64,000 bases of DNA from Micromonospora nigra (GTDB taxonomy: Bacteria; Actinomycetota; Actinomycetes; Mycobacteriales; Micromonosporaceae), in contig NZ_FMHT01000003.1 of the NCBI RefSeq assembly GCF_900091585.1, positions 2,155,501 to 2,219,500 on the forward strand, in the 5' to 3' direction. This document shows positions 1 to 64,000 of this stretch, piece by piece. The first letter of the stretch is position 1. Each line of letters begins with the position of its first letter. The notes below the pieces were generated by a model, which was given only the letters and a program-made list of their open reading frames with translations, had not been told where the DNA came from and did no database searches. A program made the position numbers and the translations under genes.

Positions 1-381
<381 letters not shown>

Positions 382-1710
382 CTACCGCAGGAACCCTTCG
401 TAGTTCCGCTGCATCAGCTGGCTCTCGATCTGCTTGGTCGTCTCCAGACCGACGCCGACCATGATCAGCACTGCGGTGCCGCCGAACGGGAAGTTGAGGT
501 ACTGCTGCCGGTCCAGCCAGATGAAGAAGAAGTTCGGCAGGATCGAGATGATCGCCAGGTAGAGGGCACCCGGCAGGGTGATCCGGCTGAGGATGAAGTC
601 GAGGTAGTCGGCGGTCGGCTTGCCGGGGCGGATGCCCGGCACGAAGCCGCCGTACTTCTTCATGTTGTCTGCGACCTCGGTCGGGTTGAACGTGATCGAG
701 ACGTAGAAGTACGTGAAGAAGATGATCAGCAGGAAGTAGACCACGATGTAGATCGGGCTGGTCGGGTCGACCAGGTTGTTCTGGATCCACGCCTGGGTCT
801 TGCCCGGGTCGGTCTGGTCGAAGAACTGGAGCGCGAGCTGCGGCAGGTACAGCAGCGACGAGCCGAAGATGACCGGGATGACACCCGCCTGGTTCACCTT
901 CAGCGGGATGTAGGTCGAGGTGCCGCCGTACATCCGCCGGCCGATCATGCGCTTGGCGTACTGCACCGGGATCCGGCGCTGCGCCTGCTCGATGAAGCAG
1001 ACCGCGGTGATGACCACCAGGACCAGCGCGATGACCAGGAAGAACTTGGCCCAGCCCTGGCTCTCCTTGATCGACCAGCCCTCGGCGGGGAGCCGGGCGG
1101 CGATCGAGGTGAAGATCAGGACGGACATGCCGTTGCCGACGCCCCGGTCGGTGATCAGCTCGCCGAGCCACATCACCACACCGGTGCCCGCGGTCATCGT
1201 CATCACCAGGATCGACAGGGTCAGCCAGTCGGGGATGCCGGTGCCCTCGGGGATGATCGGGAACTGGTCGCACTGGTTGTTGAACAGCTGCCCGGAACGG
1301 GCCAGGGCGACGAACGCCGACGCCTGCAGGACACCCAGGCCCAGGGTCAGGTACCGGGTGTACTGGGTGATCTTCGCCTGGCCGGACTGGCCCTCCTTGC
1401 GGAGCTGCTCGAGGCGCGGGATCACCACGGTCAGCAACTGCAGGATGATCGACGCGGTGATGTAGGGCATGATGCCCAGCGCGAAGACCGAGAGCTGCAG
1501 CAGCGCCCCGCCGGAGAACAGGTTGAGCAGGTTGAGCACCCCGGTCGAGCCGTTCTCCAGGGTGTCGAGGCACTTCTGCACGTTGCCGTACGACACGCCC
1601 GGGCTGGGCAGGGTCGCGCCCAGCCGGTAGACCGCGATGATGCCTACTGTGAACAGCAGCTTCTTGCGCAGGTCAGGCGTACGGAACGCACTGAGAAAGG
1701 CGGACAGCAA
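382..1710 (-). CDS. secY: Preprotein translocase subunit SecY
   Basis: Central pore of the Sec translocase, an inner-membrane channel for secreted and membrane proteins. At 442 residues it has the normal length, with about ten hydrophobic segments. The conserved N-terminal part (FRTPDLRKKLLFT) and the SVLIF/GNGMS region near residues 210-220 fit SecY. It follows rplO after a 231-base gap and is directly followed by adk. It works with SecE, encoded at 29929-30324 in this window. The gap to rplO holds a strong hairpin, so secY-adk may have partly independent expression. Confidence 0.98.
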   Translation of the reverse strand: MLSAFLSAFRTPDLRKKLLFTVGIIAVYRLGATLPSPGVSYGNVQKCLDTLENGSTGVLNLLNLFSGGALLQLSVFALGIMPYITASIILQLLTVVIPRLEQLRKEGQSGQAKITQYTRYLTLGLGVLQASAFVALARSGQLFNNQCDQFPIIPEGTGIPDWLTLSILVMTMTAGTGVVMWLGELITDRGVGNGMSVLIFTSIAARLPAEGWSIKESQGWAKFFLVIALVLVVITAVCFIEQAQRRIPVQYAKRMIGRRMYGGTSTYIPLKVNQAGVIPVIFGSSLLYLPQLALQFFDQTDPGKTQAWIQNNLVDPTSPIYIVVYFLLIIFFTYFYVSITFNPTEVADNMKKYGGFVPGIRPGKPTADYLDFILSRITLPGALYLAIISILPNFFFIWLDRQQYLNFPFGGTAVLIMVGVGLETTKQIESQLMQRNYEGFLR

Positions 1711-1887
1711 CTTCTTCCTCCTGCGCGAGGCGGGCCGCCGGTGATCCCTGGCGGGTCGGGGTGGTCGGGCGAACGCCCGATATCCATAGCTGGAAAGGGA
1801 CTCTAACAGCCCGATCCCGGTCCGGGCAGATGCGCCCGGCTACATAAACCGAGTCCGATGTTACCGGTCGCAAGGGCCCGGGGTACA

Positions 1888-1930
1888 CCATGGCGCCCGC
1901 CAGTTTGGATCAACCGGACGGGCGCCATGG
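1888..1930 (-). terminator. 12-bp perfect inverted repeat between rplO and secY
   Basis: Arms 1888-1899 and 1919-1930 are exact reverse complements (CCATGGCGCCCG) around a 19-base loop, starting 12 bases past the rplO stop. There is no U-run, which is common for actinobacterial terminators. It could be a terminator, an attenuator or an RNA processing/stability site that lowers secY-adk expression relative to the ribosomal genes. In the remaining bases up to secY (1711-1887), one stretch on the minus strand (about 1777-1805) has GGGCG facing CGCCCGACC, resembling the leader element described for rpsJ and rpsL. Confidence 0.6.
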
Positions 1931-1941
1931 GTTCTACAGCC

Positions 1942-2385
1942 TTACAGCTCGGTGGCCGAGCCACCGGCCGCGGTGATCTTCTCCTTCGCCGACGCGCTGA
2001 ACGCGTGCGCCGACACCTGGAGCGCCACACCGCCGAGGTCCCCGGTGCCGAGCACCTTCACCGGGTGGCCCTTGCGGACCGCACCGGCCTCGACCAGCTC
2101 GGCCGGGCCGACCTGACCGCCGTTGGGGAACAGCTCGGCCAGCCGGTCCAGGTTGACCACCTGGAAGACGACCTTGAACTTGTTCTTGAAGCCCTTCATC
2201 TTCGGCAGGCGCATGTGGATGGGCATCTGCCCACCCTCGAACGCCGCCGAGATGTTCTTGCGGGCCTTCGAGCCCTTGGTACCGCGACCGGCGGTCTTGC
2301 CCTTGGAGCCCTCACCACGACCCACGCGGGTCTTGGCGGTCTTGGCCCCGGGTGCCGGGCGCAGGTGGTGGACCTTGATCGTCAT
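1942..2385 (-). CDS. rplO: 50S ribosomal protein L15
   Basis: Large-subunit protein of 147 residues that binds 23S rRNA late in assembly. The N-terminus [15 protein letters not shown] and the Gly/Lys/Arg-rich [17 protein letters not shown] stretch (about residues 22-38) are typical of L15. Last ribosomal gene of the spc cluster here. Its ATG overlaps the rpmD stop (TAATG), implying translational coupling. A 12-bp hairpin follows its stop. Confidence 0.98.
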
Positions 2386-2567
2386 TACTCGACCTCCTCG
2401 ACCTTCACGAGGTGGTTGACCGTGAAGATCATGCCGCGGATCTCCGGACGGTCCTCCTTGACCACCACGTCGTTGATCCGCTTGAGACCGAGCGAACGCA
2501 GCGAGTCACGCTGGTTCCTCTTGGTCCCGATCTCGGACCGGACCTGGGTGACCTTCAGGCGAGCCAT
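2385..2567 (-). CDS. rpmD: 50S ribosomal protein L30
   Basis: Short (60-residue) large-subunit protein. The sequence begins [14 protein letters not shown] and contains [11 protein letters not shown], the standard L30 core. The start is fixed by a one-base overlap with the rpsE stop; its own stop overlaps the rplO start in the same way, so rpsE-rpmD-rplO form a tightly coupled string. Confidence 0.98.
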
Positions 2568-3181
2568 CAGGAAGCCACCTCCGCCCGCGACGCCAGCATG
2601 GCGGCCGGCGCGACGTCCTCGACCGGCAGACCACGACGCGCGGCGACCTGCTCCGGGGACTCGAGCCCCTTCAGCGCCGCGACGGTGGCGTGCACGATGT
2701 TGATCGGGTTCGACGACCCGAGGCTCTTGGAGAGCACGTCGTGGATGCCCGCGCACTCCAGCACGGCACGCACCGGCCCACCGGCGATGACACCCGTACC
2801 GGCCGAGGCCGGCTTGAGCAGCACCACACCGGCGGCGTCCTCGCCCTGCACCGGGTGCGGGATCGAGGCACCGATGCGCGGCACCTTGAAGAAGTGCTTC
2901 TTGGCCTCCTCGACACCCTTGGCGATCGCCGCGGGCACCTCCTTGGCCTTTCCGTATCCCACGCCGACGGTGCCGTCGCCGTCGCCCACGATCACCAGGG
3001 CGGTGAAGCTGAAGCGACGACCACCCTTCACGACCTTGGCGACGCGGTTGATCGCGACGACCCGCTCGAGGTGCGGGGTCTTCTCGACGGGCGCGTTTCC
3101 GCGACCGCCCTCACGGCGGTTGTCGCGGCGACCACCCTCGTTGCCACCGGACCCGCCGCCACGGCGCTGTTGACCTGGCAT
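2567..3181 (-). CDS. rpsE: 30S ribosomal protein S5
   Basis: Small-subunit protein important for decoding accuracy, 204 residues. The start [10 protein letters not shown] is chosen because the S5 family sequence begins shortly after it. About 30 residues of Gly/Arg-rich N-terminal extension precede the conserved dsRNA-binding part ([20 protein letters not shown], residues 39-58), as in other actinobacteria. The C-terminal S5 fold contains [18 protein letters not shown]. Sits between rplR (34 bases upstream) and rpmD (overlapping). Confidence 0.97.
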
Positions 3182-3215
3182 CAGCAGCCTTCCTTCTCTC
3201 TCGTGACGGGGTTTG

Positions 3216-3605
3216 TCAGAACTCGAGCCCGGCTTCGCGGGCGGCGTCGGCAAGCGCGGCGACCCGCCCCGCGTACCGGTTGCCACCGCGGTCGAAGACG
3301 ACCTTGGAGATGCCGGCGGCCTTCGCCCGCTCGGCGAGCAGACCACCGACCTTGCCGGCCAGGGCGCTCTTGTCGCCCTCCGTGCCACGCAGCGACGCGT
3401 CCAGGGTCGAGGCCGACGCCAGGGTGTGACCCTTGGTGTCGTCCACGACCTGGGCGACGATGTGCCGCAGGGAACGGGTGACCACGAGGCGGGGACGCTC
3501 GGCGGTGCCGCTGATGTTCTTGCGGACCCGGAAGTGCCGGCGCGCACGCCCGACGGCACGCTTGGCGGCGACGCCGCGGCGGCGCTTGAGCAGCGTGGCG
3601 CTCAC
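3216..3605 (-). CDS. rplR: 50S ribosomal protein L18
   Basis: Binds 5S rRNA in the central protuberance together with L5. The protein has 129 residues, beginning [20 protein letters not shown], and the L18 signature region [13 protein letters not shown] ([20 protein letters not shown]) is present near residue 34. Starts 4 bases inside the rplF end (rplF stops at 3602), giving ATGA-type coupling. Confidence 0.98.
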
Positions 3606-4144
3606 TTCTTACCTGCCTTTCCAGCCTTACGGCGGATTACCTCACCCTGGTACTTCACGCCCTTGCCCTTGTAGGGCTCCGGCGGGCGGATCTTCCGGAT
3701 GTTGGCGGCAACCTCACCGACCAGCTGCTTGTCGATGCCGGCCACGTGGAACAGCGTCGGCTTCTCCACCGTGAAGGTGATGCCGTCGGGCGCGGCGACC
3801 AGCACCGGGTGCGAGAACCCGAGCGCGAACTCCAGGTCCTTGCCCTTGGCCGTGACACGGTAACCGGTGCCGGCGATCTCCAGGCTCTTGCGGTAGCCCT
3901 CGGTCACGCCGACGATCATGTTGGCGACCAGGGTACGGCTCAGGCCGTGCAGTTCCTTGGCCCTGCGCTCGTCGTTCGGGCGGTTGACGTTCAGCTGCCC
4001 GTCCTCGGCCCGCTCGACGGTGATCGGCTCGGCCAGCGTGTGCGCGAGCTCGCCCTTGGGGCCCTTGACCTTGACGGTCTGCCCGTCGATCGTGATGTCG
4101 ACGCCGGAGGGCACCGGGATCGACTTACGTCCAATACGCGACAT
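3602..4144 (-). CDS. rplF: 50S ribosomal protein L6
   Basis: Binds near the sarcin-ricin loop region of 23S rRNA; 180 residues, the normal length. The start [15 protein letters not shown] is the canonical N-terminus. An in-frame upstream ATG at 4255 would add 37 residues unlike the family and would overlap rpsH, so I rejected it. The C-terminal signature [12 protein letters not shown] is present. Overlaps rplR by 4 bases. Confidence 0.98.
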
Positions 4145-4160
4145 TTCTACCTGTCTCCCG

Positions 4161-4568
4161 TTACCAGACGAAGGCGAGGACTTCCCCGCCAACGCTCCGC
4201 TTGCGGGCCTGCCGGTCGGTGAGCAGCCCCTGGGACGTCGAAATGATCGCCACACCCAGCCCGCCGAGCACCCGGGGGAGCCCGTCCGACTTGGCGTACA
4301 CCCGGAGACCGGGCTTGGACACGCGCTTGATGCCGGCCAGGCTCCGCTCGCGGTTCTGGCCGTACTTCAGCTCGACGACCAGTCGCTTGCCGACGGCGCC
4401 CTCCTCGGGCTCCTCGACCAACCAGGTGGCGATGTAACCCTCGGCCTTGAGGACCTCGGCGATGTTCGCCTTGATCTTCGAGTAGGGCATCGTCACCCGG
4501 TCGTGGTACGCCTGGTTGGCGTTACGCAGACGCGTGAGCATGTCTGCGATCGGGTCGGTCATCGTCAT
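4161..4568 (-). CDS. rpsH: 30S ribosomal protein S8
   Basis: Small-subunit protein binding 16S helix 21, 135 residues. Contains [15 protein letters not shown] at the N-terminus and [20 protein letters not shown] near the C-terminus. There are two possible starts, MTMTDP at 4568 or MTDP at 4562. No close ribosome-binding site separates them clearly (a GAAAGG lies about 12 bases before the first). In E. coli S8 is the spc operon repressor; whether that holds here cannot be seen. Confidence 0.98.
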
Positions 4569-4597
4569 GAAACTCGTCAGCCTTTCTCGCCGGGGTT

Positions 4598-4618
4598 CCC
4601 GGGGCGTTGCGCCCCGGG
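4598..4618 (-). repeat. 9-bp hairpin between rpsN and rpsH
   Basis: Exact inverted repeat CCCGGGGCG / CGCCCCGGG with a 3-base loop, in the 74-base gap between rpsN (upstream in transcription) and rpsH. Candidate intercistronic stability or attenuation element; no U-run follows. Confidence 0.5.
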
Positions 4619-4642
4619 CCTACGGCGAAGAGCAATAGCTAT

Positions 4643-4828
4643 TTACCAGGAAGCCTTGGACACGCCGGGCAGCTCACCGCGGTGGGCCATCTCCCGGATG
4701 CACACCCGGCAGAGACCGAACTTGCGGTATACCGCCTTGGGACGCCCGCACCGCTGGCAGCGGGTGTACGCGCGAACCGAGAACTTCGGCTTCGCGGCCG
4801 CCTTGAGGATCAGCGCCTTCTTGGCCAT
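4643..4828 (-). CDS. rpsN: 30S ribosomal protein S14, zinc-binding short type
   Basis: The protein has 61 residues. Four cysteines C24, C27, C40 and C43 form the zinc site (CQRC ... CRVC), marking the short C+ type of S14 rather than the longer zinc-free paralogue. This matters because many actinomycetes keep both kinds and swap them under zinc control. The copy in the spc cluster is normally the zinc-dependent one, as here. It follows rplE by one base. Confidence 0.97.
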
Positions 4829-4829
4829 C

Positions 4830-5399
4830 TCAGTTCTCCTTGAACGGGAAGCCCAGGAGCTTGAGCAGCGCCCGGCCCTCGTCGTCGGTCGTGGCGGTGG
4901 TGACCACCGTGATGTCCATGCCCCGCGGCCGATCGATCTTGTCCTGGTCGATCTCGTGGAACACCGACTGCTCGGTCAGGCCGAACGTGTAGTTGCCGTG
5001 CCCGTCGAGCTTGCGCCCGTCGAGACCGCGGAAGTCGCGGATACGCGGCAGCGCGATGGACAGCAGCCGGTCCAGGAACTCCCACATCCGGTCGCCGCGC
5101 AGGGTCACCTTCGCGCCGATCGGCATGCCCTCGCGCAGCTTGAACTGCGCGATGGACTTGGTCGCCCGCCGCACCTGCGGCTTCTGGCCGGTGATCGTGG
5201 CGAGGTCGCGGACGGCGCCGTCGATCAGCTTGGCGTCGCGGGCGGCCTCGCCCACGCCCATGTTGACGACGATCTTGACCAGCCGCGGCACCCGCATGGG
5301 GTTGCCGTAGCTGTACTGCTCGCGCAGCTGGGCCACGATCTCGTTGCGGTACCGCTCCTTGAGGCGCGGCAGGGTCTTGGTTTCGGTAGCCGTGGTCAT
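4830..5399 (-). CDS. rplE: 50S ribosomal protein L5
   Basis: Binds 5S rRNA and contacts the P-site tRNA; 189 residues from the ATG. Contains [16 protein letters not shown] and the C-terminal [18 protein letters not shown] at 5402 is also in frame. I prefer the ATG at 5399, because the AAGGA before it is then 6 bases away and the rplX stop overlaps it as TGATG. Confidence 0.97.
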
Positions 5400-5713
5400 C
5401 ACAGGTCCTTACCGGTGCTACGCGCGATGCGGACCTTCTGGCCGTTGTCGTCGATCCGGTAGCCGACCCGGGTCGGCTTGCCGTCGGAGTCCAGGACCTG
5501 CACGTTCGAGACGTGGATCGGGGCCTCCTGGGTGACGATGCCACCAGTCTTGGCGCCACGCTGGGTGGTGCTGATGCGGGTGTGCTTCTTGACCCGGTTC
5601 ACGCCCTCGACTAGGACCTTGTCCTGCCGCGGGTAGGCCGCGATGACCTTGCCCTTGGCACCCTTGTCCTTGCCGGCGATGACGACGACCGTGTCGCCCT
5701 TCTTGACCTTCAC
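5399..5713 (-). CDS. rplX: 50S ribosomal protein L24
   Basis: Assembly-initiating large-subunit protein with an N-terminal KOW motif ([20 protein letters not shown]). The 104-residue version begins at a GTG so that the N-terminus reads MKVKKGD, as in relatives. A second GTG at 5719 would add two residues and give a 4-base GTGA overlap with the rplN stop. A GGAGG lies 4 bases before the 5719 GTG and 10 before the 5713 GTG, so the start is not settled. Confidence 0.96.
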
Positions 5714-5715
5714 GG

Positions 5716-6084
5716 TCACAACACCTCCGGCGCGAGGGAAATGATCTTCATGAACCGCTTGTCCCGCAGCTCCCGGCCCACCGGGCCGAAGATACGGGTA
5801 CCGCGCGGGTCCCCGCCGTCCTTGATGATGACGGCGGCGTTCTCGTCGAAACGGATGTACGAGCCGTCCGGCCGCCGCCTCTCCTTGGCGGTGCGGACGA
5901 CGACGGCCTTGACGACGTCGCCCTTCTTCACACCGGCACCCGGGATCGCGTCCTTGACGGTGGCCACGATGACGTCGCCGATGCTCGCGTAGCGCCGACC
6001 GGAGCCACCGAGAACCCGGATGCACAGGATCTCCCGGGCACCCGTGTTGTCGGCGACGCGCAGTCGCGACTCCTGCTGAATCAC
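5716..6084 (-). CDS. rplN: 50S ribosomal protein L14
   Basis: Subunit-interface protein that also binds the silencing factor RsfS. It has 122 residues, the universal length. Starts [17 protein letters not shown] and contains the signature region [18 protein letters not shown]. Separated from rpsQ by 98 bases containing a 10-bp hairpin. Confidence 0.98.
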
Positions 6085-6108
6085 GTCTATCTCCTATGTC
6101 TGCCGGTT

Positions 6109-6133
6109 CTCCGGCCGCACCTGGCGGCCGGAG
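6109..6133 (-). repeat. 10-bp hairpin between rpsQ and rplN
   Basis: Arms CTCCGGCCGC (6109-6118) and GCGGCCGGAG (6124-6133) are exact reverse complements with a 5-base loop, in the 98-base rpsQ-rplN gap. Possible processing or attenuation site inside the operon. Confidence 0.5.
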
Positions 6134-6182
6134 CCTGGCGGAACCTGCGCCCGGCGTGACACCGGGCGAGCTCGAGCCTTCG

Positions 6183-6464
6183 CTACTTGGCCTTTTCCTG
6201 GATCTCCACGAGCCGCCAACGCTTCGTGGCGGACAGCGGCCGGGTCTCCATGATCAGGACCCGGTCACCGATGCCGGCGGCGTTCTGCTCGTCGTGCACC
6301 TTCAGCTTGCGGGTACGGCGCATGATCTTGCCGTACAGCGCGTGCTTGACCCGGTCCTCGACCTCGACCACGACGGTCTTTTCCATCTTGTCGCTGACCA
6401 CGAGGCCCTCGCGGACCTTGCGACGCGCACGGGGCGCGTCCACGGTGGTGTTCTCCTCGGTCAT
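6183..6464 (-). CDS. rpsQ: 30S ribosomal protein S17
   Basis: 16S rRNA-binding OB-fold protein of 93 residues. Contains [20 protein letters not shown] and [20 protein letters not shown], the S17 core. The first 15 residues (acidic, then Arg-rich) are a short extension common in actinobacteria. Confidence 0.98.
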
Positions 6465-6495
6465 GCTCGAGCTCCCTTACGCTCGCTCCGCTCGC

Positions 6496-6729
6496 TCACG
6501 AAGTCACCTCAGTCGGCGCGGCCGAGAGCCCCAGCTCGCGCTCACGCATGATCGTGTAGATCCGGGCGATCTCCCGACGGATGACCTGCAGCCGCCGGTT
6601 GTTGTCCAGCTGCCCGGTTGCGGCCTGCACGCGGAGGTTGAACAGCTCCGCCTTGGCCTCGCGCAGCTTCGTGACCAGCTCCTCCTCGGAGAGCTCACGC
6701 AGCTCGGAAGGCTTGACGCCCGCTGCCAT
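6496..6729 (-). CDS. rpmC: 50S ribosomal protein L29
   Basis: Small helical-hairpin protein near the polypeptide exit tunnel, 77 residues. Has the L29 pattern [20 protein letters not shown] and [18 protein letters not shown]. Its start overlaps the rplP stop by one base; 31 bases separate it from rpsQ. Confidence 0.98.
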
Positions 6730-7154
6730 CAGGATTCACCCACTTCGCGCGTCACAATGCGGCACTTCATCGGGAGCTTGTGGATCGCGCGACGCATCGC
6801 CTCTCGCGCGATCTGCTCGTTGGGGAAGGACATCTCGAAGAGCACCCGCCCCGGCTTGACGTTGGCGACCCACCACTCGGGCGAGCCCTTACCGGAACCC
6901 ATCCGGGTCTCCGCCGGCTTCTTGGTCAGGGCCTGGTCCGGGAAGATCGTGATCCAGACCTTGCCACCACGCTTGATGTGGCGGGTCATCGCGATACGCG
7001 CCGACTCGATCTGACGGTTCGTCACGTACGCCGGCTCGAGAGCCTGGATCCCGAACTCGCCGAACACCACCCGGTTGCCGCCCTTGGACGCGCCGCTGCG
7101 GTCCGGGTGGTGCGGCTTGCGGAAGCCCTTCGGGGGCTTGCGCGGCATCAGCAT
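6729..7154 (-). CDS. rplP: 50S ribosomal protein L16
   Basis: Large-subunit protein near the A-site tRNA elbow, 141 residues. N-terminus [20 protein letters not shown], with the family motifs [20 protein letters not shown] and [19 protein letters not shown]. Begins 3 bases after the rpsC stop. Confidence 0.98.
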
Positions 7155-7157
7155 CTG

Positions 7158-8012
7158 TCAGCCCTCCTGCTGCGTTTCCGCCGCGGCGGCGACGGCGGCG
7201 GGATCCACCGCGTCACCACTCGGCGTCTCGGCCTGCTGCGCGATGGTGGTCGCGGCAGCCCGGCCGGCTTCGGTGCCACCGGCGGTCGTGCCGGACGAGC
7301 CGGACCGACCACGGCGCGGCCGCTCGGGGCGGTCGCCGCGCTCACGACGCGGGCGCGACGGCGCCTCGGCCGGAGTCTCCCGACCCGGCACCGCGTCGCC
7401 CTTGTAGATCCAGACCTTCACACCGATCCGACCGAAGGTGGTACGGGCCTCGAAGAAGCCGTACTCGATGTTGGCCCGCAGCGTGTGCAGCGGAACCCGG
7501 CCCTCGCGGTAGAACTCCGTCCGGCTCATCTCGGCGCCGCCGAGGCGACCCGAGACCTGCACCCGGATGCCCTTGCAGACCGGGTTCTTCATCGCCGACT
7601 GCATGGCCTTACGCATGGCCCGACGGAAGCTGACCCGGCTGGAGAGCTGCTCGGCGACGCCCTGGGCGACCAGCTGCGCGTCCGACTCGGGGTTCTTCAC
7701 CTCGATGATGTTCAGCTGGACCTGCTTGCCGGTGAGCTTCTCCAGCTCGCCGCGGATCCGGTCGGCCTCCGCACCCTTACGGCCGATGACGATGCCCGGC
7801 CGGGCGGTGAAGATGTCCACGCGGACCCGGTCGCGGGTGCGCTCGATGTCGACCTTGGAGATGCCGGCGCGCTCGAGCCCCTTGGACATCATCCGGCGGA
7901 TCTTGACATCCTCGCCGATGTAGTCCTTGTAGAGCTTGTCCGCGAACCAGCGGGACTTCCAGTCGGTCGAGATGCCGAGCCGGAACCCGTGCGGGTGAAC
8001 CTTCTGACCCAT
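7158..8012 (-). CDS. rpsC: 30S ribosomal protein S3
   Basis: mRNA-entry protein with helicase activity as part of the 30S subunit; 284 residues. N-terminal [14 protein letters not shown], a type-II KH domain around residues 60-85 ([20 protein letters not shown]), and the C-terminal S3 domain to about residue 215. The last 70 residues are Arg/Pro/Ala-rich low complexity, a tail seen in actinobacterial S3 and probably disordered. Overlaps rplV by one base. Confidence 0.98.
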
Positions 8013-8467
8013 TACTCGGCACCCTCCGTCGTGCTCTGCGTCTCCGCCGTCTCGGCCTGCTTCGCCGGGGCCGCCTTCTTCGCGGCCTTCTTCGGCGCGG
8101 CCGGCGCCACCGCCTCCACCTTCACCGTGATGTGGCAGGTGCGCTTGCGGATCCGGTACGCCCGGCCCTGTGCCCGAGGCTGGAACCGCTTCATGGTCGG
8201 GCCCTCGTCGACGAACGCCTCGCTGACGAGCAGCGCATCGGGGTCCAGCCGCTCGTTGTTCTCCGCGTTGGCGATCGCGCTCGCGAGCACCTTGTACACC
8301 TGCTCGCTCGCAGCCTGCGGCGCGAACTGCAGCACCGTGAGCGCCTCCTTCGCGGGCAGGCCGCGGACGAGGTTGACCACCCGGCGCGCCTTCATCGGCG
8401 AGATGCGCACGTGCCGCGCAACCGCCCGCGCGCCCGGAAGCACCGGAGCGTCGCCCTTTCCTGGCAT
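8012..8467 (-). CDS. rplV: 50S ribosomal protein L22
   Basis: Lines the nascent-peptide exit tunnel; the loop of this protein can alter macrolide binding. The protein has 151 residues. Core begins [21 protein letters not shown] and includes the tunnel hairpin region [20 protein letters not shown]. The last 30 residues are Ala/Lys/Glu-rich low complexity. Follows rpsS after 40 bases. Confidence 0.97.
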
Positions 8468-8507
8468 CGCTGTAACCCCTTGATCCTCTATCCGTATGCC
8501 CGCGGCG

Positions 8508-8789
8508 TCAGCGCCGACGGCTCTTCCGGTCGTCCTTCTCGTGACCCTTGAACGTACGGGTCAGCGCGAACTCGCCGAGCTTGTGCCCGACCATCGCCTC
8601 GGTCACGAACACCGGGACGTGCTTGCGTCCGTCGTGCACGGCGATCGTGTGACCCAGCATGTCCGGGATGATCGTCGAGCGCCGCGACCAGGTCTTGATC
8701 ACGTTCTTCGAGCCCTTTTCGTTCTGCGTCTCCACCTTCTTGAGCAGGTGGTCGTCGACGAACGGGCCCTTCTTCAGGCTGCGAGGCAT
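8508..8789 (-). CDS. rpsS: 30S ribosomal protein S19
   Basis: Head protein contacting the A-site finger, 93 residues, [20 protein letters not shown] at the N-terminus and [13 protein letters not shown] near residue 70, both diagnostic of S19. Lies 12 bases after rplB. Confidence 0.98.
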
Positions 8790-8801
8790 GTCTTATCTCC
8801 C

Positions 8802-9641
8802 TCAGCCGCGCTTACGCGTGGCGTAGCGACGGCGGACGATCAGCCGGTCACTCGGCTGGCCCTTACGACGGGTGCGGCCCTCGGGCTTACCCTGCGGGTT
8901 GACCGGGTGGCGACCGCCGGAGGTCTTACCCTCACCACCACCGTGCGGGTGGTCGACCGGGTTCATCGCGACACCACGGACGGTCGGGCGCTTGCCCTTC
9001 CACCGCATGCGGCCGGCCTTGCCCCAGTTGATGTTCGACTGGTCGGCGTTGCCGATCTCGCCGACGCTCGCGCGGCAGCGGACGTCGACACGCCGGATCT
9101 CACCGGACGGCATGCGCAGGGTCGCGTACGCGCCCTCACGGCCGAGCAGCTGGATCCCCACACCGGCCGAGCGGGCCAGCTTCGCGCCGCCGCCCGGACG
9201 CAGCTCCACGTTGTGGATCGTGGTACCGACCGGGATGTTGCGCAGCGGCAGGTTGTTGCCCGGCTTGATGTCGGCGGCCGGACCCGACTCCACGGCGTCG
9301 CCCTGCTTCAGGTCCTTCGGCGCGAGGATGTAGCGCTTCTCGCCGTCGGCGTAGTGCAGCAGCGCGATGCGCGCAGTGCGGTTCGGGTCGTACTCGATGT
9401 GGGCGACCTTCGCCGGGATGCCGTCCTTGTCGACCCGCTTGAAGTCGATCAGGCGGTACTGGCGCTTGTGCCCGCCGCCGTGGTGCCGGGCGGTGATCCG
9501 GCCGTGGGCGTTGCGACCGCCCTTCTTCGGCAGCGGAGCCAGCAGCGACTTCTCGGGCGTCGACCGGGTGATCTCGGCGAAGTCGGCGACGCTCGAGCCA
9601 CGCCGGCCCGGCGTCGTCGGCTTGTACTTACGGATAGCCAT
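8802..9641 (-). CDS. rplB: 50S ribosomal protein L2
   Basis: Conserved protein needed for subunit association and peptidyl-transferase assembly; 279 residues. Contains [20 protein letters not shown] and the C-terminal [20 protein letters not shown] loop that reaches toward the peptidyl-transferase centre. Begins 12 bases after rplW. Confidence 0.99.
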
Positions 9642-9653
9642 TGTCTACACCCC

Positions 9654-9956
9654 TCAGCTGACCGGGCCGCCGAAGGCCTCGATACGGTCACCGTCAGCCA
9701 GCTTCACCATCGCCCGCTTGGTGTCCTTGCGCTTACCGAACCCGGTCCGGGTCCGCTTGCGCTTGCCCTCGCGGTTGAGCGTGTTGACCGTCAGGACGCG
9801 GACGTCGAAGATCTGCTGGATAGCGATCTTGATCTCGGTCTTGTTCGCGTCCGGGTGCACCAGGAAGGTGTACCAGTTGCGGTTCAGCTCGCTGTAGCTC
9901 TTCTCCGAGACGACCGGCGCCACGATGATGTCGCGCGGGTCGGCGATCGTGCTCAC
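9654..9956 (-). CDS. rplW: 50S ribosomal protein L23
   Basis: Exit-tunnel protein that docks trigger factor and SRP; 100 residues. GTG start giving [20 protein letters not shown]. The GTG overlaps the rplD stop (GTGA). The motif [18 protein letters not shown] is the L23 signature area. Confidence 0.97.
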
Positions 9957-10630
9957 TTGCCATCCTCCTCGGTGGTCTCGGCGGACCCGGCCGCAGGGCC
10001 GACCTCCGTCGGCAGCCCCAGGAACTCGTCCAGGGCCTCCTTGGTGAAGACCACGTCGTCGGCCACCAGCACGTCGTACGTGTTGAGCTGACCGGCCTCG
10101 ATCAGGTGCACCCGCGGCTCGTTGCGCAGCGACACCCAGTTCAGCTCGTCGGTGCCGCTCAGCACGACCAGGACCCGACGGGCGTCGGTCAGCTTGGCGA
10201 GCGTGGCCAGGGCGGCCTTGGTCGACGGCTTCTCGCCCGAGACGAAAGCCTCGACGACGTGCACCTGCCCGGCGCGGGCCCGGTCGGAGAGGGCGCCACG
10301 CAGGGCGGCAGCCTTCATCTTCTTCGGGGTGCGCTGGCTGTAGTCGCGCGGCACCGGGCCGTGCACCACGCCACCGCCGGCGAACTGCGGCGCGCGGATC
10401 GAGCCCTGCCGGGCCCGACCGGTGCCCTTCTGCTTGTAGGGCTTCTTGCCGCCGCCGGCGACCTCGCCCCGCGTCTTGACCTTGTGGGTGCCCTGCCGGG
10501 CCGCCGCGAGCTGGGCCACCACGACCTGGTGCATCAGCGCGACGTTGGCCTGCACGTCGAAGATGTCGCCGGGCAGCTCGACCGAGCCGCTCCTGGTGCC
10601 CTCGACGGTGATCACGTCGACCGTGGTCAC
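9953..10630 (-). CDS. rplD: 50S ribosomal protein L4
   Basis: Tunnel-constriction protein, in E. coli also the S10-operon autoregulator. The protein has 225 residues. Contains [20 protein letters not shown] with the extended loop that reaches the tunnel, around residues 57-76. Overlaps both rplC and rplW by 4 bases. If L4 controls this operon too, the target would be the long leader upstream of rpsJ; that is inference only. Confidence 0.98.
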
Positions 10631-11292
10631 TTCGCCGCACCACCCTTCTTCACCTTGGTCTTGGCCGCGGTGCGGACCAGAACCAGCGCGCCCTTGGGGC
10701 CGGGGATGGCACCACGGACGAGCAGGAGGTTGTTCTCGGTGTCGACCGCCTGGACGGTCAGGTTCTGGACGGTGTAGCGCACGCCACCCATCCGGCCGGC
10801 CATCCGGGTGCCCTTGAAGACCCGACCCGGGGTGGCGCAGGCGCCGATGGAGCCCGGCGAGCGGTGCTTGCGCTCGACACCGTGGCTGGCGCGCAGACCG
10901 TGGAAGCCGTGCCGCTTCATCGGGCCGGCGTAGCCCTTGCCCTTGGTCTTGCCGGTCACGTCGATGGTGATGCCTGCGGGGAACTCCTCGACCGTGACCT
11001 CCTGGCCCGGCGAGTAGTCCGCGGCGTCGACGGTGCGCAGCTCGACGATGTGGCGGCGCGGCGCGACGTCCGCCTTCGCGTAGTGCCCGCTGATCGGCTT
11101 CTTGACCTTGCGCGGGTCGATCGTGCCGTAGGCGAGCTGGACCGCGGAGTAACCGTCCTTCTCGGCGCTACGAACCTGGCTGACGACGCACGGGCCGGCC
11201 TGAACCACGGTCACGGGAACAACACGGTTGTTGTCCCAGACCTGGGTCATGCCGAGCTTTGCGCCCAGGATCCCCTTGACTTGCCTGTCCAT
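10627..11292 (-). CDS. rplC: 50S ribosomal protein L3
   Basis: Early-assembly protein beside the peptidyl-transferase centre, 221 residues. N-terminus [20 protein letters not shown]. The central loop [20 protein letters not shown] and the [20 protein letters not shown] segment are diagnostic. Starts 12 bases after rpsJ. Confidence 0.98.
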
Positions 11293-11303
11293 TTGTCCGG
11301 TCC

Positions 11304-11612
11304 CTACAGCTTGATCTCGATGTCGACGCCAGCCGGCAGGTCGAGGCGCATGAGCGAGTCGACCGTCTTCGGGGTCGGGTCGATGATGTCGATCAGACGC
11401 TTGTGCGTACGCATCTCGAAGTGCTCGCGCGAGTCCTTGTACTTGTGCGGCGAGCGGATGACGCAGAAACGGTTGATCTCCGTGGGCAGCGGCACCGGGC
11501 CAGCGACCTGCGCCCCGGTACGCGTCACCGTCTCGACGATCTTCCGAGCCGAGGAGTCGACGATCTCGTGGTCATAGGCCTTGAGCCGGATGCGGATCTT
11601 CTGTCCCGCCAT
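11304..11612 (-). CDS. rpsJ: 30S ribosomal protein S10 / NusE
   Basis: Ribosomal head protein which also works as NusE in transcription antitermination with NusG (encoded at 29168-29890). The protein has 102 residues, [19 protein letters not shown] at the start and [13 protein letters not shown] near the end. Upstream in-frame ATGs would add residues unlike S10. First gene of the S10 operon, preceded by a leader of about 300 bases. Confidence 0.98.
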
Positions 11613-11926
11613 GGTGGCTTCTGTTCCTTCTCTCGATGCCGCTGTGTCGCGGGCACCTGTACCGGCTGGCACAGGCCCACTTCCGCCGACCCCCGCGGTC
11701 GGGCGTGTCGCGCCCGTGGGTCGAGCTCCGCCCCGGGCTCCGGAGCGATTCCCTGACCACGCAATTGGGGGTCTGTGGCGCCGATCGCGGTGACCGCGAC
11801 CCGGACGCCGTACGAGGGTGGTTGACCGCCAGGGGCGATCAACCACCCTACGCGCGACGGTTCGTTCGCCCGGAGGTCCAGCTTTCGCCGGACGCAGGCA
11901 ACCAACTGTCGTTACGCAACCTGACT
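11613..11926 (-). promoter_or_regulatory. Long 5' leader of the S10 operon with shared ribosomal-protein element
   Basis: This 360-base gap between tuf and rpsJ holds no gene. On the minus strand it contains an 11-bp perfect hairpin (arms 11815-11825 and 11839-11849, AGGGTGGTTGA, 13-base loop) close to the predicted transcript start. It also contains the block GCGACACGCCCGACCGCGGG at 11692-11711, identical to one in the rpsL leader (16519-16538). The block sits in a possible stem CGACCC...GGGTCG with an inner GGGCG/CGCCC hairpin. It is likely a cis-acting RNA controlling this operon; the ligand is unknown. Confidence 0.6.
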
Positions 11927-11956
11927 AGTATGCCGCACGACCGGCGGCGACGCTAA
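11927..11956 (-). promoter_or_regulatory. Predicted S10 operon promoter (TTAGCG-N18-CATACT)
   Basis: The -35 TTAGCG (11951-11956) and -10 CATACT (11927-11932) are 18 bases apart on the minus strand, placed just past the tuf stop. Transcription would start near 11920, giving a leader of roughly 308 bases. It separates the S10 cluster from the str operon, although read-through from tuf is also possible because I see no strong terminator between them. Confidence 0.5.
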
Positions 11957-11971
11957 TCGGGGTTACCCAGT

Positions 11972-13165
11972 TCACTTGACGATCTTGGTGACGCGACCCG
12001 CGCCGACCGTACGACCACCCTCGCGAATCGCGAACTTGAGGTTCTCCTCCATGGCGATCGGCTGGATCAGCTTCACGCTCATGGTGGTGTTGTCGCCCGG
12101 CATGACCATCTCGGTGCCCTCGGGCAGCGTGACGACGCCGGTGACGTCCGTGGTCCGGAAGTAGAACTGCGGGCGGTAGTTCTGGAAGAACGGGGTGTGC
12201 CGGCCGCCCTCCTCCTTGGAGAGGATGTAGACCGTGGCCTCGAACTCCGTGTGCGGGGTCGTGGTGCCCGGCTTGATGACGACCATGCCGCGCTCGACGT
12301 CCTCGCGCTTGATGCCACGCAGCAGCAGCCCGACGTTCTCACCCGCGCGGGCCTCGTCGAGCAGCTTGCGGAACATCTCGATGCCGGTGCAGGTGGTCTT
12401 CATCGACTTCTCGCGGATGCCGACGATCTCCACCTCCTCGTTCGGCTTGAGGATGCCACGCTCCGCGCGACCGGTGACGACGGTGCCACGACCGGTGATC
12501 GTGAAGACGTCCTCGATCGGCATCAGGAACGGCTTCTCGGTCTCGCGCTCCGGCTGCGGGATCGCGGTGTCGACCGCGTTCATCAGCTCCATGAGCCGGC
12601 CGGTCCACTCCGGGTCACCCTCAAGGGCCTTCAGGGCCGAGACCCGGACGACCGGCAGGTCGTCACCCGGGTACTCCTGCGAGGAGAGCAGCTCACGGAC
12701 CTCGAGCTCGACGAGCTCCAGGAGCTCCTCGTCGTCGACCATGTCGCTCTTGTTGAGCGCCACGACGATGTACGGCACACCGACCTGACGGGCCAGCAGC
12801 ACGTGCTCGCGGGTCTGCGGCATCGGGCCGTCGGTCGCCGCCACCACCAGGATCGCGCCGTCCATCTGGGCGGCACCGGTGATCATGTTCTTGATGTAGT
12901 CGGCGTGACCGGGGCAGTCGACGTGCGCGTAGTGCCGCGCCTCGGTCTGGTACTCGACGTGCGCGATGGAGATCGTGATGCCCCGGGCCTTCTCCTCCGG
13001 CGCCTTGTCGATCTGGTCGAACGGCGTGTACGGGTTCAGGTCCGGGAACTGGTCGTGCAGGACCTTGGTGATGGCCGCCGTCAGCGTCGTCTTACCGTGG
13101 TCGATGTGACCAATGGTGCCGATGTTGACGTGCGGCTTAGTCCGCTCGAACTTCGCCTTCGCCAC
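11972..13165 (-). CDS. tuf: Elongation factor Tu
   Basis: GTPase delivering aminoacyl-tRNA to the ribosome; 397 residues, full length. G1 GHIDHGKT (19-26), G3 DCPGH (84-88, with catalytic His88) and G4 NKSD (139-142) are all present. GTG start with GGAGG 7 bases ahead. The 221-base gap to fusA holds two modest hairpins (around 13238-13256 and 13330-13350) but no gene. Last gene of the str operon. Confidence 0.99.
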
Positions 13166-13386
13166 TGGTGTCCTCCTGTGGACTTCTTGGTTCGTTCGCC
13201 CCGGTGCGCCGGTCGGCGCTTAGGACTCTGTCGACAGCCTTTCCGGCCTGGCGGCCGGAGAGCTTTGGTGGGTTCTGCGGCGATGAAGCCTACAGGCCCG
13301 GTCACACACATCCCGACCGAGGTGGCCGCGGGCGGACGAATCCGTCCGCGACCAGCCCCGGATCACCGGGTCAGCTCAGGAGAGCG

Positions 13387-15483
<2,097 letters not shown>

Positions 15484-15523
15484 TTCAATCCCTACTTATC
15501 GTCGTCTCGACACAACTGGTGGC

Positions 15524-15552
15524 GGTTCCGGCGCCGGTCCGGCGCCGGAACC
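15524..15552 (-). repeat. 12-bp hairpin between rpsG and fusA
   Basis: Arms GGTTCCGGCGCC (15524-15535) and GGCGCCGGAACC (15541-15552) are exact reverse complements with a 5-base loop, starting 6 bases past the rpsG stop. Candidate attenuator or RNA-processing site lowering EF-G relative to S7/S12; no U-run. Confidence 0.55.
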
Positions 15553-15558
15553 AGGGTG

Positions 15559-16029
15559 TTACCAGCGGTAGTGCGCGAAGGCCTTGTTGGACTCGGCCAT
15601 CTTGTGGGTGTCCTCGCGTCGCTTGACGGCGGCGCCCAGACCGTTGCTCGCGTCCAGCAGCTCGTTCATGAGCCGCTCGACCATGGTCTTCTCACGACGG
15701 GCCTTGGAGTACGTCACCAGCCAGCGCAGGCCGAGCGTGGTCGCCCGGGCCGGGCGGACCTCGACCGGCACCTGGTAGGTCGCGCCACCGACCCGGCGGC
15801 TGCGGACCTCGAGGGTCGGCTTGACGTTGTCCATCGCGCGCTTGAGCGTGACGACCGGATCGGTGCCGCTCTTCTCGCGGCAGCCCTCCAGGGCGGCGTA
15901 CACGATGCGCTCGGCGAGCTGACGCTTGCCGCGCAGCAGGATCTTGTTCACCAGCTGGGTGACCAACGGCGAGTTGTACACCGGGTCAGCGACCAGCGGC
16001 TTCCGCGGAGCGGGTCCCTTACGCGGCAT
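15559..16029 (-). CDS. rpsG: 30S ribosomal protein S7
   Basis: Primary 16S-binding protein of the 30S head, 156 residues. Start [20 protein letters not shown] is the family N-terminus; an in-frame ATG 20 codons upstream would overlap rpsL and was rejected. Contains [19 protein letters not shown] and [14 protein letters not shown]. One base after rpsL. Confidence 0.98.
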
Positions 16030-16030
16030 C

Positions 16031-16405
16031 TCAGCTCTTCTCCTTCTTCGCGCCGTACCGGCTGCGCGCCTGCTTGCGGTTACGGACACCCTGGGTGTCC
16101 AGCGAACCGCGGACGATCTTGTAACGCACGCCGGGGAGGTCCTTCACCCGGCCGCCGCGGACGAGCACGATCGAGTGCTCCTGCAGGTTGTGACCGACGC
16201 CCGGGATGTAGGCGGTCACCTCGATCTGGCTGCTGAGCTTGACGCGAGCGACCTTGCGGAGCGCCGAGTTCGGCTTCTTCGGGGTGGTGGTGTACACGCG
16301 GGTGCACACACCGCGCCGCTGAGGGCTGCCCTTCAGCGCCGGGGTCTTGGTCTTGGTCGTCTTGGCCTGGCGGCCCTTTCGGACCAGCTGCTGGATGGTG
16401 GGCAC
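16031..16405 (-). CDS. rpsL: 30S ribosomal protein S12
   Basis: Decoding-centre protein of 124 residues. The streptomycin-relevant lysines K43 ([11 protein letters not shown]) and K88 ([11 protein letters not shown]) are both present, so this is the streptomycin-sensitive, non-hyperaccurate form. First gene of the str operon (rpsL-rpsG-fusA-tuf), with a strong promoter and a leader of about 300 bases upstream. Confidence 0.99.
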
Positions 16406-16703
16406 CGGGTTTCTCCGCTCCCTTCGGCCGCTGCCGCGGCCGCGCCGTCTGCTCGTTAGCCGCCTGCTGGACGGCTCTCCTACATTCCGACCGGAGCCAC
16501 CTCACGATGGCATCGGCACCCGCGGTCGGGCGTGTCGCCCCACCCACGGTCCCGGTGCCGGCACTCGCGCGCGGACCGGGGATTCTGTCACCGGCACACG
16601 GCAGGCCGCGCACCGGATCTTCGACTCTCGTTCGTGACGCCGCCGGAATCCGGAACGCCGGATCCAGCGCACGCACGAGTTGCCCGGGCGGGCCCGGGCA
16701 CAA
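16406..16703 (-). promoter_or_regulatory. Long 5' leader of the str operon with shared ribosomal-protein element
   Basis: The stretch 16406-16898 contains no gene, only the rpsL leader, its promoter and the end of the upstream unit. On the minus strand the block GCGACACGCCCGACCGCGGG (16519-16538) is identical over 20 bases to the rpsJ leader. It lies inside an outer stem GGCACC/GGTGCC (16515-16520 and 16555-16560) with an inner GGGCG-ACA-CGCCC hairpin. Two long leaders sharing a structured block argue for a common RNA control element. Confidence 0.6.
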
Positions 16704-16709
16704 GGGGAA

Positions 16710-16738
16710 AGAGTACCTACCACAGTCGAGCTGGTCAA
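16710..16738 (-). promoter_or_regulatory. str operon promoter (TTGACC-N17-TACTCT)
   Basis: A near-ideal vegetative promoter on the minus strand: TTGACC at 16733-16738, 17-base spacer, TACTCT at 16710-16715. Start would be near 16703. The best promoter match in the window, as expected for rpsL-fusA-tuf. Confidence 0.8.
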
Positions 16739-16898
16739 AACGGGGACACCGGTCGGCGGCCACCTGCCCGCCAGCCCGACCCGTCATGCCTGCCTGCCCG
16801 TGATGGGCACCTACAAACACAAGTGTACCGGCTTCCCCACCGGGCCACCCGCCTGGCCCCCGGCTGAACCGACCGGGCACCGCACCGTTGCCGCAGCG

Positions 16899-17696
16899 TC
16901 ACGCCAACGACAGCAGCACGCCCAGCACCAGGCCGAGCAGGTTGATCAACAGCCCCGTACCGCCGCAGCTCACCCCGGCGATGGCCAGGCCCCGGCCGGT
17001 GAACCGGACCGCCGGCGGTGCCGCGGGCCGGCGGATCTGCCGCATGCCCAGCAGGCCGGCGACGACCGCCCCGGCCCCGGTCAGCAGGCCCAGCAGGGCG
17101 AAGGCGGCCGCCGCCCAGACTCCTCCGCCCCTGCCGGCCACCGCGCCTATGCAGACCACCAGCAGGCCGACCAGGACCGAGACGACGCCGGCCACGAGGG
17201 AGCCGACGGCCAGGCCGGACGTGACCGGCGCGACGTCGAGGTGCACCATCCCGAACGGGGTACCCGGCACCGCCTCCACCCGCTTCGGCGGCCGGGGCCG
17301 CTCCTGCGGCGGGGGCGGCGCGGCGACCGGAGCCGGCCCGCCCCCACCGGCCGGACCGGCGACCGGGCCCCAGACGGCGGGAGGACCGGCGGGAGGCGGC
17401 AGGGGGACGGCAGGGGGCGACGCGACATGACCCGCCGGGGGTGACCCGACGGCATGGGCCGCGTGACCCGGCGGGAGCGGCGCGGCGGCGTGGGCCGCAG
17501 GACCCGGCGCGGGCGCATGACCCGGCGCGGGCGCAGGACCCGGCGCGGCCGCCGCGGTGGGCGGCGGCGGGTGGTTCGGCGGAGCCGCCTCCGACGGCGG
17601 GCCGGAACCCTGGTCGGGCCGTGCCCACTGGCTCGGCCCACCCACGGCACCGGGCTGCCCGGGATCGCCGCCCGGGGGGCGCACCGGTTCCGTCAC
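16899..17696 (-). CDS. Proline-rich membrane protein, DUF4190-like C-terminus
   Basis: 265 residues. The first 135 are Pro/Ala/Gly-rich low complexity with PAPGHAPAPGPAAH-like repeats. The remainder has three hydrophobic segments (about 155-185, 190-215, 238-265) in the arrangement of small DUF4190-type actinobacterial membrane proteins. Function unknown. The proline-rich part would be outside the hydrophobic core and may be a protein-protein interaction tail. Lies between rpoC and the str operon; probably co-transcribed with the next gene upstream (17790-18158). Confidence 0.75.
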   Translation of the reverse strand: MTEPVRPPGGDPGQPGAVGGPSQWARPDQGSGPPSEAAPPNHPPPPTAAAAPGPAPAPGHAPAPGPAAHAAAPLPPGHAAHAVGSPPAGHVASPPAVPLPPPAGPPAVWGPVAGPAGGGGPAPVAAPPPPQERPRPPKRVEAVPGTPFGMVHLDVAPVTSGLAVGSLVAGVVSVLVGLLVVCIGAVAGRGGGVWAAAAFALLGLLTGAGAVVAGLLGMRQIRRPAAPPAVRFTGRGLAIAGVSCGGTGLLINLLGLVLGVLLSLA

Positions 17697-17789
17697 GGGT
17701 CCTCCTCATCCGCCGTCGGCGTCCACCGCCGTGCGACGGACACCGGTCAGGCTACCGTCGCGGGTCCGCGCGGGCGCACCCGCGCGAGT

Positions 17790-18158
17790 TCAGTCCATGT
17801 GGGGAGCGAAGTCCTGGCCGTAGGGCGCCTCGGCCAGCCGCACCACCCCGATCACCACCGCGGCCACCACGCTGACCGCGACGAGCACCAGACCCGCCCA
17901 GGCCAGCCGCTCACCGCGCCGCAGCCAGGCAGCGCCGGTCAGGAAACCCCCCGACGCGTACGCCTCACGGCGCGCCTGCCGGGACAGGTGGAGTGCCAAC
18001 GTGGCCGGCACGACGCCACCGACGAACAGACCGGTCAACACCGCCATCAGCCCCAACGCGAAGACGGCCCGCGCCTTCGTGGACCGGACCGGATCCGGGT
18101 CCAGGGGGTGACGCGGCACCGGCGGCGCGACGGGTGCCTGCCCGGGTGCGGTCGTCAT
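17790..18158 (-). CDS. Small membrane protein, unknown function
   Basis: 122 residues from MTTAPGQAPVAPPVP. The 23 extra upstream codons run into the rpoC terminator and were left out. A short proline-rich N-terminus is followed by two hydrophobic segments (about 30-57 and 85-107) with basic residues between them (SRQARREAY). Resembles its downstream neighbour in layout, so the two may be related membrane proteins. No function can be assigned. Confidence 0.65.
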   Translation of the reverse strand: MTTAPGQAPVAPPVPRHPLDPDPVRSTKARAVFALGLMAVLTGLFVGGVVPATLALHLSRQARREAYASGGFLTGAAWLRRGERLAWAGLVLVAVSVVAAVVIGVVRLAEAPYGQDFAPHMD

Positions 18159-18205
18159 GCCCCCATCATGCCCTGCGCCCACGACGCGGACCGGCGGTGC
18201 GCACA

Positions 18206-18247
18206 CGACGAGGCCCCCGGCGGCCACAAGCTGCCGGGGGCTCGTCG
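18206..18247 (-). terminator. rpoBC terminator
   Basis: Inverted repeat just past the rpoC stop: arms 18206-18221 and 18233-18247 pair over 15 bases with one bulged base (CGACGAG then CCCCCGGC), loop about 11 bases. Position and strength suit the end of the rpoBC unit. Confidence 0.75.
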
Positions 18248-18257
18248 GTCGTGCTGG

Positions 18258-22145
<3,888 letters not shown>

Positions 22146-22193
22146 TATGTCCCCTATGTCGTCGTCTGTACTGCTAGATAACCTGTGGAGTCG

Positions 22194-22299
22194 GGGGCAG
22201 GGTGACCCGCGCAGGGATCAAGCCTGACCTCGCGGGTTCCGGCGCGCCCGCTCTCGCGTCGCGCCCCGGAACCCGCGTCGGAGCCGGTCACCCTGCCCC
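22194..22299 (-). repeat. Nested 106-base inverted repeat between rpoB and rpoC
   Basis: Outer arms GGGGCAGGGTGACC (22194-22207) and its exact complement (22286-22299), 14 bp. Inner arms CGCGGGTTCCGG (22231-22242) and its exact complement (22266-22277), 12 bp. Together they would fold the rpoB-rpoC spacer into one long interrupted stem. Candidate RNase III-type processing site, attenuator or mRNA stabiliser. Confidence 0.8.
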
Positions 22300-22309
22300 A
22301 ACCACCACC

Positions 22310-25300
22310 TCAGACCTCTTCGACCGAGCTCGGCTCGCGCCGGGACAGGTCGATGCCCAGCTCCTCCGCGGCCCGGAACACCTCGTCGTCGGTCTCGCGC
22401 ATCTCCAGGGCCACACCGTCGCTGGAGAGCACCTCGACGTTGAGGCACAACGACTGCAACTCCTTGAGCAACACCTTGAACGACTCCGGGATGCCCGGCT
22501 CGGGGATGTTCTCGCCCTTGACGATGGCCTCGTAGACCTTGACCCGGCCGAGGACGTCGTCGGACTTGATGGTCAACAGTTCCTGCAGGGCGTAGGCGGC
22601 GCCGTACGCCTGCATGGCCCAGCACTCCATCTCACCGAAGCGCTGGCCACCGAACTGCGCCTTACCACCCAGCGGCTGCTGCGTGATCATCGAGTACGGA
22701 CCGGTCGACCGAGCGTGGATCTTGTCATCAACCAGGTGGTTGAGCTTCAGGATGTAGAGGTAGCCGACGGCGATCGGGTCCGGCAGCGGCTCACCGGAAC
22801 GACCGTCGAACAGCTGGGCCTTGCCGGACGAGCCGATCAGCTGCTTGCCGTCCCGGTTGGGCAGGGTCGACGAGAGCAGACCGGAGATCTCCTCCTCGCG
22901 GGCACCATCGAAGACCGGGGTGGCCACGTTGGTGTCCGGCGCGGCCTCGTGCGCGTCGATCGAGCGAAGCTGACGCTTCCACTCGGCGTCATCGCCGTCC
23001 ACGCTCCAGCCCGTCTTGGCCACCCAGCCGAGGTGCGTCTCCAGCACCTGGCCGAGGTTCATCCGGCCCGGCACACCCAGCGGGTTGAGCACGATGTCGA
23101 CAGGCGTGCCGTCCTCCAGGAACGGCATGTCCTCGACCGGCAGAATCTTGGAGATGACGCCCTTGTTGCCGTGCCGGCCGGCGAGCTTGTCGCCGTCCTG
23201 GATCTTCCGCTTCTGGGCGACGTAGACCCGGACCAGCTCGTTGACACCCGGCGGCAGTTCGTCGCCGTCCTCGCGGGAGAAGGTCCGCACACCGATGACC
23301 GTGCCGGTCTCGCCGTGCGGCACCTTCAGGGAGGTGTCCCGGACCTCACGCGCCTTCTCGCCGAAGATCGCCCGGAGCAGCCGCTCCTCCGGGGTCAGCT
23401 CGGTCTCACCCTTGGGCGTGACCTTGCCGACCAGGATGTCGCCGGGGACGACCTCGGCACCGATCCGGATGATCCCGCGCTCGTCGAGGTCGGCGAGCAT
23501 CTCCTCACTGACGTTCGGGATGTCGCGGGTGATCTCCTCCGGGCCGAGCTTCGTGTCCCGCGCGTCGACCTCGTGCTCCTCGATGTGGATCGAGGTGAGC
23601 ACGTCCTGCTGCACGAGGCGCTGCGACAGGATGATCGCATCCTCGTAGTTGTGACCCTCCCAGCACATGAACGCCACGAGCAGGTTGCGCCCGAGCGCCA
23701 TCTCGCCCTCGTCGGTGCACGGACCGTCAGCGATGACCTGGCCGGCCTCGACGCGGTCGCCCTCGAAGACCACCGGCTTCTGGTTGACACAGGAGCCGGA
23801 GTTGGAGCGACGGAACTTGTGCAACAGGTACGTCCGACGGTGGCCGTCGTCCTGGTGGATGGTGACGTAGTCGGCGCAGAGGTCCTCGATCACACCACCG
23901 GCCTCGGCGACGACCACGTCGCCGGCGTCCACGGCCGCGCGGTACTCCATGCCCGTGCCGACCAGCGGTGCCTCGGCCTTGACCAGCGGCACTGCCTGGC
24001 GCTGCATGTTGGCGCCCATCAACGCCCGGTTGGCGTCGTCGTGCTCGAGGAACGGGATCATCGCGGTCCCGACGGAGACCATCTGCCGCGGCGAGATGTC
24101 CATGTAGTCCACGGCAGCCGGCGGTACGTCCTCGGTCTCGCCGCCCTTACGCCGGCACAGCACCCGCTCCTCGGCGAACGAGCCGTCCGCCGTCAGAGGC
24201 GCGTTGGCCTGGGCCTTGACGAACCGGTCCTCATCGTCAGCGGTCAGGTAGTCGACCTGGTCGGTGACCCGACCGTCGACGACCTTGCGGTACGGCGTCT
24301 CGATGAAGCCGAACGGGTTGACCCTGGCGAACGTCGACAGGTTGCCGATCAGACCGATGTTCGGGCCTTCGGGCGTCTCGATCGGGCACATCCGGCCGTA
24401 GTGGGACGGGTGCACGTCGCGGACCTCGAAGCCAGCCCGCTCGCGGGACAGACCACCCGGGCCGAGCGCGTTCAGCCGCCGCCGGTGGGTGAGCCCCGCC
24501 AGCGGGTTGGTCTGATCCATGAACTGGGACAGCTGCGAGGTACCGAAGAACTCCTTGATCGCCGCCACCACCGGACGGATGTTGATCAGAGTCTGCGGCG
24601 TGATCGCTTCGACGTCCTGCGTGGTCATCCGCTCCCGGACGACCCGCTCCATCCGGGACAGGCCGACCCGGACCTGGTTCTGGATGAGCTCACCCACGGT
24701 ACGGATCCGGCGGTTGCCGAAGTGGTCGATGTCGTCGGCCTCGTAGCCCTCCTCACCGGCGTGCAGCCGGCACAGGTATTCCACGGTGGCGACGATGTCG
24801 TCCTCGGTGAGCGTGCCGGTGGTGATCGGCAGGTTCAGCCCGAGCTTCTTGTTGAACTTGTAGCGCCCGACTCTGGCGACGTCGTACCTCTTCGGGTTGA
24901 AGAAGAGGTTGTCGAGCAGGGTCTGGGCGTTCTCGCGGGTCGGCGGCTCGCCAGGGCGCAGCTTGCGGTAGATGTCGAGCAGCGCCTCGTCCTGGCTGGC
25001 GATGTGGTCCTTCTCGAGCGTGGTCATCATCAGCTCGGACCAGCCGAACTTCTCGCGGATCCGCTCGGCCGACCAGCCGATCGCCTTGAGAACGACCGTG
25101 ACGGCCTGACGGCGCTTGCGGTCGATCCGGACACCGACGGTGTCGCGCTTGTCGATGTCGAACTCCAGCCAGGCACCCCGGCTCGGGATCACCTTGACGC
25201 TGGAGATGTCGCGGTCGGAGGTCTTGTCCGGCTGCTTGTCGAAGTACACACCCGACGAGCGGACGAGCTGGCTGGTGACGACGCGCTCGGTGCCGTTGAT

Positions 25301-25741
25301 GATGAAGGTGCCCTTCGGCGTCATCATCGGGAAGTCACCCATGAACACCGTCTGGCTCTTGATCTCGCCGGTGGTGTTGTTGGTGAACTCCGCGGTCACG
25401 AACAGCGGCGCGCAGTAGGTCAGATCCTTCTCCTTGCACTCCTCGATCGAGGCCTTGACCTCGTCGAAGCGCGGGGCCGAGAAGGAGAGCGACATGGTGC
25501 CGGAGAAGTCCTCAATGGGACTGATCTCGTCGAGGATCTCCGCGAGACCCGAGCGTGCGTGCGGGTCGTCCGCCGACCGGCCCTGCCAAGCCTCGTTGCC
25601 GACGAGCCAGTCGAAGGACTCGTTCTGAATGGCGAGGAGGTTGGGGACCTCGAGGTGTTCGGTGATCCGGCCGAAGGAAACTCGGCGGGGAGCGAATGCG
25701 CTCGACGTACGACTGGTCTTCGCAGGGCGGGAAGCTGCCAA
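22310..25741 (-). CDS. rpoB: DNA-directed RNA polymerase subunit beta
   Basis: 1143 residues. The start is a TTG giving [20 protein letters not shown], with GGAAGGA about 7 bases before it; the upstream in-frame ATG would add 26 unrelated residues. The rifampicin region begins [20 protein letters not shown] (400-419) and continues [12 protein letters not shown] (420-431). Residue 424 is Asn (codon at 24470-24472) where E. coli has S531 and M. tuberculosis has S450. T411 and A415 also differ from the usual Asn and Ser. D409 and H419 (E. coli D516, H526) are retained. Confidence 0.99.
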
Positions 25742-25867
25742 GATGCGTCCTTCCGAGGACCGGTGCTGCAGAACGGCTGGTACGCGTGCACTCCAATGAC
25801 CCACCAGGAATATCCACAAACGGACATTTCCGAGCAGGGGTCAAGTCGGAAGGCAGCGCAAACTAGC

Positions 25868-25896
25868 AGTGTAGCCGAGAGGCTAACCGCTGTCCA
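25868..25896 (-). promoter_or_regulatory. Predicted rpoBC promoter (TGGACA-N17-TACACT)
   Basis: On the minus strand TGGACA (25891-25896) and TACACT (25868-25873) are exactly 17 bases apart. Start near 25861 leaves a leader of about 120 bases before the TTG. The surrounding gene-free stretch 25742-26311 also holds the rplL terminator and a short direct repeat (CACCGGGCCGCTCGG, twice, near 25950 and 25980) with no evident role. Confidence 0.65.
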
Positions 25897-26217
25897 GCCC
25901 ACCCCGCAGGTCGTTGCGGAACATGCCTCGGGACCCTGGATCCGGGTCTCACCGGGCCGCTCGGAACGCAACGTTTCCCACCGGGCCGCTCGGGGTGCCG
26001 CGGCGTTGGTGCTGCCGCTGCCTTACCCGCGCGGTGGCCGTTGCAAGCGCGGAAAGTCTTGCTGATGTCAGCGTGCCTGGGAGGCTGGTGTCACGTCAAG
26101 AGTCTCCTCCCGGGTCGCCGCCGTCTTTCCCACCGACAGGCGACCGCACAGCGCCGACCCGCACTCGCAACGGAGCGTCGACACCCTGCTCACGCATGCT
26201 GTAACGGTCCACCAACA

Positions 26218-26255
26218 CGGCGGGCGGCGATCCGATCCCGGATCGCCGCCCGCCG
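26218..26255 (-). terminator. rplJL terminator
   Basis: Two exact 17-base arms (26218-26234 and 26239-26255, CGGCGGGCGGCGATCCG) around a 4-base loop, 57 bases past the rplL stop and before the rpoB promoter. A strong stem without a U-run. Confidence 0.8.
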
Positions 26256-26311
26256 CGACGCGCTGTGTGCCCCGGCTCACGTCAGCCGGACAGGCGCCTG
26301 ATCGAGCTCAG

Positions 26312-26701
26312 TCACTTGAGGGTGACCTTGGCGCCCTCGCCCTCGAGCTTGGCCTTGGCCTTCTCCGCGGTCTCCTTGTTGACCTTCTCCAGGATGGCCT
26401 TCGGCGCGGACTCGACCGCGTCCTTGGCCTCCTTGAGGCCCAGGCCGGTCAGCTCACGCACGACCTTGATGACCTGGATCTTCTTGCCACCGTCGGCGTC
26501 GAGGATGACGTCGAACTCGTCCTTCTCCGGCTCGGCCTCGGCGGCGGCACCGCCGCCGGCCGGGCCCGCCATCATCATCGCGGCCGGCGCGGCGGCGGTG
26601 ACCTCGAAGGTCTCCTCGAACTGCTTCACGAACTCGGAGAGCTCGATCAGCGTCATCTCCTTGAACGCGTCGAGCAGCTCGTCGGTGCTGAGCTTCGCCA
26701 T
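26312..26701 (-). CDS. rplL: 50S ribosomal protein L7/L12
   Basis: Stalk protein that recruits translational GTPases; 129 residues. N-terminal dimerisation helix region ([20 protein letters not shown]), Ala/Gly-rich hinge near 40-55 and C-terminal factor-binding domain with [20 protein letters not shown] and [12 protein letters not shown]. Downstream partner of rplJ, 54 bases apart. Confidence 0.98.
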
Positions 26702-26755
26702 GTCTGGCGTCCTTTCTGAAAGGTTTGACTAAGAACGTGGGTGCGCCGCGCGGCC

Positions 26756-27301
26756 TCAGGCCGCCTCGGCACCTTCCTTCTCGCGCTTGTCCTGCAGGGC
26801 GGCCGCCAGACGGGCGGTCTTGGAGAGCGGAGCCTGGAACAGGGCCGCGGCCTTGCTCAGGTTGCCCTTCATCGCGCCGGCCAGCTTGGCCAGCAGCACC
26901 TCACGGGACTCCAGGTCGGCGAGCTTCGTGACCTCGGCCGCGGTAATGGCCTTGCCCTCGAAGACGCCGCCCTTGATGACGAGCTTCGGGTTGGCCTTCG
27001 CGAAGTCGCGAAGCCCCTTCGCCGCCTCGACGACGTCGCCCGAAACGAAAGTCAGCGCGGTAGGACCGGTGAACAGCTCGTCGAGGCCGGAGATGCCCGC
27101 CTCGGTCGCCGCACGCTTGGCCAGCGTGTTCTTCGCGACCGTGTAGGTGGTCTCCTTGCCGAGCGAGCGCCGCAGCTGGGTGAGCTGGGAAACCGTCAGA
27201 CCACGGTACTCGGTGAGCACCGCGGCACCCGCGTTGCGGAAGTTCTCGGTCAGCTCAGCGACGGCCGTGGCCTTGTCGGCCCGGATCGGCTTGTCCGCCA
27301 T
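26756..27301 (-). CDS. rplJ: 50S ribosomal protein L10
   Basis: Stalk base that carries L7/L12 dimers; 181 residues from [20 protein letters not shown], preceded by AGGAGGGAC. Upstream in-frame ATGs were rejected because they fall inside the leader. Contains [20 protein letters not shown]. In many bacteria the L10-L7/L12 complex binds its own leader and represses translation or triggers termination; the leader here has the required alternative stems. Confidence 0.98.
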
Positions 27302-27382
27302 GTCCCTCCTCTCTCGTTGCTCGAGGCTGGTCACCATCGCAGGCGGGAACCTTCGACGGGGGCGGAGGCATCGCGACAACAG

Positions 27383-27477
27383 AAAAGCCCCGGCGCAGGG
27401 CGCACGGGGCGAGATCGGCGGGATCGCCGTGGTCGGCGGACCACAGGTGAAGCCGGAAGTCGCTTGCCGCCCTGCGC
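27383..27477 (-). ncRNA. rplJ leader attenuator (L10-leader type)
   Basis: Read on the minus strand. The terminator stem pairs GCCCCG (27405-27410) with CGGGGC (27387-27392) and is extended by GCGC/GCGC inside; it is followed at once by TTTT (27383-27386). Its inner strand CGCCCTGCGC (27393-27402) is also an exact 10-bp complement of the upstream GCGCAGGGCG (27468-27477). Terminator and long-range stem therefore cannot form together, the classic attenuator layout. This fits the known L10 leader class; the ligand role of L10-L7/L12 is inferred. Confidence 0.75.
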
Positions 27478-27555
27478 GGGTCGCCCGTCGAAGCGGGACC
27501 TTCGACCGTGCCGGAGCACGGTGACCAGCGGTCTCTGGGTGGAACTTCGCGGCAA

Positions 27556-27585
27556 AGGCTACGCGAGGAGGCCCCGGATCGCCAA
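27556..27585 (-). promoter_or_regulatory. Predicted rplJL promoter (TTGGCG-N18-TAGCCT)
   Basis: TTGGCG (27580-27585) and TAGCCT (27556-27561) with an 18-base spacer on the minus strand, between the rplA terminator and the L10 leader. Start near 27549 gives a leader of about 248 bases. Two 7-bp hairpins lie early in this leader (near 27480-27520). Confidence 0.6.
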
Positions 27586-27698
27586 ATCGCCCCAGGTGGG
27601 CCCGGTCACCTCCCCGACGGTCGCCACCGCCGGGTCCCGCGATTCGTTGCCGCCCGCTGCGTTCCCGTCGCTGACCCGCCCGTTCCGGTACGGACGCG

Positions 27699-27733
27699 CA
27701 GGGGCCCCGCCACGGTCCGTGGCGGGGCCCCTG
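27699..27733 (-). terminator. rplKA terminator
   Basis: A 35-base near-perfect palindrome: arms 27699-27715 and 27717-27733 are exact 17-base complements (CAGGGGCCCCGCCACGG). In RNA a small loop of 4-5 bases would open at the tip. It begins 16 bases past the rplA stop. Confidence 0.85.
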
Positions 27734-27748
27734 TCACGTCAGCCGTGC

Positions 27749-28462
27749 TCAGCCCTCGGTGGACTCCTGGAGGTTCTTCACCACGTTCGGGTCGACCGGG
27801 ACGCCCGGGCCCATGGTGGTGGTCAGGGTGACCTTCTTGAGGTACTTGCCCTTGGCCGCGGACGGCTTGGCCCGCAGCACCTCGTCGAGGACGGCGGCGT
27901 AGTTGTCGACCAGCTGGGACTCGGAGAACGAGGCCTTGCCGATGATCAGGTGCAGGTTGGAGTGCTTGTCCACCCGGAAGGCGATCTTGCCGCCCTTGAT
28001 GTCGGCGACGGCCTTGGTGACGTCCATGGTCACGGTGCCGGTCTTCGGGTTCGGCATGAGACCGCGCGGGCCCAGGATCCGCGCGATCCGGCCGATCTTG
28101 GCCATCTGGTCCGGCGTGGCGATCGCCGCGTCGAAGTCGAGCCAACCGCCCTGGATCCGGGCGACCAACTCGTCGGTGCCCACCTCGTCCGCACCCGCGG
28201 CGGCGGCCTCCTCGGCCTTCGCACCGGCGGCGAACACGATCACGCGGGCGGTCTTACCGGTGCCGTGCGGCAGGTTGACCGTGCCGCGGACCATCTGGTC
28301 CGCCTTGCGGGGGTCGACGCCGAGGCGCATCGCGACCTCGACCGTGGCGTCGAACTTGGCGGTGGTGGTCTCCTTGGCCAGCTTCACGGCCTCGGCGGGG
28401 GTGTAGAGCTTGGCCCGGTCGATGACCTCGGCGGCCTTGCGGTAGCTCTTGCTGCGCTGCAT
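27749..28462 (-). CDS. rplA: 50S ribosomal protein L1
   Basis: Mobile L1-stalk protein that helps release E-site tRNA and in many bacteria represses its own rplK-rplA mRNA. The protein has 237 residues. Contains [20 protein letters not shown] and [18 protein letters not shown], both L1 signatures. Follows rplK by 82 bases. Confidence 0.98.
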
Positions 28463-28544
28463 TTCTGGTTACTCCTGTGGTCTCTGGCGGGCCGCGGTGC
28501 TCGCGCGCCCTCCCACGATCCGTACGGGTCGGTGGTGGCCGAGG

Positions 28545-28976
28545 TCAGTCGGCGACGGTGAGGCCCATCGACCGGGCGGTGCCGGCGATGATCTTCTCAG
28601 CCTGGTCGAGGTCGTTGGCGTTGAGGTCAGCCATCTTCTTCTCGGCGATCTCACGCAGCTGGGCGCGGGTCACGGAGCCCACCTTCTCCTTGTGCGGAAC
28701 GCCCGAGCCCTTCTGCACACCGGCAGCCTTGATCAGCAGCCGGGCGGCGGGCGGGGTCTTCAGCACGAAGGTGAAGGACCGGTCCTCGTACACGCTGATC
28801 TCGGCGGGGACGATGTCGCCCCGCTGGGACTCGGTCTGCGCGTTGTAGGACTTGCAGAACTCCATGATGTTCACGCCGTGCTGGCCGAGCGCGGGGCCGA
28901 CCGGCGGCGCCGGGGTGGCCTGGCCCGCCGGCAGCTGAAGCGTGAACGTCTTGACGAGCTTCTTCTTCGGAGGCAT
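28545..28976 (-). CDS. rplK: 50S ribosomal protein L11
   Basis: GTPase-centre protein of 143 residues, target region of thiostrepton-type antibiotics and needed for the stringent response. Start [20 protein letters not shown]; the N-terminal proline-rich loop [20 protein letters not shown] is complete. An in-frame ATG 20 codons upstream was rejected as it lies in the leader. Confidence 0.98.
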
Positions 28977-29013
28977 GTCACTTCCTGGGGCTTGGAACTG
29001 GGAATTGTTCGCA

Positions 29014-29035
29014 CCGACCCGCCGTCGGGCGCGCA
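29014..29035 (-). promoter_or_regulatory. Leader element before rplK related to the rpsJ/rpsL block
   Basis: On the minus strand GCGCGCCCGACGGCGGGTCGG occupies this stretch, sharing CGCCCGAC-G/C-GCG with the rpsJ and rpsL leaders. As in rpsJ, an outer CGACCC/GGGTCG pair can close it. About 40 bases before the rplK start. Confidence 0.4.
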
Positions 29036-29084
29036 CGGTCAGCGCGGGGTCGACGGCGGCGACGTTCTAGGTTAGCGCAGCCCG

Positions 29085-29121
29085 CCTCCTGCCCGTGCGC
29101 CGAGGTCGCGCGGGCAGGAGG
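29085..29121 (-). repeat. 11-bp inverted repeat upstream of rplK
   Basis: Arms CCTCCTGCCCG (29085-29095) and CGGGCAGGAGG (29111-29121) are exact complements around 15 bases. It follows directly on the nusG terminator and precedes a possible TAACCT -10 box for rplK. Could be a second terminator stem or part of the promoter region. Confidence 0.45.
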
Positions 29122-29126
29122 AACGG

Positions 29127-29162
29127 CGACGCCGGGGCGGGCCGAAGCCCGCCCCGGCGTCG
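29127..29162 (-). terminator. secE-nusG terminator with UUCG loop
   Basis: Exact 16-base arms (29127-29142 and 29147-29162) closed on the transcript by C(UUCG)G, a very stable tetraloop. It begins 5 bases past the nusG stop, so secE-nusG and rplK-rplA are probably separate units with some read-through. Confidence 0.85.
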
Positions 29163-29167
29163 GCGAA

Positions 29168-29890
29168 TCAGATCTTGGTGACCTGGTTGAAGTTCAGCTC
29201 CACCGGGGTCTCCCGGCCGAAGATCGACACCAGCACCTTGAGCTTCTGCTGATCGGCGTTGATCTCACTGATCGTGGCCGGCAGCGACGCGAAGGCACCG
29301 TCGGTCACCGTGACCGAGTCGCCGACCTCGAAGTCGAGGACCTTGACCTCCGGCCTCGCCTTCTTCTGCTCGGTCTCGACGGCCGGTGCCAGCCACTTGA
29401 GCACCTCGTCGAGGCTCAGCGGCGCCGGGCGGTCGACCCGGTCGGTCGCCCCCACGAAGCCGGTGACTCCCGGGGTGTTGCGCACGCAGGAGTAGGACTC
29501 GGCGGTCAGCTCCATCCGGACCAGGATGTAGCCCGGGAAGACCTTCGCCTGGACCTGCGAACGCTTACCGTTCTTGACCTCGACCTCTTCCCGGGTCGGC
29601 ACCTCGACCTGGTAGATGTAGTCCTCCATGTCGAGGGACGTGATCCGGGTCTCGAGGTTGGTCTTGACCTTGTTCTCGTAGCCGGCGTACGAGTGCACCA
29701 CGTACCAGTCGCCCGGCGCGTAACGCAGCTTCTGGCGCAGCTCCGCGACCGGGTCGAAATCCTCGTCCGGCGCGGGCTCGGTGGCGGGGAACTCCGGCTC
29801 GCTGGCGGCCTCGATCGACTCGTCACCAGCCGCCGTCGCCACCGTGGACTGCTCGTCCGTGGTCTCGGCGGTCTCGTCGTACTCAGGCAC
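29168..29890 (-). CDS. nusG: Transcription elongation factor NusG
   Basis: Binds RNA polymerase and links it to Rho or to the ribosome through S10. The protein has 240 residues. The first 50 are acidic and probably disordered (Glu/Asp/Thr/Ala-rich), then the NGN domain starting [19 protein letters not shown], and a C-terminal KOW domain with [20 protein letters not shown]. Downstream of secE by 38 bases. Confidence 0.98.
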
Positions 29891-29928
29891 GCTCGCTCAC
29901 TTCCGTAACTATCGGCACAGTCAGCCGG

Positions 29929-30324
29929 TCAGCTGGGGTTGCCGAAGACCCACAGCACGCCCTTGGCGAAGGCGTAGTCGAGCCCGGCGACGATCGTCAG
30001 CATCACCGCGACGAACACGATCACCACGGCCGTGTAGGTCAGCAGCTCCTTGCGGGTCGGCCAGATGACCTTACGCAACTCGGCCACGACCTCGCGGACG
30101 AAACGCGCGATACGGCCGAACGGGCCGACCTTGTCGGTCTCCGACCGGGTCTTGGGACGGCTGTCGGCGGAGTCCGCCCTGGCGCGCGAACGGGTCGCGG
30201 TGCCACCGCCGCGAGTGACCGGCTCGTCGTCCGCCTCGGTGGCGTCGTCGGCCACGTCGTCGACGGTCTCGTCGTGCAGACGGTCGTCGCCGGGGTCCTC
30301 GCCGCGCCGCTTGTTGTCGGCCAC
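29929..30324 (-). CDS. secE: Preprotein translocase subunit SecE
   Basis: Clamp subunit of SecYEG. The protein has 131 residues from a GTG start (GGAGGG 4 bases ahead), much shorter than the open frame upstream. The long N-terminus is acidic/Arg-rich and likely cytosolic. The conserved SecE part is GRIARFVREVVAELRKVIWP followed by one membrane helix (TYTAVVIVFVAVMLTIVAGL). Same gene order secE-nusG-rplK-rplA as in most bacteria. Confidence 0.96.
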   Translation of the reverse strand: MADNKRRGEDPGDDRLHDETVDDVADDATEADDEPVTRGGGTATRSRARADSADSRPKTRSETDKVGPFGRIARFVREVVAELRKVIWPTRKELLTYTAVVIVFVAVMLTIVAGLDYAFAKGVLWVFGNPS

Positions 30325-30351
30325 TTCGCCCTCCGTCGCGGGATGTCGGGG

Positions 30352-30373
30352 CCGCACGCCGTCGGGCGTGCGG
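30352..30373 (-). promoter_or_regulatory. Hairpin in the secE leader containing the CGCCCGACGGCG core
   Basis: Exact 9-bp arms CCGCACGCC / GGCGTGCGG with a 4-base loop, about 30 bases before the secE GTG. The tip and 3' arm contain CACGCCCGACGGCG, related to the block shared by the rpsJ and rpsL leaders. Confidence 0.45.
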
Positions 30374-30490
30374 TCGGCGCCTGCTGAACGCCGGCCGGCC
30401 CAACCGTCCCGCGACGGGCCGCGGCCGGCGGATCGACAGAAAGGCCCGATGCCTCGGAACCTCCCCGCCGATGCCACCACCACGGGCCGG

Positions 30491-30510
30491 GCGCCGCCTG
30501 GCGGCGGCGC
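30491..30510 (-). terminator. Hairpin after tRNA-Trp
   Basis: Exact 8-bp arms GCGCCGCC / GGCGGCGC with a 4-base loop, 30 bases past the tRNA end. Either a tRNA-Trp terminator or a processing stem in a tRNA-secE-nusG transcript. The rest of the 215-base gap to secE has no gene. Confidence 0.5.
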
Positions 30511-30539
30511 GACCCACGGGAACGGTCAGGCCTGAGGCG

Positions 30540-30612
<73 letters not shown>

Positions 30613-30677
30613 GTGCGGCACGCTCGCCCCACCGGCCACGACGGACCAGGCAGGGGTCACTTGCCCCACGGCGGACC

Positions 30678-30707
30678 AGTGTACGGGTACCGGCACGACT
30701 TTCCCAA
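30678..30707 (-). promoter_or_regulatory. Predicted tRNA-Trp promoter (TTGGGA-N18-TACACT)
   Basis: TTGGGA (30702-30707) and TACACT (30678-30683) spaced 18 bases on the minus strand, about 60 bases before the tRNA. Confidence 0.55.
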
Positions 30708-30738
30708 GCGGTCTACCCAACCGGGCGGTTGTGCCTGG

Positions 30739-31131
30739 TCAGCGTGGCGTCCGGACCGTCACGCGGGCCTGCGAGAGGACCTTCTCCCCCTGGCAGGTGG
30801 CGGTGATGTCGAGGCGGGTCAGACCGTCCTCGGTCACCTCACGCACCACGGCCGACACCTCGACCTCCGTACCGTGGTCGTCGTCGGGCACCACCACCGG
30901 ACGGGCGAACCGGACGTTGAAGTCGACCACCCCGTCGGCGGCACCGGCCCAGCCGGTCACCGCCCGCCCGACCAGCGCCATCGTGAACATGCCGTGGGCG
31001 ATGACCCCGGGCAGCCCCACCTTGGTGGCGAACCGGTCGCTCCAGTGGATGGGGTTGAAGTCGCCCGAGGCACCGGCGTAGCGGACCAGGTCCGCGCGGG
31101 TCACCCGGAACGTCTGGGTGGGCAGTTCCAT
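30739..31131 (-). CDS. MaoC-type (R)-hydroxyacyl dehydratase, HadB-like subunit
   Basis: 130-residue hot-dog-fold protein. The hydratase-2 motif YAGASGDFNPIHWSDRFA (18-35) supplies the catalytic Asp and His pair. Together with the next gene upstream it should form a heterodimeric dehydratase acting on 3-hydroxyacyl thioesters. The same order (rpmG, hadA-like, hadB-like, tRNA-Trp, secE) is known in mycobacteria, where the pair serves mycolic acid synthesis. This organism group lacks mycolates, so the substrate is unknown. One base separates the two genes. Confidence 0.85.
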   Translation of the reverse strand: MELPTQTFRVTRADLVRYAGASGDFNPIHWSDRFATKVGLPGVIAHGMFTMALVGRAVTGWAGAADGVVDFNVRFARPVVVPDDDHGTEVEVSAVVREVTEDGLTRLDITATCQGEKVLSQARVTVRTPR

Positions 31132-31132
31132 C

Positions 31133-31579
31133 TCAGGCCTCCCCGCGTACGACGATCTTGGACCAGACGGCGACGACCGGCTCCCCGGCGACGGTGCTGA
31201 CGTCCGTCCGGGTGGTCAGGAAGTCGTGGCCGCCGCGGGAGCGGACGTCCTCGACGGTGTTGACACAGACCAGCTCGTCGCCCGCCACCACCGGCCGGGT
31301 GTACGCGAACCGCTGGTCACCATGGACGACGCGGCTGTAGTCGACCCCGAGCTCGGGGTCGTCGACGATCTGCCGGGTCGCGGCCATGGTCATCACCACG
31401 GGGAAGGTCGGCGGGGCGACCACGTCCGGGTGACCGAGCGCGCGGGCGGCTGCCGGGTCGTGGTGGGCGGGGTCCGTCGCGCCGATCGCGCTGGCGAACT
31501 CACGGATCTTCTCTCGGCCCACCTGATAGGGGGCGGTCGGCGGGTACGTCCGGCCGACGAAGGACGGGTCCAGAGGCAT
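31133..31579 (-). CDS. MaoC N-terminal domain protein, HadA-like partner subunit
   Basis: 148 residues, starting MPLDPSFVGRTYPPTAPYQV; belongs to the UPF0336/FAS1-dehydratase-domain group. It lacks the GDxNPIH active-site motif seen in its partner, so it is probably the structural or substrate-binding half of the dehydratase. The 126 bases between it and rpmG hold no feature I recognise. Confidence 0.82.
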   Translation of the reverse strand: MPLDPSFVGRTYPPTAPYQVGREKIREFASAIGATDPAHHDPAAARALGHPDVVAPPTFPVVMTMAATRQIVDDPELGVDYSRVVHGDQRFAYTRPVVAGDELVCVNTVEDVRSRGGHDFLTTRTDVSTVAGEPVVAVWSKIVVRGEA

Positions 31580-31705
31580 GACGCGAAACTACACGTACCA
31601 CGCGACAACCGGCCCGTACGGTCGGCGGCGGCTCGGGGCCGCGCCTGTCGTACGGACCGGCGGTCGGATGGTATGCGGTGGCGGGCCGGCAGAGCCGGCC
31701 GACGC

Positions 31706-31873
31706 TCAGCGGGTCTCGCGGTGGACCGTGTGCTTGCCGTCCCGCGGGCAGAACTTCTTCAGCTCGATGCGGTCCGGGTCGTTACGGCGGTTCTTGCGCG
31801 TGATGTAGTTGCGCTCCTTGCACTCCACACACGCCAAAGTGATCTTCGGCCGAACATCGGTCGCCTTCGCCAC
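31706..31873 (-). CDS. rpmG: 50S ribosomal protein L33 with incomplete zinc ribbon
   Basis: 55 residues from a GTG start ([20 protein letters not shown]). The C+ type of L33 normally has two CxxC pairs; here the first is intact (C15, C18) but the second reads C42-P-R-D45, so one zinc ligand is Asp. The rest ([20 protein letters not shown]) is typical. Located just before the dehydratase pair as in other actinobacteria. Confidence 0.95.
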
Positions 31874-31916
31874 GGCGGAGTGCCTTCCTCGCTAACGGTT
31901 ACAACGACGGCGCATC

Positions 31917-31946
31917 AGACTACGCGCTGACGACGCAGACATGCAA
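31917..31946 (-). promoter_or_regulatory. Predicted rpmG promoter (TTGCAT-N18-TAGTCT)
   Basis: TTGCAT (31941-31946) and TAGTCT (31917-31922) with 18 bases between, on the minus strand, directly after the tRNA terminator and 44 bases before the rpmG start. Confidence 0.55.
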
Positions 31947-31948
31947 AG

Positions 31949-31970
31949 TGGGCGCCCTTTGTGGCGCCCA
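31949..31970 (-). terminator. Terminator of the tRNA-Thr/tRNA-Met unit
   Basis: Exact 8-bp arms TGGGCGCC / GGCGCCCA around a 6-base loop, followed on the minus strand by CTTTG. Placed 38 bases past tRNA-Met. Confidence 0.65.
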
Positions 31971-32007
31971 TCTCTCGACCACCAGGGCCAGGCCCGGAGG
32001 ACGACAG

Positions 32008-32080
32008 TAGCGGTGGCCGGACTTGAACCGGCGACACAGCGATTATGAGCCGCTTGCTCTGCCATCTGAGCTACACCGCC
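32008..32080 (-). tRNA. Elongator tRNA-Met (anticodon CAT)
   Basis: 73-base cloverleaf with acceptor GGCGGTG/CACCGCT (G-U at the terminal pair), anticodon loop CTCATAA, T-arm GGTTCAAGTCC, discriminator A. The first pair and D-arm are not those of initiator tRNA, so it is the elongator form. CCA not encoded. 25 bases after tRNA-Thr. Confidence 0.95.
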
Positions 32081-32105
32081 GCGGTGGGCCCAGCCGGACC
32101 CTCTG

Positions 32106-32178
32106 AGCCCCCTTACGGAATCGAACCGTAGACCTTCTCCTTACCATGGAGACGCTCTGCCGACTGAGCTAAGGGGGC
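32106..32178 (-). tRNA. tRNA-Thr (anticodon GGT)
   Basis: 73-base cloverleaf: acceptor GCCCCCT/AGGGGGC, anticodon stem TCTCC/GGAGA with loop ATGGTAA (GGT), T-arm GGTTCGATTCC, discriminator T. CCA not encoded. First of a Thr-Met pair. Confidence 0.95.
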
Positions 32179-32210
32179 CTGCGCGATCACTCCGTGCCCG
32201 CGCAGAGGTA

Positions 32211-32239
32211 AGAGTACACGGCGTCGACCCACAGGTGAA
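32211..32239 (-). promoter_or_regulatory. Predicted tRNA-Thr/Met promoter (TTCACC-N17-TACTCT)
   Basis: TTCACC (32234-32239) and TACTCT (32211-32216) spaced 17 bases on the minus strand, 33 bases before tRNA-Thr. The -10 is the same hexamer as the rpsL promoter. Confidence 0.6.
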
Positions 32240-32270
32240 ATCGGATCCCCCTCGGCGGTGTCACGCCAGC

Positions 32271-34799
32271 TCAGGGCACCGCGCGAAGGCGCGGCAGCTC
32301 GGCGGCGGAGATCGTCTCCGGGTCGAGCTGCGCACCGAACCAGGCCCCCAGCCGCTCGTACGGCAGCGGCCGACTGAACAGAAAGCCCTGCCCGATCTCG
32401 CAGCCGATGTCCTGGAGCAGCTCCAAGGTCAACTCGCTCTCCACACCCTCGGCGACCACTGTCAGCCCGAACTGCTGGGACAGGGTGACCACCGCGTTGA
32501 CGATCGCCAGGTCCCCCGGATCGGTCGCCATGCCCTGGACGAAGGAACGATCGACCTTGACCTCGTGCACCGGCAGCCGGCGCAGGTGGGCCAGGGACGA
32601 GTAGCCGGTGCCGAAGTCGTCCACCGACAGCCGCAGGCCGAGATCGCGCAGCCGGCGCAACGTGGGGACCGAACGGTCCGTACCGTCCAGCACACCGGCC
32701 TCCGCGATCTCCAGGGTCAGCAGCTGCGGTGGCACACCGTACTCGTCGAGCCACTCCCGTACGCGATCCGGAAAGTGCTGGTCGGTGAGCGTACGGGCGG
32801 AGATGTTGACCGCCACGGCCAACGGCTGGCCGCCCAGGCTCCACTCCCGGCTGTGCCGCAACCCCTCCCGCAGCACGAACTCGGTGAGCCGGCACAACTG
32901 GCCGGTGTGCTCGGCCACCGCCACGAAGTCCTCCGGGGCGACCGCCCCGTGCGTCGGATGCTCCCACCGGGCCAGGCACTCCACCCCGACCAGCCGGCGG
33001 TCCCGCAGTGTGACCTTCGGCTGGAAGTAGACCTCCAGTTCCCCGGCGTCCAGGGCGTGCCGCAGGTCGCCGGCGAGACCGAGCCGTCGCAGGGACCGCG
33101 ACTCCAGCGCGGGGTTGTAGAGCTGGACGCTGCCTGCGATCGTCTTGGCCGCCGTCGCCGCCAGGTCGACCCGTTGCAGCAGGGTGGCCGGATCACTGCC
33201 GTGGTCGGGGTGCACCGCGACCCCGACGGCAGTGTCCACATCGAGGGTGAGCGAGTCGAAGACCATCTCGTCGCGGATCTGCTCCCGCAACTGGGCGGCC
33301 AAGTCGACCGCCGCCTCGGCGCTCTCCAACCGCAACGTCACCAGGAACTCGTCGCCGCCGGCCCGGCCCACCAGCGCCGCCGACGGCATGCAGCCCCGCA
33401 ACCGGTCGGCCACCTCGACGAGCACCTTGTCGCCCGCCGCGTGGCCGAGGGACTCGTTGACCTGCCGCAGCCGGTCCACGTCGAACAGCAGCAGCGCCAC
33501 GACCTCGCCGGGAGCCCGGATCCGGACCGCCTCCTCCAGGGCGCCGAGGATCCGGCGACGGTTCGGCAGCTTCGTGAGCCCGTCGTGGTAGGCGTCGTGC
33601 CGCAGCCGGTCGACCAGCCGGGAGTTCTCCAGCGCCACCGCGGCATGCGCGGCGACGGTCTCGAAGACCGTCACGTCCGCGGGCCGGAAGAAGTTCGTGT
33701 CGCCGAGGCGGTTGGCCACCTCCAGGGTGCCGATCACCGCCTTGCCCGAACGCAACGGCACCACGATGACGTCCTTGACCGGTGCCCGCCCCAACGCCTC
33801 CCGTACCTCCGGGTCGCCGCCGAGCCGGCTACCCACCGCCACCGTGGCCTGGCGAGACACCGCGGCCTGCCGTAGCGCGGCCGGGATCGGAGCGGAGTCG
33901 AGCAGCCCCGGCTTGCCTTCCTGCGCGGTCAGCAGCACCTCCGGATGGCGGCCCTGGGCGGGCAGCCAGAGGGTGGCGTACTCGGCCTGCATGAGGCTGC
34001 GGATGCGGACCAGCAACGCGTCGATGAGGGTGCCGTCCGGGCCGCTCTCCGTGATCGCCCTGGTCAACTCGTACATTTCGGAGAGGGTGCGGTGCTGCCG
34101 GAGGAACTGTGCATAGGACCCGTAGACCAGGGCGAATGCCATGGCCAGGCCGGCGAAGAGGAACACGGCCCACGGAGTGCTCTCCAGGGCGATGATGATC
34201 AACAGCCCGATGGAGAGGTTGATCGCGACCGCGATCAGCATCGGCGGGGCGGCCCGGATCAGCTCCCGGCCGGCCTGCCAGCCCTGAACGACGGAGATCA
34301 CCGCGACCACGGCAACCAGCGCGACCAGGGTGTGGGTGCCGACTGCGGCGAGCAGCACGCCCCAGGTTCCCGGCCCGACGCCGCGGGTCTGCGGCAGCAG
34401 GTGGTAAACCAACGTGGCCAGGGAGGTCGCCGCCGCCGCGAGCGCGACGTTGAACCAGAGCTTCGCCGGCAGGAGCCGGCGCCGCAGCTGCACCACGAGC
34501 GTCGCCACGATGTAGGCCAGCACCACCGACAGCGGCGGCAACAGGTAGAGCGCGACGACGAGGGGAATCTCGGTGGGGGTGACGGCGAGCGCCTGCCGGC
34601 GCACCACGACGTTGATGGTCGGCATGGCGGCCGCGACCATGGCGACGGTCAGCACCAGGGTGACCGGCAGGTCGCCCAGCGCGGGGTCGGTTGTCAGCCC
34701 GAGCAGCACCGACAGGACCACGGCACAGATCGCCAGTGGTCCGGTGATGAGCCAGGCGTGGTCCGTCCGCCGATGAACGGCACGAGGGCGAGACGTCAT
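32271..34799 (-). CDS. Membrane GGDEF-EAL protein (cyclic-di-GMP turnover)
   Basis: 842 residues. About seven hydrophobic segments in the first 230 residues, a GAF-like domain (about 245-395), GGDEF domain (about 400-565) and EAL domain (about 570-820). GGDEF is intact (481-485, with metal-site D440/D442), but the inhibitory I-site RxxD is replaced by PSAA (472-475), so cyclase activity would lack product inhibition. The EAL signature reads ECL (607-609), while N665, E697, D727/D728 (DDFG), K748, E784 and Q804 are kept, so phosphodiesterase activity is plausible. Net activity unknown. A small peptide gene precedes it by 61 bases. Confidence 0.9.
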   Translation of the reverse strand: MTSRPRAVHRRTDHAWLITGPLAICAVVLSVLLGLTTDPALGDLPVTLVLTVAMVAAAMPTINVVVRRQALAVTPTEIPLVVALYLLPPLSVVLAYIVATLVVQLRRRLLPAKLWFNVALAAAATSLATLVYHLLPQTRGVGPGTWGVLLAAVGTHTLVALVAVVAVISVVQGWQAGRELIRAAPPMLIAVAINLSIGLLIIIALESTPWAVFLFAGLAMAFALVYGSYAQFLRQHRTLSEMYELTRAITESGPDGTLIDALLVRIRSLMQAEYATLWLPAQGRHPEVLLTAQEGKPGLLDSAPIPAALRQAAVSRQATVAVGSRLGGDPEVREALGRAPVKDVIVVPLRSGKAVIGTLEVANRLGDTNFFRPADVTVFETVAAHAAVALENSRLVDRLRHDAYHDGLTKLPNRRRILGALEEAVRIRAPGEVVALLLFDVDRLRQVNESLGHAAGDKVLVEVADRLRGCMPSAALVGRAGGDEFLVTLRLESAEAAVDLAAQLREQIRDEMVFDSLTLDVDTAVGVAVHPDHGSDPATLLQRVDLAATAAKTIAGSVQLYNPALESRSLRRLGLAGDLRHALDAGELEVYFQPKVTLRDRRLVGVECLARWEHPTHGAVAPEDFVAVAEHTGQLCRLTEFVLREGLRHSREWSLGGQPLAVAVNISARTLTDQHFPDRVREWLDEYGVPPQLLTLEIAEAGVLDGTDRSVPTLRRLRDLGLRLSVDDFGTGYSSLAHLRRLPVHEVKVDRSFVQGMATDPGDLAIVNAVVTLSQQFGLTVVAEGVESELTLELLQDIGCEIGQGFLFSRPLPYERLGAWFGAQLDPETISAAELPRLRAVP

Positions 34800-34860
34800 G
34801 GTTCCCCTCGTGACGTCGGTTTCCGCGGATGCCGGACTTTGCCCTGACGGAGGCCGCCCG

Positions 34861-35007
34861 TCAGGGCACCGACGGATCCGGCGCAGGCATGTTCCATTCG
34901 ATGCCGGACGTCCTGAGGTCGAGCTCCGTGGCGATGCTGGACGCGACTACCAGGCTGGTGACCAGCAGAAGGGAGCCGAGCAGCCGGCCCAGACGTTGAG
35001 CAGACAT
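34861..35007 (-). CDS. 48-residue membrane or secreted peptide upstream of the GGDEF-EAL gene
   Basis: Starts at an ATG with AGGAG 5 bases ahead. The N-terminus MSAQRLGRLLGSLLLVTSLV is a basic region then a hydrophobic helix (about 9-26), followed by a short polar tail with SGIEWNMPAPDPSVP. Looks like a signal-anchor peptide. It precedes the GGDEF-EAL gene on the same strand with a 61-base gap, so the two may be co-transcribed. No family recognised. Confidence 0.55.
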   Translation of the reverse strand: MSAQRLGRLLGSLLLVTSLVVASSIATELDLRTSGIEWNMPAPDPSVP

Positions 35008-35596
35008 CTGTGCTCCTGTTGGGGTGACGACAGAGTTGATGGAGGTCCCCGATGGTGCCACAGCGCATGTCCCGGTGGAAGTTCGCAGGGCGGAGGTTGA
35101 CCCGGTTGGCGGGCAGCGCGCAACGACTGGGCCCCGTGCCGTGGAACGTCCGGGCAGATCAGGCGGACGTCATCGCCCGCTCCGCCCAAGAAATCGCCAT
35201 TCAGTCATACCGACCTTACCTGGCGTAGCCCTCCCAGTCGACGGGCAACTGCCAAGTGGACACACCGTAGCGGGGCTTCCGGGGCCACACCAACCACCCG
35301 CGTCGTACGCCCGGACCGGCCACCCCGGGAGTCCACAGTGATCGGCGCGGCGGGAGCGGCACGTCAGGCCCCACAGCGACATCCACGGCCGATGACGCGG
35401 CGGCACCGCCGGCGATTCCGACCGGTCGTCCGAGGAACACCACCGCCCGATCGACCCACGCCCCAGAGCCGTGGCACCGTGGCACCGACCGTCGTAGCCA
35501 CGCTGCCAGGTAGGCGAGGGCACCCAGGCCCAGCGGTACCCGCAAGAGGACGAGTCGTCCACGGCTGAACTGGGCCGGACTCCGGCAGACCAACGA
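35008..35596 (-). other. Gene-poor stretch between the small peptide and tRNA-Tyr
   Basis: About 590 bases with no gene I can support. One minus-strand frame stays open to a stop at 35216 and ends STWQLPVDWEGYAR. Its codon third positions are only moderately GC-rich, no start or ribosome-binding site stands out, and upstream it runs through the tRNA-Tyr terminator. It could be a decayed gene. Confidence 0.4.
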
Positions 35597-35638
35597 CAAC
35601 GGCCCCCGATCAGCATTCTTGCTGGTCGGGGGCCGTTG
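35597..35638 (-). terminator. tRNA-Tyr terminator
   Basis: 19-base arms 35597-35615 and 35620-35638 that pair completely except for one G-U, with a 4-base loop, 7 bases past the tRNA end. Very stable stem. Confidence 0.85.
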
Positions 35639-35645
35639 GTGCTCC

Positions 35646-35729
35646 TGGTGGCGGGTAGAGGATTCGAACCTCTGTAGCTTTCGCGACGGATTTACAGTCC
35701 GCTCCCATTGGCCGCTCGGGCAACCCGCC
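35646..35729 (-). tRNA. tRNA-Tyr (anticodon GTA), CCA encoded
   Basis: Class II tRNA with a long variable arm: acceptor GGCGGGT/ACCCGCC, anticodon GTA in loop CTGTAAA, T-arm GGTTCGAATCC, discriminator A, and then an encoded CCA (35646-35648). The other three tRNAs in the window do not encode CCA. Confidence 0.95.
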
Positions 35730-35766
35730 AGGGCACCCACCGCGTCGTGACGCGGTAGCGGAAGCA

Positions 35767-35797
35767 AGGATAGCGGCTCCACCCACCGCCAGCGCAA
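35767..35797 (-). promoter_or_regulatory. Predicted tRNA-Tyr promoter (TTGCGC-N19-TATCCT)
   Basis: TTGCGC (35792-35797) and TATCCT (35767-35772), spacer 19, about 38 bases before the tRNA. A 7-bp hairpin (CCGCGTC/GACGCGG, around 35741-35756) lies in the short leader. Confidence 0.5.
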
Positions 35798-35876
35798 CCG
35801 GGTACCGTCAGAGGTCGTACCGCTGGTCAGCGGGGGACACAGGACCACAAACCGGCCCGACAGCAGGAGCAGAAGC

Positions 35877-36371
35877 ATGGCATCGAACCCGTCGTTCGAC
35901 ATCGTGAGCAAGGTCGACCGGCAGGAGGTCGACAACGCCCTCCGCCAGGCGGAGAAGGAGCTCGCGACGCGGTTCGACTTCCGGGGGACCGGCGCGGAGA
36001 TCTCGTGGTCGGGCGAGGAGGCGATCAGTCTCCAGGCCGAGACCGAGGAGCGGGTGCGGGCGGCGCTGGACGTCTTCAAGGAGAAGCTGGTCAAGCGCAA
36101 CATCTCGCTGAAGTCGCTGGATGCCGGTGACCCGCGTGCCTCGGGCAAGACCTTCAAGATCGACTGCAAGGTCGTCCAGGGCATCGACTCGGACAAGGCG
36201 AAGGCGATCAGCAAGAAGATCCGCGACGAGGGGCCGAAGGGCGTCCAGGCCCAGATCCAGGGCGACCAACTGCGGGTCACCGGCAAGAAGAGGGACGACC
36301 TCCAGGCGGTCATCGCCCTGTTGAAGGCCGAGGACTTCGAGGTCGCCCTCCAGTTCACCAACTACAGGTAG
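35877..36371 (+). CDS. yajQ: YajQ-family nucleotide-binding protein
   Basis: 164 residues, standard length for YajQ/DUF520. Starts [20 protein letters not shown] with AGGAG 7 bases ahead. Contains the paired alpha/beta halves with [14 protein letters not shown] and the C-terminal [12 protein letters not shown] ending typical of the family. Homologues bind nucleotides, and one Xanthomonas member binds cyclic-di-GMP. It lies about 1 kb from the GGDEF-EAL gene on the other strand, which makes a cyclic-di-GMP role worth testing but not shown. Confidence 0.95.
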
Positions 36372-36620
36372 GGGATCCGAGGCCGACCTGGTTGCGGGCT
36401 GGCCGTGCCCTGTCACCACCAGGCTGGCCACGCCCTCTCGCCAGGGCGGGCATCGTCACCAATGGTCGTCGTTGGTCGGTCGCGATCGGTCTCCGACGGC
36501 CTGGTGACGGCCTGGACCTGCGCCTCGCCGGCCCACCCGAATCGGTGCTCGCTGCGCTCGTCGTAGCGGCGGCGGAGGCGGCACGCCCGAGCCCGCGCTG
36601 CCCACCGGGCAACGCCTCTG

Positions 36621-36896
36621 CTACGAGACCTCGCTGAGCAGCAGGTACCCGCCGCCGGTCAGCGCCACCACACCCATCAGCACCATCCCCGCTCCGAGGA
36701 TCCTGTCGAACACGACGAAGCGAGCGCGACGTCGATCGAGGCGGTCAGCTGTCCACCGGAAGGGGCTGAGCGTGCCGACGACCCGCATGGACAGCTCTGC
36801 GTGCTTGGTCGCGATGCCGCGACAGTCGCCTGCGAGGGCTGCTCCGATCGCGATCAAGAGCCCTCCCCACGAGAGCCCGAGCCAAGCGCGCCACAT
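36621..36896 (-). CDS. Small two-helix membrane protein, unknown
   Basis: 91 residues from the ATG at 36896, which has GGAGG 7 bases ahead; an in-frame ATG 12 codons upstream is less well placed. Two hydrophobic segments (about 6-23 and 65-87) flank a basic middle with RWTADRLDRRRARFVVFDRI. No family recognised. The 249 bases between it and yajQ hold no other gene. Confidence 0.55.
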   Translation of the reverse strand: MWRAWLGLSWGGLLIAIGAALAGDCRGIATKHAELSMRVVGTLSPFRWTADRLDRRRARFVVFDRILGAGMVLMGVVALTGGGYLLLSEVS

Positions 36897-36959
36897 CACG
36901 ATGCCTCCGCCGAACGGCTCCCGCGCAGCCAACCAACACAGCGGAGACTAGCCGACGCC

Positions 36960-37055
36960 TCAGCGGCCGAAGATCAGCAGCAGGACGATGGTCAGGATCG
37001 CGCTGACCAGGATCGAGCCCAGGCAGCCCAACCGGTTCGAGAAGAAGGCGAACAT
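36960..37055 (-). CDS. 31-residue membrane micropeptide
   Basis: Reads MFAFFSNRLGCLGSILVSAI and then a short hydrophobic end finishing IFGR. Almost the whole length is one membrane helix with a basic residue near each end. The AGG before the ATG is very close, so the start is not well supported by a ribosome-binding site. Lies between an MFS gene and another small membrane gene on the same strand. Confidence 0.45.
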   Translation of the reverse strand: MFAFFSNRLGCLGSILVSAILTIVLLLIFGR

Positions 37056-37125
37056 CCTGCGGGCATACCCGCCTCAGCGCGGATCAGACGGTCGCCGCCA
37101 GGGACGTCTGGGCGTACCGCGCGGG

Positions 37126-38385
37126 TCAGACGGCGACCGGGGCGTCGAGGCGTACGGCGGCGGCCTCCGCGCGGGCGATCGGCCCGGTGGGCAGGCCCGC
37201 GAGCCCGGCCCCGGCGGCGACCGCCGCACCGGCGAACAGGAACGCCCAGGGAACTCCGCCAGCGCCGTCGACGATCACCCCGGCGACCGCGCCGCCGGCC
37301 GCGCTCGCGCCGATCGACATGGTCACCACCCAGGTGTACGCCTCGTTGAGCATGCCGCCGGGGCTGATCCGCCCGACGAGGGTGTTCTCCAGGGTGAGCG
37401 CGGGCGCGATGGTGGCCCCGCCCACCAGCAGGGCCGTGCCCAGCGCCAGCGGGGTCGGCATCAGCGCGAACACGGCGAAACTGGCCGCGACGCCGCCGAG
37501 GAGCCAGCCGAACTGCCGGGACATGTTCGCCGACGGCTTGCGGACACCGAACCAGAAGCCGCCCAGCGCGCTGCCGACACCCCAGACGGCCAGCAGTAGC
37601 CCGGCGAGACTGTCGGGGTCGTCGGTGGTGTACGCGGTGGCGAAGGCGGGCACGGTGACGCCTGCCACGCCGAAGGCGATGCCGAGGCTGGCCACGCACA
37701 GCAGCAGCGCCGGGAAGCCGGCCACCCGCAGCGGGCCGAGCCCTCGGGCGTGGTGCTCCCGGGGGTGGGGCCGCCAGGCGCGCATGACCCCGCCGAGGGC
37801 GATGGCCGTCGTGCCGGCCAGGGTGACCACGGCTGCCCCAACGAGGGCCGCCCCGGCGTCGGCGACGAGCACGAAACCGGCCACCAGCAGTGGGCCGAGC
37901 ACGAAGACGATCTCGAACAGGGTGGTTTCCGCGGCGAGTGCGGTGTTGCGCAGGTGGTACCGGCCGGATGTGGCGTTGGTGAGGTCGTTCCAGGCGCCGC
38001 GCAGGGCGGCGGTCAGCGGCGGGTAGGTGGCGCCCGCCACCCCGGCGGCCACGAAGACCAGGGCGAGGTTGCCGGTCGGTGACTGGGCGGCCCGGAGCAG
38101 CCCGATCAGGGCCAGCGGGTGGGCGAACGCGGTGCCGAGCAGCACCGGGGTGGGCCCGATCCGGTCGGCGACCCGCCCGGCGACGGGGCTGAGCGCGGCC
38201 CCGGACAGGGCGTAGATGCCGCCGGCCACGGCCGCGAGCGCGTATCGCCCGGTGTTCTGCTCCACGACGAGCAGCAGCGCCAGCGGGGTCATGCCGATCC
38301 CGAGCCGGCCGACGATGCCGGCGATCAGCAGCAGTGGGGCGCCGGGGATCCGCCAGACGCCCAGGTACTGCCGCAGTGCGGCCAC
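37126..38385 (-). CDS. MFS transporter
   Basis: 419 residues with about twelve hydrophobic segments in two halves. Contains [20 protein letters not shown] (about 70-90), matching the MFS loop 2-3 motif GRxxDRxGxR-type, which indicates a drug/metabolite exporter-like member. GTG start. Substrate unknown. Followed downstream by the micropeptide gene. Confidence 0.85.
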
Positions 38386-38486
38386 GACGAACCTCCGGGG
38401 GCGTAACGAGCGGGAGTCGTTCCGACCCTAACCTCAGCGGGGTGTCGCGGTGAAACGGTTATCGCGGTCCCCCGACCCGGACGCAC

Positions 38487-38520
38487 GCCGCCCGCACCGG
38501 GTGGACCCGGTGCGGGCGGC
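38487..38520 (-). terminator. htpX terminator
   Basis: Exact 16-base arms GCCGCCCGCACCGGGT (38487-38502) and complement (38505-38520), separated by 2 bases; 17 bases past the htpX stop. Separates htpX from the MFS gene. Confidence 0.85.
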
Positions 38521-38537
38521 CGAGGGGTTGTCGTAGG

Positions 38538-39416
38538 TCAGCGCTGGAACCGCACCGGACCGGCGCTGGCGGCCATCCGCTCCAGCCGGGCCACCCGCTC
38601 CTCCATCCGGGGGTGGGTGGCGAACAGCGCGGCCATGCCACCGCCCTTGGTGAACGGGTTGTCGATCATCAGGTGGGCGGTGCTGGTGAGCTGTCCCTGG
38701 GCGGGCAGCGGTCGGGCCTTCGTACCCGTGTGGATCTTCTTGAGGGCGCTGGCCAGGGCCAGCGGGTCCCGGGTCAGCGCGGCGCCGGAGGCGTCCGCCT
38801 GGAACTCCCGGCTGCGGCTGATCGCGAGTTGGATCACCGTGGCCGCGATCGGGCCCAGGATGATCGTCAGCAGCAGCACGGCCGGGTTCGGGGCGTCCTC
38901 GTCGTCACCACCGGCCAGCGGGATGAAGAACGCGAGGTTCGCCAGCATGGTGATGATGCCGGCCAGGCCGGCGGCCACGCTGGAGATCAGGATGTCCCGG
39001 TTGTAGACGTGCGACAGTTCGTGCCCGATCACCCCGCGCAGTTCGCGGTAGTCGAGGATCTCCACGATGCCCTGGGTCACGCACACCGCCGCGTTCTGCG
39101 GGTTGCGGCCCGTGGCGAACGCGTTGGGCTGCGCGGTCGGGCTGACGTACAGGCGTGGCATGGGTTGCCGGGCCTCGGTGGCCAGTTCCCGCACCATCCG
39201 GTACAGCTCGGGGAACTGTGCCTCGCTGACCGGTTGCGCCCGCATCGACCGCAGCGCGAGCTTGTCGGAGTAGAAATAGGTGACACCGTTCATCACCAGC
39301 GACACGACGACGGCGATGACCAGTCCGCCGCTGCCGCCGAACCAGTAGCCCACCGCCAGGATCAGCGAGGTGAGCAGGCCGAGCAGCGCGGCGGTCTTGA
39401 GACGGTTGTGATGCAC
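38538..39416 (-). CDS. htpX: HtpX membrane zinc metalloprotease
   Basis: Membrane-protein quality-control protease, 292 residues from a GTG with AAGGAG 5 bases ahead; the ATG 27 codons upstream lies beyond the ribosome-binding site. Four hydrophobic segments (two near the N-terminus, two about 143-170 and 178-200). Zinc motif HELSH (132-136) and the third-ligand region [11 protein letters not shown] are intact. Confidence 0.95.
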
Positions 39417-39528
39417 GATCACTCCTTCGGTGCACGGACCTCGGCGGATCCGCCGACCGGTACAACACCTCCGGTACCCGGTAACCATCCCTTCCATGAC
39501 TGGGAGTTACCTGAGTGATCGCCCCGGA

Positions 39529-40998
39529 TCAGCCCCCGGCGAGGTCGAGCACGAGCTGTGGCGCGAAGCCGACCAGCACCGCGAGGGTGGTCGCCACGCC
39601 CAGCGCGGCGGCCACCGCGCCGACCGGCCGACCGGCGGTCTGTTCACCGACAGTGACCGTCGGTCGGGCGTACAGCAGGGCGGCAACGCGCAGGTAGTAG
39701 GCCAGGCCGAGGACCGCGTTCAGGGCCACCACCACCGCCAGCAGGCCCAGCTCCCCGACCAGCAGCGAACGGACCACGGTGACCTTGGCGAACAGGCCGG
39801 CCAGGCCCGGCGGCAGGCCCGCCAACCCGACCAGCGCGAACGCCAGCGCCCCGCCGATCCACGGGTGACGGCGGGCCGCGCCGCGCAGGTCGTCGAGCCG
39901 GCCGCCGTCGGCGCCCGCCGGGCGCAGGGCCACCACCCCCGCGAAGGCCGCCAACTCCAACAGCACGAAGAACACGGCGTACGCGACGGCCGCCGCGTAC
40001 GCGCCCGCGCGGGCCTCGGCGTCGGCCAGGGCCAGCACGCCGAGCGGGGCCAGGATGTAGCCGGCCTGCGCCACCGAGGACCAGGCGAGCAGCCGCACGG
40101 TACGCCGCTGGCGCAGCGCCACCAGGTTGCCGACGGTCATGGTCAGCACGGCCAGCAGCGCCAGCACCGGCCCGGTCACGGCGGCCGGCAGCGCCTGCTG
40201 CACCACGGCCAGGAGGGCCACCACCCCGCCCAGCTTCGAGGCGGTCGACAGGTACGCGGCGACCGGCAGCGGTGCGCCGTCGTACGTGGCCGGGGCCCAC
40301 GCGTGGAACGGCACGGCGGCCACCTTGAACGCCAGCCCGGCCACCACCAGCGCCACGGCGACGGTGGTCAGCGGCAGATCCAGCAGGTCGGGGCGTTCGG
40401 CCAGGGTCGCACCGACCCGGCCCAGGTGCAGGGCGCCGGTCGCCGCGTACAGCAGCGCCGCGCCGAGCAGGGTGACCGTGGTGGCGACCACGCTGACCAC
40501 GAAGAAGGTGACCGCCGCCTCGGCACCGGCCAGGCTGCCCCGGCGCAGCCCCACCAGCACGTACAACGGCAGGGTCAGCGTCTCCACCGCCACGATCAGG
40601 GTGATCAGGTCGCCGGCCGCGCCGAGCACCACGCCGCCGGTCATCGAGCAGGCCAGCAGGAAGCAGAACTCCCCCACCGGCGTGTCCCCGGCCCGCAGCA
40701 GCGGCCCGGCCAGGGCCAGCACCCCGAGGGTGAGCAACGCGACCACGGCCGCGACCAGGGCGGCCCGCCCGCCGAACACGAACGAGCAGTCCGCGCCCAC
40801 GCAGAACGTACGCCGCTGCGGCCCCGACCCGACCACGGCCGCCCCGGCGGCGGTCGCCAGCGCACCGGTGACCGCCGCCGCGACGGTCGCCGCCGGGCGG
40901 GCCAGGATCAGGTCGACCAGCAGCACCAGCACGGCCGTGCCGGCGGCCAGGTAGGCCGGCAGCAGCGCCACGTTGTCGACGCTCTGCACCACGCTCAT
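39529..40998 (-). CDS. nuoN: NADH-quinone oxidoreductase subunit N-like
   Basis: Proton-pumping antiporter-type membrane subunit, 489 residues, about 14 hydrophobic segments. Conserved stretch LVALRQRRTVRLLAWSSVAQ with the following GYILAPLG matches NuoN. Last gene of the nuoI-J-K-L-M-N run; 34 bases after nuoM. Confidence 0.92.
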   Translation of the reverse strand: MSVVQSVDNVALLPAYLAAGTAVLVLLVDLILARPAATVAAAVTGALATAAGAAVVGSGPQRRTFCVGADCSFVFGGRAALVAAVVALLTLGVLALAGPLLRAGDTPVGEFCFLLACSMTGGVVLGAAGDLITLIVAVETLTLPLYVLVGLRRGSLAGAEAAVTFFVVSVVATTVTLLGAALLYAATGALHLGRVGATLAERPDLLDLPLTTVAVALVVAGLAFKVAAVPFHAWAPATYDGAPLPVAAYLSTASKLGGVVALLAVVQQALPAAVTGPVLALLAVLTMTVGNLVALRQRRTVRLLAWSSVAQAGYILAPLGVLALADAEARAGAYAAAVAYAVFFVLLELAAFAGVVALRPAGADGGRLDDLRGAARRHPWIGGALAFALVGLAGLPPGLAGLFAKVTVVRSLLVGELGLLAVVVALNAVLGLAYYLRVAALLYARPTVTVGEQTAGRPVGAVAAALGVATTLAVLVGFAPQLVLDLAGG

Positions 40999-41032
40999 CC
41001 CGCCACCTCGCCGCGTCGGTCGACCCGCCCGT

Positions 41033-42574
41033 TCATCGCAGCACCTCCACCAGTGCCGCCACCGGGGCCTCGGCGACGCCCAGCACCAACGTCGGGGCCA
41101 GCCCGACGGCCAGGGCGAGCAGCACCAGCGGCGTCCAGGCGGCCAGTTCCGCCCCGGCCAGGCCCGGGGCGAGGGTGGTGACCGCCGGGCTGGGCGGCCC
41201 GTGGGTCACCCGGCGCAGCAGCCGCAGCAGGTACGCGGCGGTGAGCGCCCCGCCGAGCGCGGCCAGCGCGGCCAGGGTGGTCCACAGTGGGCCGCCCACC
41301 TCGATCGCGGCGACCACGGCGAACGCCTCTCCCCAGAAACCGGCCAGGCCGGGCAGCCCCAGCGAGGCGACGGCCGCGAAGGCGAGCAGCCCGGACAGCC
41401 GGGGTGCGGTCTCCCGCAGCCCGGACAGTTCGGCCAGCGAACCGGTGTGGGTGCGGTCCTTGATCGCCCCGGCGAGGAAGAACAGCAGGCCGGTGATCAC
41501 GCCGTGGGCGACGTTGCCGATCAGCGCCGCCTGGATGCCGGTGGCGGTGAGCGTGGCCACCCCGAGCAGCACGAAACCCATGTGCCCCACACTGGAGTAC
41601 GCGATCAGCCGTTTCAGCTCCGTCTGCGCCAGGCAGACCAGCGACCCGACCAGGATCGCGGCAACGGCCAGCACGCCGAGCACCGGGGCGGCCCAGCGGG
41701 CGCCCTCCGGGGCCACCCCGACGGCGATGCGCACCAGCCCGTACGTGCCCATCTTCAGCAGCACCCCGGCGAGCAGCACACTGCCCACGGTGGGTGCCTG
41801 GGTGTGGGCGTCGGGCAGCCAGGAGTGCAGCGGCCACAGCGGACTCTTCACCGCGAAGGCCACCGCCAGCAGGGTGAACGCGGCAAGCTGGGTGCCCCGG
41901 GTCAGTGCGGTGCCGCCGGTCAGCGCGACGACGTCGGCGGTGCCGGCGGCGGCCACCACGACGTAGACGCCGACCAGCAGCAGCACCGAGCCGAACAGGG
42001 TGTAGAGCGCGAACTTGCGGCCGGCCCGCCGCCGTGCGGCGACCGCCGCCGGGTCGGCGCCGTCGCCGCCCCAACCGACGATGATCGCGTACATCGGCAG
42101 GAGGACGACCTCGAAGAACAGGAAGAACAGCACCAGGTCGAGGGCGAGGAAGGTGCCGAGGATGCCGACCTCGACCGTCAGCAGCAGCGCCACCAGCGCC
42201 CGCCCGGAGCCGCCGTGCGCCGGCACCCGCCACATCGTGTACCCGCAGCAGAGCAGGGTGAGCAGCGCGGTGAGCACCACCAGCGGCCAGGAGATGCCGT
42301 CGATCCCGAGGTGGAAGCGCAGTTCCAGCCCCGGCACCCAGGGCAGGTCGATCTCGTGCCACGGCAGCACCGCCCCGGCGGTTGCCTCCGGGGCGTAGCG
42401 GACCCAGCCGCCGTCGCGACCGGCGGCCAGGGCCAGCGCACCCACCAGGGTCAACGCGGCGGCGACCGTGCCCACCAGCCGGGCGGCCCGGTCCTGCGGC
42501 ACCGCAGCCGTCACCAGTGCCCCCAGCGCCGGCACGGCCAGCACCGCCACCAGCAGGAACTCCCCCAGGCTCAT
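41033..42574 (-). CDS. nuoM: NADH-quinone oxidoreductase subunit M-like
   Basis: Antiporter-type membrane subunit of 513 residues. The start MSLGEFLLVAVLAVPALGAL overlaps the nuoL stop (ATGA). Contains the conserved LLPMYAIIVGWGG, the lysine-bearing AFAVKSPLWPLHSWLPDAHT and ELKRLIAYSSVGHMGFV. About 14 hydrophobic segments. Confidence 0.95.
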   Translation of the reverse strand: MSLGEFLLVAVLAVPALGALVTAAVPQDRAARLVGTVAAALTLVGALALAAGRDGGWVRYAPEATAGAVLPWHEIDLPWVPGLELRFHLGIDGISWPLVVLTALLTLLCCGYTMWRVPAHGGSGRALVALLLTVEVGILGTFLALDLVLFFLFFEVVLLPMYAIIVGWGGDGADPAAVAARRRAGRKFALYTLFGSVLLLVGVYVVVAAAGTADVVALTGGTALTRGTQLAAFTLLAVAFAVKSPLWPLHSWLPDAHTQAPTVGSVLLAGVLLKMGTYGLVRIAVGVAPEGARWAAPVLGVLAVAAILVGSLVCLAQTELKRLIAYSSVGHMGFVLLGVATLTATGIQAALIGNVAHGVITGLLFFLAGAIKDRTHTGSLAELSGLRETAPRLSGLLAFAAVASLGLPGLAGFWGEAFAVVAAIEVGGPLWTTLAALAALGGALTAAYLLRLLRRVTHGPPSPAVTTLAPGLAGAELAAWTPLVLLALAVGLAPTLVLGVAEAPVAALVEVLR

Positions 42575-44553
42575 GCGGTCACTCCGATCAGGGCGGCGAC
42601 CACGCCGACCAGCAGCGCGCCGGCCAGCACCGCCACCGCCGCGCGGGGCAGCGCCGCCCGGTGCAGTTCGGCGAGCCCGGCACCGAGCCCGCGGGCGGCC
42701 CGGCCGCTGCCGACGACCGCGCCGTCCACCACCACCTCGTCGGCGGTACGCGCGGCCCGTCCCGACGCCACCGTCGGGCGTACGACCAGGGCCTGCTGGG
42801 CGTCGTCGAGCCGGAACGCGTGGACGAACACCGGCCGCAGCGGACCCAGCGCGGTCGCCGGGTCGGCGGTGGTGTCCCGCCGCCAGCGCGCCCAGGCCAG
42901 CCCCGCCCCCACCGCGAGCAGGGCCAACGGCAGCAGCATCATCGGCCCGACGTGCATCAGGACGGGCACTCCGGCCTCTCCCGGGGCGCTCGACAGCAGC
43001 CGGTCGACGAACGACGGCCAGAACCCGGCCAGGCCGAGCAGCGCAGCCGGGACGGCGAGCAGCAGCACCGGCCAGCGCAGCACGGCGGGCGGATCGTGCG
43101 GGTGGAGCTGCGGATCGCGGGGCGTGCCGAAGAAGGCGCGCAGCAGCAGGCGGGTGGCGTACCAGGCGGTGACCGCCACGCCGACCAGCCCCGACACGAG
43201 AACGAGCCAGCCCACCCAGGCGGGTGCGGGCCCACCGCCGAGCACGGCGTCCTCGGCGGCGGCGAGCACCCCCTCCTTGCTCCAGAAGCCGGACAACGGC
43301 GGCACCCCGGCCAGCGCACCGAGGCCGACGACGGTGCACCAGAAGGTCACCGGCATCGTGCGTCGCAGGCCGCCCATCCGGGACATCAGCGCGGTGCCCA
43401 CCGCGTGGATCACCACGCCCGCGGCGAGGAACAGCAGCGCCTTGAACGCGGCGTGGGTGAGCAGGTGGAACAGCGCCGCGTTCGGGGCTCCGACCGCCAG
43501 CGCGCCGGTCATGTAGCCGATCTGGGACACCGTCGACCAGGCCAGCACCCGCTTCAGGTCGTCCTGGGCGGTGGCGGCGAACGCACCCAGCAGCAGCGTT
43601 ACCGACGCCATCACGCCGAGCACGGCCAGCGCCGTCGGGGTGGCCTCGAACAGCGGCCACAGCCGGGTGACCGCGTACACGCCGGCGGCGACCATGGTCG
43701 CGGCATGGATCAACGCGGAGATGGGTGTCGGGCCGGCCATCGCGTCGGGCAGCCAGGTGTGCAGCGGGAACTGGGCGCTCTTGCCGGCGACCCCCGCGAG
43801 CAGCAGCAGACAGGCGGCGGTCAGTGGGCCCGTGGCGTGGTCGTGGGCCAGCACGTCGGCGATCCGGAAACTGCCCGCCGACACGCCGAGCAGCGCGATG
43901 CCGAGCAGGAACCCGACGTCACCGACGCGGGTGACCAGGAACGCCTTCACCGCCGCCTTCGGGGCCGCCGGTAGTCGCCGGTCGTGGGCGATGAGCAGGT
44001 ACGAGCACAGGCCCATCACCTCCCAGCCGACCAGCAGCAGGATCAGGTCCCCGGAGACCACCACCAGCAGCATCGCGGCGGTGAAGAGGCTGATCTGCGC
44101 CGCGTACGGCGGGTAGCGGTGGTCGATGTCGGCGTCGTCGTGCGGGCCGCGCCGGAGGTAGCCGACCGAGTAGACCTGCACCGCCAGCGCGACCGTGGCG
44201 ACGGCGACGGCGACCAGGGCGGCGGCGCCGTCGAGGCGCACCCCGAGGGTGACGGTGAGCCCGCCCAGGTCGATCCAGGTGGTGGACGCCTCGACGGGAG
44301 CGTCCACGGTGACCAGCAGCGCCACCGCCAGGGCGAGGGCACCGGCCGCCCCGACCACCCCCAACGCGACGGCGGCCCGCCGGGCCGGATCCGGGGCGGT
44401 GCCCATGCCGCGCGCGTGGCCGCCGGTGGTCGCACCGCCCGCCTGGCCGCCGGTGGCGGCGCCGCGTGACGCCGGCGGCAGCAGCAGGCCGGTCAGGCCG
44501 GCGACCAGCGGTACGGCCGGCAGCAGCGCGCCGAGCAGGGTCGTGCGGCTCAC
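42571..44553 (-). CDS. nuoL: NADH-quinone oxidoreductase subunit L-like
   Basis: Distal antiporter-type subunit, 660 residues, with the long C-terminal lateral helix region. Contains GWEVMGLCSYLLIAHDRRLP, GKSAQFPLHTWLPDAMAGPT and DDLKRVLAWSTVSQIGYMTG. Overlaps nuoK and nuoM by 4 bases each, so the run is translationally coupled. Confidence 0.95.
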   Translation of the reverse strand: MSRTTLLGALLPAVPLVAGLTGLLLPPASRGAATGGQAGGATTGGHARGMGTAPDPARRAAVALGVVGAAGALALAVALLVTVDAPVEASTTWIDLGGLTVTLGVRLDGAAALVAVAVATVALAVQVYSVGYLRRGPHDDADIDHRYPPYAAQISLFTAAMLLVVVSGDLILLLVGWEVMGLCSYLLIAHDRRLPAAPKAAVKAFLVTRVGDVGFLLGIALLGVSAGSFRIADVLAHDHATGPLTAACLLLLAGVAGKSAQFPLHTWLPDAMAGPTPISALIHAATMVAAGVYAVTRLWPLFEATPTALAVLGVMASVTLLLGAFAATAQDDLKRVLAWSTVSQIGYMTGALAVGAPNAALFHLLTHAAFKALLFLAAGVVIHAVGTALMSRMGGLRRTMPVTFWCTVVGLGALAGVPPLSGFWSKEGVLAAAEDAVLGGGPAPAWVGWLVLVSGLVGVAVTAWYATRLLLRAFFGTPRDPQLHPHDPPAVLRWPVLLLAVPAALLGLAGFWPSFVDRLLSSAPGEAGVPVLMHVGPMMLLPLALLAVGAGLAWARWRRDTTADPATALGPLRPVFVHAFRLDDAQQALVVRPTVASGRAARTADEVVVDGAVVGSGRAARGLGAGLAELHRAALPRAAVAVLAGALLVGVVAALIGVTA

Positions 44554-44876
44554 CGGGACACCTCCGCCGGTGCCTCGGCCAGCGGCACCCGGTCGACGGC
44601 GACGCTGGCCCGCAACCGGTAGAGCTGGAGCACGATCGCCAGCCCGACGCCGATCTCGGCGGCGGCGAGCACGATCACGAACAGGGCGAAGACCTGCCCG
44701 CCGTGCGGCAGCACCGCCTTCGCCGTGGTGTCGGCGGTGACCAGGATCAGGTTGACCGCGTTGAGCATCAGCTCCACGGCCATCAGCACCAGCACCGCGT
44801 TGCGGCGGCGTAGCACGCCGTAGGTGCCGAGGCCGAACAGCAACGCCGCGGTGACGTACGGGATGACGGGCCTCAC
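44550..44876 (-). CDS. nuoK: NADH-quinone oxidoreductase subunit K-like
   Basis: 108 residues from a GTG that overlaps the nuoJ stop as GTGA. Three hydrophobic segments; membrane glutamate-bearing VLVLMAVELMLNAVNLILVT and FALFVIVLAAAEIGVGLAIV are the NuoK signatures. Confidence 0.95.
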   Translation of the reverse strand: MRPVIPYVTAALLFGLGTYGVLRRRNAVLVLMAVELMLNAVNLILVTADTTAKAVLPHGGQVFALFVIVLAAAEIGVGLAIVLQLYRLRASVAVDRVPLAEAPAEVSR

Positions 44877-45463
44877 CGCACCCGCCCGCCCTCGCCGGCC
44901 CCGACGCCGTCGGCCCGCCCGTCCGCGCCGGCTCCGGCGGCTCCGGCTCGTCCTCCGCCCGCCGGTCGGCTGCCGATGTCGGGACGGGACAGCACGATCG
45001 CGCCGACCAGCGCCGAGAGCAGCAGCACCGACAGCACCTCGAAGGGCAGTACCCAGGTGCGGAACACCTGCTCGCCGATCCGCTCGGCGCTGCCCGCCGC
45101 GGGCAGTTCCACCGCCGTCCAGCGGTAGGCGTCGACCAGCAGCGCGGTCAGGCCCAGCCCGACACCGCCGCCGACCAGGGCAGCCGGCCAGCCGGGCCGG
45201 TCCAGGTCGTCGGACGCGCCGATCGGGGCGCGGGTCAGCATCACCGCGAACAGCAGCAGCACCACCACCGCGCCGACGTAGATCAGCACCTGCACCCAGG
45301 CGACCAGCTCGGCGGTGAGCACCAGGTACATTCCGGCCAGCGCGCCCAGGCACACCACCAGGTAGAGGCCGGCCCGGACCAGGTGCGACGTGGCCACCAC
45401 CAGCACGCCCGAGCCGACCGCCACCGCGCCCAGGCCGAGCAGCAGGGCGTCCGCGGCGGTCAC
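44873..45463 (-). CDS. nuoJ: NADH-quinone oxidoreductase subunit J-like
   Basis: 196 residues from a GTG (GTGA overlap with nuoI). About five hydrophobic segments; [20 protein letters not shown] followed by [12 protein letters not shown] is the NuoJ core. Ends with about 30 Gly/Arg/Ala-rich residues after the last helix. Confidence 0.93.
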
Positions 45464-46125
45464 GAGGGCGTACCTTCGGCGGGCCCGACCGGACCGGACG
45501 CGGGCGGACCGGACGCGGGCGGACCGGACGCGGGCGGCGGTGCCTCGACGGGGCGGGTCGCGGGGCGGACGGCCGAACCGGTGGGGGCCGCGGCCTTGCG
45601 CGCGGCGGCGGTCTCCTCCTTGGCCGGCTCGCCGTTGCGGTCGTGGGCGGGCGGCGGCGGGACCGTTCCCATCCACTGTCCCAGGTGGTCCTTGTCGTGC
45701 AGCAGGTCCTTGATGTCGTACTCGGCGTACTCGAACTCGGGCGACCAGTAGAGCGCGTCGAACGGGCAGACCTCGATGCAGATGCCGCAGTACATGCAGA
45801 GGGAGAAGTCGATGTCGAAGCGGTCGAGCACGTTGCGCTGGCGGGGACGGGCGGCGCCGGGCACCGCCACCTCCTCCTTGTGCGAGTCGATGTAGATGCA
45901 CCAGTCGGGGCACTCGCGGGCGCACAGCATGCAGACGGTGCAGTTCTCCTCCAGCAGCGCGATCACCCCGCGCGAGCGGGGCGGCAGCTCGGGGGCCACG
46001 TCGGGGTACTGCTGGGTGGTGGAGCGGCTCGTCATCGTCTTCAGGGTGACGGCCAGGCCCTTGACCAGTCCGCTGCCGGGCAGCCCGCGCCCTGCACCGT
46101 CGCCGGGATCGCTGCGCTCGCTCAT
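45460..46125 (-). CDS. nuoI: NADH-quinone oxidoreductase subunit I-like ferredoxin
   Basis: Carries two 4Fe-4S clusters: C62-x2-C65-x2-C68-x3-C72P and C110-x2-C113-x2-C116-x3-C120P. The protein has 221 residues; the NuoI core ends near 155 and the remaining part is a charged then Pro/Ala/Gly-rich tail ending in three ASGPP-type repeats. First gene of the I-N run, about 1.9 kb downstream of nuoH, from which it is cut off by two unrelated genes. Confidence 0.95.
45491..45535 (-). repeat. 15-bp tandem repeat x3 inside nuoI
   Basis: Three exact copies of GGACCGGACGCGGGC (45491-45505, 45506-45520, 45521-45535). In the nuoI frame they encode GPPAS-type repeats in the disordered C-terminal tail; units can be gained or lost without a frame change. 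Confidence 0.9.
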
Positions 46126-46288
46126 GCGCACCATCCTGCCCTGTGGTCCCGGCGCGCGCGACCACCACCCGGACGGGGTCACGGCGGGTACCGTGACCGC
46201 GGGGAGAACCCACGCACCGGACAGGCCCGGACGACCGACGGCATCCTGCTGCCCGAGCCGTGGGAGCTGGACGTACCGCTCGCCAGGA

Positions 46289-46723
46289 TCACGCCCCGGT
46301 CCCGCTGGCGGGGCCCGGCGGAGGAGGCAGCATCTCGACACCGAGTTGCTGGAGGAGCTGGAACAGTTCGTGGCAGCTCCACACGTCCGCGATCCGTCCC
46401 TCCTCGTCGAACCGCAGGAACGACGCGCCGGAGAAGCTGACCACCTGGCCGGTGGCCGGCACCAGACCGAAGGAGCCGGCCTGAGTGCCGGCGGCCCGCC
46501 AGTGCACCGCCACCCGGTCCCCGGCGGCCACCAGCTCGACGATCTTGTAGCGCAGGTCCGGGAACGCGGCCCGTCGGTCCCGGTGCCAGGCCAGCACCGC
46601 CGCCGGGCCGGCACCGCCGAGCCCCGGGCACTCGGGGGCGACCAACTCGTACGCCGCCTCCTGCCCACCCGCGTTCCACACGTCCGCCACGAACCTCCGG
46701 GCCACCGCCTCCACATCGACCAT
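46289..46723 (-). CDS. SnoaL-like polyketide cyclase/ester-cyclase-fold protein
   Basis: 144-residue small alpha+beta barrel protein: [20 protein letters not shown] at the N-terminus, [20 protein letters not shown] in the middle and [18 protein letters not shown] near the end match the SnoaL-like group. Function unknown; no polyketide genes nearby. Faces the ECM4-like gene divergently. Confidence 0.8.
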
Positions 46724-46835
46724 GCCGGAAGCCTAGCCAGCGCCCCGGCGGGGACGGTTGCGCGCTCACCGCGCCGACCGGCCGGTGATCGGCCATGATG
46801 GGTCTTCAGGACGGTGCGGATCACCTGGGGGCGAC

Positions 46836-47870
<1,035 letters not shown>

Positions 47871-48051
47871 CGGGCCGCTGTCCCCGCCGGGCTGACCTGT
47901 GCCCGACCGGCACGGTCCGCCGATCGACCCGCTTGCGGCGGATCGCGGTGTCCTCGTGCGCGGACAGCGCGACATGCCGCAGGTCGAGTGGATCAAGACC
48001 CGGAGCAGGCCGGAGTGGGCCGGAGCACGCGGGCTGGCAGCGGGACGGGGC

Positions 48052-49014
48052 TCAGAGGGCGACGCGGACGGCTGCGGTGAGGACCAACTGCGCCAGGGAG
48101 GCAGGGACCAGCACCAGCCAGCAGAGCCGCTGGAGCTGGTCCTCGCGCAGCCGGGGGTACGACACCCGGAACCAGATGATCACGAAGCTGACCGCAGCGA
48201 CCTTGAGCAGGGTCCACAGCCAGCCGAGCTGCGCGTCGGCGAACGGGCCCTGCCAGCCGCCGAGGAACAGCACGGTGGTCAGCGCGGCGATCACCACGAT
48301 GCCGACGTACTCGGCGAGCAGGAGGAACGCGAAGCGCAGGCCCGTGTACTCCGTCAGGTAGCCGAACACCAGCTCCGAGTCGGCCACCGGCATGTCGAAC
48401 GGCGGACGGCGGATCTCGGCCAGGCCCGCCACGAAGAAGATCACCATCGCCGGGGCCTGCCAGAGCAGCCACCAGGGCTGCCACGCCTCGACGATGCCGG
48501 TCAGACTGAGGGTGCCCGCCGCCATCGCCACGGAGGCCGCCGCCAGCACCAGCGGCAGCTCGTAGCCGAGCAGCTGCGCCGCGCCGCGCAGCCCGCCGAG
48601 CAGGCTGTACTTGTTGGCCGACGCCCACGCCGACATCAGCACGGCCAGCACGCCCACCCCGACGACGGCGAGCACGAAGAACAGGCCGATGTCCAGTGGC
48701 TGCGCCACCAGGTCACCCGGGCCGAGCGGGATGACCAGCAGCACCAGCAGGTAGGGCACGAGCGCGACCACCGGCGCGAGCCGGAACACGGCGCGGTCGG
48801 CCTCCCGCGGGGTGACGTCCTCCTTCTGCACGAACTTGACGCCGTCGGCGATCAGCTGCGCCCAGCCGTGGAAGCCGCCCGCGTACATGGGGCCGAGCCG
48901 GCCCTGCATGTGAGCCATCACCTTGTGTTCGGCCTGCCCGACCAGCAGCGGAAGGACGAGAAAGGCGACCAGCACCCCACCGACCCGGATCACCAGCTCA
49001 AGCCACAGCGGCAT
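48052..49014 (-). CDS. nuoH: NADH-quinone oxidoreductase subunit H-like
   Basis: Membrane subunit at the quinone site, 320 residues and about eight hydrophobic segments. Conserved AEHKVMAHMQGRLGPMYAGG (canonical AERKVLGRMQxRxGPN) and RRPPFDMPVADSELVFGYLT are present but diverged: the Arg of AERK is His here and GPN is GPM. Its start overlaps the nuoC stop by one base. The gene between C and H in a normal operon (D to G) is absent. Confidence 0.93.
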   Translation of the reverse strand: MPLWLELVIRVGGVLVAFLVLPLLVGQAEHKVMAHMQGRLGPMYAGGFHGWAQLIADGVKFVQKEDVTPREADRAVFRLAPVVALVPYLLVLLVIPLGPGDLVAQPLDIGLFFVLAVVGVGVLAVLMSAWASANKYSLLGGLRGAAQLLGYELPLVLAAASVAMAAGTLSLTGIVEAWQPWWLLWQAPAMVIFFVAGLAEIRRPPFDMPVADSELVFGYLTEYTGLRFAFLLLAEYVGIVVIAALTTVLFLGGWQGPFADAQLGWLWTLLKVAAVSFVIIWFRVSYPRLREDQLQRLCWLVLVPASLAQLVLTAAVRVAL

Positions 49015-49832
49015 CAGGGCCTACCTTTCTGGTCGGTGGCCGGGCCGTCGTCCGCCGAACCGGCGCGGGTGGCCGGACCGCCGCCGGCCGGTGCGCCGGG
49101 TTCGCGGGCGGCCGGCGGATCGTCGCCGGTGCCGGCCGTTCGGGGGGTACGCGGTGCCCGCCCGCCCGGCGCGGGCCGGGCGGGACGTTCCCGGGCCGGA
49201 CGGGCGGGGGTGCCGCCGCGCGGACCCTCCCCGACCCCGCCCGCGCCTGCCGGGGTCGGGGTGGTGCCCCACTCCCCGGGCGCGGGCACGCCCGGCGGGC
49301 GCACCGGCCGGCGTCCGCCACCGGCCTCCGACTCGCCCGGCTCCTTCGCACCCGGCCAGGGCTTCGCCACCCGGGAGGCGAGCACGAACTCCTTGCGCAG
49401 CGGGTGCCCCTCGAACTCGGGGGGCAGCAGCAGCGGTCGCAGCTCGCCGTGGCCGACGAAGCCGATGCCGAACATCTCGTGCGTCTCCCGCTCGTGCCAG
49501 GCGGCACCCGGGTAGACGCCGACCACCGAGTCGACCCGCGGTGCGGCGCGGGGCACCCTGGTGCGCAGCAGGAGACCGTGCCGGTGCCGGGTCGACCACA
49601 GGTGGGTCAGCACGTCGAAGCCGTCGGCCAGCTCGTCCACGGCCGACAGCCAGTCGAAGAAGTCGCAGGCCAGCTCGGCGTCGTCGCGGGCGGCGGACAC
49701 CGCCCGCCGCCAGTCGGTCGGGGGTACGTCGACGGTGGCCCGGGCGTACGCCTGACCGCCGGAGACCGATACGGTGGCCTCGGCGGGCCCGAGCAGCGCG
49801 ACCAGCCGGGCGCCGACCTCTTCCGGTGTCAT
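49014..49832 (-). CDS. nuoC: NADH-quinone oxidoreductase subunit C-like with disordered tail
   Basis: 272 residues. The NuoC domain occupies the first 160, with WHERETHEMFGIGFVGHGEL and LLPPEFEGHPLRKEFV, the family signature. The last 110 residues are Pro/Gly/Arg/Ala-rich and probably disordered. Start MTPEEVGARLVALLGPAEAT; upstream frame extension is noise. Divergent from the dehydrogenase gene at 50038. Confidence 0.92.
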   Translation of the reverse strand: MTPEEVGARLVALLGPAEATVSVSGGQAYARATVDVPPTDWRRAVSAARDDAELACDFFDWLSAVDELADGFDVLTHLWSTRHRHGLLLRTRVPRAAPRVDSVVGVYPGAAWHERETHEMFGIGFVGHGELRPLLLPPEFEGHPLRKEFVLASRVAKPWPGAKEPGESEAGGGRRPVRPPGVPAPGEWGTTPTPAGAGGVGEGPRGGTPARPARERPARPAPGGRAPRTPRTAGTGDDPPAAREPGAPAGGGPATRAGSADDGPATDQKGRP

Positions 49833-50037
49833 GCCGTCGATCCTAGGCGGCCGGACCGGCCACAGCGGCGCGGCCGGGCCCCGGTTCGACGGGCCTCGGC
49901 AGGACTGCGACACCACCGCCTCGTCGGCGCGGGGGTCGACGAACTCCGGTCCGGCCCGCAGGCGGCGTCCCGGGCCGGCGCCGGTCACGGAGTGGTTCCG
50001 CCGCTTTCCCGGCGAGCGGCCCCCGCGCCGGGCGAAG

Positions 50038-51093
50038 ATGGACACCGTGCGTGCACTCACCGTCACTCCCGGCGTCGCCGGCTCGTTGCGGCTCGTCGAC
50101 GACCACCCGGAACCGGCGGCCGAGGAGGGCGCCGTCCTCGTCGAGTCCCTGGCCGTCGGGGTGTGCGGCACCGACCAGGAGATCGTCGCCGGGGAGTACG
50201 GCCAGGCCCCGCCGGGCGAGACGAGTCTGGTGCTCGGGCACGAGTCGCTGGGCCGGGTGCTGGAGGATCCGAGCGGCACCCTCCAGCCCGGCGACCTGGT
50301 CGCCGGCATCGTTCGACACCCCGATCCGGTGCCCTGCCCGAACTGTGCCATCGGCGAGTGGGACATGTGCCGCAACGGCCGGTTCACCGAACACGGCATC
50401 AAGGAGCTGCCCGGCTTCGCCCGCGACCGGTGGCGACTGCAACCCCGGTTCGCCGTGGGCCTGGACCCGGCCCTGGCGGACGTCGGCGTGCTCCTCGAAC
50501 CCACCAGCGTGGTGGCGAAGGCGTGGGACCACATCGAACGGATCGGGCAGCGGGCCGACTGGCAGCCGCAGCACGTGCTGATCACCGGTGCCGGACCGAT
50601 CGGGCTGCTCGCCGCCCTCCTGGCCACCCAGCGCGGCCTGACCGTGCACGTGCTCGACCGCTACCCCTCCGGGCCGAAGCCGGGGCTGGTCGCAGCCCTC
50701 GGTGCCACCTACCACACGTCGACCGTCAGTGAGCTGGACTTCGAGCCGGACGTCATCGTCGAGTGCACGGGCGCGCCGGTGGTCGTCCTCGACGTGATGT
50801 GCAAGATCGGCCACAACGGGGTCGTCTGCCTGGCCGGAGTGTCCAGCGGCGGCCGCACCATCGACTTCGACGCCGGCGCGCTGAACCGGGCGCTGGTGCT
50901 GGAGAACAACGTGGTGTTCGGTTCGGTCAACGCCAACCGCCGGCACTGGGACCTGGCCGCGGCGGCGTTGGGCCGCGCCGACCCGGACTGGCTCGCCGCG
51001 CTGATCACCCGCCGGGTGCCGGTGGCGGAGTACGCCGCCGCGTACACCGCCGAGCCGGACGACATCAAGGTGGTCGTGGAGTTCCGCGACTGA
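50038..51093 (+). CDS. Zinc-dependent alcohol dehydrogenase, glucose 1-dehydrogenase-like
   Basis: 351 residues, medium-chain dehydrogenase/reductase. Catalytic-zinc residues C43 (GVCGTD), H68-E69 (LGHESLG) and E154 (LLEPTSVVAKAWD) are the pattern of glucose dehydrogenases. Rossmann motif GAGPIGL at 184-190. The structural-zinc loop has C100, C103 and C111 but Gly at 106 in place of the third Cys, so that site may be weaker. An in-frame GTG at 50047 is an alternative start. Ends 4 bases from the convergent DUF2252 gene. Confidence 0.87.
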   Translation: MDTVRALTVTPGVAGSLRLVDDHPEPAAEEGAVLVESLAVGVCGTDQEIVAGEYGQAPPGETSLVLGHESLGRVLEDPSGTLQPGDLVAGIVRHPDPVPCPNCAIGEWDMCRNGRFTEHGIKELPGFARDRWRLQPRFAVGLDPALADVGVLLEPTSVVAKAWDHIERIGQRADWQPQHVLITGAGPIGLLAALLATQRGLTVHVLDRYPSGPKPGLVAALGATYHTSTVSELDFEPDVIVECTGAPVVVLDVMCKIGHNGVVCLAGVSSGGRTIDFDAGALNRALVLENNVVFGSVNANRRHWDLAAAALGRADPDWLAALITRRVPVAEYAAAYTAEPDDIKVVVEFRD

Positions 51094-51097
51094 CGGG

Positions 51098-52414
51098 TCA
51101 GATGCCGGGCAGCCGACCGTTGCGGAACAGGTCGACGAAGAGCTGGTGATCCTGCCGGGCACGGATGCCGTACGCGTGGGCGAAGTCGACCAGGTGGGTG
51201 ACGAACCCGTCGGGGTCGGCGTCGACGGCCGCCACGATCGCCTCCTCGGTGGAGTAGTCGACGAGGTCGTGGCTGGACTCGTCGTCGGCCACCGAGTGCA
51301 TCCGGGCCACGGCCCGGCCCAGGTCGGCGAGCACCCCGGCCAGTTCCTCCGGCTCGTTCACGTCCGACCAGTCCAGGTCGGCGGCGTACGGGGAGACCTC
51401 GGCGACGAGCTGCCCGACCCCGTCCAGTTCGGTGAAGCCCAGCCACGGGTCGGCGTGCGCCTGCAACGCCCGCTGCGACTCGGCGGTGCGGTGCCCCTGG
51501 TGCCGGAAGTAGCCGCGGACCCGCTCGTCGTCGACGTACCGGGCCACCGCCGGCACCTGGGCCTGCTTCATGTAGATCACGACGTCGTTCTCCAGCGCCT
51601 GGGTGTGCCCCTCCAGCAGCAGGTTGTACGACGGCAGCCCGGCCGAGCCGATGCCCACACCCTTGCGCAGCACCACGTCCTTGATGTGTGCCGCCACCGG
51701 ACGCAGCCGGGCGGTGGTCCCGGGCAGCGTGGTCAGGTAGTCCTCGAAGGCCGCACAGACCCGCTTGCGGGTGTCCCCGTCGATCTCGAAGACGCCGTCG
51801 CCGAGCGAGAACCGCCGCTCGTAGTTGTCCACCGTGGTCTGTGCGGCGAGCAGGTCGACCCGGGTGTTCAGCCGAGCCTGCTGGAGCACCCGGCGCAGCA
51901 CGCCGTCGGCGTTGTCGAGGGTGATCGAGCCGATCGCGTCGTCGCCACCGGCGGCGATGGCCCTCAGCTCGGTGAGGTACGCCCCGGCGAATCCGGCGAC
52001 CAGTTCGCCGATGACCCGGTCGGAGAGCGCCTTGCCGTAGCCGAGCAGCGCCACGCTCGCCGCGAACCGCCGCAGGTCCCAGGTGAACGGCCCGACGTAC
52101 GCCTCGTCGAAGTCGTTGACGTTGAACACGAGCTGGCCGGAGCCGTTCATGTAGGTGCCGAAGTTCTCAGCGTGCAGGTCGCCGTGGATCCACACCCGGC
52201 TGGTGTGCCCGTCGAGGTAGGACTCGTCGGTGAAGTCGCCGCGCTGGTCGGCGTAGAACAGGCTGGCGCTGCCCCGGTAGAAGGCGAACGGCGAGGCGGC
52301 CATCTTGCGGAACTTGCGCCGGAAGGCGGCCGGGTCGAGGGCCATGGACTCGCCGAACTCGGCGGTGAGCACCTCGACGATGAATGCCGAACGCTGGTTG
52401 TCGTTGTCGGTCAT
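51098..52414 (-). CDS. DUF2252 protein
   Basis: 438 residues. Contains RVWIHGDLHAENFGTYMNGS and VNDFDEAYVGPFTWDLRRFA, the HGDxHxxN and DFD pair that resembles the catalytic loop and metal site of aminoglycoside-phosphotransferase-like kinases, and MAASPFAFYRGSASLFYAD typical of DUF2252. Activity unproven. Follows nuoB (78 bases away) on the same strand. Confidence 0.9.
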   Translation of the reverse strand: MTDNDNQRSAFIVEVLTAEFGESMALDPAAFRRKFRKMAASPFAFYRGSASLFYADQRGDFTDESYLDGHTSRVWIHGDLHAENFGTYMNGSGQLVFNVNDFDEAYVGPFTWDLRRFAASVALLGYGKALSDRVIGELVAGFAGAYLTELRAIAAGGDDAIGSITLDNADGVLRRVLQQARLNTRVDLLAAQTTVDNYERRFSLGDGVFEIDGDTRKRVCAAFEDYLTTLPGTTARLRPVAAHIKDVVLRKGVGIGSAGLPSYNLLLEGHTQALENDVVIYMKQAQVPAVARYVDDERVRGYFRHQGHRTAESQRALQAHADPWLGFTELDGVGQLVAEVSPYAADLDWSDVNEPEELAGVLADLGRAVARMHSVADDESSHDLVDYSTEEAIVAAVDADPDGFVTHLVDFAHAYGIRARQDHQLFVDLFRNGRLPGI

Positions 52415-52492
52415 GGCCGCAGGCTAGCGGGCAGCCACCACCCGGGGGCGATCACCCGGCCGACGGTTCCCGGGCCTGCCGGCCGGTCGGGG

Positions 52493-53143
52493 TCAGGGGG
52501 CCGGAGGGCGGACCGGCGGGGCCGTCAGGGACGCGGCGGAACGGGTTGACGCGCCGTCGTGGGGTGGGGCGGAACGGGTTGACGCGCCGTCGTGGGGTGG
52601 GGCGTCGACCGGCGCGGCGAGCGCGTCGGGTCGGGCCACGCCGCCGACGCCGGACTGCTCGGCGGCGATCCTCTCCTGCAACCGCAGGATGCCGTGCAGC
52701 AGCGCCTCCGGACGGGGCGGGCAGCCGGGCACGTAGACGTCCACGGGGATGATCTGGTCGACACCCTTGGTCACCGAGTAGGAGTCCCAGTACGGGCCGC
52801 CGCAGTTGGAGCAGGCACCGAACGAGATGACGTACTTCGGTTCGGGCATCTGGTCGTAGAGGCGCTTGATGGCGGGGGCCATCTTGTCGGTGACCGTGCC
52901 GGAGACCACCATCAGGTCGGCCTGCCGGGGGCCGTGCGCGAAGGGGATCACGCCGAGTCGCATGAAGTCGTGGCGGGACATGCTGGTGGCGATGAACTCG
53001 ATGGCACAACAGGCCAGGCCGAAGTTGAACACCCACAGCGAGTAGCGGCGGCCCCAGTTCAGCACGAACCGGATCGGCTCACCGAGCACCGCCGGCAGCT
53101 GCACGAGCGTCCCCTTCCCGTCCTCCGTCCGACAGTCAACCAC
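52493..53143 (-). CDS. nuoB: NADH-quinone oxidoreductase subunit B-like
   Basis: 216 residues. All four cysteines for cluster N2 are present: C45 and C46 ([10 protein letters not shown]), C111 (GACSNCGG) and C141 (PGCPPRPE). The NuoB domain ends about residue 162. The tail contains two copies of an 11-residue unit ([11 protein letters not shown]) from a DNA repeat. It is isolated from the other nuo genes by a DUF2252 gene and a dehydrogenase, and no nuoA precedes it. Confidence 0.95.
52536..52600 (-). repeat. 33-bp tandem repeat x2 in the nuoB tail
   Basis: Two identical 32-base copies (52536-52567 and 52569-52600) with period 33, so copy number can change without a frame shift. Encodes the repeated [11 protein letters not shown] unit at the NuoB C-terminus. 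Confidence 0.9.
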
Positions 53144-53159
53144 AGCGGGGGCGTCGGAC

Positions 53160-53188
53160 GCCGGGTGCGGCGGAGGGCCGCACCCGGC
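53160..53188 (-). terminator. Terminator after the decarboxylase gene
   Basis: Exact 12-bp arms GCCGGGTGCGGC (53160-53171) and GCCGCACCCGGC (53177-53188), 5-base loop, 27 bases past the decarboxylase stop and before nuoB. The right arm lies in a 22-base direct repeat (53176-53197 and 53199-53220), the second copy of which covers the end of the decarboxylase gene, so an alternative stem could also form. Confidence 0.7.
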
Positions 53189-53214
53189 ACCTCACCACGG
53201 CCGCACCCGGCACC

Positions 53215-54720
53215 TCACCACGTCGGTCGTTGCAGCAGGCTGACGAACTCCACCAGCAGCCGCTCCCGCAGCGCCGGGGGCGCCGCGTCGAGCAGGGTGT
53301 TCACCGTCGCCATCCGGTCCGGAACCGCCGGACCGGGTGTGCCGGCCGCGTCGGGGCCGGCCACGCCGAGGCCGAGGCCGGCGACCAGGTTGGCGACCAG
53401 GTCCGGGGTGAGCGCCTCCGGGGTGAGCGCGCCGGCCAGGGCCAGCAGCTCCGGCGGGAGGGTCACCGGGCCGGCCGCCCGGGTGGCGGCCACCGCCGCG
53501 GCGAGGTCCGGGCCGAACTCGGCCACCCGGGCCGCCACGGCCGCGGTCACCGTCAGGTGCACGCTGCGCGGCAGGTCGGCGTACGTGAGCTGCGGCTGGG
53601 TGTGCCAGCCCCGCGCGGCCAGCTCGTCGACCAGCACGAACAGGTCCACGGCCGGGTCGTCGGCGGTGAGGCAGACCACGGTCGACTCCGGTTCGGCCAC
53701 CAGGCGCAGCCCGTCGACCGCGCGCACCGCGTCGGCCAGTGCGTTGACGGCGGCGAGGGTGCGTTCGGCCAGCGCCAGGTAGCCGTCCTCGCCGAGGTGC
53801 CGCAGGGTGGCGTACGCGGCGGCGATCGGGCCGCCCGAACGGGTGGACGCGATGACCGAGTTGATCATCGTGTAGCCAGGCCAGTCGGCGTACGCGAAGT
53901 ACTGCGGGGCGCGCAGTGCGGCGTCGCGGTGCAGCAGCACCGACACCCCCTTCGGGGCGTAGGCGTACTTGTGCAGGTCGACCGAGATCGAGGTGACCCC
54001 CGGTACGGCGAGGTCGAACGGCGGCACCGGTTCGCCGAGGCGGCGCAGCCAGGGCAGGGCCCACCCGCCGAAGCAGGCGTCGACGTGGCAGCGCACCCCG
54101 GCTCGGGCGGCGGCCTCGGCGATCGGCTCGACGGGGTCGACGACGCCGTACGCGTACGAGGGAGCTGAGCAGGCCACCAGCACGGTGTCGGGGCCGATCG
54201 CGGCGGCCACGTCGGCGACCGCCGGACGCAGGGTGGCCGGGTCGACGGGCACCTGGTCCACGGCGACCCGCAGGTAGTGGGCCGCCTTGGCGAAGGCGGC
54301 GTGCGCGGTGACGGGCACCACGATCCGGGGGGCGGTGATGTCGGGGCGGGCGTCGCGGGCGGCCTTGACGGCCAGGATGAGCGACTCGGTGCCGCCGCTG
54401 GTGACGCTGCCGACCACGTCCGGGGCGGTGGTGCCGGGTCCGCCGCCGAGCAGCCGGGCCGCCGCGCCGACGAGCGCGTTCTCCATCGCCAGCAGCGACG
54501 GGAACGCGGTCGGGTCGAGCCCGTTGACGTGGGCACTGGCCGCGTGCGCGGCGGCGGTGAGGTCGTCCAGCCCCGGAACCGCCGGGTCGTACACGTAGGC
54601 GAACAGCTGCCCGCCGTGCGTGGGCCGGTCGAGGCTCCGCAGCTGCCGGATCCCCGCCAGCACCTGCTCGGCGGCGAGCCCGTTGGCGGGCAGGCCGGTC
54701 CCGGTCGTCTCGTCCATCAT
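53215..54720 (-). CDS. PLP-dependent decarboxylase/lyase (group II type)
   Basis: 501 residues. Fold-type I PLP enzyme: [16 protein letters not shown] (108-123), D214 in [10 protein letters not shown], and the PLP lysine K251 in [15 protein letters not shown]. The N-terminal part ([20 protein letters not shown]) resembles tyrosine-decarboxylase or sphingosine-1-phosphate-lyase relatives. Substrate not predictable; an aromatic or acidic amino acid is likely. Its ATG overlaps the stop of the transporter gene (ATGA), so the pair is one operon. Confidence 0.85.
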
Positions 54721-56132
54721 GGGGTCGTGGTGCCCTTTCCGTGGTTGTCGGCGGTGTTCGTCCCGACCGCGACCGGGTGACCGGCGGTGTCGGCGGGCAG
54801 GGCGGCGGCCAGGCGGGACGGGGTGAGGTCGTAGGGGCGCAGCAGGAGGGTGGCCAGGCCGACCAGGAGGGCCGGAAGGACCGTGAAGCCGAGCAGCACG
54901 CCGAGGCGGGCGGTGTCCGACTGGGTCGCCGCCGTGCCGGTGGACGAGGAGACGTAGCCGCTGACGGCGAGCACCAGGCCGTAGATCCCCGGCCCCAGGG
55001 CCAGGCCGAACGTCTCCCCCGCCGTCCACAGGCCGGTGAACACGCCGGCCTGCCGCCGCCCGGTGCGCGCGGTGTCGTAGGCGATGCAGTCGGGCAGCAT
55101 GGCCAGCGCGAAGACCTGCTGACCGGCGTACCCGACGCCGACCACCGCGACCAGCGCGTAGACGGCAGCGGCCGGCAGGACCGGTGCGGCGACCAGGGCC
55201 AGCGCCCCGACGGTGAGGATCAGCGAGGCGGCCACCAGGGCGGCGAGCTTGCCGAGCCGCGCGCCGGCCCGCGACCAGAGCGGCATCACCAGCAGCGCCG
55301 GCCCGACGAAGCAGACGAACAGCACGGTGGGCCCGGTGACCGGGTCGCGCAGGATCTGGTCGGCGAAGTACTGCACGCCGGCGAGGATGGTCGCCACCCC
55401 GGCGGACTGCACCACGAAGCAGAGCAGCAGCGCCCGGAACGGCCGGTTGCGCCCGGCGACGGCGAGCTGGGCGCGCAGCGTCGGCTCGCTCTCCCCCACC
55501 ACGCCGGTGGGCGCGGACCGGGTGCCGAGGAACGCGCCGACCGCGCCGACGGCGATGAGTGCCGCCACGAACAGCCCCATCCACCGGTGCCCGGCCACGC
55601 CCCCGCCACCGGCGTCGCGCACCAGCGGGGCCACCGCGCCGGAGACCAGGATGGCCAGCGCCAGCACGGCGATCCGCCAGGTCATCAGCCGGGTACGTTC
55701 CGCGTAGTCGCCGGTCAGTTCGGCCGGCATCGCCACGTAGGGCACCTGGAAGAAGGCGAACGCCGTCGCGGTGGCCAGGAAGGCGACCGCCACGTACGCC
55801 CCGGCGGCGGAGCCGACGCCGAACGGCGCGGCGAAGATCGCGGCGAACAGCACGGCGAGCGCGAGGCCCGCGACCAGCAGGTACGGGCGGCGGGCGCCCC
55901 AGCGGGAGCGGGTGCGGTCGGAGATCCGGCCGGCGACGGGGTTGACGAGGACGTCCCACGCCTTCGGCAGCAGCACCAGCAGGGCGGCGATCCCGGCGGC
56001 GATGCCGAGGGTGTCGGTGAGGTACGGCAGGAGGAGCAGGCCGGGCACGGTGCCGAACGCCCCGGTGGCCAGGGATCCCAGCGCGTACCCCGCGTGCACC
56101 CCACGCGGGAGGGGGGCGGACGGCGCGTTCAT
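54717..56132 (-). CDS. GPH-type MFS transporter
   Basis: 471 residues, about twelve hydrophobic segments. [20 protein letters not shown] (56-75) with [11 protein letters not shown] following is the glycoside-pentoside-hexuronide transporter motif. Translationally coupled to the PLP decarboxylase, so it may move that enzyme's substrate or product, although GPH members usually carry sugars. Confidence 0.85.
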
Positions 56133-56164
56133 GGGGCCGAATGTTACTCACGTTATGGCCCGGG

Positions 56165-56479
56165 TCACATCCCCTCGTCCGGCCACCAGTTCGCCGCCGG
56201 CAGGTCCACCCCCGATCCCCGCAACGGGGTGCCCTCGGCGAGCCAGCGCGCCCGCGCCCGACCGGCGAGCCGGGGCGGCAACCGGCCGGACGCGTTCACC
56301 ACCCGCTGCCAGGGCACCCCGCCCCCGTACCGGGCCATGATCGCCCCCACCAGCCGGGCCGAGGCCCGCCCCGACCGTTCGGCGAGTGCGTCGGCGACCG
56401 CCCCGTACGACATCACCCGCCCCGGCGGGATCCGCTCGACCAGCGCCAGCACCGCCTCGACGTACTCGTCAGGTGTCAC
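56165..56479 (-). CDS. Alkyltransferase-like DNA repair protein (ATL)
   Basis: 104 residues from a GTG. Has the DNA-binding half of O6-methylguanine methyltransferases ([20 protein letters not shown] and the VGAIMA helix region), but the reactive PCHRV motif is PWQRV (56-60): Trp replaces the methyl-acceptor Cys. ATL proteins bind alkylated guanine and flag it for nucleotide excision repair rather than reversing it. Confidence 0.9.
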
Positions 56480-56487
56480 GAGCGGCC

Positions 56488-56534
56488 AGACTATGGGAAC
56501 GCGGCCGGAGGTCGCGGGAGCGACCACGCAGAAT
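56488..56534. promoter_or_regulatory. Back-to-back promoter region between ATL and proB, near-leaderless
   Basis: The 61-base divergent gap has a minus-strand TAGTCT (56488-56493) ending 8 bases before the ATL GTG, and a plus-strand CAGAAT (56529-56534) ending 6 bases before the proB GTG. If these are the -10 boxes, both mRNAs would begin at or within a few bases of the start codon. No -35 box stands out and neither gene has a clear ribosome-binding site. Confidence 0.4.
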
Positions 56535-56540
56535 AGGCGG

Positions 56541-57649
56541 GTGCGCGACGCAGTCACGGCGGCCCGGCGGGTCGTCGTCAAGATCGGATCCTCCTCGTTG
56601 ACCACGGCCGGGGGCGGCCTGGACCACGGGCGGGTCGACGCGCTCGTGGACACCCTCGCCGAGCGCGCCGCCGGGGGCCGCGAGGTCGTCCTGGTCTCCT
56701 CCGGCGCGATCGCCGCCGGCCTCGCGCCCCTCGGGCTGTCCCGACGCCCACGTGACCTGGCCACCCAGCAGGCCGCCGCCAGCGTCGGGCAGGGCCTGCT
56801 CATCGGCCGGTACGCCGCCGCCCTCGCCCGGCACGGCCGCACCGTCGGCCAGGTGCTGCTCACCGTCGACGACGTGACCCGGCGGGCGCACTACCGCAAC
56901 GCCTACCGCACCCTGCGCAAGCTGCTCGACCTCGGGGCGGTGCCGATCGTCAACGAGAACGACACGGTCGCCACCGAGGAGATCCGGTTCGGCGACAACG
57001 ACCGGCTGGCCGCGCTGGTCGCCGTGCTGGTCGACGCCGACCTGCTGGTGCTCCTCTCCGACGTCGACGCCCTCTGGACGGGCGACCCGGCACGCCCCGG
57101 CTCCCGGCGCATCACCGAGGTACGCGACGAGGGAGACCTCGCCGGCGTGGACATCGGCGGTGCGGGCCGGGCCGGGGTCGGCACCGGCGGCATGGTGACC
57201 AAGGTCGAGGCGGCCCGGATCGCCACCGGCTTCGGCATCCCCGTGGTGCTCACCTCGGCCCCGCTCGCCGCCGACGCGCTCGCCGGCCGACCCGTCGGCA
57301 CCTTCTTCCACCCGAGCCGCAGCCGCCCCGCCGCCCGCCTGTTCTGGCTCGCGCACGCCACCTCCCCCGGGGTCGACTACATCTGGACCCGGGCGCGGTG
57401 GCCGCCGTGGTGGGCCGGCGCAAGTCGCTGCTGCCGGCCGGCATCACCGCCGTCGACGGGGCGTTCACCGCCGGTGACCCGGTCGACCTGGTGGACGCCG
57501 CCGGCGCCCCCGTCGCCCGGGGGCTGGTCAACTACGACGCGGTGGAGCTGCCCGGCCTGCTCGGGCGCTCGACCGCCGACCTCGCCGCGGCACTCGGCCC
57601 GGCGTACGAACGGGAGGTCGTCCACCGCGACGACCTGGTACTGCTGTGA
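56541..57649 (+). pseudogene. proB: Glutamate 5-kinase, interrupted by a one-base frameshift
   Basis: First step of proline synthesis from glutamate. The amino-acid-kinase domain reads normally from the GTG at 56541 ([50 protein letters not shown]) to [10 protein letters not shown]. At the C5G4 run (57364-57372) one base is missing compared with the family; the PUA domain continues one frame away ([20 protein letters not shown] to the stop at 57649). With one extra C the gene would encode 369 residues, the usual ProB length. Could be a sequencing error, a true mutation or a recoding site. Confidence 0.9.
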
Positions 57650-57659
57650 GGAGTGGCGG

Positions 57660-58904
57660 ATGAGCGTGACCGAACAGGCCCGGCGGGCGCGGGTGGCGGC
57701 CGGCGAGCTGGCCGTGGCGACCCGTACCGCCAAGGACGCCGCGCTGGCGGCGATGGCCGACGCGCTGGTGGCGCGTACCCCGGAGATCCTGGCCGCCAAC
57801 GCGGCGGACCTGGCGGCCGGGCGCGGGGCCGGACTGGGCGCGGCCGTGCTGGACCGGCTCGCTCTCGACGAGGGCCGGGTGGCGGGCATCGCCGAGGCGC
57901 TGCGCGAGATGGCCGCGCTGCCCGACCCCGTCGGCGAGGTGGTCCGCGGCTCGACCCTGCCCAACGGCCTGGAGCTGCGGCAGGTGCGGGTGCCGTTCGG
58001 CGTGGTCGGCATCATCTACGAGGCCCGGCCCAACGTGACCGTGGACGCCGCCGGCATCTGCCTGAAGTCCGGCAACGCCGCCCTGCTGCGCGGCTCCTCC
58101 TCGGCGGCCCACTCCAACGCGGCGCTGGTCGCGGTGCTGCGCGACGCCGTCGCCTCGGCCGGCCTGCCGGCGGACGCCGTGCAGCTGCTCGACGCCACCT
58201 CACGCGACTCGGTCAAGGAGCTGATGCGCGCCCGGGGCCTGGTCGACGTGCTGATCCCGCGCGGCGGGGCGGCCCTGATCCGCACCGTGGTCGAGGAGTC
58301 GACCGTGCCGGTGATCGAGACGGGCGTGGGCAACTGCCACGTCTACGTCGACGCCGCCGCCGACCTGTCGAAGGCGCTCGCCGTCACCCTGAACTCGAAG
58401 ACCCAGCGGCTGTCCACCTGCAACACCGCCGAGTCGCTGCTGGTGCACGCCGACGTCGCCGACGCGTTCCTGCCGCCGGTGCTGGCCGCGTTCGCCGAGG
58501 CCGGGGTGACCGTGCACGGCGACGCCCGGGTCGCCGGGCACTCCGACGCGGTGGTGCCGGCCACCGACGAGGACTTCGCCACCGAGTATCTCTCGGCCGA
58601 CATCTCCGTCGCCGTGGTCGACTCCCTCGACGCGGCGGTGGCGCACATCCGGCGGTACGGCAGCGGGCACACCGAGGCGATCCTCACCGACTCGCAGGCG
58701 GCGGCCCGGGAGTTCGTGGCCCGGGTGGACGCGGCGGCGGTCATGGTCAACGCCTCCACCCGGTTCACCGACGGCGGCCAGTTCGGCTTCGGCGCCGAGA
58801 TCGGCATCTCCACCCAGAAGCTGCACGCCCGGGGCCCGATGGGCCTGCCGGAGCTGACCAGCACGAAGTACGTGGTGACCGGCGACGGTCACCTGCGCGG
58901 CTGA
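57660..58904 (+). CDS. proA: Gamma-glutamyl phosphate reductase
   Basis: Second step of proline synthesis; 414 residues. Start [20 protein letters not shown] with GAGGAG 7 bases ahead, 10 bases after the proB stop. Contains [20 protein letters not shown], the catalytic-Cys region [18 protein letters not shown] and the C-terminal [20 protein letters not shown]. The frame-shifted proB reading frame enters this gene in phase with no stop codon. Confidence 0.98.
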
Positions 58905-58962
58905 CCACCCCGCGCCGCACCGTGACCGCCGGCCCGGCCCGCTCCCCCGGGCCGGGGGACGG

Positions 58963-59062
58963 CCCCGGCCCGGCGGCAGGTGGTCCGGGTCGACAGCCCC
59001 GGCCCAGCGGCAGGTGGTCCGGGTCGAGGCCCCGGCCCAGCGGCAGGTGGTCCGGCTCATGG
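58963..59062. repeat. 33-34 bp tandem repeat x3 after proA
   Basis: Three imperfect copies beginning at about 58963, 58997 and 59030, each containing CGGCAGGTGGTCCGG, followed by a decayed fourth part. It fills the convergent gap between proA and the toroid gene (58905-59090). No reading frame is evident; may act as a convergent terminator region or be a neutral minisatellite. Confidence 0.8.
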
Positions 59063-59090
59063 GCAGGTCGTCCGGGTGGACGGAACCGGC

Positions 59091-59921
59091 TCAGCGGCAG
59101 GCGCGGATCGCCGTGAGGGTGGTGTGCACGTCGAACTGGTGGCCGTCGTCGCTCTCCCACCCGCCGTCGCTGCGCTGGGTCTCGGCGAGCCGGCGACGGG
59201 CCGCCGTCAACGTCCACTCCTGGTCGTCGACGCCGACCCGGCGCAGCGCGGCGGCCAGCCAGGCCGCGTCCGTCGGTGACATCTGCGGCAACCGCTCGGC
59301 GAGCACCAGCTTGATCCGCGCCGACTCGTAGAACATCTGCTGCCGGTGCAGCACCGCCGCGCTCAGCCAGCCGGCCGCCAGGAACGACGGCCAACTCCCG
59401 TCGGGACGCAACTGCGCGGCGAGGGCCTGCGCGGCGGCGTGCACCACCCCCGCGTAGGCACCGCCGACCCGGTGGTCCAGGGGGCCCGCGGCGCGGGCGT
59501 CGAGACCCGCCACGGTGAGCCAGAACCCGGCGTTGGCGGTCAGGTAGAGCCGAGCCGCCGCATCACCCGGCCGGGCCCACTCCGGTGCGGTGCCGGCGAG
59601 GGCCTCGTCCTCCTCCCAGCCGCCGTCGCGCTGCTGGCGGCCGGCGAGCCAGTCCAACGCCCGGCGGGCCGCCGGACGGCCCAGCGCGCCCAGGTCGTCC
59701 AACTCGGCGAGCCGGAAGCAGGTCGCGTCGACGGAGGCAACTTCTCCTCCCCAGGTGGCCGGCCAGCCGCCGCCCGGGGCCTGGCCGACCTCCGCGCTGT
59801 CGAGCACCTCGGGCGGCGGGGGCGTGCCGGTGCGCAGCCAGGACAGGCGGGCGCGGTCAACCGCGTCCCCGTGAGCCACCACGAATCCGATCGCGGCGTC
59901 GATGTCGACCACGGCGGTCAC
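59091..59921 (-). CDS. Terpenoid-cyclase/prenyltransferase-toroid protein
   Basis: 276 residues from a GTG; upstream frame is noise. Alpha/alpha-barrel repeats with QW-like motifs: RQQRDGGWEEDE, LRPDGSWPSFL and ETQRSDGGWESDD. Too short for squalene-hopene cyclase and lacks a DxDD motif, so it is probably a single-toroid protein of unknown role. 79 bases downstream of moeZ on the same strand and possibly co-transcribed. Confidence 0.75.
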   Translation of the reverse strand: MTAVVDIDAAIGFVVAHGDAVDRARLSWLRTGTPPPPEVLDSAEVGQAPGGGWPATWGGEVASVDATCFRLAELDDLGALGRPAARRALDWLAGRQQRDGGWEEDEALAGTAPEWARPGDAAARLYLTANAGFWLTVAGLDARAAGPLDHRVGGAYAGVVHAAAQALAAQLRPDGSWPSFLAAGWLSAAVLHRQQMFYESARIKLVLAERLPQMSPTDAAWLAAALRRVGVDDQEWTLTAARRRLAETQRSDGGWESDDGHQFDVHTTLTAIRACR

Positions 59922-60000
59922 GCTACCGGCGCGAACGCGATCCCGCCTCGGGGAATCGGCCGAGGTCGTGGGGCGAGCGGTGGGCCCGCCCCACGACGGG

Positions 60001-61182
60001 TCAGTACGCCGGCAGCGACGGGTCGACCTGCTTGATCCAGGACAGCACGCCGCCCTGGACGTGCACCGCGTCGCGGAACCCGGCCGACTTGAGCGCGGCG
60101 AGTGCCTCGGCGGACCGGACGCCGGACTTGCAGTGCAGCACGATCTGCCTGTCCTGCGGCAGCTTCGCCAGCGCCTCACCCGAGATGATCTCGCCCTTGG
60201 GGATCAGGGTGGCGCCGGGAATGCGGACGATCTCGTACTCGGCAGGTTCACGCACGTCGACCAGGAAGATGTCCTTGCCCGCGTCCTGCCACTCCTTCAG
60301 CTCGGCGGCGGTGATGGTCGCGTCGACGACCGCCTCCTGGGCCTCGACCGAGACCGCGCCGCAGAAGTCCTCGTAGTCCTCCAGCAGGTCGGTCACCGTC
60401 GGGTTCTCGCCGCACAGGACGCAGTTCGGGTCCTTCCGCACCTTGATCTTGCGGTAGGACATCTCCAGGGCGTCGTAGACCATCAGCCGGCCCACCAGCG
60501 GCTCACCGATGCCGGCCAGCAGCTTGATCGCCTCGTTGACCTGGATCGAGCCGATCGAGGCGCAGAGCACGCCGAGCACGCCGCCCTCGGCGCAGGAGGG
60601 CACCATGCCGGGTGGCGGGGGCTCCGGGTAGAGGCAGCGGTAGCAGGGGCCGTGCTCGGCCCAGAACACCGACGCCTGGCCGTCGAACCGGTAGATCGAG
60701 CCCCAGACGTACGGCTTGCCGAGCAGCACCGCCGCGTCGTTGACCATGTAGCGGGTGGCGAAGTTGTCGGTGCCGTCGACGATCAGGTCGTACCGGGAGA
60801 AGATGTCGCGGACGTTCTCCCGGTCCAGCGCGGTGTTGTGGATCTCGACGTTGACCAGCGGGTTGATCTCCCGGATGCTGGCCGCCGCCGACTCGGCCTT
60901 CGACCGGCCGATGTCGGAGACACCGTGGATGATCTGGCGCTGGAGGTTCGACTCGTCGACGGTGTCGAAGTCGATGATGCCGAGGGTGCCCACCCCGGCG
61001 GCGGCCAGGTACATCAGGGCCGGGGAGCCGAGGCCGCCGGCGCCGACACAGAGCACCCGGGCGTTCTTCAGCCGCCGCTGCCCGGTCACCCCGACGTCCG
61101 GGATGATCAGGTGGCGCGAGTAGCGGCGGATCTCGTCAACGGTCAGCTCGGCGGCGGGCTCGACGAGCGGGGGCAGCGACAC
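60001..61182 (-). CDS. moeZ: Adenylyltransferase/sulfurtransferase MoeZ
   Basis: 393 residues: E1-like ThiF/MoeB domain with ATP loop GAGGLGS (48-54), zinc cysteines C180/C183 and C254/C257, conserved C197 (PSCAEGG), then a rhodanese domain with active Cys351 (HCKSGVRS). It adenylates and thiolates sulfur-carrier proteins for molybdopterin, thiamine, cysteine or thio-natural-product synthesis in actinobacteria. Lies downstream of the two DUF3152 genes, an association also known in mycobacteria. Confidence 0.96.
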   Translation of the reverse strand: MSLPPLVEPAAELTVDEIRRYSRHLIIPDVGVTGQRRLKNARVLCVGAGGLGSPALMYLAAAGVGTLGIIDFDTVDESNLQRQIIHGVSDIGRSKAESAAASIREINPLVNVEIHNTALDRENVRDIFSRYDLIVDGTDNFATRYMVNDAAVLLGKPYVWGSIYRFDGQASVFWAEHGPCYRCLYPEPPPPGMVPSCAEGGVLGVLCASIGSIQVNEAIKLLAGIGEPLVGRLMVYDALEMSYRKIKVRKDPNCVLCGENPTVTDLLEDYEDFCGAVSVEAQEAVVDATITAAELKEWQDAGKDIFLVDVREPAEYEIVRIPGATLIPKGEIISGEALAKLPQDRQIVLHCKSGVRSAEALAALKSAGFRDAVHVQGGVLSWIKQVDPSLPAY

Positions 61183-61293
61183 GGTGGACTCCCCGGGATC
61201 GGCGTGGTGGACAACCGCGCCATTGTCGCTCGACCGGCCGTCGATCGACCATGAGCAGGGACACGTCGCCCGACATGCGGGAGCGGGAATATC

Positions 61294-62064
61294 TCAGACG
61301 CCGTCCACAGGCGGCCCGGCGTACCGGGCCCCGTCGGGATACGGCCAGGGGTTGGCCACGCAGCCGGCCAGCCCGTACGTCTGCTGCTGCATCACCGGCG
61401 CGGGTCGGCCGGGCCCGGGACACGCCTCGTGCCCCTCGCCGAACTCGTGGCCCACCTCGTGGTTGACCACGTACGCCCGGTAGACCGCCAGCGGCGCCCC
61501 GTAGCCCGGCACCGCCGTCATCCAGCGGTCCAGGTTGACGATCACCGTTCCGGGCAGCCGGCAGGAGGTGTAGCCCTCGGTGTGCAGGCCCCCCGTCGCG
61601 CACATCTGCGCGGAGGTGCGCGACGTGGCGAGGTGGACGACGAAGTCCGCGTCGGCCGCGTCGGCCACCCGGCGCACCCGCAGCCCGCCCGAGCCGACCC
61701 AACTGCGCCCGTCGGCCAGGGTCGCGTCGACGGCGGCGGCGAAGTCGGCCGGGTCCTGCCCGGAACCGTGCTCGACCGCCACCGCGTAGCGCCACAGCGG
61801 GCCGGCCCGCCCGTACGTGGGCGAGCCGCCGTCGGCGAACGCGAAGGTTCCCGCGCCGGCACTCGGATGCGTGGGTACCGGCGGGGCGGACACGCTCCGT
61901 ACCGAGCCGGTCGGGGCCCGCTCGGCGACGCGCCCGCTCGACCGGAGGGGCAGCGTCGTCACCACGACGGCCAGCAGCAGAACCGCCCCGAGCGCCGCGA
62001 CCTGCCGGCGGACCGACCGGACCGGCGACGGCCCGGTCAGGTCGCGGGGGTACGGCGGCGTCAT
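61294..62064 (-). CDS. DUF3152 putative secreted metalloprotease (copy 1)
   Basis: 256 residues from MTPPYPRDLTGP. Basic N-terminus, membrane anchor about 21-40, then an extracytoplasmic domain. The zinc motif HEVGHEFGEGH (202-212) fits metzincins (HExxHxxGxxH), and the PVMQQQT segment (223-229) is placed like a Met-turn. Four cysteines (155, 168, 215, 235) could form two disulfides outside the cell. Protease activity not demonstrated. Confidence 0.85.
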   Translation of the reverse strand: MTPPYPRDLTGPSPVRSVRRQVAALGAVLLLAVVVTTLPLRSSGRVAERAPTGSVRSVSAPPVPTHPSAGAGTFAFADGGSPTYGRAGPLWRYAVAVEHGSGQDPADFAAAVDATLADGRSWVGSGGLRVRRVADAADADFVVHLATSRTSAQMCATGGLHTEGYTSCRLPGTVIVNLDRWMTAVPGYGAPLAVYRAYVVNHEVGHEFGEGHEACPGPGRPAPVMQQQTYGLAGCVANPWPYPDGARYAGPPVDGV

Positions 62065-62131
62065 GTTCCGAGCGTCGCACAGCAACCACCCTTTATCGGG
62101 CATTTGCCGCCTGATACGTGAAACACCCCAG

Positions 62132-63088
62132 TCAGAGTGGCGGACCCTGGTATCGGCGACCGTCCCGGTACGGCCACGGATTGGCCACGCAGCCCTTGAG
62201 GAACAGCGTCTGCTGCATCATCACCGGCGCCGGCCGGCCCCGCCCCGGGCAGCGTTCGTGGCGGTTGCCGAGCTGGTGGCCGACCTCGTGGTTGACGACG
62301 TACGTCCGGTAGACCGACAGCGGCACCCCGGCCCGGACGAAGTGCGGCACCGACAGCCGCCAGCGCTCCAGATTGACGATGACCTTGCCGGGTGCCCGGC
62401 ACGACGTGTACGGCCGGCCACCGACCCGGATGTCCACGCCGCCCGCCGCGCACATCAGCCCCGCCGTGCGAGCGGTCGCCAGGTAGACCGTGAAGTCGTG
62501 CCGGGCATCCCGGCCCACCTGCCGCAGCCGCAGCCGCCCGCCGTCCACCCAGCTGCCCGGCCCCGCGAGGGCCGCCTCCACCTCGGCGGCGAATTGCCCC
62601 GGATCCTCGCCCGCACCCCGCTCCACCGCCACCCGGTAGCGCTGCACCGCCCCCGACCCGCCCAGCACTCGACCCGCCCAATCGGCGTAGCCGAAGCTGC
62701 CCCGCCCGGCGTCGGGAACCGGCCCGGTCAGCTGCAACACCGGCTCGGTCCGTGGCGGGGCGCTGCCCGGCCCCGCACCGGCCGGTGCCGCGACCCCCGG
62801 CTGGGCCGTCCCCACGGACGGCGGCGTCCCCACGGAAGGCGGCGTCCCGGTGGCCGGTGAGGGCGCGGCGGGAGACGACCCGGCGGCCCGCACGCCGGCC
62901 GCCGACCCCCCGGCGTCCGGAACAGGCCGGGTGGCGACCACGACCACCACCGCACCGACCGCGAGCACCAGACCGAACAGCTGCCGGCTGCGCAAGCCGC
63001 CGACCCGCCCGGTGTCGACGCGCCGCGGGCGGCGGCGACCCGTCGGGACGGAGGCCGACCTGCGGCGGAACCGGGACATCCGGCTCAT
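62132..63088 (-). CDS. DUF3152 putative secreted metalloprotease (copy 2)
   Basis: 318 residues; start overlaps the hydrolase stop (ATGA), with a second Met at residue 4. Arg-rich N-terminus, membrane helix 37-52, a Pro/Ala/Gly linker (60-115) containing PPSVGT twice, then the DUF3152 domain. HEVGHQLGNRH (267-277) and the PVMMQQT segment match copy 1, as do the four cysteines. The two copies are clear tandem relatives, diverged in linker length. Confidence 0.85.
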   Translation of the reverse strand: MSRMSRFRRRSASVPTGRRRPRRVDTGRVGGLRSRQLFGLVLAVGAVVVVVATRPVPDAGGSAAGVRAAGSSPAAPSPATGTPPSVGTPPSVGTAQPGVAAPAGAGPGSAPPRTEPVLQLTGPVPDAGRGSFGYADWAGRVLGGSGAVQRYRVAVERGAGEDPGQFAAEVEAALAGPGSWVDGGRLRLRQVGRDARHDFTVYLATARTAGLMCAAGGVDIRVGGRPYTSCRAPGKVIVNLERWRLSVPHFVRAGVPLSVYRTYVVNHEVGHQLGNRHERCPGRGRPAPVMMQQTLFLKGCVANPWPYRDGRRYQGPPL

Positions 63089-64000
63089 CCTGCCATGTCG
63101 GGCCGTTCCAGGGCGGTACCCACCCCGTCCGTCTCGGCGAGGAGCCCCAGCACCGCGCGGGCGACCAGCCGGGGCACCTCGAGCTGGGCCACGTGGCCGA
63201 CGCCGTCCAGCAGCATCAACCGGCTGTCCGGGATCACCCGCGCGGTCTGCGGCGCCACCCGCACGTCGACCAGCCGGTCCTGACGACCGCCGACGACCAG
63301 CGTCGGTGCCCGAACCGCCGCCGCCAGCCGCCACAGCGAACCCGACCCCGGCAGGTACGCCCGCAGGAAGCTGGCGACCAGGCCCCGGAACGTGCGGACG
63401 TACGCGGCGGCGTAGTGCTCCGCCTCGTACCGCACCCGGATCTCCTCCAGCGCCTCCTGCCGGCGCTGGTCACTGATCCGGGTCAGGTCGGCGACGCACG
63501 ACTCCATCACCTGCTGTGCCATCACCTCCGGTGCGAGCTGGGCCAGCCGCCAGGCGGCCAGCCGTTCCCCCCGGGGGACCGCCAGCAGCGGCAGCATCCG
63601 CCCCTGCAACGACCGGCGGAAGTCGAGGAACGGCAGGGCCGGCGACACCAGGGTCAGGGTGCGCACCAGATCCGGCCGCAACGCCGCCACGTGCACCGAC
63701 ACCGAGCCACCGAGGGAGTTGCCGAACAGGTGCACCGGCCCCCGGTCGGAGTGCTCGATCCAGCGCACCACCCGCTGGGCGAAGGACGGGATCGTGTAGC
63801 GCTGACCGGGCTCGCTGCGTCCGAAGCCCGGCAGGTCGATCGCCTGCCCGTCGAGCCGCTCGGCGAGCAGGCCGGCGAGGTCGGTCCAGTTCTGCGAGGA
63901 GCCGCCGAGACCGTGCACGTAGAGGGCCGGCTCGGCGTCGGGCCCGGTGGCCGGAGTGTCCCGCACGTAGGTCACGGAACCGTCGAGGTGCACCTCCCGG
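63085..64000 (-). CDS. Alpha/beta hydrolase (5' end cut by window edge)
   Basis: About 304 residues seen. Oxyanion region YVHGLGGSSQNW, nucleophile elbow GNSLGGS (Ser about 93 from the GTG at 63993), GGRQDRLVD acid region and DGVGHVAQLE His give a full catalytic triad. The frame stays open to the window end, reading REV before HLDGS, so the GTG at 63993 may be internal. Couples to the DUF3152 gene by a 4-base overlap. Substrate unknown. Confidence 0.88.
   Translation of the reverse strand, partial: REVHLDGSVTYVRDTPATGPDAEPALYVHGLGGSSQNWTDLAGLLAERLDGQAIDLPGFGRSEPGQRYTIPSFAQRVVRWIEHSDRGPVHLFGNSLGGSVSVHVAALRPDLVRTLTLVSPALPFLDFRRSLQGRMLPLLAVPRGERLAAWRLAQLAPEVMAQQVMESCVADLTRISDQRRQEALEEIRVRYEAEHYAAAYVRTFRGLVASFLRAYLPGSGSLWRLAAAVRAPTLVVGGRQDRLVDVRVAPQTARVIPDSRLMLLDGVGHVAQLEVPRLVARAVLGLLAETDGVGTALERPDMAG

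Follow-up and report, generated by a model that had tools for sequence, protein, structure and literature searches.

Why should the leaders of two ribosomal operons carry an identical run of 20 bases, and what might read it? In the window, the whole 64,000-nucleotide stretch of Micromonospora nigra DNA analysed here, the 20-mer GCGACACGCCCGACCGCGGG occurs in two exact copies on the minus (coding) strand, at 11692-11711 before rpsJ and at 16519-16538 before rpsL. A preliminary description of this DNA had noticed the identity on the transcribed strand and proposed a single RNA element that coordinates several operons. Its joining of rpsL (str operon) with rpsJ (S10 operon) stands, but the RNA nature and the extension to rplK and secE do not. 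Comparing sequences across relatives, I argue, with a probability of about 84%, that the block belongs to an asymmetric, two-part DNA operator of about 24 bp through which WhiA would coordinate the str and S10 operons.

Results

The shared block and its extent

Two exact copies are far more than shuffled DNA yields: shuffling the window gave 0.19 matches at up to three mismatches, and none of 100 shuffles reached two. A search of the whole genome at up to three mismatches returned eight places, and the only ones with fewer than two mismatches are the rpsL and rpsJ copies. The 20-mer starts 99 nt before the start codon of rpsJ and 133 nt before that of rpsL.

The consensus over relatives is about 24 bp long and has sharp edges, reading CGACACDCCCG-NNNN-CGKGG-NNCG, with flanks that are unconserved across the set; within Micromonosporaceae alone, additional conserved patches flank the element. 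It consists of C-GACACRCC-CG followed by a conserved 3' part, and the column counts place CGKGG, the conserved 3' half, at columns 16-20. Over 246 sites from loci that were not chosen by the motif, columns 3, 4, 6, 8-11 and 19 are invariant, a site being counted at 17 or more of 21 matches, a threshold that favours invariance; the variable columns include the four centre positions, 7, 18 and 20-22. In the core, column 2 is G in 242 sites (A in four), columns 3 (A), 4 (C), 6 (C), 8 and 9 (both C) are the same in all 246, column 5 is A in 245 and column 7 is a purine in 244. CAACAC replaces CGACAC in four rpsL sites (L245, L297, L310, L316), and two of these belong to genomes of 1.2-1.3 Mb. The features are collected in Table 1.

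Table 1. Features of the window around the two elements
Feature	Position	Strand	Basis
Element before rpsL (str operon), C1-G24 of the consensus, T at position 20	16514..16537	-	exact 20-mer; 60/60 Micromonosporaceae rpsL leaders
Putative WhiA core GACACGCC, rpsL leader	16529..16536	-	sequence compared with the cores given in PMC11701221 and PMC3781837
3' conserved part of the rpsL site, CGGGT, candidate auxiliary half-site	16518..16522	-	column counts; role by analogy with the two-part WhiA site of PMC11701221
Element before rpsJ (S10 operon), C1-G24	11687..11710	-	exact 20-mer; 55/55 Micromonosporaceae rpsJ leaders
Putative WhiA core GACACGCC, rpsJ leader	11702..11709	-	sequence; WhiA ChIP-seq peak in S. 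venezuelae, 75 bp from the rpsJ start codon
3' conserved part of the rpsJ site, CGGGG, candidate auxiliary half-site	11691..11695	-	column counts
Predicted rpsL promoter TTGACC-17-TACTCT, 171 nt upstream of the element	16710..16738	-	sequence pattern
rpsL (ribosomal protein S12), first gene of the str operon	16031..16405	-	Pfam PF00164
rpsJ (ribosomal protein S10), first gene of the S10 operon	11304..11612	-	Pfam PF00338

Conservation and specificity among relatives

The rpsL and rpsJ genes of relatives were located by their proteins, independently of the motif. Every Micromonosporaceae leader obtained in this way, 60 before rpsL and 55 before rpsJ, carries the site, and the block is strongly conserved in related genomes. 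For a wider sample, regions were selected by hand to represent the class, each family listed contributing one or more; here the site is present in 56/60 rpsL and 18/48 rpsJ leaders; a further set of rpsL loci has it in 18 of 30, and named actinobacterial contigs (L039-L079, some of them outside the class) in 25/40 rpsL and 14/24 rpsJ leaders. At the 127 loci where both leaders are readable, 81 have the site in both, 35 before rpsL only, six before rpsJ only and five in neither, and at least one copy is kept in 122. Genera with the site include Micromonospora, Phytohabitans, Streptomyces, Nonomuraea, Nocardioides, Terrabacter, Knoellia, Mycolicibacter, Gordonia, Saccharothrix, Cellulomonas, Demequina and Brevibacterium. 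Lineages differ in the copy that they keep: L257-L271 have the rpsL site only, and L279 and the pairs L187/L326, L188/L324, L189/L322 and L190/L321 the rpsJ site only.

Sense-strand scores, in a tally that takes in motif-chosen loci, are bimodal (17-21 and 12-16), and the antisense strand reaches 17 once per gene and no higher. A pattern search over the class matched 188 of 296 genomes at up to one mismatch, and among the matches listed all 30 loci lie before rpsL (17) or rpsJ (13). The same concentration at two operons appears with the pattern CGACACDCCCGNNNNCGKGG, which gave 82 matches in 50 genomes against three for a reversed-pattern control. Sixty-eight of the 82 could be placed relative to rpsL: 22 in its leader, 31 in the rpsJ region (defined as 3-20 kb downstream of rpsL on the same strand, with rpsJ itself not confirmed per match), five that sequence and location assign to fusA codons, and ten elsewhere; the other 14 come from genomes without an rpsL coordinate. 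The fusA codons are a recurrent false positive for the motif, as those for the EF-G G3 box (DTPGHV) spell CGACACGCCCGGCCACGTCG at 15225-15244 in the window and end in CGTGG in some relatives (G058, G143, G240, G289, G310).

Beyond the class, 14 pattern-matching loci have neither rpsL nor rpsJ within the 3 kb or less available. GAYACRCY is absent from the readable rpsJ leader in 29 of 30 genomes from other classes of the phylum, five of them read over 81-177 nt, and the sole match, 266 nt upstream, apparently falls in tuf codons.

The preliminary description had also seen shorter relatives of the block before rplK, secE and secY. The 12-mers before rplK (29020-29031) and secE (30357-30368) are indeed there, yet the core at up to one mismatch is found 11 times against 13.9 expected, and neither these relatives nor the 9-mer before secY contain GACAC. 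Across relatives, 31 rplK, 18 secE and 23 nusG leaders score no higher than their antisense strands, and these genes do not belong with rpsL and rpsJ.

Promoters and position in the leaders

Both leaders had been put at about 300 bases. This fits rpsL, measured from the predicted promoter; at rpsJ the gap to tuf is 359 nt. The promoter pattern TTGACn-16..19-TAnnnT lies upstream of the element in 144 of 182 rpsL leaders and in none of the 182 when shuffled once, and it precedes only two of 112 rpsJ sites. Between the end of this promoter and the rpsL site lie 20-274 bp, with a median of 126, and the start codon is 54-247 nt from the site at rpsL and 59-316 nt from it at rpsJ, leaving the rpsL site without fixed spacing to either. 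The promoter-spacing, hairpin-arm and covariation analyses are built on tallies of 182/214 (rpsL leaders) and 112/152 (rpsJ sites) that take in motif-chosen loci and some genomes twice. The predicted and conserved promoter upstream of the rpsL site implies that this site is transcribed, and the element lies, as far as the prediction goes, downstream of the transcript start. No TAnnnT stands at a fixed offset from the site, and the second motif is unlike the -35 box of the Firmicutes/Mollicutes form.

Three further features were seen in the leaders. The rpsL promoter of Table 1 hardly varies within the family and is common over the class. Between tuf and rpsJ, at 11815-11849, stands a perfect 11-bp hairpin, AGGGTGGTTGA/TCAACCACCCT, without a U tract, and parts of it recur in close relatives. 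Before rpsJ, CATACTagtCAGGTTGCG at 11915-11932 is similar to a conserved -10 and start region, which in Demequina reads CACAATATTCAGGTTGC.

WhiA as the candidate regulator

In Mycoplasma gallisepticum, WhiA represses the rpsJ operon and senses ATP (Fisunov et al., 2024, PMC11701221). Its HTH domain binds GAYACRCY and its endonuclease-like domain a downstream auxiliary motif; a WhiA footprint in two parts, covering about 20 bp, has also been published. The same paper reports GAYACRCY before the rpsJ operons of the majority of species that keep whiA, with Actinobacteria among the groups that have the operon, and an extra, clade-specific motif downstream of the core in some clades. In Streptomyces venezuelae, GACAC was established as the WhiA core by ChIP-seq and footprints (Bush et al., 2013, PMC3781837); rpsJ is listed there as a ChIP-seq target with its peak 75 bp before the start codon (their Table 1), and the whiA mutant has lower expression of these translation genes, which points to activation. 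About 70% of the S. venezuelae targets have GACAC in no consistent orientation, and the MEME analysis reported in that paper found nothing further shared.

The WhiA core GAYACRCY (GACAC in Streptomyces) is found in the element over the 246 sites, with the few exceptions counted above. In five Streptomyces-type rpsJ leaders (L056, L223, L224, L226, L227) the site starts at -85 to -90, which agrees with this ChIP peak. For WhiA binding at rpsL no report came to light: the gene name does not occur in the main text of PMC11701221 or PMC3781837, and PMC4457907 uses rpsL as an internal control.

The protein itself is present in the hosts, with HTH_WhiA detected in 38 of 38 host genomes tested. The M. 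nigra WhiA has 331 residues and the Pfam domains WhiA_N, LAGLIDADG_WhiA and HTH_WhiA, and it is close to the chains named WhiA in PDB 8dy7 and 8dy9, entries that I take to be RNA polymerase with WhiA and WhiB. Loss of WhiA as the explanation for loss of the motif is unsupported, given its presence in all 38 hosts; the strict pattern is unmatched in the WhiA-bearing genomes G105, G185, G208 and G308, two of which carry rpsL variants (L310, L329).

Core sites in viral contigs

A scan of IMG/VR with the pattern matched at least 120 stretches, and the analysis covered the 80 listed (L331-L410). Of these 80, 49 have a GC content of 48% or more and look like chance matches in GC-rich DNA, and 31 are below 48%, six with two to four full copies. 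The low-GC loci were chosen for holding the motif and may be mutually related. Even so, CGACACGCC occurs 108 times in 23 loci below 42% GC (228 kb, both strands) and still 74 times after the full motif is masked. Among 756 orderings of its letters, the next commonest (65, 57, 57, 38 and 19) are shifted readings of this site, and the most frequent unrelated ordering is found nine times. Outside the full motif, 71 core sites are followed by 30 bases; among them TTGAY, a -35-like box, is present within 25 nt in 16 (22% against 7.4% of random 25-mers) and starts exactly 10 nt after the core in ten, spread over ten of the 23 loci. A core fixed 10 nt before TTGAY points to recognition as DNA.

In a crude gene call on 12 loci, the full viral copies are mostly intergenic, several overlapping small doubtful frames, and they stand in either orientation to the nearest gene. 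WhiB-family genes were found in seven of 25 low-GC viral records, none of 11 GC-richer records and one of 14 control genomes (Corynebacterium glutamicum), and one of the viral proteins is WhiB-like by PDB search. A viral WhiA was sought in 12 records; one gave a sub-threshold match, whose open frame is not WhiA by eye. A 30-base query against the INPHARED phages at E of 10 or less returned 44 records, none convincing, and one low-GC contig had no useful relative there. The viruses with these sites probably infect actinobacteria.

Copies of CGACACGCC are numerous in the low-GC contigs (L331-L409, e.g. L388, L389, L377, L338, L347, L393), and some read CGACACGCCGTGTT about 10 nt before a TTGAC box. 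Several of these contigs also have TGTGAT..ATCACA-like palindromes between the copies, which I presume to be CRP/GlxR-like.

Alternative explanations

The preliminary description favoured an RNA element. As a cis-acting RNA leader, the transcribed 24-mer would fold as CGAC-A-C-D-CCCG/NNNN/CGGG-G-GNCG, and its ligand would be a ribosomal protein or an antitermination factor. Several features are what such an RNA would predict: the sites found are sense-oriented and within the leader at a variable distance from promoter and start codon, four centre positions vary between two fixed flanks, and the minimum-free-energy fold of a consensus 26-mer is the proposed hairpin. However, this fold is no more stable than those of shuffled sequences (z of -0.74 for the 26-mer and -0.96 to 0.14 for six others), and Streptomyces-type sites place a C-T mismatch in the stem. 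Differences in the outer bases had been taken for covariation, but over 126 distinct sites no pair of the tested hairpin is changed on both sides, the pairs that vary mostly break, and the covariation score across relatives is at shuffle level. The GGGCG/CGCCC arms can form in the window sequences; across relatives they are not general, the inner arm being complete in 34% of rpsL and 28% of rpsJ sites (more than in shuffled DNA from upstream, 13% and 16%) and the best 6-bp match to the outer arms present in 37% of rpsL (42% shuffled) and 50% of rpsJ (39% shuffled, and thus above it). Rfam has no match at the element, either at E of 10 or less (window 11500-16900) or at E of 5 or less (seven loci). 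Mimicry of rRNA was compared with the 23S of this genome only, no 16S being found and N runs masking part of the loci: nothing is close, the best ungapped match of the 12-base core having two mismatches, and two gapped matches that outscore every one of 50 shuffles (24 against 22 or less) falling in flanking DNA outside the 23S. An antitermination or mRNA-stabilising element was dropped in view of the viral cores at a fixed distance before -35-like boxes and of the WhiA papers, and a short leader peptide because invariant bases fall on all three codon positions. Taken with the full match to the WhiA core and the published occupancy of rpsJ by WhiA, the fold stability, the lack of covariation and the Rfam result make an RNA leader unlikely.

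If the site is DNA, it could instead be the operator of a different actinobacterial protein and contain GACACRCC by accident. A 24-bp site is much longer than the GACAC pentamer of most WhiA targets in PMC3781837, and its class-restricted extension is absent from the published WhiA core. Yet rpsJ is a published ChIP target of WhiA, with its peak where the site would put it, there is precedent for a WhiA footprint in two parts (about 20 bp) and for a second motif downstream, and no alternative candidate was found, albeit without a systematic search; I regard a different protein as very unlikely. Chance, or the codon-driven repeat of a GC-rich word, would account for the related word that recurs in fusA through the DTPGHV codons. 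The shuffle control, the conservation, the antisense controls and invariant positions on all three codon positions make this explanation vanishingly improbable.

Discussion

The WhiA operator thus remains the preferred reading. The C-terminal HTH domain of WhiA would read GACACRCC, and the homing-endonuclease-like domain may read the 3' half, CGKGG, by analogy with Mycoplasma WhiA. One operator would usually lie 100-180 bp downstream of a strong rpsL promoter and another in the rpsJ leader. With operators at both, a single regulator could jointly control how the str operon (S12, S7, EF-G, EF-Tu) and the S10 operon are transcribed. Given the variable spacing from the promoter, WhiA may act on elongating polymerase, as a roadblock or pause, or by bending DNA, and its binding could be tuned by an energy or cell-cycle signal. 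Inferred here are WhiA binding at rpsL, what the 3' half does, the roadblock and whether control is positive or negative. Several observations sit less easily with the WhiA reading: I found no reported WhiA binding at rpsL; the strict pattern is unmatched in some WhiA-bearing genomes; AACAC replaces GACAC in four sites; GAYACRCY is missing from nearly all readable rpsJ leaders of other classes; the rpsL and rpsJ sites found all share one orientation, whereas GACAC sites in Bush et al. have none that is consistent; the distance from promoter to rpsL site is variable (20-274 bp), unlike in the Mycoplasma site; and the direction of regulation conflicts between activation in S. venezuelae and repression in Mycoplasma.

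The rpsJ half of this arrangement was already known in principle; the rpsL copy, the full actinobacterial consensus and the viral arrays appear to be new. A near-invariant 24-bp operator before two main ribosomal operons, preserved throughout the class, from genomes of 1.2-1.3 Mb (some with the G-to-A change) to Streptomyces, would give WhiA a general and testable task, namely as a signal linking ribosome synthesis to energy state or cell division. The viral sites offer a route to gene timing in phages of uncultured actinobacteria. The case also cautions that conserved leader blocks are not always RNA. More tentatively, and at somewhat less than even odds, the ancestral job of WhiA in Actinobacteria may have been control of str and S10 through paired two-part leader operators, not sporulation, and phages may have taken over the system, with operator arrays (many exactly before -35 boxes) and WhiB-like partners, such that phage promoters would answer to the WhiA state of the host.

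Comparison with known systems

The r-leader RNAs described in PMC7247131 likewise lie in the leaders of ribosomal protein operons, but the element here differs from them in showing neither covariation nor an Rfam match. Table 1 of that paper lists 20 r-leaders, with neither rpsL nor rpsJ among their genes, and its text mentions an S10 r-leader in Firmicutes. With the rpsJ site of M. gallisepticum the element shares the core, but the second motif there is GTTGT, which is -35-like, and in this element it is CGKGG; the rpsL site lies well inside its leader, and rpsL carries a second copy. With the WhiA sites of S. venezuelae it shares both the GACAC core and rpsJ as a target at the position that the motif predicts. 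It departs from them in that the S. venezuelae GACAC sites occur in either orientation with no further shared sequence, whereas the element described here extends to 24 bp.
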